IMG/VR virus record: IMGVR_UViG_3300044631_002030
Coordinates: 1-28,663 of that record
Length of the DNA: 28,663 nucleotides
From: a virus
Strand: one strand, 5' to 3'
Part shown: piece after piece, positions 1-28,663 of the stretch
Layout of the letters: every line of letters starts with the position of its first letter
Position numbering within the stretch: position 1 is the stretch's first letter
Notes under the pieces: generated by a model
The model's input: the letters and a program-made list of their open reading frames with translations, nothing else
Database searches by the model: none
What the model was told of the DNA's origin: nothing
Made by a program: the position numbers and the translations under genes

Positions 1-1504
1 TGCGCGCCGGCATGCGGGAGTACATCTTGGCGGCGTTCTGCCAGATGTGGCCGGCCGTGTTCGCGATGGTCTGGCCCGACTCAATGGCCACCGACACCAA
101 CGCCCCCGACGACATGGCGCCGAGCGGCTTGCCCGTGCCGTCGCCTTCCCACACGGCCTGTTCGGCCACGAAGCGCAACTCCTCGGGCACCTGCTCGTTC
201 AAGAACGAGACCAGCGCAGGGCCGTCCTCGATCTGCTCTTCGGTCAGCTTGACCAGCGCGCCGAGCTTCTGGAGCTTGAGGTCCAGCTGCCGCGTGGCGG
301 CCTGAGACTCGGTGTACGTGCCGTCCTCGGCCAACCAGTAGCCGCGCACGCCGCCGTTCCGGGCGCCGTTCGTGCGGGCCTCTTCCTTCACCAAAGTCTC
401 GACGTAGCTGTTGCCCGTGGTCACGGGACGCGTGGACACGCGCGACAGGATCTCGCCGCCCGTCATCGTCGCTTCGAGGAAGTTCTGCACCACCGGCGCC
501 GGGACTGCGAATCCGCCCTCTTCGCCCATGAGCGTATTCTGCGCCCGCGAGGCCGCCAGCCGCACGTCCACGTTGCCACCGCGACCGGCCGACACCACGG
601 CACGGAAGAAGTCGGCGCCGTCGTCGTTCCACGGCTTGTCGGCAGCGCGGTCGCGGCCCACTTCGACCACGGGGGCCGCGCTCGACATCGGCGCCCGCGT
701 CTCAGCGGCCGCGCGCAACGTCGCCAGCACTTCGGTGCGTGCCGCGTCCACCGTCACGCCGTTTACAATCCACTCGGCCGCCTTCTCGGGCATGCCGCCA
801 TCACGAGCCAGCGCCGCCAATTCGGCCGCGCGCGTGTCCGGAGTCAGGGCCACGCCCCGCTCCGACTGAATCTCACCCGCCATCTTCGACTCCGTCGAAA
901 GGGCCGGACCAACACCGGCCGATTGATCGAGCGGTGCGCCGGATGCGCTCCGCCCCACACCGACGGAATAGTCCGCCGGCACTGCTACGCTGGACGCTTC
1001 GTATAACGTCCAGCCGGTATAGCGACGCGTGATCGTGCCCGCCGCGTCTTTGGTTTGCGTGTACATGTCGCCCGGCCAATAGCCGATGCTGACCTTCTTG
1101 CGGATGCCGTCGCGCATGTCCTTGAACACCCACTCGGCCTCCGGATGCGAGCCGGGACGCGCCACGCCGCGCATCACGCGGTCGTCGCCAATCGCCACGC
1201 CGTCGATAATGCCGATCTGCGCCGACAACGTGTGGTCGAGGCAGAACGGCAAGCCGTCAGCGGCATAGCTCAAGTCGATGGCGTCGGGACTATGGTCGAG
1301 CACCTCCATGTAGTACTCGCCCGTGCGCCAGTCATACCGCTCCACCGGCGCCTCTGAGGACAGCGCCACGGCCACCGGGGCCATGTCTTGCGCGTCCTCC
1401 ATCTCCTCGCCGTTGCGGCGCGAGACGATCACCTCGCGGTAGCGCACGCCCGCCGGATTCTCGGCGGTCGCGGGCTGCCGTCGTTGTGCGTCCTGTGTCG
1501 TCAT
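1..1504 (-). CDS. Prohead protease-major capsid protein fusion (partial, runs off left edge)
   Basis: This is an open frame of at least 501 codons that reads off the left edge. Residues about 55-185 look like an HK97-type prohead protease (peptidase S78/U35 family): LDHTLSAQIG places a candidate catalytic His at about 91, VSIGY a candidate catalytic Ser at about 139, and LYEASSVAVPAD matches the conserved C-terminal part of the domain. From about residue 325 it becomes an HK97-fold major capsid protein, with EEGGFAVPAPVVQ and WEGDGTGKPLGAM typical of that family. The linker at 190-320 would correspond to the scaffold (delta) region. The role is to form the procapsid shell and cleave it during maturation. 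The start is the ATG overlapping the portal stop (ATGA), preceded by GGGGACGGC. No stop or frameshift separates the two parts in the bases I translated. Confidence 0.93.
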   Translation of the reverse strand, partial: MTTQDAQRRQPATAENPAGVRYREVIVSRRNGEEMEDAQDMAPVAVALSSEAPVERYDWRTGEYYMEVLDHSPDAIDLSYAADGLPFCLDHTLSAQIGIIDGVAIGDDRVMRGVARPGSHPEAEWVFKDMRDGIRKKVSIGYWPGDMYTQTKDAAGTITRRYTGWTLYEASSVAVPADYSVGVGRSASGAPLDQSAGVGPALSTESKMAGEIQSERGVALTPDTRAAELAALARDGGMPEKAAEWIVNGVTVDAARTEVLATLRAAAETRAPMSSAAPVVEVGRDRAADKPWNDDGADFFRAVVSAGRGGNVDVRLAASRAQNTLMGEEGGFAVPAPVVQNFLEATMTGGEILSRVSTRPVTTGNSYVETLVKEEARTNGARNGGVRGYWLAEDGTYTESQAATRQLDLKLQKLGALVKLTEEQIEDGPALVSFLNEQVPEELRFVAEQAVWEGDGTGKPLGAMSSGALVSVAIESGQTIANTAGHIWQNAAKMYSRMPAR

Positions 1505-3033
1505 GCCGTCCCCTTGCGGAGCGGCAACACGCGCCCCGTCGTGGTAGTGGTGTCGTCATCGGCCATGGCCGTGCTGTCCGCGGTCACGTTCACCGACAGC
1601 GGCACCGATTCCAGCGTGATGCCTTTCAAGAGCGCGTACGCCTTGGCGTCGGCGATTTCGTCGATGACTTCGTAGAAGTCGCGCCCCTTTTCGCTGCAAA
1701 TGCGTTGCGGGCTGGTGGTGCCCATGTTGAGCTCCATCGCCGCCGCCGTGGCGTCTTTCACGGGGTCAATCCACGGCCAGCCCGTGCACATGAACGTCGC
1801 GAACTGCGTGAGCTGCGCCGCGTCGTACGGCATCGCCCCGAGCGCCCCCGTGAGCGACGCCATGCGCACCCAATCGGCGAACGTGGGCGCAAGGAATTGC
1901 TCCACGAGCAAGTCCTGTTGGTGCATCTTGCTCTGCGCCATCTCGCGGAGGCGATCCGTGCGCATGCTGGAGAAGTTCACGTCGGACAGGTCGCCCGTGA
2001 GGCTGGCGTAACTGCGGCCGAACGCGCGCGCAATGCCGCGCTTCACGACCTTCATAAAGCCCGCGAAGTTCGCCGTGGGGTGCTTGGGTTCCCACGCTTG
2101 GAACTCGTAGCCGCCGGGCAGCACACGCGCCGAGCCGGGTTCGGCTTCCATCACCAGCGGCACCACGTTGCCGTCCGCGTCGCGTGGCGCCTCGATGCCG
2201 CCGCTCCCGTCTTTGTTGACGAAGAATCCGCCCTGCGCCGCCGCTAAGAGACTTTGATAGAGCTCGGCCTCAGTGTAGCGGTCGCCCAGCTTCCACGACA
2301 CGAGCGCGGGCGCAAACCATGGCACCCCGCGCCGCTGCCCGACGCGCGTGCGCTTGTACACGTGCCGCACGTCCTCGGCCGGCACGATCAGCTTGACGCG
2401 CCCAGGGAGACTCGGATGCCGGTCCCACACGTGATACGCGACCGGCTTGCCCGCCTCGTCGACCTCAACGCCCATGATGATGGCGCGTTGCGTGCCGTTC
2501 GGCGTGCGGTTCTCGCCCTCGTCCAGCTGGTCGGGATCGAGCACGCGGAGCGCGAAGCCGTACGGCCGCCGCGGGTCGCGCTCGCGCAAAGCGAGGAACT
2601 CGCCGTCTTGGATGACTGACCGGATCATCAGCCGTTGCAGCGCCGCGAGCGAGTAATCGCCCGACACGGTGCAGACGTCGCGGTGCGACCACGCCGCCCA
2701 CTCGGCCTCCACGCGGTCGTTCAGCGCGTCCATCGGCACGCCACGCGGGCGCCGCGCGCGGAATTGCAGCCGCGCCCCTGCCGCGCCGACGATATCGGCC
2801 TCAAAGTCGAGCAGAAGGCCCGCCGCTTCGCCGTTATCGCGCACCAATTGGCGCGATCTCGCGCGTAATTCGGCTAAATCGTAGCGGATTTCCTCGTTCG
2901 CGTCGGCGAGATCCGCAAACCAGCGCGCGATGATGCGCGAATTGGCCGCGCCGCCGTAGGTGCGCACCTTTGACGCGCCAACGCGTCCCGTGATTGCGGT
3001 CGTCAAATAGCGGAGTCGCGCGGCGAGCTTCAT
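1501..3033 (-). CDS. Phage portal protein, lambda family
   Basis: This 510-residue protein matches the lambda-type (gpB-like) portal family in length and sequence. Visible landmarks are a basic N-terminus, the segment VSGDYSLAALQRLMIRSV near 123-140, VIQDGEFLALRERD, the PDQLDEGENRTPNGTQR stretch with IIMGVEVD, and AYHVWDRHPSLPG, all typical of this family. The portal is the dodecameric ring at the capsid vertex through which DNA enters and leaves; it docks the terminase during packaging and the head-tail connector afterwards. The gene sits directly between the gpW-like gene and the protease-capsid gene, the usual lambdoid order, and overlaps both by ATGA. A GGGGATGCG Shine-Dalgarno-like stretch precedes its ATG. 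The C-terminus is Thr-rich (DDDTTTTTGR) and ends KGTA. Confidence 0.95.
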   Translation of the reverse strand: MKLAARLRYLTTAITGRVGASKVRTYGGAANSRIIARWFADLADANEEIRYDLAELRARSRQLVRDNGEAAGLLLDFEADIVGAAGARLQFRARRPRGVPMDALNDRVEAEWAAWSHRDVCTVSGDYSLAALQRLMIRSVIQDGEFLALRERDPRRPYGFALRVLDPDQLDEGENRTPNGTQRAIIMGVEVDEAGKPVAYHVWDRHPSLPGRVKLIVPAEDVRHVYKRTRVGQRRGVPWFAPALVSWKLGDRYTEAELYQSLLAAAQGGFFVNKDGSGGIEAPRDADGNVVPLVMEAEPGSARVLPGGYEFQAWEPKHPTANFAGFMKVVKRGIARAFGRSYASLTGDLSDVNFSSMRTDRLREMAQSKMHQQDLLVEQFLAPTFADWVRMASLTGALGAMPYDAAQLTQFATFMCTGWPWIDPVKDATAAAMELNMGTTSPQRICSEKGRDFYEVIDEIADAKAYALLKGITLESVPLSVNVTADSTAMADDDTTTTTGRVLPLRKGTA

Positions 3034-3566
3034 CGCATCCCCACGACGTTAAAAAGCGCCGGCGTGCCGAACGTGCGCGATTGCGCGGCCGCGAGCTGCG
3101 CGTCGCACTGCGCGATCACCGCGAGGCAGTCCTTGGGGCTGCGGAACATCGTCTGGCGCCCGAGGATCGTGGACATCTGCACGCCACCGCCTTCCATCAG
3201 CGTCACGAGGGCGCTTTGGGCGGCCTCTTTGAGCGTCTGCCAATAACTCACCCCCTGTCCGGCCGTCAGCGTCGCCACGTCGGCCGCTACCGTGAGCGTG
3301 CCCGTGGTCAGCGTCGTGGCCGTGGCGCCGGACGTGGCCCGCACGCGCCACTGATACAGCCCGGCGGCCAGTCCCGACGTCTCGGCGGCCGTCAACGCAA
3401 GGTCGTGCGCTGTGCCGTTCGGGGTCGACACCGTGACGGCGGTCGACGCGCCGGCCAGCGCGAGCGACAGCGTCCACGTCGGCGCCGGATGGTCCGGATA
3501 CACGAGCGTGAGCGCGACCGAATCGCCGGCCGTGATCTGCGAGGGAACGTGCGCCAAGGTGGTCAC
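3030..3566 (-). CDS. gpW-like head-tail joining protein with N-terminal beta domain
   Basis: This is a 178-residue protein starting at GTG, the first possible start after an in-frame TAG upstream. Residues 1-95 are Thr/Ala/Val-rich with alternating hydrophobics (ITAGDSVALTLVYPDH, GLYQWRVRATSG), which suggests an immunoglobulin-like beta sandwich. Residues about 108-165 resemble the short helical gpW family: YWQTLKEAAQSALVTLMEGGG, a turn with ILGRQTMFRSPKD, then a helix with LAVIAQCDAQLAAAQSR. The position between terminase and portal is where lambda carries gene W. A gpW-like protein would seal the packaged head and receive the tail. Lambda gpW is only about 68 residues, so the beta domain is an addition. 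Its ATGA overlap couples it to the portal. Assignment to gpW rests on position plus weak similarity. Confidence 0.6.
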   Translation of the reverse strand: MTTLAHVPSQITAGDSVALTLVYPDHPAPTWTLSLALAGASTAVTVSTPNGTAHDLALTAAETSGLAAGLYQWRVRATSGATATTLTTGTLTVAADVATLTAGQGVSYWQTLKEAAQSALVTLMEGGGVQMSTILGRQTMFRSPKDCLAVIAQCDAQLAAAQSRTFGTPALFNVVGMR

Positions 3567-3633
3567 GGAAGGAACGTCACCCCGCGCGGCGCCCTGTCCT
3601 ATTGATGCGCCCCGCGACTAGTACGGCACGGGG

Positions 3634-3942
3634 CTATTTTGGCGTCGGCGCCTCGATGGCCCGCCCAATCCGACGCGACCACGGCAACCGAAACGCCCGC
3701 GAGCGGCGCGTCGTCGGCCGTGCGTCGAGGTAGCCGCGTTCACAGAGCAGGTTGAGCATCTGGCCGACGGTGGTTTCCCGAATCCGCATCTCAGACGCCA
3801 AGCTCGCGCCCTTCACTTCGCGATATTCTTGCACGTCGAGGCGGGCGGCCAAGTGCCACATCGTCAGCCGCGCGAGCGCCGGCATCTGCACGTCGCCGAG
3901 CGCCTGATGGACTACCGGATGCACCGCGTGGGCAATGCTCAT
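3634..3942 (-). CDS. Small winged-helix DNA-binding protein in the packaging module
   Basis: This 102-residue protein starts at the ATG that shares one base with the large terminase stop (TAATG). The frame is open further upstream inside the terminase gene, but that extension is low-complexity Arg/Gly and probably not translated. Residues about 19-85 look like a winged helix: PALARLTMWHLAARLDVQEY, a recognition-helix region (ASEMRIRETTVGQMLNLLCE), then RGYLDARPTTRRSRAFRLP as a basic wing. This is the shape of MarR- or replication-regulator-like DNA-binding proteins. It lies between large terminase and gpW-like genes, a place where lambdoid phages normally have no regulator. It could regulate late genes or help recognise packaging sites; neither is shown. 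Confidence 0.7.
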   Translation of the reverse strand: MSIAHAVHPVVHQALGDVQMPALARLTMWHLAARLDVQEYREVKGASLASEMRIRETTVGQMLNLLCERGYLDARPTTRRSRAFRLPWSRRIGRAIEAPTPK

Positions 3943-5813
3943 TAGCGCCACCCCTTCCGCCGCGGAATCCATGTGCCGCTCGGGCGTGGTGGGGTTGGGG
4001 TTGGTGGCTCCGAATCGACCGCCGCCGCGCGGGCCGCTGCCGCTTTGGCGATGTCGAGCCCGAAATACGTGACCATCGCCGAGGCGGCCGCGAGGCCGTA
4101 CACCACGCCGTCGAGGGCTTCGTTGGCCGCGCGGGCGTCCCGCTTGCGCCACACCGTGGCCATGCGGCCGCCGTGGCGTACCGATTCGGCCGACTCCGCG
4201 GTAAGCTGTTCGTAAAACGCCGGATCAAGGGTTGACGCAAAGTGCAACGCGCCAGGGCCGCCCGGTGGCACGGCCACGCGCACCCCGTGCCCCAAAAGCA
4301 TGTCCTTTGCCGTGTCGGTGCCAACCGTCCACGGCATCCGCTTCCGGCGGTCGGCGCTTTTGTTGGGCTTGGTCATGAGCTGCCGACCGGGGCCGCCGAC
4401 GCCTTTTACGCCGAACACGCGCGTTGATGGGAACCGCAGCTTCCACCGGTCCACGTGCAACCACACCACGTCGGGCAGATAGCCCGTGTCGCACACGATG
4501 TACCCGACCGGCAGCCCGTGCGTCATCGTCTCGATCTGCCGGCACGCGGCCTCCCACGGCCCGACCGTGGACGGGTCGCCCTCGTGCGCGTCCCACGACA
4601 AGACAAACGCTTCGTTCTTCGGCGCCCACCCGACCGTAATGAGCTCCAGCCGGTCCTGCTGCACGTCCACCGACACGCCCAAGAGCCCCACGTCAGGCGG
4701 CACGGTCTCAAGCGGCTCCGCGCGCGCTTGCAGTGTGTGGACCTCGATGCGCTCGCGTCGGATATAGTGCGGCTCTGCCAGCACGTGCGTGACGAACACC
4801 TTGAGCTTTTCGGGGTCGCGCTGCGCATCGGTCCAGAGCGTCATGATCTGCGCCCATGTGCGCCACGGCGAGATCAAGCCATTCAGGTCAAACCCGACCA
4901 ACGCGCGCCCCGGTTGCGACGCCACCCACTTCCCACCGCGCAACATGGCCGGCTTCTCAAACTCCGGAATGAGCACCCCGCACGCACGGCACAAGTACAT
5001 CGCCGTTTCGGGGATGATCTGATTCGCCGCATCGCGGTCGCACACCAGTCGATAGGTGCCGTCCGGATCTTTCCACGTAAACGGCTCCGCATGGCCGCAC
5101 GCCGGACACGCCACGTGAAACTGCCGGCGGTCGCTCCGCCCGAGCGCGGCCGTGATCGGGCAGGTGGCCAGCTCACCCGGCGTTGAACCCTGCACCCGCT
5201 TGGCGTTCCAGAACGTCGCCGTGCGCTCGGCGCCCAAGTCCCACGGGTCGCCCTGGTGCTTGGCGTCGAGGGTCCAGCCGCTCCGCTCGTCGCCAAATAC
5301 CCGCCGCGACGGCCGTGACCGGAGCCCCGAGGGCGCATTGGCGCCGACCGCGACCAACCACCCGCCGCGGAACACCTTGCGCTGCATGGTGTCGTCCGAC
5401 GTGCGCCGGCCGCCTTCTGACCGGATCGCCCCGCGCAGTCGCCGCGATTCGGCCAACATCGGGTCGATGCGCTCCTTCATCCAGCTTTTGGCCATGCCGT
5501 CGTTGGGCTGGATCACGATGAGCCCCGATGGGTCGTGGTCGATGCAGAACCCGACCGCTTGGTTCAGCAGCTCGGTGAAGCCGACCTGCGCCGGCTTGTT
5601 GAAGATCACGTCGTTGTGCCGCTCGTCGCAGATCACGTCGAGGATCTCGGTAAGGTACGGCGCGCGGTTGGTCGAGTACGGGCCGCCTTCCGCCGCGCCC
5701 GAACTTCTCGCAATCCAGCCGAACTGGTTTGCCCATTGGCTGCCGGTAAGCCGTTCCTTGGGCGTCCAGATCTCCGACGCCAGTCGGCCGGCCCGTTGTG
5801 CGAGGTTGCTCAT
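3942..5813 (-). CDS. terL: Terminase large subunit, GpA family
   Basis: This 623-residue protein is a GpA-type terminase, the ATPase-nuclease that cuts concatemeric DNA and pumps it into the prohead. Seen: a Walker A-like motif KPAQVGFTE at about 73-81 (lambda gpA has a comparable non-classical version), VAVGANAPSGLRS at 154-166, a Walker B-like RRVFGDE at about 170-176, and paired zinc-binding cysteines CPACGH (236-241) and CRACG (275-279). The C-terminal nuclease half has VSVDVQQDRLE near 380-390 and CDTGYLPDVVW near 441-451, which supply acidic residues for metal binding. Length is close to lambda gpA (641). It overlaps the small terminase gene (ATGA) and the following winged-helix gene (TAATG), so the three are probably translationally coupled. 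Confidence 0.97.
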   Translation of the reverse strand: MSNLAQRAGRLASEIWTPKERLTGSQWANQFGWIARSSGAAEGGPYSTNRAPYLTEILDVICDERHNDVIFNKPAQVGFTELLNQAVGFCIDHDPSGLIVIQPNDGMAKSWMKERIDPMLAESRRLRGAIRSEGGRRTSDDTMQRKVFRGGWLVAVGANAPSGLRSRPSRRVFGDERSGWTLDAKHQGDPWDLGAERTATFWNAKRVQGSTPGELATCPITAALGRSDRRQFHVACPACGHAEPFTWKDPDGTYRLVCDRDAANQIIPETAMYLCRACGVLIPEFEKPAMLRGGKWVASQPGRALVGFDLNGLISPWRTWAQIMTLWTDAQRDPEKLKVFVTHVLAEPHYIRRERIEVHTLQARAEPLETVPPDVGLLGVSVDVQQDRLELITVGWAPKNEAFVLSWDAHEGDPSTVGPWEAACRQIETMTHGLPVGYIVCDTGYLPDVVWLHVDRWKLRFPSTRVFGVKGVGGPGRQLMTKPNKSADRRKRMPWTVGTDTAKDMLLGHGVRVAVPPGGPGALHFASTLDPAFYEQLTAESAESVRHGGRMATVWRKRDARAANEALDGVVYGLAAASAMVTYFGLDIAKAAAARAAAVDSEPPTPTPPRPSGTWIPRRKGWR

Positions 5814-6325
5814 GCGTCGTCGTCCTCATCGTCGGGCGTCGTCATGGCTTCGGCCTGTTCGGCCAGTCCGCCCAAGATCTGCGCCGCCATCTCGTCAAGC
5901 ACCGTGGCCGCCTCAAGCGGCGTCTTCAGCCCCACGACCCGCAACGCAAAACGCGACCGAAGGCCGGCCACCTCGTTGCGTACGGCTGACGCTACCCGCT
6001 CAACCGCCGCGTCCATCTCAACCACCGGCGCCAATTCGCCGCGCAGCTTGGCGGCCGCCATCTCGGAGCGGTCAGCGTCGGCCGACATTTTCCGCGCCCG
6101 CGCGGCCGCCTCGTCCTTGTCGCCGATGCTCCGCGAGGCTTCGGCCTTCGCCACGTCGCGCGCGCGCAGCGCCACCGCGCAATCCGGCTGCTTGTACTGG
6201 AGCGCGCTGCCCTTCGTTTTGGTCGTCAGCACGCTCGGCTCCTGCGCCCGGATGTATTGAAGCGTTCGGACTGCGAATCCGGTTTCGTCGGCCAACTGAT
6301 TAAGGGAAACCCATCGGACGCTCAT
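5810..6325 (-). CDS. terS: Terminase small subunit-like protein
   Basis: This 171-residue protein lies immediately upstream of the large terminase, the standard position for the DNA-recognition subunit of the packaging motor. The start at MSVRWVSLNQLADETG is chosen because its ATG overlaps the HNH stop (ATGA); the open frame continues upstream inside the HNH gene but is not needed. Residues about 5-30 form a MerR/Nu1-like HTH (LNQLADETGFAVRTLQYI). Residues about 50-100 are Ala/Arg/Lys/Asp-rich and probably a long coiled coil (RDVAKAEASRSIGDKDEAAA). The tail is acidic (TPDDEDDDA), as in many terminase small subunits, where the C-terminus contacts the large subunit. Assignment rests on position, HTH and architecture rather than strong motifs. 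Confidence 0.8.
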   Translation of the reverse strand: MSVRWVSLNQLADETGFAVRTLQYIRAQEPSVLTTKTKGSALQYKQPDCAVALRARDVAKAEASRSIGDKDEAAARARKMSADADRSEMAAAKLRGELAPVVEMDAAVERVASAVRNEVAGLRSRFALRVVGLKTPLEAATVLDEMAAQILGGLAEQAEAMTTPDDEDDDA

Positions 6326-7248
6326 GCGGCACGCTCGGCCAGCTTTCGCTGGCATGGTTCGGGAATACGCTCTAGCCATTCCGCATAGGGCGTCGTGTGC
6401 TTCTTCACGTTGCACCGAAGGCAGCACACCATCACGTTGTCGATGCTGTGCCACCCACCTAGAGACAAGGGCTCCATGTGGTCCAAAGACTTGTCTTGGG
6501 CCTTCATCGGCTGCCAGCAGTAGGGGCACGTTTTGGCTTTCGCGAACAGTTTACGGACGACCTCTTTCGTGAGAGTGCCGTCGTCACGGCCATCGGCGCG
6601 GTTTCCCCACCGCTTTCCGGATGACCGGAGCTTTTCGCGTTGGCGGAACACTTCGTCTACGCGGTACTTGGCCTTGTATTCAACCGCATCGCGGGACACT
6701 CCGTCGTCGGCGCAGCGCACGTCCAGCAACCGCACGAGGGTCGCTTTTACAATTTCTAGCGCGCCCTCTCGAGTCGTCGGAGGCTCGCCGTGGTGACGAA
6801 AACGACCAAGCTGCACGAGCGGGCGGTTGCGGCGCGGGCTTGTCCCGCGCTGTTTCGCGTACCACTCCTCGCGACTGAGAAGGACACGGCCTTTATTTGC
6901 ATACTCGCGCTGTCGATAGGCTCTCACCTGTTCAGGCGTTAGCTGAGCCTTTCTTGCACGATGGCGAGCACGGCGGCACTGGTCGCACTCGCGCGGCTGT
7001 GCTTTGTTTTTTCGCTTTGCTAACGGGACGGACGCTTCGCACTTTGCGCAGTGCGGGGAAGGGCGCTCCCACCCCCATTTCTTTGCTAAAACTTCAACGG
7101 TATTAGCCGAACAGCCGATGTCTTGCGCGATTTCGGCGCACTTCATGCCCGATTCGTACAGTTTTTTGCCTTGGCTCAGTTGATCTGCCTTGCCAGACCA
7201 ACGGCCTTTCTTGGCGGGAGCAAGTGCAGGATATGCTTGGATGATCAT
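6322..7248 (-). CDS. HNH endonuclease next to the terminase genes
   Basis: This is a 308-residue protein from the ATG giving MIIQAYPALAP; a TTG further upstream would add a Gly/Pro-rich 24-residue extension that crosses a hairpin and is unlikely. Residues about 27-58 resemble an HTH (KLYESGMKCAEIAQDIGCSA). Cysteines 67/70 and 88/91 (CAKC, CDQC) make a zinc knuckle. The C-terminal HNH fold is clear: CPYC at 241-244, DHMEPLSLGG with His257, then the HNH Asn and CCLRCNVKKH at 275-284. HNH proteins encoded beside terminases are known in many cos and headful phages and assist DNA cleavage during packaging; that role fits here, although a free-standing homing endonuclease is possible. The gene looks less GC-rich than its neighbours. 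ATGA overlap joins it to the small terminase. Confidence 0.9.
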   Translation of the reverse strand: MIIQAYPALAPAKKGRWSGKADQLSQGKKLYESGMKCAEIAQDIGCSANTVEVLAKKWGWERPSPHCAKCEASVPLAKRKNKAQPRECDQCRRARHRARKAQLTPEQVRAYRQREYANKGRVLLSREEWYAKQRGTSPRRNRPLVQLGRFRHHGEPPTTREGALEIVKATLVRLLDVRCADDGVSRDAVEYKAKYRVDEVFRQREKLRSSGKRWGNRADGRDDGTLTKEVVRKLFAKAKTCPYCWQPMKAQDKSLDHMEPLSLGGWHSIDNVMVCCLRCNVKKHTTPYAEWLERIPEPCQRKLAERAA

Positions 7249-7372
7249 ATATGGATATTGATGGCCGCTGCGCGGGACCCACGGGGCGCCCCCCTCCAGG
7301 GGGGACCCGCGACCCGGCAATAGTTGCCGATGTGGATAACTCTGAGGAGATCCGTGTGGAAAACTCGTCCCG
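7249..7372. other. Intergenic gap with GC hairpin (7289-7304)
   Basis: This is the longest gene-free stretch in the window, between the stop of the gpZ-like gene and the HNH start. It holds a perfect inverted repeat of six C and six G around a TCCA loop at 7289-7304 (the T and A can pair for a seventh base pair). A weaker outer pairing of 7271-7280 with 7302-7311 is possible. No U-rich tail follows on the minus strand, so a classical intrinsic terminator is not supported; a processing site, attenuator or mRNA stabiliser for the packaging genes is equally possible. I see no convincing promoter, although an AT-rich patch (7236-7258) precedes the HNH start. Confidence 0.45.
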
Positions 7373-8011
7373 TCATTTCATCGCGGTCGTCACCGCCTCG
7401 TCGATGGCCTCGAATGCCAAGCGTGACCAATGCGCGTTGATGGCCTTCATCGCCGACCGATGGAAGCCGAGTCGAGGGCGGAGGGGCACAGACGGTTTGA
7501 GTCTGTACAGGAAGTCTGTTCTCCACCCGTTCATCCGTCCTCGACCTTTCCCAGCCACGTTCCGCACGAGGAAGGTGCCGTTCGGCGTGACCACCTTTCG
7601 AACCTTCTCATTCAGTCGTAATCCTTGCGGGCGCAACCGCTTGGGGATCACCGGCGAGCCCGCCAGCTGCCGCACCGCGGGCAATGGGATGGCCACGTTG
7701 GTGCCGAACTTAGCCGTCTTCTGCCCACCCTCCTCGTGTTGGGCCAGCACGTCACGCGCCGGATTCACGCGCACCGAGGCGAAGGGCGACGCCTTGGTCG
7801 CCTTGTCCCCGGCGCCGCGATAGATGGTCCGCTCGATGAACTCCTTGCGCCGCAACGTGAACGCCGACAGCCCGCGCCGGATCTCCCGTTGCGCCTCGTT
7901 CGCCGTGCGGTTCAGGGCCAGCGACAGCGCGAAGGGCGCCTGGCGTCCAATGCTTCGCAGCGCCGCCGTGACATCGGCCGAGTGTCGTATTTCAATCACC
8001 TGTCGTGCCAT
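7373..8011 (-). CDS. Minor tail protein Z-like / tail completion protein
   Basis: This is a 212-residue basic protein. The N-terminal helix pair FALSLALNRTANEAQREIRR, followed by a Lys/Arg-rich stretch FTLRRKEFIERTIYR and a Pro/Gly-rich core (VNPARDVLAQHEEGGQKT, IPLPAVRQLAG, SPVIPKRLRPQGL), resembles the prophage minor tail protein Z (GpZ) family, where a predicted Ala/Asn helix is followed by RRK. The last helix AMKAINAHWSRLAFEAIDEAV fits the same plan. gpZ completes the head-proximal tail end in lambda. The start ATG is preceded by a run of nine G (8014-8022), a strong but slippage-prone Shine-Dalgarno. The gene is oddly placed, between the resolvase and the packaging HNH, away from other structural genes. 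Another virion-assembly role is possible. Confidence 0.55.
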   Translation of the reverse strand: MARQVIEIRHSADVTAALRSIGRQAPFALSLALNRTANEAQREIRRGLSAFTLRRKEFIERTIYRGAGDKATKASPFASVRVNPARDVLAQHEEGGQKTAKFGTNVAIPLPAVRQLAGSPVIPKRLRPQGLRLNEKVRKVVTPNGTFLVRNVAGKGRGRMNGWRTDFLYRLKPSVPLRPRLGFHRSAMKAINAHWSRLAFEAIDEAVTTAMK

Positions 8012-8021
8012 ATCCCCCCCC

Positions 8022-8477
8022 CTATGTTAAAAACGTGTGACACGGAAGAATCGTGATCTCGACCCGCGGGTCCGCTTTATCCACATCGGCCCGATAGCTG
8101 CCCTCACGGACAATCGACGCCCGGTCGTCGGCAATCACCTCGGCGTGTTTGAGCGCGTCGAACACGAGGTTGAGCACGTTGTCCACGTCCCACCGCCCGA
8201 GCCCCATGGCGTGGCAGATGGTGACCTCAAGGCGACAGGCGCCGGCAATCGTCGGCCGCTGCTGCCGTTGCGCCATGAGTTGCTGCACCGCCGACGCCAG
8301 CCACGTCGAGGCGGCTTTGCTCTTGGCCAGTCCGCCGTTCTTGAACCGCCGCATGCTGTTCTTGCCCGATCGTGGGATGCCGCGGACCACAAAGGCCACA
8401 GGACGGCCGGAATAGGGCGAGCCTATGCCCTGCCCTTCTCCGGCGGGTTTAGTGGCTTTGCGAGGCCGCTGGGTCAT
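8022..8477 (-). CDS. rusA: RusA-family crossover junction endodeoxyribonuclease
   Basis: This 151-residue protein begins at the ATG overlapping the replication-gene stop (ATGA). It has the RusA pattern: an N-terminal FVVRGIPRSGKNSMRRF, a central helix TWLASAVQQLMAQRQQR, the strand LEVTICHAMG, then DVDN at 97-100 and FDALKHAEVIADDRA at 106-120. Asp97, Asp99 and Asp117/118 have the spacing of the catalytic Asp70/72/91 of Escherichia coli RusA. RusA is a metal-dependent homodimer that resolves Holliday junctions. In a phage it would resolve recombination and replication intermediates before packaging, which suits its place between replication and packaging genes. Length is slightly above the usual 120-130 residues because of a basic N-terminal tail. 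Confidence 0.93.
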   Translation of the reverse strand: MTQRPRKATKPAGEGQGIGSPYSGRPVAFVVRGIPRSGKNSMRRFKNGGLAKSKAASTWLASAVQQLMAQRQQRPTIAGACRLEVTICHAMGLGRWDVDNVLNLVFDALKHAEVIADDRASIVREGSYRADVDKADPRVEITILPCHTFLT

Positions 8478-9397
8478 GCGGCAGCCCCACTTGGCCACGT
8501 GCGGCCGTCTGGAAACGCCGCGTCGATCCGATCTGCCCAGGCTGGCACCGGTTTCTCCGGATCGCCGCGCATGCGGGCCCGTTCGTTTTGCTCACGGATC
8601 GTGCGGAGCAGGTCGGCATCCTGCTCGTCGGTGGTCTGTTGCAACGCATACCGCCCACGGTCCACCGCCTTGGCCCGCTTGACGAAGCCGCGGAACAGGC
8701 TCGGGTTCGGGTTCACGTGGAGTCCCTGAGCCACGAAGTCTTCGACGGCGGCCGCCAGCCGTTCTGGGCTTGCAGGTCGGTTGCCGTCCATGCTCAGGCC
8801 TGACGCCATGCCGCGGATGATGCCGGCCCATACGTCGGGGTCGGCCGTCTGCGCGAACAGCTTGGCCAGCGCCATGTGTCCGGTCGGGGCCACCATCGGC
8901 AACACGTCGCGAAGCCCCGATGACGACGGACAGGGAATTACATCATCGTCAGTGTTACTAGTAGTTACGTCTCGTCTCGTCTCGTCTACCTGACCGTTTT
9001 GGCGCCGTCCGCTGTTTTGGCGCGCGGACGGCGCTGTTTTGGCGCGCGCCGTTTCGGCGCCGTTTCGCATGGCTCGCTTGCGCTCAATGTCGGATTCGGC
9101 CTTGCGCAACGCCGCCCCGTTGTGCTTTTCCCACGCGCGGACGGCCCCCTTCTCGTCGCAGAGGTGCTGCCGAAAGGCCGCCCCAAAGACGCCCATCTTC
9201 CCGCCCCAGCCGGCCCATTGCTCAAGCACCACGTTATCTACATGGGCCACGTCGCCGTCACGAACGTGATCGGGGAACTCCATAAGCACGCAGCACACCA
9301 GCCCCACGGCTTCCGGCACCCGCACCTTGCACGCCGAGGCAATGGCGCCCATGCGCGGGTCGGTCTTCATTTTGGTCGCGATCCGGATCCAGTTCAT
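8474..9397 (-). CDS. Replisome organiser-like replication protein
   Basis: This 307-residue protein starts at the ATG overlapping the helicase stop. The N-terminus WIRIATKMKTDPRMGAIASA and the following 60 residues (VGLVCCVLMEFPDHVRDGDV, WAGWGGKMGVFGAAFRQH) match the winged-helix N-terminus common to phage replication initiators and replisome organisers, which bind origin DNA and load helicase. Residues about 100-160 are a low-complexity hydrophilic linker (Ala/Arg/Gln/Thr). The C-terminal half has FAQTADPDVWAGIIRGMASG and LAAAVEDFVAQGLHVNPNPSLFRGF, a helical region resembling DnaD/DnaT-like C-terminal domains. Its position between the primase-helicase and RusA supports a replication role. 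Which protein it loads and where the origin lies cannot be told from sequence. Confidence 0.75.
   Translation of the reverse strand: MNWIRIATKMKTDPRMGAIASACKVRVPEAVGLVCCVLMEFPDHVRDGDVAHVDNVVLEQWAGWGGKMGVFGAAFRQHLCDEKGAVRAWEKHNGAALRKAESDIERKRAMRNGAETARAKTAPSARQNSGRRQNGQVDETRRDVTTSNTDDDVIPCPSSSGLRDVLPMVAPTGHMALAKLFAQTADPDVWAGIIRGMASGLSMDGNRPASPERLAAAVEDFVAQGLHVNPNPSLFRGFVKRAKAVDRGRYALQQTTDEQDADLLRTIREQNERARMRGDPEKPVPAWADRIDAAFPDGRTWPSGAAA
8968..8987. repeat. Pentanucleotide tandem repeat, four copies of CGTCT
   Basis: Four exact copies of the 5-base unit lie inside the linker of the replisome organiser-like gene, where they encode part of VDETRRDV on the minus strand. Just beside it, at about 8995-9060, a GTTTTGGCGC-type unit recurs with about 21-base spacing and encodes the Ala/Arg/Gln-rich linker. 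Because five is not a multiple of three, loss or gain of one copy would shift the reading frame and truncate the C-terminal domain. Confidence 0.9.
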
Positions 9398-11109
9398 GCG
9401 CTCTCCCGGTCATACCATGCGGCCTTCGGGGCCGATGGGGTCTGTTCTAACAGTTGCAGGTTGAGCGTGTCCATCCGGACGGCAATCGACGCCGACGGCC
9501 CGTGCCGGTTCTTTTCGAGCAGGACGCTGAAGTTCTTGCCGTAGAGGTCTTCGGTCTTGGCGCTCTGGTCAATCAAAAGCACTTGGTCGGCGTCGTTCTC
9601 GATAGCCGATGAACCGGCGAGCCCGAAGATGGTCGGTGGTGCGCCCTTCTCCGACGTGGTCGAGCGGTTGAGCTGCGACAGCAGGAGCGTGTTTACATCC
9701 TGCCGATAGGCCACCGACTGCACGGCCGCAGACACCTGGCGCATCGCGTCATCCAGCTTGGCGCCCGCCACGCTCACCAGCTGCGCATAGTCCACGATCA
9801 CCAGACGACATCCGGCATCGACGGCCCGCTGCATTAACTGATGCACGGACGGCAAGTCTCGCGTCGGGCGTTCGGCCATCCAAAGGTGCGCCCCTGACAC
9901 CTCGAGCTTGTCCATGAAGCCGTAGGACGCCGCCGTAAACGCCCCCGGGTCAAACGAGGCGCCCGGCTCCAGATCACGCAGCTTTCGCCCCGTGGCAATG
10001 CCGAGAAGCCGAAGCAGCAGTTGCTCGCGGGACATTTCGAGCGAGACCCAGCCGACGCTGTGGCCGTTCCGCAAGGCTTCAGCGGTCATGTTGAGCGCGA
10101 TGAGCGACTTGCCGGCGCCCGCCCCACCTGCGGCCACGATATGCCAGCCCCGCGCCAAGCCTTGGCCACCGCCGTACATCCGACAGGCGCGATTCCACAC
10201 GCTCCACATGGTCGGCATGGCGTCGACGGGCTTGGACGCCTTCTCCATCATCCCTTCAAAGATGCCGACCGTAATCGGCACCAGCGGCGACGACTCGCGC
10301 GGCGAAGATTCGACCGGCGTCGGGTGGTTCCGCTGGTGCGTCTGTCCGATCGACTGCACCAGCGCCACCACTTCGGTATCATCGAGCGGCGGGCTGACCT
10401 TGGTCGCGTTCACGGCGCGCACCAGCTCGAGCACCTCGTCGGCGCCGTGTTGCTTGGCAAACAGCCGCCCCGCGTACGCCGTCAACGCTTGGTTGCGGCC
10501 GCCCGACCCGACGCCAGTAAAGATCACATCAACGGCCGACTGTGGCGCCGCCGCCAACACAGGTTGAATCGATCCCACGACGCCCGTAATGCGCTTCGCA
10601 ATCGATTCGGGCAGCGCGGCCGGCGCCAGCTTGCCGGGGTGCTTCCCGTTTGCCCATCGATACGAGCCGCCGTTCGGATGGATGGACGGCGGCGCGACGA
10701 TGTACCCCCCTTCGGCGCGCACGTCGAGCTGAGGGCCGAGCTTGCCGGCGCTGTTCCGGATCTCTGGGGCGCCGAGGAAGAGCAGGTGACGACCCTTTCC
10801 CGTGTGTGACTCCACGGTGTCGGGCAGGGTGCCGTACAGCGCGAGCGCCGCTTCGCCGTCTACGCCGTCCACATCGACCACCACCAGCCCCGAGGCGCCG
10901 CCCGTCGTGAGCCCGATGTTGGCGTCGGGGTACTTGGACCACCACGCCGTCACGGTCTCCGCGTCGGCGCTTGCGTCCTTGAGGCCGTTGCCGCCTTTCG
11001 CCTTGGAGAGCAGCGGGATTTTTTCACGTGGAACAAGCGGGAACACGGTCCATCCGAGGGACGCATAGAACAGCGCCGCAGCGCCCAAAGAGCCCTTCGG
11101 AAAGGTCAC
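9394..11109 (-). CDS. Primase-polymerase / DnaB-like helicase fusion
   Basis: This is a 571-residue protein from the GTG that overlaps the upstream stop (GTGA); a longer frame exists but lies inside the preceding HNH-like gene. Residues 1-180 are a bifunctional primase-polymerase (Prim-Pol, archaeo-eukaryotic primase fold): GWTVFPLVP, VVVDVDG with Asp79/Asp81, SHTGKGRHLLF with the conserved His, and EGGYIVAPPSIHPNG. Residues about 200-260 form a linker helical domain. Residues about 285-571 are a RecA-fold replicative helicase of the DnaB type: Walker A GGAGAGKS (328-335), VSLEMSREQLLLRLL (355-369), Walker B LVIVDYAQLV (436-445), LLLSQLNR and DADQVLLIDQ. It would synthesise primers and unwind the phage fork. 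The gene is followed directly by the replisome organiser. Confidence 0.95.
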   Translation of the reverse strand: MTFPKGSLGAAALFYASLGWTVFPLVPREKIPLLSKAKGGNGLKDASADAETVTAWWSKYPDANIGLTTGGASGLVVVDVDGVDGEAALALYGTLPDTVESHTGKGRHLLFLGAPEIRNSAGKLGPQLDVRAEGGYIVAPPSIHPNGGSYRWANGKHPGKLAPAALPESIAKRITGVVGSIQPVLAAAPQSAVDVIFTGVGSGGRNQALTAYAGRLFAKQHGADEVLELVRAVNATKVSPPLDDTEVVALVQSIGQTHQRNHPTPVESSPRESSPLVPITVGIFEGMMEKASKPVDAMPTMWSVWNRACRMYGGGQGLARGWHIVAAGGAGAGKSLIALNMTAEALRNGHSVGWVSLEMSREQLLLRLLGIATGRKLRDLEPGASFDPGAFTAASYGFMDKLEVSGAHLWMAERPTRDLPSVHQLMQRAVDAGCRLVIVDYAQLVSVAGAKLDDAMRQVSAAVQSVAYRQDVNTLLLSQLNRSTTSEKGAPPTIFGLAGSSAIENDADQVLLIDQSAKTEDLYGKNFSVLLEKNRHGPSASIAVRMDTLNLQLLEQTPSAPKAAWYDRESA

Positions 11110-11603
11110 ACGGCCTCCTGGTTGGCCGCTTTCACGGACAGCCACAGCCGACGCAGGTTCGCGGCGCCAAGGTACCCCAGCAATTGCGCCGCGTGCGCGG
11201 CTGGATCGTATTCGGTACACAGTCCAGGCGTCACAATGGTGTGCCACTGTTCGTGACACGGCCGGCAGAGGTACACCGTCGGCCACGATTCGCACGCCTC
11301 ACCGAAGAACTTGCGAGGGGCGATATGATGCACCTCGCACGATGCCCATTTGTTACAGCGTTCGCAGTGCCGAAACCACGCCGTCGGCCGGATCGGCGCC
11401 GCCTCAAGATCAAGGCCCGCGAGTTTTTCATGATCAGACGGCAGCCAGAGCCCGGGGTGCCACAGCAGTTCCTTCGTCACCCATCGCGCGCACTGGTCGC
11501 ACCACGCCCCGAATTGCGGCAACGCGCCGTTGCGCGCCAAAAACGCGCCGCTGTGACGGCACTCGCGAGGCCGCGTTGTCAAAATGCGTCCTAGTGATTC
11601 CAT
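11106..11603 (-). CDS. HNH-like zinc-binding protein
   Basis: This 165-residue protein has a strong Shine-Dalgarno (GAGGTGAG) before its ATG. Cysteine pairs CDQC (35-38) and CERC (about 80-83) are followed by CEVHHIAPRKFFGE, an HH motif that matches the first His of HNH nucleases, then YLCRPCHEQWH as the second zinc pair and final His. Together they indicate an HNH-type fold, probably DNA-cutting, although the central Asn seen in most HNH motifs is not obvious here. Possible roles are a nicking enzyme for replication or recombination, or a homing nuclease. It overlaps the small upstream ORF by 13 bases and the primase-helicase by GTGA, so it is co-translated with the replication genes. Confidence 0.75.
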   Translation of the reverse strand: MESLGRILTTRPRECRHSGAFLARNGALPQFGAWCDQCARWVTKELLWHPGLWLPSDHEKLAGLDLEAAPIRPTAWFRHCERCNKWASCEVHHIAPRKFFGEACESWPTVYLCRPCHEQWHTIVTPGLCTEYDPAAHAAQLLGYLGAANLRRLWLSVKAANQEAV

Positions 11604-11788
11604 CGTCTCACCTCACACAAAGCGCCCCGCGCCTCCGCGTGACCCCCCACCGCTTGCGCCGTGGGCACGGAGACGTCGGGGCGCCAATGCTCCAGACGTT
11701 CGGCGTCGGTGGGGTCAACACCGACCATCCAGCATACCCCACACGCCAACCCAAACCAACCCCGCACGCCCCGCGCGGTGTCCATCAC
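11591..11788 (-). CDS. Small unknown protein (about 64 residues)
   Basis: This is a short frame whose possible starts are a GTG overlapping the winged-helix stop (GTGA) and an ATG directly after it, giving 65 or 64 residues. A longer frame exists upstream but is a Gly/Arg-rich shadow of the winged-helix gene. The protein starts MDTARGVRGWFGLACGVCWM and contains two nearby cysteines, ERLEHWRPDV and a terminal Cys (ALCEVRRWNH). I recognise no family. GGGGGGCGGC before the start is the same ribosome-binding element that precedes other genes in this block, which favours translation. It ends 13 bases inside the HNH-like gene. Confidence 0.5.
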   Translation of the reverse strand: MMDTARGVRGWFGLACGVCWMVGVDPTDAERLEHWRPDVSVPTAQAVGGHAEARGALCEVRRWNH

Positions 11789-12291
11789 GCCGCCCCCCGT
11801 GGATGCGCGAAGTCCGTCGCCGTCTCCACGTGCGCCGTCGTCGCCGCCGGCAACCCCAACGCCCGCGCCCTTATGGGGTGGATCCATGCCCCCGGCGTCC
11901 ACTCCTCGTCGCGGTGCGGCCGTCCCTGCGCCCGCTCGCCGTCCACCGCCACAATCCAATGCCGCACGACCGCGCCCGTCGTCACGGTGCGAATCCGTCC
12001 CGCCGCCACCTCGCGGCCAATCGTGCGGTCCACAACCGACGGCGCCTTGTCATGCAGCGCCGCCCGCACGCCTTCGGCCGTGATGCCGGGCGAGCTGCGC
12101 ACCACCGCCCGAATCCGCGCGATGATGGGCTTCCGGTTCGCCTTAGGCGTCACCAGCGCCGGACCCAACGCCCAGCCGCGCCGCATGCGGTCGCGCAACG
12201 TCTCGCGGTCCACCACGCACCGGTCCTTCACCGCTTCCCACTGTTCCGCGGTATCGCGGAAGTCGCTGTCGCGCCTGCGGCTCGGGCTCAT
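11785..12291 (-). CDS. Winged-helix protein, third of three paralogues
   Basis: This 168-residue protein starts at the ATG overlapping the methyltransferase stop (ATGA). The N-terminal 45 residues are basic and include a short helix-turn (EAVKDRCVVDRETLRDRM). Residues about 55-112 form a winged helix: PIIARIRAVVRSSPGITAEG, VRAALHDKAPSVVDRTIGRE, then AAGRIRTVTTGAVVRHWIV as the wing. It shares with the two genes at 13037 and 13474 the PG(I/A)T turn, the GR-x-x-RT-type wing and a C-terminal -RGAA; with the 13474 protein it also shares a W(V/I)HP(Y/I)R patch (GAWIHPIRAR). Such proteins bind DNA, often as repressors. Target and function are unknown; the link to the neighbouring methyltransferase is positional. 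Confidence 0.75.
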   Translation of the reverse strand: MSPSRRRDSDFRDTAEQWEAVKDRCVVDRETLRDRMRRGWALGPALVTPKANRKPIIARIRAVVRSSPGITAEGVRAALHDKAPSVVDRTIGREVAAGRIRTVTTGAVVRHWIVAVDGERAQGRPHRDEEWTPGAWIHPIRARALGLPAATTAHVETATDFAHPRGAA

Positions 12292-13040
12292 GGTGCCCCC
12301 AAGTCAAGCGTTTCCTGAGAACACCGGCGTGCGGCGATTTCGCAAAAATGCTCGGACACCTCGCACCCAATAGCCCGCGCGCCGACGTTCTTGGCGGCTA
12401 AAATCGTTGTGCCGCTTCCCATGAAGGGGTCTAGCACCGTCCCGCCAGCGGGCACGATTTCAAGCATACTCTGCATTAGCTCAATCGGCTTTTGCGTGAT
12501 GTGCTCGCGAGCCGTACCGCTCGGAACGTTGTAACTATAAAAGCCCGGAAACCCGCGCCCTGTAAGCTCTCTCGGCCCATTTGTTCCCCAGACGACATAC
12601 TCGCACTTATTGGCCCAGCGGCCTTGGGTTGGCCGTGCGCTAGGCTTGTGCCACGGCACAATGCCGCGCCATACGTAGCCGCCCGACTGCAGCCCCATAG
12701 TGGCAACTGGCAGTTGCCGCCAATCGCAGAAAAAAGCGGCAATCCCTCCGTCTACAATTACGCGTTGCGAACCGTGCAACCATGCCCCGCACCAAAACAG
12801 CCACCCCATCTGATCACGGCTGTCCCCGCTAAAGGCTTCAAGATTGCCGCCGCTTTCGCTGCCCGTCTGAACATACTTGGTGTGGACATCTTGCAAACGA
12901 TCACCGCGTATCATGCCCCCAGACGAATACGGTGGGTCAGTCATTAGAACATCCACGCTATTAGACGGCAGTTCGCAAAGGACGGACAACGCTTCCCCGT
13001 GGTAAATCGTCACCGAGCCGTCTTGATAGTACGGCTTCAC
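12288..13040 (-). CDS. DNA methyltransferase (N6-adenine or N4-cytosine)
   Basis: This 250-residue enzyme starts at the GTG overlapping the upstream stop (GTGA). The catalytic motif IV TDPPYSSGG is at 34-42 and the AdoMet-binding motif I DPFMGSGTT at 204-212; motif IV preceding motif I marks a beta-class amino-methyltransferase of the N6_N4 family (DpnA-like fold). HITQKPIELMQ at about 180-190 is the usual motif before the AdoMet loop. DPPY is commonest in adenine-N6 enzymes but is not exclusive. No cognate restriction gene is visible, so it is an orphan, possibly protecting phage DNA from host restriction or marking it for packaging or regulation. The coding DNA looks more AT-rich than its neighbours, which suggests recent acquisition. 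The recognition sequence cannot be read from the protein. Confidence 0.95.
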   Translation of the reverse strand: MKPYYQDGSVTIYHGEALSVLCELPSNSVDVLMTDPPYSSGGMIRGDRLQDVHTKYVQTGSESGGNLEAFSGDSRDQMGWLFWCGAWLHGSQRVIVDGGIAAFFCDWRQLPVATMGLQSGGYVWRGIVPWHKPSARPTQGRWANKCEYVVWGTNGPRELTGRGFPGFYSYNVPSGTAREHITQKPIELMQSMLEIVPAGGTVLDPFMGSGTTILAAKNVGARAIGCEVSEHFCEIAARRCSQETLDLGAP

Positions 13041-13477
13041 GCCGCCCCCCGCGCAAACGGCGACCCGTAGTCCACCATCGGCGCCCGTCGCATCAGCACG
13101 ACCGGCGGCGCCACCACCACCGGCGCCACGGCGACCACGGCGGCCATCGTCACGGCGTACGTCGGCCGCTCGCCCTTGGCGCCCTTGGCCACAAGCGTGC
13201 GCGTCATGCGCCCTTCGCGGCACTCCCGCGCCACGGCGTAGTAGACCTGCAACGGCATGACGTCAAGCCGCGCCGCGAGGTCGGCCGTGGTGATGCCTGG
13301 CGTCTCCGTCACGAGCTCGCGCACGCAGTCGGCGATGCTGGTGTACGATCGCGTTGGCGTCGTCGCCGCCTTCAGCGCGTCCCACCCGTCCAGCACACGA
13401 TGCCGGAATACGTGGTAGGGCACCACGGCCCGCGACTCCACGGCTGGCCATTGTTGGCTTACGCGGTAGGATCTCAT
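13037..13477 (-). CDS. Winged-helix protein, second of three paralogues
   Basis: This 146-residue protein begins at the ATG overlapping the previous stop (ATGA). After a region rich in aromatics (YRVSQQWPAVESRAVVPYHV), residues about 44-95 form a winged helix: SIADCVRELVTETPGITTAD, LAARLDVMPLQVYYAVAREC, REGRMTRTLVAKGAKG. The PGIT turn and GRMTRT wing align with GITAEG and GRIRT of the 11785 protein. Residues about 115-130 are a Val/Ala/Pro-rich stretch (VVAVAPVVVAPPVVL), too polar-broken for a clear membrane helix. It ends DYGSPFARGAA, close to DYASPLRGAA of its upstream neighbour. It directly precedes the methyltransferase and is coupled to it by GTGA, so joint expression is likely. Function beyond DNA binding is not known. 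Confidence 0.75.
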   Translation of the reverse strand: MRSYRVSQQWPAVESRAVVPYHVFRHRVLDGWDALKAATTPTRSYTSIADCVRELVTETPGITTADLAARLDVMPLQVYYAVARECREGRMTRTLVAKGAKGERPTYAVTMAAVVAVAPVVVAPPVVLMRRAPMVDYGSPFARGAA

Positions 13478-13896
13478 GCCGCCCCCCGCAACGGTGACGC
13501 GTAATCGAGCGGGACCGTCTGTCTTGTGCTCACCGTGCGGCCGACGCGATACGGATGCACCCATGGATTCGGCGCCGACGCCGCGCTGTCGGCCACCTCA
13601 AGCGCCGTGAGCGACTGAATCGCGCCCGACTGCACGAGCGCCACCAGATCGTTCTCGGCGAACCACAGGCACGCGATGCCGTGCTCCGTGGTCACGCGCA
13701 CGCTCCGCGTAAATCCGCGGTCGCGCCAGTGCTCAAGCGCCTTCTTCACGCTCAGGTCTTCCAAATGCAACGCCCGCGCAAGTGTCCGCACCGTCGCGCC
13801 GGGATGCGCCACGATGCCCGCCGCGACCGCATGCCGAATGGTCGCCCGACGCACGCGGGCCGCGTCGCCGCCGCGCGGCGCTCGATGTGCTGTCAT
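13474..13896 (-). CDS. Winged-helix protein, first of three paralogues
   Basis: This 140-residue protein starts at the ATG overlapping the membrane-protein stop (ATGA). Residues about 18-65 are a winged helix: IRHAVAAGIVAHPGATVRTL, ARALHLEDLSVKKALEHWRD, RGFTRSVRVTTEHGIACLWF. The HPGAT turn corresponds to TPGIT and SPGIT in the two paralogues downstream. The C-terminal half has NPWVHPYRVGR, matching GAWIHPIRAR in the 11785 protein, and ends VPLDYASPLRGAA. The divergence is high except in the helix-turn, the WxHPxR patch and the tail, suggesting old duplication with different DNA targets. No ligand-binding domain is visible. Confidence 0.75.
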   Translation of the reverse strand: MTAHRAPRGGDAARVRRATIRHAVAAGIVAHPGATVRTLARALHLEDLSVKKALEHWRDRGFTRSVRVTTEHGIACLWFAENDLVALVQSGAIQSLTALEVADSAASAPNPWVHPYRVGRTVSTRQTVPLDYASPLRGAA

Positions 13897-14099
13897 TCCC
13901 ATGCCGTGGCCCCTCCCGTACGTGCCGTGCGGTCCTCGTTCCACACGCGCGCGAGCACGCCTGACAACCAGTCGCGCAGTTGCGTCACCGTGAGGAAGAT
14001 GCCCGCCATCACAAGCACGGTGAGCAGCCATAACGCCGGCACGGTGATTGTGAGGGTTGCCACCTCGCCGCTGATCGTCACGCCTAGTGTCGGGTTCAT
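13893..14099 (-). CDS. Small single-pass membrane protein
   Basis: This 68-residue protein starts at an ATG overlapping the upstream stop (ATGA). A short polar N-terminus (NPTLGVTISGEVATLTI) leads into one hydrophobic segment at about 21-41 (VPALWLLTVLVMAGIFLTVT), followed by a charged amphipathic tail (QLRDWLSGVLARVWNEDR). One membrane span with a charged C-terminus is compatible with a class III-type holin, a superinfection-exclusion protein or a membrane anchor. Nothing nearby is a lysis gene, so holin is only one option. It heads the winged-helix/methyltransferase block. Confidence 0.7.
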   Translation of the reverse strand: MNPTLGVTISGEVATLTITVPALWLLTVLVMAGIFLTVTQLRDWLSGVLARVWNEDRTARTGGATAWE

Positions 14100-14362
14100 G
14101 GCGTAAGCTCCGAAAATGCCGTGTAGCGCCACTCGCACGTTAGCGCCGCATCCTTCCGCAGCGCGTCCCGCTCGGCTTCCGCCGCCTCCGCTCGCTTCGT
14201 GGCAGCGGCGAGTCGTTCGCCCAGCGAGGCAATGCACCCGCTGCGTTCCATGTGCCAGTACACAATGGAATATTCGCCCAGCGAAATAGAAAACGCATCT
14301 TCGTCGGTCATCGTGCCACCGCAGTCCTCGCAGATCATCGGCTCTTCAGTCGCCTCACTCAT
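14096..14362 (-). CDS. Small zinc-finger/coiled-coil protein
   Basis: This 88-residue protein is preceded by a strong Shine-Dalgarno (GGAGAGGAG); its start lies 8 bases inside the upstream gene. CEDCGG at 11-16 with Cys43 and perhaps His37 suggests a small metal site. Residues about 48-72 are a coiled coil (LAAATKRAEAAEAERDALRK) ending in the motif ERDALRKDAALTCEWR. Closely similar ERDxxRKxAAxxCxWR segments occur in the 16405 protein, and ERDALRK in the 14807 protein, so three proteins of this cassette share a building block. Similar short phage proteins are usually annotated as hypothetical; no function is known. Confidence 0.7.
   Translation of the reverse strand: MSEATEEPMICEDCGGTMTDEDAFSISLGEYSIVYWHMERSGCIASLGERLAAATKRAEAAEAERDALRKDAALTCEWRYTAFSELTP
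14151..14173. repeat. 23-base direct repeat, copy 1 (coiled-coil codons)
   Basis: This is an exact 23-base match to 14976-14998. On the minus strand both copies read through the same frame and encode ERDALRK in the coiled coils of two different small genes, so the repeat marks shared ancestry or recombination between them. Confidence 0.9.
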
Positions 14363-14810
14363 GCTCCTCTCCGGTTGTAGGCTGCACCGCCAACGCCCTG
14401 TCATCCGTGACCGCCACCAACATCCGCAAGCACCCCACGGGGTCGATGGTGTCCCATGTGGTTACGCGTGCGACTTCGTATGCGTATACGTCTGAGGCTG
14501 CGGATGAGGCTTTCACTATCGCCACCCGCTCCCCTTCATGCTCGCGCCCAGTGCCAGCCGCCAGCACCAGCAACTCCCGCCACGCAGCACTATCTCGGAT
14601 CGTCGCTGGCATCCGGTCCTGCACTTCAATAATCCAGCGACCTATGACCACACTCATGCAGTCGGGCACGGTGTCAGTCAGCTTGCCAGCGAGTGCAAGA
14701 TTCAACGCGGCGATGCTGCACGCCTGTTCTTTGCTGCCAATGCCTACCGCCAGTTTCGGCATCGTCGCCAAGGTGTTACGGATCGCGGTTTCCTGCTCGG
14801 TGGTAATCAC
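14355..14810 (-). CDS. Unknown phage protein (151 residues)
   Basis: The gene starts at GTG (GTGA overlap with the upstream stop) with GGAGAAA as ribosome-binding site. The protein is mostly alpha-helical by eye: EQETAIRNTLATMPKLAVGI, KEQACSIAALNLALAGKLTD, then CMSVVIGRWIIEVQDRMP, RDSAAWRELLVLAAGTGREH. The C-terminus VTDDRALAVQPTTGEEHE carries the peptide AVQPTTGE that also ends the next gene upstream. I recognise no family with confidence. It is the largest member of the small-gene cassette and may be an anti-defence or host-takeover protein, but no motif shows this. Confidence 0.75.
   Translation of the reverse strand: MITTEQETAIRNTLATMPKLAVGIGSKEQACSIAALNLALAGKLTDTVPDCMSVVIGRWIIEVQDRMPATIRDSAAWRELLVLAAGTGREHEGERVAIVKASSAASDVYAYEVARVTTWDTIDPVGCLRMLVAVTDDRALAVQPTTGEEHE
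14368..14392. repeat. 25-base direct repeat, copy 1 (C-terminal codons plus ribosome-binding site)
   Basis: This is an exact 25-base match to 14817-14841. On the minus strand each copy encodes AVQPTTGE near the end of one gene and at the same time supplies the GGAG of the next gene's Shine-Dalgarno site. Confidence 0.95.
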
Positions 14811-15139
14811 TCTGTTTCTCCGGTTGTAGGCTGCACCGCCATCGCGGCGGTGATGGCGCGATTAACGGCATCGTGTAACTGTCGGCGTGTTTCGAGGTTA
14901 GGCAGCTTTGAGTCAGTAATTGCAAACGCGAACACCTCACCACTGAGTACTGCCAGTTCAGTGAGCCGCTCTACTTCCTTCCGCAGCGCGTCCCGCTCCT
15001 TTTCCGCCTGGTCCCGCTGCTGCTTGAGCGTGTCCGCGACACCGATCCAATGATCGAGCGCGAACTGCAACCGATCATTTTTTGTTCGATAAACTCCGTC
15101 CGTCCGTCCAAGGACGATTCCGCTGGTTTCGTCACTCAT
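14807..15139 (-). CDS. Coiled-coil protein of the small-gene cassette
   Basis: This 110-residue protein starts at the ATG overlapping the upstream stop (ATGA). Residues about 28-65 form a clear heptad-like coiled coil (ADTLKQQRDQAEKERDALRK, EVERLTEL). It is followed by VFAFAITDSKLPNL, a helix RRQLHDAVNRAITAA, and the C-terminal AVQPTTGETE shared with the next gene. The ERDALRK codons match those of the 14096 gene exactly. No catalytic residues are visible; an oligomeric adaptor or DNA-mimic role is possible but unsupported. Confidence 0.75.
   Translation of the reverse strand: MSDETSGIVLGRTDGVYRTKNDRLQFALDHWIGVADTLKQQRDQAEKERDALRKEVERLTELAVLSGEVFAFAITDSKLPNLETRRQLHDAVNRAITAAMAVQPTTGETE
14817..14841. 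repeat. 25-base direct repeat, copy 2
   Basis: This is the second exact copy of the element at 14368-14392; here it encodes the end of the coiled-coil protein and the Shine-Dalgarno site of the following GTG-started gene. Confidence 0.95.
14976..14998. repeat. 23-base direct repeat, copy 2
   Basis: This exact copy of 14151-14173 lies in the coiled coil of the 14807 gene and encodes ERDALRK on the minus strand in the same frame. Confidence 0.9.
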
Positions 15140-15372
15140 GCCGTCCCCCCTTTCGTCTGTTTGCCTTCGTAGCGCACGCCGATCAGTCTCGCGGCGGACA
15201 GTAGCCTGTTCTCAATGTCCTTCACCTGCTTATTTACTTTGTCGTCAGTGATCTCGACGCCCCACATCTCGCCCTGTGTCACCACGTCCTCGATTGAACG
15301 GCACCGGACGACAATGTTTTCAGCGTGCAAGCGCAGGACGCGGATGTGTTTCGCCAGCGCGGTGGGTTTCAT
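15136..15372 (-). CDS. Small basic helical protein (78 residues)
   Basis: The start is the ATG that overlaps the stop of the 55-residue gene (ATGA); a longer open frame upstream belongs to a shadow of that gene. The protein is MKPTALAKHIRVLRLHAENI followed by VVRCRSIEDVVTQGE, ITDDKVNKQVKDIENRLL and a basic tail GVRYEGKQTKGGTA. It seems wholly helical with many basic residues. No family is recognised. It lies in an uninterrupted chain of overlapping small genes, so translation is probable. Confidence 0.65.
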   Translation of the reverse strand: MKPTALAKHIRVLRLHAENIVVRCRSIEDVVTQGEMWGVEITDDKVNKQVKDIENRLLSAARLIGVRYEGKQTKGGTA

Positions 15373-15536
15373 GCGTTCACCACTTTGCGCCACTCGCGCT
15401 TCCGGTGCTTCCGCTGACGACGACGAGGCAAAAGCTCGCGCAGAGATTCCCTTTTCCACACGATACGAAACGGCCACTCGTGCTGACGATACCAAAACTT
15501 TAGGCCGCGTCGGACAAGCCCAAACTTGACCTTCAT
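15369..15536 (-). CDS. Very small, strongly basic protein (55 residues)
   Basis: Found by reading between larger genes: an ATG at 15536 opens a 55-codon frame with ATGA overlaps at both ends and AGGGACGC before the start. It begins MKVKFGLVRRGLKFWYRQHE, continues WPFRIVWKRESLRELLPRRR and ends in an Arg/Lys-rich tail (KHRKREWRKVVNA). About a third of residues are Arg or Lys, with five Trp or Tyr. Such composition suits nucleic-acid binding or membrane association. Perfect junctions on both sides are the main evidence that it is real. Confidence 0.65.
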   Translation of the reverse strand: MKVKFGLVRRGLKFWYRQHEWPFRIVWKRESLRELLPRRRQRKHRKREWRKVVNA

Positions 15537-15745
15537 GCGTCCCTCCACGAGATCTCAAACACCACCCGCATCGCCCATCGTGCGAGCCACGACGGACGGC
15601 GGTGCATTACAAAGGTTGTTTCGTATCGCCCACTGTGCAGCACCCAGTACCCGACTGGCGGCGGTGGTGGCGGCAAAAAGACTGTCTTCGTATCAAGGCG
15701 ATAGTAGCTGTCGCCGTAGATTGCGCGATCCACGCTATCTTTCAT
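15533..15745 (-). CDS. Small protein with a polyproline run (70 residues)
   Basis: An ATG with GGGGGACGC upstream starts this frame, with ATGA overlaps at both ends. The protein has MKDSVDRAIYGDSYYRLDTK, then VFLPPPPPPVGYWVLHSGRY, a run of six prolines followed by aromatics, and a C-terminal half with MHRRPSWLARWAMRVVFEIS ending WRDA. The C-terminal segment is amphipathic and could lie on a membrane. No family is recognised; polyproline segments often bind other proteins. Confidence 0.65.
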   Translation of the reverse strand: MKDSVDRAIYGDSYYRLDTKTVFLPPPPPPVGYWVLHSGRYETTFVMHRRPSWLARWAMRVVFEISWRDA

Positions 15746-16035
15746 GCGTCCCCCTCTAGCGCACGGAGCACACTAACACGGACGCACAATTCGCCTGCTG
15801 CCGCCTGATATTCTCTGTAGGTGGTGTCCTTCGGAGGCGCTATCACATCAACCAACGCCTTCGCCGCTTCAATCACCGCCGCGTGCGCTGGGGTAAGCAG
15901 AGGCAAACGTTCCATGTAGACCGCTCCGGGGAACTCTCGGCACTCACGCTGCGCCGCTTCTTTCGTCCGGTGAATCTCCCACAGCATCTTCTCTTTCAAC
16001 GTGAAAGTGGCCCACACCTCCGTCACGTCACTCAT
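15742..16035 (-). CDS. Unknown small protein (97 residues)
   Basis: This starts at an ATG overlapping the upstream stop (ATGA). Two halves can be seen: an N-terminal mixed strand/helix part (VTEVWATFTLKEKMLWEIHR, KEAAQRECREF) and a helical C-terminal part (TPAHAAVIEAAKALVDVIAP, YREYQAAAGELCVRVSVLRA) ending LEGDA. The N-terminal WATFTLKEK pattern is compatible with a small alpha/beta fold. No recognised family. It belongs to the cassette of overlapping short genes; tight coupling suggests joint expression with them. Confidence 0.65.
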   Translation of the reverse strand: MSDVTEVWATFTLKEKMLWEIHRTKEAAQRECREFPGAVYMERLPLLTPAHAAVIEAAKALVDVIAPPKDTTYREYQAAAGELCVRVSVLRALEGDA

Positions 16036-16331
16036 GGCGTGGCCTCCGAGAGGGCGGCGGTGAGAGCGGCGAGAACGTCGTGATACTGCACGGTGTCGAT
16101 GTAACCATGCCCTATCTTGCGCCCGCTGTGGTTATACTGAATGTGTACGCACACATCGCAAAGGTACCTCCACGCCCGTTCCACCATCGCATCCGTCACC
16201 ACGCGCGTCTCGGCGCGGGCTTCCAGTGCGGCGATGCGGTCGGCCATTGCGAAGTGTAGATCGTCAAGCATCGTGGTTTGGATGCGACAAGCTGCCAACA
16301 TCTCTTTCAACACGTCCTCTCGCGTTCTCAC
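16032..16331 (-). CDS. Unknown small protein (99 residues)
   Basis: This begins with GTG (GTGA overlap with the 26-codon gene) and ends inside the next start (ATGA). It is helical: REDVLKEMLAACRIQTTMLD, DLHFAMADRIAALEARAETR, followed by TDAMVERAWRYLCDVCVHIQ and YHDVLAALTAALSEATP. The pattern RVVTDAMVERAWRYL resembles short phage proteins containing VTDEMVERAxxAL, which are common and unassigned. Cys and His residues in the middle (CDVCVHIQYNH) could bind metal, but spacing is not diagnostic. Confidence 0.65.
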   Translation of the reverse strand: MRTREDVLKEMLAACRIQTTMLDDLHFAMADRIAALEARAETRVVTDAMVERAWRYLCDVCVHIQYNHSGRKIGHGYIDTVQYHDVLAALTAALSEATP

Positions 16332-16408
16332 GGCTGCGGCCCTCGGGTGTCCGTCGCCCTCTCAATCGCGGCCTCAATGCTCGCTATCACATCCTTCGTG
16401 TCCGTCAT
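16328..16408 (-). CDS. Possible micro-gene (26 residues)
   Basis: A 26-codon frame lies between an ATG with GGAGGACGC (Shine-Dalgarno) and a TGA within the next gene's GTGA. It reads MTDTKDVIASIEAAIERATD then TRGPQP, one predicted helix. Its first residues match MTDAKDV of the upstream 16405 gene because a 32-base segment around both starts is duplicated. It may be a real small peptide, a leader that carries ribosomes to the next GTG start, or the remnant of a duplicated gene. Confidence 0.45.
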   Translation of the reverse strand: MTDTKDVIASIEAAIERATDTRGPQP

Positions 16409-16418
16409 GCGTCCTCCT
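16387..16418. repeat. 32-base near-perfect direct repeat, copy 1 (start region)
   Basis: This matches 16746-16777 at 31 of 32 bases. Each copy covers the Shine-Dalgarno GGAGGACGC, the ATG and the first codons (MTD[T/A]KDV) of a gene on the minus strand. Confidence 0.92.
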
Positions 16419-16767
16419 GTGTGAGGGCTGCGTCGAGCGCCCCTCCGCAGTACTGGCAAAACTTGGTGTCGTTTTCTTTCGGCCCTCCAGCATTGAACGA
16501 CCACAGATGCCCGCAGCCCGTGCGCCATGTCCCGAAGTCAGGGTCGTCCTCTCGCCACTGGCACAACCGCGCCGCACCCTTCCTCGCCTCGTCCCGCTCG
16601 CGGGTCAGGGTGTCGATTTCTGCGCGGAGTCGGATCACCTCAAGTGCGAGACGTACTTCGACCATCACGCCCCCTTCCACTGAAACGATGGGATTTGTAA
16701 ACGGATGGCAATACGCGCCAAACTCCACGCGCACGGCGCTGGAACTCACATCCTTCGCGTCCGTCAT
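16405..16767 (-). CDS. Zinc-ribbon/coiled-coil protein (120 residues)
   Basis: The start ATG follows GGAGGACGC and lies 8 bases after the upstream stop. Residues about 38-70 are helical (LALEVIRLRAEIDTLTRERD, EARKGAARLCQWRED). The C-terminal part has TGCGHLWSFNAGGPKEND followed by FCQYCGGALD, four cysteines forming a likely zinc ribbon. ERDEARKGAARLCQWR parallels ERDALRKDAALTCEWR in the 14096 protein, so the two are probably related. This C-x-W...CGH...FCxYCGG arrangement is common among short phage proteins of unknown role. Confidence 0.75.
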   Translation of the reverse strand: MTDAKDVSSSAVRVEFGAYCHPFTNPIVSVEGGVMVEVRLALEVIRLRAEIDTLTRERDEARKGAARLCQWREDDPDFGTWRTGCGHLWSFNAGGPKENDTKFCQYCGGALDAALTQEDA

Positions 16768-16777
16768 GCGTCCTCCT
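16746..16777. repeat. 32-base near-perfect direct repeat, copy 2 (start region)
   Basis: This is the second copy of the start-site element at 16387-16418, covering the beginning of the 120-residue zinc-ribbon gene; one base differs and changes Thr to Ala or a silent position near the start. Confidence 0.92.
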
Positions 16778-17150
16778 AGATGATCTGAATGTCCGCATGG
16801 TTGCCGTACGCCACCACGCCCTGTTCAGCGTACGCCCGTACTTCTTCCGGCATCGCCTCATAGCGAAACCCCACCCGCACCCACGACAGGAAGTAGGCCA
16901 TCAAGTCCCACAGCACCGCGATCCACCGCACGCGCCCCGGCACGCGGTCCAGCTTTCGCACGTAGTCCAGCGTGTGGACCAGCTCGTGGCCAAGCAGGAT
17001 GCGATGGGGCACAGAACGGGCGCGGCGGATGAAAATTGACCGCCCGATGGACACGCCACCTACGCGCAACCAGTGCGGGAGCCAATGCTCGTAATGCACG
17101 GTGACGTTATGCACCTCGCCGTCGAGCTTGACGCGGAGGGTGGTGGTCAT
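16776..17150 (-). CDS. Small HExxH metallopeptidase-like protein
   Basis: This 124-residue protein starts at the ATG overlapping the HNH stop (ATGA, with GGGGGACGC). The motif RILLGHELVHTLDYVRK places HELVH at about 55-59, the zinc-binding and catalytic signature of gluzincin-type peptidases. MPEEVRAYAEQGVVAYG near 100-116 could supply the third, glutamate ligand, as in small 'minigluzincin' proteins. An N-terminal beta part (TTLRVKLDGEVHNVTVHYEH) precedes it and a hydrophobic helix (VRWIAVLWDLMAYFLSW, about 74-90) separates motif and third ligand. No signal peptide is seen, so it would act in the cytoplasm or at the inner membrane. The substrate is unknown; host-protein cleavage or self-processing are possibilities. 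Confidence 0.7.
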   Translation of the reverse strand: MTTTLRVKLDGEVHNVTVHYEHWLPHWLRVGGVSIGRSIFIRRARSVPHRILLGHELVHTLDYVRKLDRVPGRVRWIAVLWDLMAYFLSWVRVGFRYEAMPEEVRAYAEQGVVAYGNHADIQII

Positions 17151-18019
17151 GCGTCCCCCTGTGCCGTGGCGGCGACGTTTGCCCCGCCATGCGCCCGTCG
17201 CCGCGAGATTGCGTGCGCGAGCTTCGCCGTCGTCAACAGAATCGGCTTCAGCTCGGCCGGCGCTGCGTCGTACCGGAGCCGCGTGCCGCGACTGCCGTTC
17301 AACCGTGGCAGCAGGGTGCGCGGAATCAGGTGCCAGTTCGTCGGAGCCGTGTTCAGCTGGTCGCCGTCCGCACACTTGAGGCAATGGCCAACAGGGATCG
17401 GGCCGTGCAGGGCTTCCCACTTGATGACGTGCGTTTGCTTCCAGTTAGCCGTCCACACGGCGCCGTCGCCGTTCTTCACCTTCGTGAACTCGTAGCCGTC
17501 GATCACGCGCACGCTGCCGATGGGCTTGGTATTCCACGACGGCATCCCTGCGCCGAATTGCGTCTCGCGCATCCGTCCAGGCGCCCATCCCTCCGGACGC
17601 TTCACGCCTTTGTTCTTGGGCGCGTGCCCTTTCTTAAACGCCGTCGCCGCCCCGATCCGGTCGCCGCGTTGCAGCCGGCCGGACGCGCGGCTCGCGCGGA
17701 ACGCGTCGCTCTTGCGGAGCCCGAGCAACTTGGCCCGGGCCACCACGCTGCCGTAGCTGCGGCCCATATCCGCCGCGAGCTGCGCCGTGGCGGTGTCCGC
17801 AAACCGCTCCCGCAACACGGCGTCGTCGTCCGGCGAGAACGCCGCGCGGTCGGTGGTCCACCCGTTGCGCGTGCAGAGCGCCTTCAGATGTCGGACCTCG
17901 ACATCGCGCCGCCCGAATTTCGCGACAAACGCCCAATGAAGCTCCGCGCGCGGCAGATGGCGCCGCGCACACACGAATAGTAGCTCGTCGGCCGAGTAGG
18001 CGATACGGCGCCCGTTCAT
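17147..18019 (-). CDS. HNH endonuclease with N-terminal HTH-like repeats
   Basis: This 290-residue protein starts at the ATG overlapping the upstream stop. The N-terminal part carries two SANT/HTH-like units (ADELLFVCARRHLPRAELHW; PDDDAVLRERFADTATAQLA with GRSYGSVVARAKLLGLRKSD). The middle has GHAPKNKGVKRPEGWAPGRM and IGSVRVIDGYEFTKVKNGDG. The HNH_3-like core follows: QTHVIKWEALHGPIPVGHCL, KCADGDQLNTAPTNWHLIPR, with the His, His and Asn of the nuclease site. This is the architecture of phage homing-type or accessory HNH endonucleases. The C-terminus ANVAATAQGDA holds the ribosome-binding site of the next gene. It probably spreads itself or its flanks between phages. Confidence 0.88.
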   Translation of the reverse strand: MNGRRIAYSADELLFVCARRHLPRAELHWAFVAKFGRRDVEVRHLKALCTRNGWTTDRAAFSPDDDAVLRERFADTATAQLAADMGRSYGSVVARAKLLGLRKSDAFRASRASGRLQRGDRIGAATAFKKGHAPKNKGVKRPEGWAPGRMRETQFGAGMPSWNTKPIGSVRVIDGYEFTKVKNGDGAVWTANWKQTHVIKWEALHGPIPVGHCLKCADGDQLNTAPTNWHLIPRTLLPRLNGSRGTRLRYDAAPAELKPILLTTAKLAHAISRRRAHGGANVAATAQGDA

Positions 18020-18267
18020 GCGGCCACCCCCGCCGACAGCGCCATCGTGGACGGCAGCGCCTTGAGCATGCCGCCGCCATGCTCCGCGATCAGCTTGGCG
18101 CCTTGGAGCTGCAACGCGGCCGTGTCCACGATCCGGTCGGCCACCTGCACGACCGAGGTCGTGCGGCTGATCTCGTGCGCGAGCTGGTCGCTCGAGAGCG
18201 ACTCGTCGGTGAGCCGCTCGAGCTGCGCAAACAACAGGTCATTGAGGTCGGTGAGTCGGTTCTTCAC
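18016..18267 (-). CDS. Conserved small phage protein (83 residues)
   Basis: This starts at GTG (GTGA overlap). The sequence LTDLNDLLFAQLERLTDESL and ISRTTSVVQVADRIVDTAAL plus LQGAKLIAEHGG follow a pattern I know from many short phage proteins of the early region, with three helices and no assigned function. It sits between a 42-residue membrane protein and the HNH gene. Such proteins are often next to DNA-binding regulators; nothing further can be inferred. Confidence 0.75.
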   Translation of the reverse strand: MKNRLTDLNDLLFAQLERLTDESLSSDQLAHEISRTTSVVQVADRIVDTAALQLQGAKLIAEHGGGMLKALPSTMALSAGVAA

Positions 18268-18392
18268 GGCTCACGCTCGCGGTCGTCCGTCGCGTCGTCG
18301 CGCGGCTGGCCGTCCTTCACAAGGCTCGCGGCCCAGAAATACAGCCCCACCAGCACCACGGCGTAGGACAGCCAAAACGGGGTCACGGTCAT
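18264..18392 (-). CDS. Very small membrane protein (42 residues)
   Basis: Found by reading between larger genes. An ATG at 18392 with GGAGGTGGTGGC upstream opens a 42-codon frame with 4-base overlaps at both ends. The protein has MTVTPFWLSYAVVLVGLYFW, continuing AASLVKDGQP, one hydrophobic span, and a charged C-terminus RDDATDDREREP. The topology suggests an N-out/C-in anchor. It may be a small membrane regulator or toxin-like peptide; no family is recognised. Confidence 0.7.
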   Translation of the reverse strand: MTVTPFWLSYAVVLVGLYFWAASLVKDGQPRDDATDDREREP

Positions 18393-19201
18393 GCCACCAC
18401 CTCCACATCAGGAATCCCATACGGGTCCGGCTGCGCCAACGCTCGGCGCGCCGTGGCCAATGCCGCCGCGCGGTCGGGCATCCCGTCGCCCTCGCCGTAC
18501 GGGTCCGTCGTGACGCTCAGTTGCTTCGGTGCCGGCGCCGCCACCACCTCGGCGGCGTTGCGGATTTCCATAGCCAGCGGCTCTGACACCGGCACCGCAG
18601 CCGCGTACTGCGGCACCGCGTCCGCGATCTGCTTCCACGCCCGACGGCCGGCGCGTGTGATGGCCGTCTTGGTCGGCTCCGCGTCGCCCACAGGGTCACG
18701 CTGGCGCGTGCCGCCGCCGCACCAGTTCACGCCGACGACGGTCTTGCCGGTGGCCGCCACGGTGACGCGGAACACGACGGCCGCCGCCGCCTTCTCAGGC
18801 ACGCCGTGCGTGATGCGGGCCCGCATGCGTTTGGTGCTCTCTTCAATCGCCCAGGCGTCGCCCGCGAGCGCGAGCTGGTCGAGCCGCGCGTCCACGTGCA
18901 CCATTTCGGGCTCGTGCGGGATGAACATCCCCGCCTGAATCAGCGGCGCGGCCCGCTCTTCGTACAGCGTCGCCGTGAGGTAGGGACGGCCGCCCAGTAC
19001 CTCAATGTGCCGCAACGGATCAAGGCTGTTGGCGCGGCAGTATTCGGCCAACGCGTAGATGCCTTCGGCCGACAGATCCTTGGACCACTGCGTCCCACGG
19101 ATCGCCGCCGCCATGCGATTTTTGGCCTTATTCTCCGCGATCCGCGCCTCGGCCTCTGGCCCGAACGCACCCTGCTTGACGACCCCGGTCTCGCTGCTCA
19201 T
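18389..19201 (-). CDS. Putative single-strand annealing protein (RecT/Bet-like)
   Basis: This 270-residue protein starts at MSSETGVVKQGAFGPEAEAR, whose ATG overlaps the upstream stop (ATGA). The central part AIRGTQWSKDLSAEGIYALA, EYCRANSLDPLRHIEVLGGR, PYLTATLYEERAAPLIQAGM follows the plan of Bet/RecT-type recombinases, where a helical segment with 'C...LDP' precedes a strand and a YxTxxx segment. PTKTAITRAGRRAWKQIADA resembles the conserved 'A.TRA.RRA' helix of annealing proteins. The tail from about 215 is Ala/Pro-rich and probably flexible. It follows a Gam/Gp157-like gene, and Gam and Bet are commonly adjacent. The assignment is by pattern only. Confidence 0.45.
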   Translation of the reverse strand: MSSETGVVKQGAFGPEAEARIAENKAKNRMAAAIRGTQWSKDLSAEGIYALAEYCRANSLDPLRHIEVLGGRPYLTATLYEERAAPLIQAGMFIPHEPEMVHVDARLDQLALAGDAWAIEESTKRMRARITHGVPEKAAAAVVFRVTVAATGKTVVGVNWCGGGTRQRDPVGDAEPTKTAITRAGRRAWKQIADAVPQYAAAVPVSEPLAMEIRNAAEVVAAPAPKQLSVTTDPYGEGDGMPDRAAALATARRALAQPDPYGIPDVEVVA

Positions 19202-19671
19202 GTCATCTGCTCCAGTAGGTTGGTGGCAATCCGCACCGCTGGCACCGTGGTGACGACGACGAACGGCAGCGGCACGACTTGGCACATCTTCTCCACTGCT
19301 TTGCGGTCGAGTTGCTCGGGCACGAGACACATCCGATGCACCCGCGCCCACGCGAGGCCGGCCGCCTCGTCGATCTCGTAGCCCTTGGTCTGCACCACCG
19401 AGACGCCCGTCGTCGGCTTGCTGTCGCCCGTTTTGGCGTGCAGCAGCAGCGCGAGGCTCCGGATCTCGGCCTCAAGGCTGTTGACGTCTGCCTTGATCCG
19501 ATAGATCGCGGCCACGTCAGCCGCCATCGCAAGGTCGGCTTCTTCCCGCTTGGCGCGAACGATCTCCATGTGCCGGTCGCGTTCCGCGCGGCGTGCCGCG
19601 AGCGACGACACGAGCAGGTCCAGCGTGTGCGAGAGCGTCGGGTCGTCGGCTGGTTCGAGGTCGTGGCTCAT
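19198..19671 (-). CDS. Gam/Gp157-like coiled-coil protein
   Basis: This 157-residue protein starts at the ATG overlapping the 53-residue gene's stop. Residues about 20-80 form a long helical coiled coil (LAARRAERDRHMEIVRAKRE, IKADVNSLEAEIRSLALLLH). The C-terminal part GVSVVQTKGYEIDEAAGLAW, VHRMCLVPEQLDRKAVEKMC, LPFVVVTTVPAVRIATNLLE fits the small beta domain of Gam or Siphovirus Gp157-like proteins, in which a coil is followed by a 'v.v.....yEI.de' segment and a hydrophobic end. Gam inhibits the host RecBCD-type nuclease and protects linear phage DNA. Its position next to a Bet-like gene fits. Confidence 0.55.
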   Translation of the reverse strand: MSHDLEPADDPTLSHTLDLLVSSLAARRAERDRHMEIVRAKREEADLAMAADVAAIYRIKADVNSLEAEIRSLALLLHAKTGDSKPTTGVSVVQTKGYEIDEAAGLAWARVHRMCLVPEQLDRKAVEKMCQVVPLPFVVVTTVPAVRIATNLLEQMT

Positions 19672-19829
19672 GCGGCCACCTCGTCGCTCGGCGCGGTCCA
19701 GATCATCACGAGGCGGAGCTCGGTGCCGTCGGCGGTTTTCATGGTCTGCGCCGGCGTCACGCCGTCACGGATCGGGCCGGAATACCGGCGCGTCGCGTCG
19801 TGGCTCAGGTAATGCGCGATTCTGGTCAT
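19668..19829 (-). CDS. Very small protein (53 residues)
   Basis: Found by reading between larger genes. An ATG at 19829 opens a frame with ATGA overlap at both ends. It reads MTRIAHYLSHDATRRYSGPI, then RDGVTPAQTMKTADGTELRL, then VMIWTAPSDEVAA. The strand-like TADGTELRLVMIWT at the end and short basic N-terminus suggest a small beta-containing protein. No family is recognised; location upstream of the Gam-like gene suggests early expression. Confidence 0.65.
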   Translation of the reverse strand: MTRIAHYLSHDATRRYSGPIRDGVTPAQTMKTADGTELRLVMIWTAPSDEVAA

Positions 19830-20023
19830 GCTGCGGTGTCCTTGGTAGAGCGGTCAGTGGGGAGCAAGGATGCCGCGCGGTCTGCCGCCGCGGCGCGGAT
19901 GAATTGGGCGATAGACTCGCCCGACAACCGAGCCGCCGCGGTGACGTCGGCGTGCTCGTCTGGGGCCATGTGCAGCGATTGCACCACGCGCAGCCGTGGC
20001 TCGCGCTTTGGTCGAAGAGGCAT
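19826..20023 (-). CDS. Ribbon-helix-helix-like small DNA-binding protein
   Basis: This 65-residue protein begins at MPLRPKREPRLRVVQSLHMA; an upstream in-frame start is possible but would extend into the promoter-like gap. The segment RVVQSLHMAPDEHADVTAAA with RLSGESIAQFIRAAAADRA follows the Arc/CopG plan: a beta strand, then two helices, the second after 'GES..QFI'. Such proteins dimerise and bind DNA through the strand, usually as repressors. The C-terminal tail (PTDRSTKDTAA) is hydrophilic. The gap at 20024-20067 separates it from the XRE gene and may contain its own start signals, but I see no clear promoter. Confidence 0.6.
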   Translation of the reverse strand: MPLRPKREPRLRVVQSLHMAPDEHADVTAAARLSGESIAQFIRAAAADRAASLLPTDRSTKDTAA

Positions 20024-20067
20024 GGTTGGGGTCCGGTAAATGGTAGAGACTACACCACAAACCGAAC

Positions 20068-20271
20068 TTAACACGATGCCGCCCGCGTCGCCACGGTCCA
20101 CGCGTGCAGCTTGAGCAGGGCCTCAACGGCCGCCGCCGTCCGCGCCGTGATTGCGCGATGGCCGCGCTCCATGCGGGCGACGCTGTTGGCTGTCAGATGC
20201 AGATGCTCGGCCATCTCGCGTTGCGTCAGCTTGAGCGACAAGCGCGCCGTGCGGAGGTCGAGGGCGGTCAT
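20068..20271 (-). CDS. XRE-family helix-turn-helix regulator
   Basis: This 67-residue protein starts at the ATG overlapping the previous stop (ATGA). LRTARLSLKLTQREMAEHLH and LTANSVARMERGHRAITART form a textbook XRE/Cro-type HTH, with TQREMAEHL as helix 2 and NSVARMERG as recognition helix. The tail is short (AVEALLKLHAWTVATR), so this is a minimal DNA-binding domain like many phage Cro-type proteins. It would bind an operator, and two inverted repeats upstream of this operon (20806-20839) are candidates. No cI-type partner with a protease domain is visible in the window, so lysogeny is unproven. Confidence 0.85.
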   Translation of the reverse strand: MTALDLRTARLSLKLTQREMAEHLHLTANSVARMERGHRAITARTAAAVEALLKLHAWTVATRAASC

Positions 20272-20504
20272 ACGGGATGCACCGTGACTGTCCACGCCAA
20301 CCCTTCCTCGCCGGTCTCGTTGTCAACCGTGTCGGTGGTCAGCTCAACCAATCCGCCGACCGTCATCACGCGAAACCCAAGATTGCGGCACAGGCGAATG
20401 GCCGCCGACTTGCTGCGCACGGTCTGCTTGGTCAACGGAGTCGGCGTCATGTCGTGCTCGGTCGTGAACACGGGCCGAACGGGGTAGCTTTTGGTAGCGG
20501 TCAT
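20268..20504 (-). CDS. Unknown small early protein (78 residues)
   Basis: This starts at an ATG three bases after the previous stop. MTATKSYPVRPVFTTEHDMT is probably unstructured; LTKQTVRSKSAAIRLCRNLG is a helix and FRVMTVGGLVELTTDTVD plus EEGLAWTVTVHPV are strands. An alternative start at Met19 would remove the N-terminal tail. No family is recognised. It lies between the winged-helix-like and XRE genes of the early operon. Confidence 0.6.
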   Translation of the reverse strand: MTATKSYPVRPVFTTEHDMTPTPLTKQTVRSKSAAIRLCRNLGFRVMTVGGLVELTTDTVDNETGEEGLAWTVTVHPV

Positions 20505-20507
20505 GGT

Positions 20508-20807
20508 TCAGGCCCCGCACAAAGTGTTTAGCCACTCATTGTGCGCGGCGCGTGAATTCCAGCCGTCAGCCGTATAGCAGTCATCTGACGTCGGCAGCCC
20601 CAGCGCTATGCATCCTGCGTCAGTTATACGCGCGTAATTGGTTGCCCCAATTACCGGCCACACCGCTCCGTATTCGATCAGCCCGGCCTTGCGCAGCGTG
20701 TGCAAAATCTGGCCTTTGCCGTGAACGTAGCCTTTCTTGGCGATCTCAGTCAACACGCTTAACTGCGCCGCGGTAAGCTTGCCTTTCGTCATCGTCGTCA
20801 TCTCCAT
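20508..20807 (-). CDS. Winged-helix-like early protein
   Basis: The first gene of the early operon encodes 99 residues from the ATG at 20807, or 94 from MTKGKL at 20792, which GGAG at 9 bases' spacing would favour. LTAAQLSVLTEIAKKGYVHG and KGQILHTLRKAGLIEYGAVW followed by ATNYARITDAGCIALGLP form a helix-helix-wing order as in MarR-like winged helices. The first possible start lies inside the palindrome at 20806-20820, so binding of a repressor there could block its transcription. The DNA is visibly less GC-rich than its surroundings. Confidence 0.65.
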   Translation of the reverse strand: MEMTTMTKGKLTAAQLSVLTEIAKKGYVHGKGQILHTLRKAGLIEYGAVWPVIGATNYARITDAGCIALGLPTSDDCYTADGWNSRAAHNEWLNTLCGA

Positions 20808-20820
20808 GTAGTGACTACAT
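20806..20820. promoter_or_regulatory. Perfect palindrome, candidate operator 1
   Basis: The sequence ATGTAGT-G-ACTACAT is a perfect inverted repeat with 7-base arms and one central base. It lies at the start of the first gene of the early operon, just downstream (minus strand) of the promoter candidate. Size and position suit a Cro/XRE or ribbon-helix-helix repressor. Confidence 0.5.
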
Positions 20821-20822
20821 CA

Positions 20823-20839
20823 AAGCGCGTCGTGCGCTT
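20823..20839. promoter_or_regulatory. Inverted repeat, candidate operator 2
   Basis: Arms AAGCGC and GCGCTT surround the 5-base loop GTCGT, directly next to the palindrome at 20806-20820. It could be a second operator or the stem of an early leader RNA. Confidence 0.35.
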
Positions 20840-20849
20840 GCTTGGATGG

Positions 20850-20878
20850 TATCTAGCTATGCCATTGGAATAGCGCAA
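20850..20878 (-). promoter_or_regulatory. Weak sigma70-like promoter candidate for the early operon
   Basis: On the minus strand, TTGCGC (20878-20873) and TAGATA (20855-20850) are separated by 17 bases. Each matches the consensus at only three of six positions. The gap 20808-20899 is one of two longer non-coding gaps in the window, is AT-richer than average, and precedes the small-regulator operon, which supports a promoter. A run of nine C (20879-20887) lies just upstream. The assignment is tentative. Confidence 0.3.
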
Positions 20879-20899
20879 CCCCCCCCCTTGAAATCTTTT

Positions 20900-21178
20900 T
20901 CAGAATCCGACCGGCTTTGGTGGTTTCACCTTTCCGCCGTTGAAGAACTCTTCGTCCCAGTCGTAGCCGATGACGGTGCCCGGCACGCTGTCCGCCGTGG
21001 GCAAGAGGTCCGGCGCGTCGGCGGTGAGCTGTCGCGCCATCGCGGTGAGCAGCCGCGCGACGTTGAGCGCGTCAGCAACGGCCGCCTCGGCTTTGAAATA
21101 GCAATCGCCACGCGACACGCACACCTCGATCTTGAGGCCGCTCGGCGGCGCCCATGCCGGTGCCTTGCGGCGGCTCAC
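20900..21178 (-). CDS. Unknown protein (92 residues)
   Basis: The start is the GTG that overlaps the phosphoesterase stop (GTGA); a longer frame upstream is a shadow. The protein reads VSRRKAPAWAPPSGLKIEVC, then VSRGDCYFKAEAAVADALNV, ARLLTAMARQLTADAPDLLP, GTVIGYDWDEEFFNGGKVKP and ends KPVGF. It resembles a small alpha/beta protein with a helix 'ADALNVARLLTAMARQL'. No family is recognised. It closes the transcription unit that ends just before the early promoter candidate. Confidence 0.6.
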   Translation of the reverse strand: MSRRKAPAWAPPSGLKIEVCVSRGDCYFKAEAAVADALNVARLLTAMARQLTADAPDLLPTADSVPGTVIGYDWDEEFFNGGKVKPPKPVGF

Positions 21179-22314
21179 GCGGCGTCGCCTCGGTCCCCGT
21201 TCATAAACTGCACCGCGTCCACCGGGTCCGCGAAGCACATCACCCGATCGGCCCGCGTCGGTGGCAGCACGATCGTGGGCGTCGTGGCCCGATACCGGCC
21301 GTAGCCTTTCGCGCGTGCGAAGCTGCTGTCCTTCTGGAACGTGCCGGGGCGAATGGCCCACATGTCTCGGGTCTCAAACTGCCGCGATTCCACGGCGCTC
21401 ACGTGGTTGTGCCCAATCGCCAGCACGTCGGGGAAGCCGTCCCAATTCATCCCCTCCTCCTGCCACCACGTCCAGCACGCGTGACATGGGTTAAGCGCGG
21501 ACCCGCGCCTCCACTGGTGCCGCGTGTGGATGCGGTATCGCGCGGTCACGTCGTCGGCGTCGTCGGGGTTGACGATCTCCACGACCCACAGCAGCTCATC
21601 GGGCGCGTAATGGATTTTGTGCCGCTTCGCGAGCGCCGCGAGGTGATCGGTGCCGGCCAGCACCTTACTCCAGTCGTCGTGATTGCCGCTGGTGGTGCCT
21701 AAGAGCTTGCCGCGGAATCGTGCCACCAGCAGGTCGAGGAACCGCAAGTCGTCGGCGATCTGGCCGACGTTGCCGCCCTTGTGCTTGATGGGGTTGTCGA
21801 GCAGGTCGCCCATGCCGAGCGAGTACACGCCTGGCGTATCCGCCACAAACTGCGCGTATTCGAGCAGCGCCACGAGATCCGTGCCGGTGGCGCTCACGTG
21901 CGCGTCGCTCAGGAGCGAGATGGCGACCGGCGTTTTCGACGCAATGCGGATCTTGGCGTGGCGCTGCGCGGCGGCCTTGGTGATGCTCGCCGTGGCCGTG
22001 CCGAGCATGCGGGCGATGAACGTGGCCTCGTCCTCTTCGGCGCTGTCCTGCGGCGCGTAGACCTCCGCCAGCGTGGGCCCCTCGGGCTCCGAGTACTGCG
22101 CCACGGGGCGCACGAGCGGGATCGCGTCTGCGTTCACGCGCGTGTGCATGCTCCATCCCAGCGCGTCGAGCTTCTGCCGGATCGAACTCGGCGTGCGGTA
22201 CGGGAAGTAGGCTTGCGCCATCTGCACGGCCGTCATCATCGACTGCGCGCCGCGCTCAAGCGCCTCCAGCTCTTTGGCGCTCCACGGCCGATAATTACTG
22301 CCTTTGGACTTCAT
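21175..22314 (-). CDS. Calcineurin-like metallophosphoesterase with N-terminal HTH-like segment
   Basis: This 379-residue protein contains the full metallophosphoesterase motif set in order: SLLSDAHVSATGTD (D137, H139), GMGDLLDN (D170), TTSGNHDD (N211, H212), RIHTRHQW (H263) and AIGHNHVS (H302, H304). These ligate two metal ions in Mre11/SbcD-, UshA- and phosphatase-type enzymes. It lacks the capping and coiled-coil partners of SbcCD. The first 60 residues (RPWSAKELEALERGAQ, PSSIRQKLDALGW) resemble a SANT/HTH unit that could bind DNA, so a nuclease or DNA end-processing role is an attractive but unproven option. Phage lambda carries a related Ser/Thr phosphatase. It stands three bases after the structural-type gene at 22318. 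Confidence 0.9.
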   Translation of the reverse strand: MKSKGSNYRPWSAKELEALERGAQSMMTAVQMAQAYFPYRTPSSIRQKLDALGWSMHTRVNADAIPLVRPVAQYSEPEGPTLAEVYAPQDSAEEDEATFIARMLGTATASITKAAAQRHAKIRIASKTPVAISLLSDAHVSATGTDLVALLEYAQFVADTPGVYSLGMGDLLDNPIKHKGGNVGQIADDLRFLDLLVARFRGKLLGTTSGNHDDWSKVLAGTDHLAALAKRHKIHYAPDELLWVVEIVNPDDADDVTARYRIHTRHQWRRGSALNPCHACWTWWQEEGMNWDGFPDVLAIGHNHVSAVESRQFETRDMWAIRPGTFQKDSSFARAKGYGRYRATTPTIVLPPTRADRVMCFADPVDAVQFMNGDRGDAA

Positions 22315-22317
22315 CGG

Positions 22318-22662
22318 CTAAGGGCACACGCGCGCCACCACCGCCACCCGCACGCACTGCGCTTGCGTCCGCACCGCGAGACCTGTGACGGTGAGCACGC
22401 GGTCGAACCGCTGCCCGATCGCCAGCGGCGCAATCGCGAGCGCCACGTTGGTATCGTCGTGCGTGCCCGTCCACCGGCCGCCGCTCACGTGCGAGAGGGC
22501 TTGCGACGACGCCGCGAGGCCGCCTAGAGGCGACGCCGTGCCAGCCGTGCACAAGCTCATCGTCACCACGCCCGTTGTGATCGCCGCGCCGGACGCGTCG
22601 GTGAGCGTCACGTCGTACGCGAGGTCGTCCAGCCCCGAGATCTCTTCGATTGCGCACGCCAT
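22318..22662 (-). CDS. Beta-rich structural-type protein (114 residues)
   Basis: This starts at ATG with GGAGTAAGAG upstream, inside the end of the repeat-protein gene. The sequence MACAIEEISGLDDLAYDVTL, TDASGAAITTGVVTMSLCTA, HVSGGRWTGTHDDTNVALAI and RFDRVLTVTGLAVRTQAQCV alternates hydrophobic and small residues as in Ig-like phage proteins. The patterns TDASGAxITTGxV and GRWTGTHDD recur in short tail or capsid-decoration proteins. It is the last gene of the virion block before the phosphoesterase. A role in the tail or neck is likely but not specified. Confidence 0.6.
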   Translation of the reverse strand: MACAIEEISGLDDLAYDVTLTDASGAAITTGVVTMSLCTAGTASPLGGLAASSQALSHVSGGRWTGTHDDTNVALAIAPLAIGQRFDRVLTVTGLAVRTQAQCVRVAVVARVCP

Positions 22663-22665
22663 CTC

Positions 22666-23391
22666 TTACTCCAGTAGAAGTTGCGCGCCGCTCTCGAGCA
22701 GCACGTGGAAGCCATCCTCTTGCGCGAGACGCTGCCCGAGATCGACCGCACCGGACGCCGCGATCCCGAGCGCCGCGCCGCCGCTCCAGTTCGGGCGCAC
22801 CGTGCCGGCGGCCGTGACCGCCACCCCGAGCAACGCGCCGCCCGACGCGCCCACGCGCACGCGAGCGGCCGACGTGACGCTTACGCCAAGGGCCGCAGCG
22901 CCTGTGCCGTTGATGCGCGTGATGCCGACCCCCGCGGCCGACAGCCCGAACGGCGCCACGCCGACGCCTTGCAGCACGCCGAACGGTGCCGACGTGTCGC
23001 GCCCATCGCGCACCGTCACGCGCAACGCCGAGCCGTCCACGGTCGCCACACGCGGGCCACTGACGTCAAGCAGCTGCACCCGCGCACGTGAGGCGTCGAG
23101 CACCGTGACCGCGATGACGCGCCCCGCGCGTCCGCTCGCCGAGATGCCAAAGGCCGCGCCGCCGGCGCCGCGGAGCAGCACTCGGGCGCCGCCGGTGGCG
23201 CTGACGCCGAACGCTGCCCCTCCACTCGCTGCAACGCGAACACCAGCCGCCCCCTCTGTCGCGATGCCGAGCGCCGCGCCGCCGGCGCCCGCGTTGGGCG
23301 TTGCGGTGATAACGCCAGCCGAGGCCACGGCCACCCCAAGCGCGGCGCCCCCAGCCAGCCCCCGCGTGTGGAGCAGCAGCAGCAGCGACAT
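22666..23391 (-). CDS. Glycine/alanine tandem-repeat structural-type protein
   Basis: This 241-residue protein is built of about seven copies of a roughly 20-residue unit, GGAALGVAVxxAGxVRVxxxG, for example GGAALGIATEGAAGVRVAAS, GGAAFGVSATGGARVLLRGA, GGALLGVAVTAAGTVRPNWS and GGAALGIAASGAVDLG. Between the first four and the last three units lies a non-repeat strand-rich piece (VTVLDASRARVQLLDVSGPR). The C-terminus QRLAQEDGFHVLLESGAQLL echoes the RLVQEDGAAILLD segment of the 26856 protein. The repeat is compatible with a beta-solenoid or tail-fibre shaft. The N-terminal MSLLLLLHTRG is hydrophobic but short, not a convincing signal. Its place among virion genes supports a virion role. Confidence 0.7.
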   Translation of the reverse strand: MSLLLLLHTRGLAGGAALGVAVASAGVITATPNAGAGGAALGIATEGAAGVRVAASGGAAFGVSATGGARVLLRGAGGAAFGISASGRAGRVIAVTVLDASRARVQLLDVSGPRVATVDGSALRVTVRDGRDTSAPFGVLQGVGVAPFGLSAAGVGITRINGTGAAALGVSVTSAARVRVGASGGALLGVAVTAAGTVRPNWSGGAALGIAASGAVDLGQRLAQEDGFHVLLESGAQLLLE

Positions 23392-23392
23392 G

Positions 23393-23557
23393 CTACGCCG
23401 CCGCGATCAAACGCGCGATGGTGTCCTCAGTTTCCGCAATGCTCTGCTCAAGCACCGCCATGGCGGCCGCGTCACCGGCCATCGTGGCCGTCGCCATCCG
23501 GTTGTTCAAATGCGCCAGGCGTGCTTGTGCCAGCGAGATCAGTTCAGCGATGGTCAT
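23393..23557 (-). CDS. Very small helical protein (54 residues)
   Basis: Found by reading between larger genes: ATG at 23557, TAG one base before the next start. It reads MTIAELISLAQARLAHLNNR, MATATMAGDAAAMAVLEQSI and AETEDTIARLIAAA, two helices joined by a short loop (MAGDAA). Short proteins of this kind, 'SLAQARLAHLxxxRxxA', are frequent in phage tail modules downstream of fibre or structural genes and have no known role. Position and lack of gaps support it. Confidence 0.7.
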   Translation of the reverse strand: MTIAELISLAQARLAHLNNRMATATMAGDAAAMAVLEQSIAETEDTIARLIAAA

Positions 23558-23561
23558 GGCG

Positions 23562-25175
23562 TCACACGAGGGCGATAAGTTCTTGCGCGACCGAACTCAG
23601 GTGCGATTGCAGCAGGACCACGTCGTACGTGTCGGCCGTGTCAATGGCCGCATACGCCGCCATCCGTTGGCCGCCGGCCGCGACGCCGCTTTGGAGAAAG
23701 TCGGTCGCGGTGTGCGGACTGAGCACGCGGTTCTTCACGTCGAATCGGAACATTTGGTTGATGCCCGAGGCGACGTAAATGTTCAGGTACGCAAACCGCC
23801 CCTCCTGCCCAAACGGCGAATAGCACCCCGTCGTCCCCACCGTGTTGGCCACGGCACCGTCATAGACTACCGCGCCTGTCCACGTCCCCGTGATGCTGCC
23901 CGCAATGTCGAGCGTGTCGAGCGTGGCGGCCGATCCGCGGAAGAAGAACTGCACCGAGTGCCGTGCGTTGCGCCCGACGTCCGGCTGCATCCCGAACGAT
24001 GGCGCCCACAGCCCTCCCGCCGCGTTGGCGGCCGTTGCCGCGCCGAAATACGTTGTGCTCCACGCGTTGGCCACGATGCTGTTCGTGCCGTTATTGATCG
24101 TGGCGTCCATGTAATTGTACGTGTACACCGTCGTCGTGGCCGACGACCGCAGCAACATCAGATTCGGCAGCTCGATGACGTACTTGGCCGTCGCGCTGGG
24201 CTGCGTCGTCCATGCCGTGCCGAGCGTGTACACCGGCGAGGGTCCGGCCGTGTGCGACGCGATCACGCGCCGCTGCCCGACGGCGGCCGTCGTCGTCGTG
24301 TCCTCCACGATGCGGATCTGGAAGTTGCGGTACTCGTTCGCGGCGACCACCGCGTCGCCGAGCGTCGCCTGTCCCGTCAACGTGGACGCGCCCGCCGCCG
24401 TGGCCGTCAGCGCGGATCGCGTCACGACGCCCGTGTCGTACACGTAGGCGCCCTTGATCATGCCTTCGCCAGGTTGGCAATTGTACGGCGTGTATTGCTC
24501 GTCGAGCACCAACAGCGCCGAGTCGGTCGCAATCGTGGCCGGCAGTCCGGTCGTGCTCAGGCCCGTCGACAGCGTGTTGGTCCCCACCTCAAAGCTGCGC
24601 CAGATGTTCGCGGCCGTGACGCCCGCGCCCAACATGAACACGCGCCCCGCGACAATCTCGTAGCGCGAGCCGGTCGCCGGCGTGAAGCCAAACGAGGAGA
24701 GCACGTCAATGACCGGCGTCGTGCCGGACGTGTTGCCGACGATGTACCGTTCGGCCGTTTTGCCGGCCACGGTGTCGATGATGCGTATCTTAAAGCCGTA
24801 ATCGCCCGACCCGCCGCGATTGGCCAGCATGTTGGTGCCCACCGCCGTCGGGAGCGCGGTGGAGAGCGTCACGCGCGTCGTCGTCGCCCCGGCGGCAATG
24901 GTGCCCACCAGCCCGAAGGAGGGCGCGAAGCCCGCCGTAGCGCCGATACCGAACGTGCCCGCCAACGCCGGCGACTGCACAAAATTCCACGCCTTCGTGA
25001 CGATGTTAAAGCGGTTGAGCACGGTGTTGCTGGCGATCTGGTACACGAACGGATTGCGCGACACATCGCTGCGCAGGTCGCTTACGAACCCTTGCCCCGC
25101 CGCGTGCGCGTTCGGTGCCGGTGGCACCTGCGCCCAGATCAGCCGGTCAATAACTTTTTTGAACGTGTTCGGCAT
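23562..25175 (-). CDS. Phage structural protein (537 residues), probably tail
   Basis: This is a long, Thr/Ala/Gly-rich, largely beta protein with few charged residues. Seen: an N-terminus FKKVIDRLIWAQVPPAPNAH, a repeated 'LSTALPTAVGTNMLANRGGS' type strand-turn pattern, PATIATDSALLVLDEQYTPY, and a C-terminal part GRNARHSVQFFFRGSAATLD, GCYSPFGQEGRFAYLNIYVA, INQMFRFDVKNRVLSPHTAT. The last section resembles baseplate- or fibre-like phage proteins with a 'MFRFDVKN' ending. It is preceded by the two small beta-rich proteins often found together in such clusters (25188 and 25589). Exact function (tail tip, fibre or capsid spike) cannot be decided by eye. Confidence 0.75.
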   Translation of the reverse strand: MPNTFKKVIDRLIWAQVPPAPNAHAAGQGFVSDLRSDVSRNPFVYQIASNTVLNRFNIVTKAWNFVQSPALAGTFGIGATAGFAPSFGLVGTIAAGATTTRVTLSTALPTAVGTNMLANRGGSGDYGFKIRIIDTVAGKTAERYIVGNTSGTTPVIDVLSSFGFTPATGSRYEIVAGRVFMLGAGVTAANIWRSFEVGTNTLSTGLSTTGLPATIATDSALLVLDEQYTPYNCQPGEGMIKGAYVYDTGVVTRSALTATAAGASTLTGQATLGDAVVAANEYRNFQIRIVEDTTTTAAVGQRRVIASHTAGPSPVYTLGTAWTTQPSATAKYVIELPNLMLLRSSATTTVYTYNYMDATINNGTNSIVANAWSTTYFGAATAANAAGGLWAPSFGMQPDVGRNARHSVQFFFRGSAATLDTLDIAGSITGTWTGAVVYDGAVANTVGTTGCYSPFGQEGRFAYLNIYVASGINQMFRFDVKNRVLSPHTATDFLQSGVAAGGQRMAAYAAIDTADTYDVVLLQSHLSSVAQELIALV

Positions 25176-25187
25176 GCCGCGCCCTCG

Positions 25188-25589
25188 TTACGTGATAAGT
25201 GTGCGGACGCAATCGCGCCACGCGGACAGATTGGAACCGCGCGTGAGGATCTGCGCCTGATCGCCGCCCAACGCGGTGACCGTGTTGACCGTGTTGACCG
25301 CGATGACCGTCGTCACCGTCGTGATTGTGCCGCTTTCAAGCGTCGCCGTGACGCGTTGCCGTTGTATGGAGCGGTCGTAGCCTTGCGGGCTGGACAGGAT
25401 TTGGTGAATCCGCGACAGCTCTTCCGCGGCGTACCTATCAAGCACCGGCAACGGCGCGTCGTCGCTCGCGTCCACGGCCGTGCCGTCCACGCCGTGTGTG
25501 AGTTTCATGCGCTGAAACAGCACGCCGCCGATCTCGTCGGCCGCGACGACCGCGCCCGTTCCTGGCGTGTACCCGACGTTGTCGGCCAT
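25188..25589 (-). CDS. Conserved structural-module protein with Thr/Val repeat (133 residues)
   Basis: The start shares one base with the upstream stop (TAATG). The N-terminus MADNVGYTPGTGAVVAADEI and GGVLFQRMKLTHGVDGTAVD follow a pattern I know from many phage tail clusters, in which a TxGxGxxVAADEI sequence precedes a 'QRxKL..G.DG.A.DA' segment. The middle has VLDRYAAEELSRIHQILSSP. A run of Thr/Val triplets (TTVTTVIAVNTVNTVTAL) follows, encoded by a 9-base tandem unit, and the end is WRDCVRTLIT. The function is unknown, though these proteins always accompany tail-fibre genes. Confidence 0.75.
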   Translation of the reverse strand: MADNVGYTPGTGAVVAADEIGGVLFQRMKLTHGVDGTAVDASDDAPLPVLDRYAAEELSRIHQILSSPQGYDRSIQRQRVTATLESGTITTVTTVIAVNTVNTVTALGGDQAQILTRGSNLSAWRDCVRTLIT

Positions 25590-25978
25590 TAGTTGGTCGA
25601 GCTCAGCGTAAACGAGGTCACCGTGACCTGCTGGCCCGCCACGATGTTAATGTTGTCGAGCGTGAGATCGCCGCCGCCGCCGGTCGCCGTGACGGTGCCT
25701 TCCAAGATGTTGCTCCCGCCGACGATGCGGAAATATCCGCCCGCACCGGAGGAATCCGCGCTCGCGTCCTGCCACGTCCCTTGCGCGTTCTTGGTGCCGC
25801 CGCTCGCGGCCGCAAAGGCGTCAGCCGGTAGCGTGATCGTCGCCAGCACGGTCCCCGTCGCCGCGTTGCCCGCGCCCGGTGCGGTGCCGGTGTAGATCGT
25901 CAGCGATCCGCTGTTGAACGTCGTGTCCAGCCCGTCGAGGAGCGTGTTCTTCAGCGTCGTATTGAGCGTAATAGCCAT
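25589..25978 (-). CDS. Conserved beta-rich structural-module protein (129 residues)
   Basis: This starts at ATG with GAGGATCTC upstream. MAITLNTTLKNTLLDGLDTT, FNSGSLTIYTGTAPGAGNAA, TGTVLATITLPADAFAAASG and GTWQDASADSSGAGGYFRIV form a recognisable phage pattern: 'TIYTG.APGAGNA.TGT.LAT..LPADAF'. Short loops rich in Gly and Ser and a C-terminal VTATGGGGDLTLDNINIVAG suggest a jelly-roll or Ig-like fold. It is found with the preceding 133-residue protein and may be a decoration or tail-appendage protein. Function unproven. Confidence 0.75.
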   Translation of the reverse strand: MAITLNTTLKNTLLDGLDTTFNSGSLTIYTGTAPGAGNAATGTVLATITLPADAFAAASGGTKNAQGTWQDASADSSGAGGYFRIVGGSNILEGTVTATGGGGDLTLDNINIVAGQQVTVTSFTLSSTN

Positions 25979-25993
25979 GAGATCCTCAAAGAG

Positions 25994-26524
25994 TTAGCGC
26001 CACACGCCAGCCGCAAACGCGACCGCCGCGCCGGCCACGGTGGAGGCAATCGCGCGGCGCCATGTCGGCCGCCGTGATAGGGTGGCAATCGCGGCATCGC
26101 GCTCGGCGACGTGCGCGTACGCCGTCGTCAGCGCCGCACGGTCAACCGCCGCTTGCATCCGCGCCGCCGCTTGCGCGACGTCCACGGCATGCGTGAGCGT
26201 GTCCACCTGCGCCGTGAGCGTCGTCACGGTGGCAATCAACGCCGCCACCGACGGCTCGATCCGGATCGTGTCAGGGATCTGCACGATGATGGTGTCCACG
26301 GCGTAGCGCGTGCGCGTGACGCGAACCAGCACCGTGTCCACGTGTGCGCGGGTCGAGTCGGCGTAGCGGGCCGCCGCCGCCGTGGCGGTCGTGTCGAGCA
26401 CGGGAATCGCCACGCTCGCGCGTCCGGCCGCGTATTGCGCCGCGCCATACTGCCACACGGCGGCCGTGATGCCGAGTAGACCCAAGCTCACCGCCACCAG
26501 CAGCACCACCGCGCGGCGCGTCAT
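25994..26524 (-). CDS. Membrane-anchored coiled-coil protein, spanin-like
   Basis: This 176-residue protein starts at an ATG overlapping the upstream stop. The N-terminal basic MTRR is followed by a membrane span (AVVLLVAVSLGLLGITAAVW, about 5-25). The periplasmic-type part contains DTTATAAAARYADSTRAHVD and a coiled coil (about 95-150: ALIATVTTLTAQVDTLTHAV, AARMQAAVDRAALTTAYAHV). A second hydrophobic segment (AIASTVAGAAVAFAAGVW) ends it. One N-terminal anchor plus coiled coil is typical of Rz-like i-spanins, which fuse the membranes at lysis. A C-terminal hydrophobic end is unusual and could mean a unimolecular spanin or another envelope protein. An endolysin-like gene at 28590 supports a lysis role. 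Confidence 0.5.
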   Translation of the reverse strand: MTRRAVVLLVAVSLGLLGITAAVWQYGAAQYAAGRASVAIPVLDTTATAAAARYADSTRAHVDTVLVRVTRTRYAVDTIIVQIPDTIRIEPSVAALIATVTTLTAQVDTLTHAVDVAQAAARMQAAVDRAALTTAYAHVAERDAAIATLSRRPTWRRAIASTVAGAAVAFAAGVWR

Positions 26525-26859
26525 GTGAGCAGCACCGGCAGATTATCGGGGTCGCGATTGGTGACCTGCAACGGGTAGATCTCGTACCAATCGTTGGTCG
26601 CCGACGACACATGCAGAAAGACCCGCGTGTCGAGGAACGTCGCAAGCTGCGACGTGAGCGTCGCGCTTGAGAACGCCATGACGTATTGCGCTGGCGTCCC
26701 CGTCGCGCTCGTCACGGTGACCGAGAGCGACCCGATCGCCGCTGGCACGCCCGCGTCGCTCGCGCAGATTTTCGCCGTGAGCGACGACCCCGCGCCTTCG
26801 CTGGCCTCGTCCACCGTCACGCGCAGTCGCTCATTCACGAACAGATATTGCGCCCTCAT
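26521..26859 (-). CDS. Beta-rich structural-type protein (112 residues)
   Basis: The start MRAQYLFVNERLRVTVDEAS is taken because its ATG overlaps the upstream stop (ATGA). The remainder (SSLTAKICASDAGVPAAIGS, LSVTVTSATGTPAQYVMAFS, FLDTRVFLHVSSATNDWYEI, YPLQVTNRDPDNLPVLLT) alternates strands with polar turns, which suits an Ig-like or jelly-roll fold in a virion protein. It lies directly before the spanin-like gene. No recognised family. Confidence 0.65.
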   Translation of the reverse strand: MRAQYLFVNERLRVTVDEASEGAGSSLTAKICASDAGVPAAIGSLSVTVTSATGTPAQYVMAFSSATLTSQLATFLDTRVFLHVSSATNDWYEIYPLQVTNRDPDNLPVLLT

Positions 26860-27074
26860 GCTTCGTCCCCCCACAGGATGCGCACGCCTACGTCAGCCCC
26901 GCCCACGATCCGCACCGGCACGCCCGCGCCGGACGTCACGCGCGGCCGTACCACATCACCAAAGCTCACCGACGGCCCCGCGCCCACGGCCACGCCGCGC
27001 TCGTCGAGCAGGATGGCCGCGCCGTCCTCTTGCACGAGTCGGTCGCTGCCTTCGGTGAGCAGCACATCAGGCAT
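26856..27074 (-). CDS. Small structural-type protein (72 residues)
   Basis: This starts at an ATG lying 8 bases inside the preceding gene. MPDVLLTEGSDRLVQEDGAA, ILLDERGVAVGAGPSVSFGD and VVRPRVTSGAGVPVRIVGGA form short strands with turns. RLVQEDGAAILLD resembles LAQEDGFHVLLESG at the end of the 22666 repeat protein; related 'EDG..LLLE' motifs are found in tail-associated phage proteins. The end GVRILWGDEA carries the ribosome-binding site of the next gene. Confidence 0.6.
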   Translation of the reverse strand: MPDVLLTEGSDRLVQEDGAAILLDERGVAVGAGPSVSFGDVVRPRVTSGAGVPVRIVGGADVGVRILWGDEA

Positions 27075-27210
27075 CCGTTGCCGCCGGAATCGGTTCCAAC
27101 GCCTTCAGCCGCGCCACGCCTTCCGCCACTTCCGCGTAGGGTCGGCCCATGAGATACGCCAGGAGCGCCTCGCGCAGTTCGTGCGTCAGCGCGTAGACGG
27201 GGGCGTTCAT
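27067..27210 (-). CDS. Very small helical protein (47 residues)
   Basis: Found by reading between larger genes. It starts at ATG 27210, overlapping the upstream stop (ATGA), and ends 8 bases inside the next gene. It reads MNAPVYALTHELREALLAYL, MGRPYAEVAEGVARLKALEP and IPAATDA, two helices with 'EALLAYLMGRPYAEVAEGVARLKAL'-type spacing that is widespread in phage tail clusters as a short protein of unknown role. Confidence 0.7.
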   Translation of the reverse strand: MNAPVYALTHELREALLAYLMGRPYAEVAEGVARLKALEPIPAATDA

Positions 27211-27485
27211 ACCGGCGCCACCGCGTCATCCGTTTCCACCACTAGACGCTCTGGCCGTACCGCCACGCTCACGTCCTCCACGGGCACGTTCAGCTTGTTG
27301 GCGACCGCTTCGCAGAGTTGCGCGTCCGTCCAGTCGTCGCACAGGTCCGCGCTGTTGAGGGACACTGACTGTCCCACAAACGTCTGCCCGATGGTGGGCA
27401 CGTCCACCGCCACGCTGCACGCGCAATCGGTGTGGCCCGACGTGTAGTTGATGCTGGCTTGCGAGATCGTGATGAGAGTGCTCAT
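27207..27485 (-). CDS. Unknown small protein, virion module (92 residues)
   Basis: This starts at an ATG 12 bases after the tail-fibre stop. MSTLITISQASINYTSGHTD is followed by CACSVAVDVPTIGQTFVGQS, then LNSADLCDDWTDAQLCEAVA and NKLNVPVEDVSVAVRPERLV. Four cysteines (CAC, LC, LC) and a helix DAQLCEAVANKLNV near the C-terminus are notable. No family is recognised. It sits directly after the fibre gene, so a fibre-associated or assembly role is possible. Confidence 0.6.
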   Translation of the reverse strand: MSTLITISQASINYTSGHTDCACSVAVDVPTIGQTFVGQSVSLNSADLCDDWTDAQLCEAVANKLNVPVEDVSVAVRPERLVVETDDAVAPV

Positions 27486-27497
27486 GGTGTGCCTGAG

Positions 27498-28571
27498 TTA
27501 AGCGTTAGCGATGGTGGTAACGGTGCCGCTGGTGCCGCGATACTTTAACGCACCGGCTTCGACGTACAGGATGCCGCCGCCGGTTGGGTTGGTCGTTGGC
27601 ACCGTATCGGCTTCGCGAATAGCCACCACTCGCGAGCCACCGCCAAAGCTGGTCGTGACGCCGAGCGCGATATTGCCGCCCAGTGTTGCGCCGTCTTGGT
27701 TTGCCACGATGCGGGCCGCACCACCCGACGCATCCGCACGGAACACCTCGCCGCTATTAGCCTGTACCTCAAGCCGTGCGTTGGTGGCAGAACTGTTCAC
27801 GCCAAGGTTGCCAGACGCCGTGAGCGTCATCGCTTGCGTGAACGAGATCGCGTTGCCAGCGGTGCCGGATGGGGCGGTGAGCCACGAATGTGTGCCAGCG
27901 TTTTGCACATACGCCGTAGCTGCCGCCGTTTCCGTGTACGCATAGGCTGCACTAGCGTTTACGAAGACGTTTGCGCCGATCGTAAAATCCCGCGATGCGG
28001 TACCGAACAACGCACCCGTGCGGATTTGCAACGCTGTGTACCCAGTCCCCCACGCACTCGGCGTCACCCCGAGGCCGAGGTTGCCGCTGGAGTCGATGCG
28101 AGCGCGTTCGCTTGCCGCTGTCGTGCTGCTGCCAACGCCAAAGATCAGCGTTTGCGCTCCTCCGTTATAGTCGGAGTAAATAAACGCATTACGGTTGTTG
28201 CTGGCCGTGCCAAAGTAGATGCGCGAAGCATTGGCGTCGAGACTGAGCAGCGACATCCCCACCGCTCCGCTGTTCTGGACGATGAAGTTGTTGCCGTTAG
28301 AAAAAGCCGACGCGCCAGACGCGCCAGAGTATACTTCTAACTTGCCGCTCGGACTCGCCGTCCCGATGCCGACGTTGTTGTTCGTCGCGTCCACGAACAG
28401 AGTGTTGGTGTCTACGGCCATGCTCCCATTCGCGTCAAACACCGCCGATCCAATATGCCGCACCGCGTTGAGCGCGATCTGCCGCGTCACGCCGCCCTGC
28501 ACGACCGGAAACAGTTCCGCGCCGGTCGTGGCGCTGGCGACCGGCAGTTGAGAAATCTTTAAGTCCGGCAT
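27498..28571 (-). CDS. Tail-fibre-like protein (357 residues)
   Basis: The N-terminus [20 protein letters not shown] and [20 protein letters not shown] is a typical fibre attachment region (DLKISQLP...VVQGGxTRQ). The shaft repeats [20 protein letters not shown] and [20 protein letters not shown], then [20 protein letters not shown] and [20 protein letters not shown], a pattern of 'NVGIGT..PS.KLEV' common in long fibres. The C-terminal tip has [20 protein letters not shown]. Such proteins bind host-surface polysaccharide or outer-membrane receptors. The DNA appears less GC-rich than the rest of the window, typical of exchanged fibre genes. Confidence 0.85.
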
Positions 28572-28589
28572 GCGCTGCTCCGTGTCATG

Positions 28590-28663
28590 TTATCCCGTCC
28601 AATCGCGATTGGCGCCGCGCGTGTCCACATGCACGAACGCGCCATAAGTGCCGATGCCGCCGG
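28590..28663 (-). CDS. C-terminal end of a peptidase M15-like endolysin (partial)
   Basis: Only the last 23 codons are inside the window, ending in TAA. They read GGIGTYGAFVHVDTRGANRD then WTG. This matches the end of peptidase M15 / YcbK (DUF882)-type cell-wall enzymes, where GxGxYxxFVHVDTRG carries the final zinc-binding His (in HVD). Such enzymes cut the peptide stems of peptidoglycan and serve as phage endolysins. The rest lies beyond the right edge. The tail-fibre gene starts 18 bases downstream of this stop. Confidence 0.72.
   Translation of the reverse strand, partial: GGIGTYGAFVHVDTRGANRDWTG

Follow-up and report, generated by a model that had tools for sequence, protein, structure and literature searches.

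A conserved internal start signal in phage genes that fuse protease and capsid points to a probable second precursor without the protease

The stretch of DNA analysed here (the window) is a complete IMG/VR virus record of 28,663 bases, and its minus strand carries a prohead protease, a delta-like region and a capsid protein joined in one gene. We propose that this single gene probably specifies two proteins, as judged from its sequence: a 635-aa protease-delta-capsid protein and a 428-aa protease-free precursor beginning at Met208. The initial annotation had reasoned that fusion places one protease on each capsid subunit. That reading is probably wrong, because a conserved Shine-Dalgarno (SD) sequence and ATG at Met208 predict a second capsid precursor that lacks the protease. 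Protease/capsid fusion is itself already known, being represented by NCBIfam NF045541, PHROG 617, PHROG 4523 and annotated phages; the new element is the internal start signal in the linker. The proposal builds on direct observations of the frame, its domains, the conservation of catalytic residues, the start signal, the synonymous constraint upstream of it, and capsid genes that start at the same boundary in split relatives.

Results

The fused gene occupies positions 2 to 1504 of the minus strand, with its ATG at 1504, and is stop-free over 501 codons. The record stops before the gene does, leaving about 134 codons of its 3' end missing. A second contig (L002) is 100% identical across the 501 residues and carries the whole gene, of 635 aa. 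The start ATG overlaps the stop of the portal gene (1501 to 3033, minus strand; PF05136) in the arrangement ATGA. Head genes on the minus strand follow the order terminase small (5810-6529), terminase large (3942-5813), head-tail joining (3030-3566), portal and fused gene. The protease and capsid parts shared a single open frame at all 18 homologous loci, three of which run off the contig end, and this rules out a frameshift or sequencing error as the source of the fusion. Hence the uninterrupted protease-linker-capsid frame of the initial annotation, which had given no strand, is borne out at 501 codons on the minus strand, and the linker error that it had named as a possible refutation is excluded.

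Other genes of the window include an HNH endonuclease adjoining the terminase (6322-7320, minus strand), a 633-aa protein with primase-polymerase (PF09250), PriCT and DnaB-type helicase domains (9394-11295, minus strand) and a DNA methyltransferase (12288-13223, minus strand; PF01555). A 537-aa open frame without a Pfam or PHROG match (23562-25175, minus strand) lies opposite a 724-aa open frame on the other strand (23418-25592). A scan of genome contigs for a host by way of prophages found no relative.

The fused gene encodes a predicted S78-type prohead protease, whose domain was placed at residues 40-185 (950 to 1387, minus strand) by PF04586 (Peptidase S78) and structure models. PF04586 was not among the matches of the whole 501-aa protein at E ≤ 0.001. 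When the protease part of L002 was searched in isolation, PF04586 scored 21.7 bits (cut-off 21), and it matched 27 of 29 aligned homologous protease domains at E ≤ 0.01. His91 (1232 to 1234), Ser139 (1088 to 1090) and Glu169 (998 to 1000, all minus strand) were invariant in three alignments of 22, 27 and 29 sequences, which upholds the earlier choice of His91 and Ser139 as catalytic candidates. The HK97 gp4 protease uses His, Ser and Glu, and by analogy we take Glu169 to be a possible third catalytic residue. A protease-only structure model had a mean pLDDT of 84.7. In a fold search with this model, herpesvirus proteases and T4 gp21 (gp21 probability 0.95-0.99) ranked at the top, with none at E ≤ 0.001 and TM < 0.5, which hints at an assemblin-like fold but does not establish it. 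A PDB profile search using the protease alignment gave no match. A further in-frame ATG at residue 41 (1382-1384, minus strand), noticed in L002, is preceded by GGAGG. Residues 1-39 were low-confidence in the full-length model, whereas residues 1-20 were not so in the protease-only model; the true N-terminus may lie at the residue 41 ATG.

Beyond the protease, the full-length model (mean pLDDT 68.8, pTM 0.46) contains a disordered linker with pLDDT < 50 at residues 186-223 (836 to 949, minus strand). It is followed by a delta-like helical region at residues ~224-323 (536 to 835, minus strand), with modelled helices at 224-269 and 297-323, which we infer to have a scaffold role. The cleavage interval suggested by the initial annotation, residues ~185 to 325, would coincide with this predicted linker and delta-like region. 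An HK97-fold capsid domain extends from residue ~330 (2 to 517, minus strand). PF05065 matched residues 330-487 with 56.1 bits (cut-off 24.2), TIGR01554 matched L002 with 126.2 bits (cut-off 27.5), and HK97-fold capsids ranked first in a fold search with the capsid part.

The internal start codon, Met208 (ATG at 881 to 883, minus strand), lies inside the disordered linker, and a GGAG (890 to 893, minus strand) stands 6 nt upstream of it. We examined this signal in 116 loci (L002-L118 minus the split locus L035), clustered at < 60% identity into 54 clusters; the protease end was located by motif in 109 of 117 loci and by profile alignment in 8. Strict SDs were defined as GGAG, GAGG or AGGA. An in-frame ATG occurred 6-53 aa past the protease end in every cluster (54/54). 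Since a Met within any 60-aa zone is unremarkable alone (42.2 of 54 expected), the SD is the distinguishing feature. The best-paired boundary ATG had a strict SD in 45 of 54 clusters. Among Met codons of the capsid domain part the figure was 27 of 584, and among other 60-aa stretches taken from these genes it was 26 of 430 (Fisher 8e-36 for the comparison with these stretches). Taking simply the first Met, with no selection by SD, gave 43 of 54 clusters, or 97 of 116 loci when unclustered. Chance occurrence of a start signal is ruled out by these control stretches and internal Met codons. A strict SD was missing in nine of the 54 clusters, and L020 and L066 had practically none at all.

Mean SD pairing was -7.06, versus -4.70 in 200 synonymous-codon shuffles, among which the lowest mean of a shuffled set was -5.69. 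The shuffle test was weak gene by gene, with 9 of 54 at p ≤ 0.05 and a value of 0.49 for the window gene (as L002). Across 19 genes, the primary and internal SDs paired with means of -5.62 and -5.75, respectively. We therefore rejected the idea that the internal SD is the stronger one, and equal mean strengths imply that the ratio of long to short product is not readable from the SDs. The window's internal SD also falls in the loop of a hairpin adjoining the ATG (885 to 899, minus strand; perfect 6-bp stem, 3-nt loop), which could mask the SD or tune internal initiation. This hairpin was present in the window and L009, with z scores of -0.88 and -1.02 relative to shuffles, and was absent from L017. 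It was dropped as a regulator on these grounds.

Conservation of the linker peptide was rejected as a cause of the signal in the S78 set, in which the Met alone is widely shared. No other position around it had a residue common to more than 21 of the 54 clusters, and the SD core was not tied to one codon phase (33, 7 and 5 cases in the three phases). Where the residue was the same, codons -8 to -1 were 80-100% identical, versus 54% elsewhere, across 210 related-gene pairs that are non-independent. In these pairs codon +1 was 33% identical, and codons +6 and +7 were also raised (89 and 84%). We grouped the 210 pairs into 15 components, 14 of which could be scored: five scored at or below 0.05 and three above 0.4, with a combined value of 8e-6. 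In the window's own component (19 loci), upstream codon identity was 1.00 (n = 493) versus 0.65, and no other block equalled it. These codon identities indicate constraint on synonymous codons upstream of Met208, which is clearest in the clade of the window.

A tblastn search matched 64 phage records. Among 21 that were fetched, 18 were fused, one was split (Dulem virus 34) and two, Dagobah and a Bradyrhizobium phage, matched in the capsid part only and have a separate protease gene. The suggestion that fusions occur in other phages is therefore sound. PHROG 617 (fused head proteins) spans residues 39-582 of the 635 in L002 (E 1.6e-46), covering protease and capsid parts. NF045541 (prohead protease/MCP fusion) matched residues 44-282 only, with 121.4 bits, below its curated cut-off of 525. 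Phages Murka, PPpW-3, phiHAP-1, VP882 and ep3 have the same domain order as the window gene, also after the portal in the head operon, but the named-phage fusions differ in sequence (17-24% full-length identity between L002 and 17 members of alignment A1). In ep3 (KM360178), a phage of E. coli, the full fusion has 682 aa, and a precursor made from its internal Met would have about 467 aa. A possible further member is phage B8b, whose 685-aa product named 'Peptidase U35 phage prohead HK97' was covered to 42.7% by 937 spectra in virion peptide data (PMC4294664).

In the parts of the literature available to us, fused protease-capsid genes are described for phage Murka and for Rhodobacter phages, and such fusions are called 'common in small-genome siphoviruses' for Microbacterium phages. 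None of the fetched annotations of named-phage fusions marks an internal start. Within the open-access literature, with subscription papers largely outside this scope, the portions available mention no internal start for fused protease-capsid genes. The same applies to the passages on fusions available from PMC6950654, PMC5155283, PMC8601537, PMC10892653, PMC9671004, PMC4294664, PMC6606914 and PMC10695390.

Split relatives place the start of the capsid gene at the same boundary. A search with the Dulem protease kept 80 loci: 49 have split genes, 29 have a fused gene, and the remaining 2 could not be classified because of their shortness. In 47 of the split loci (L202-L248), the protease stop lies 24-40 aa past the end motif, which was undetected in three. 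In 39 of these 47, a capsid ATG with a strict SD was found at -8 to +18 nt relative to the stop codon of the protease; seven of the remainder had no start found and one had only a poor start. Outside this clade, split locus L250 had no SD-bearing start nearby and L259 had one at +22. In the second fused set (29 loci), a script detected a strict SD in 16, and checking 9 of its 13 misses by eye raised the count to 20. A single family contains both split and fused arrangements: phrog_4523, the fused family of RcSwan, is also matched by the capsid proteins of Dulem virus 34 and L203. RcSwan has an SD and ATG at residue 214. The stand-alone capsid proteins of Dagobah and the Bradyrhizobium phage, at 438 and 456 aa, are close to the predicted 428 aa, and their N-terminal parts are similar in length to that of the predicted product.

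A boundary start also occurs in fusions built from other parts. In the Pseudomonas phages MD8 and F10, a single gene encodes protease, scaffold and capsid together (PMC8508860). Both resemble the window gene in combining all three, but their protease is ClpP-type and their capsid belongs to a different family (phrog_133). Both have an SD and ATG at residue 220, and section 9 of PMC8508860, on the MD8-type fusion, does not mention an internal start. We examined 18 of 82 loci with ClpP-type fusions. All 10 with a recognised protease end had an SD and an ATG 22 aa later, and 7 of the 8 without one were inspected, each with an SD at the matching boundary ATG (7/7; L196 was the eighth). Altogether, the boundary SD and ATG were found in 17 of the 18, with L196 remaining. 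Among these ClpP-type fusions, the peptide encoded around the SD is conserved too and may itself account for the signal, and the first Met past the protease (+16) often lacks an SD. Given these features and the relatedness of the loci, an independent origin is supported but unproven. At the MD8-type locus L119 (4371-6452), a stronger SD (AAGGAGGAG) precedes an ATG at residue 185, which falls within the last part of the protease domain; this signal does not occur in all relatives.

Discussion

The two-product explanation would operate as follows. Ribosomes initiating at 1504 would make the long protein, consisting of protease, linker, delta and capsid (635 aa), while those initiating at the internal ATG at 883, with its own GGAG, would make the delta-capsid precursor (428 aa). 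The two forms would co-assemble through their common parts, such that the protease enters the prohead on some capsid subunits. After closure of the shell, the protease would cut off the linker and delta parts, its own tether included. Use of the internal start, the minority status of the long form, co-assembly and the cleavage steps are what we infer from the arrangement of the gene.

We considered whether the long fusion might alone be made, with every capsid subunit bearing a protease until maturation, as the initial annotation read it. In its favour, the primary start is preceded by a good SD and shares bases with the stop of the portal gene. We nonetheless consider this reading unlikely, as it leaves both the conserved internal SD and ATG and the upstream synonymous constraint unexplained, and split relatives produce the capsid precursor separately. 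Less probable still is an internal start that no longer serves the capsid, being left over from a formerly separate capsid gene or having some other purpose. Those same split relatives illustrate a possible origin for it, and in the window's clade a hairpin can form around the SD. However, a relic should decay, yet 45 of 54 diverged clusters keep the internal start and the codons preceding it are constrained. We give almost no weight to the possibility that two separate genes were wrongly joined during sequencing or assembly: separate genes do occur in relatives, but the fused arrangement is present at all 18 homologous loci and in 18 of the 19 named phages fetched. Production of both a long and a protease-free form is thus the reading we prefer.

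Protease dosage is a problem for fused genes because the shell would be crowded if every subunit brought a protease with it. If two products are made, the built-in second start would solve this without a second gene and would explain how the fusion can be viable and widespread. It would also correct annotations that give a single long major capsid protein. It would, moreover, bring within reach of testing how many protease copies a head needs and how they enter.

Internal in-frame starts that yield a protease-free form with a common C-terminus are found in lambda C/Nu3, Mu I/Z and herpesvirus UL26/UL26.5. These pairs share only the scaffold, whereas the shared part of the window gene includes the capsid protein. 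The window gene resembles nested pairs of the lambda C/Nu3 kind in that its sequence places a ribosome-binding site and an in-frame start codon within the gene, at a domain boundary. The order of protease followed by delta and capsid is that of HK97 genes 4 and 5, and the predicted 428-aa product is presumably laid out like HK97 gp5. The HK97 genes are separate neighbours (PMC8508860), in contrast to the fused gene of the window. More broadly, we consider it reasonably likely that tailed-phage protease-capsid fusions are generally two-product genes, in which an embedded start keeps a protease-free precursor and leaves the protease covalently attached to a minority of subunits, and that the arrangement arose with proteases of the S78 type as well as the ClpP type. 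Such genes would then correspond in phages to herpesvirus UL26/UL26.5, but with the capsid protein included.
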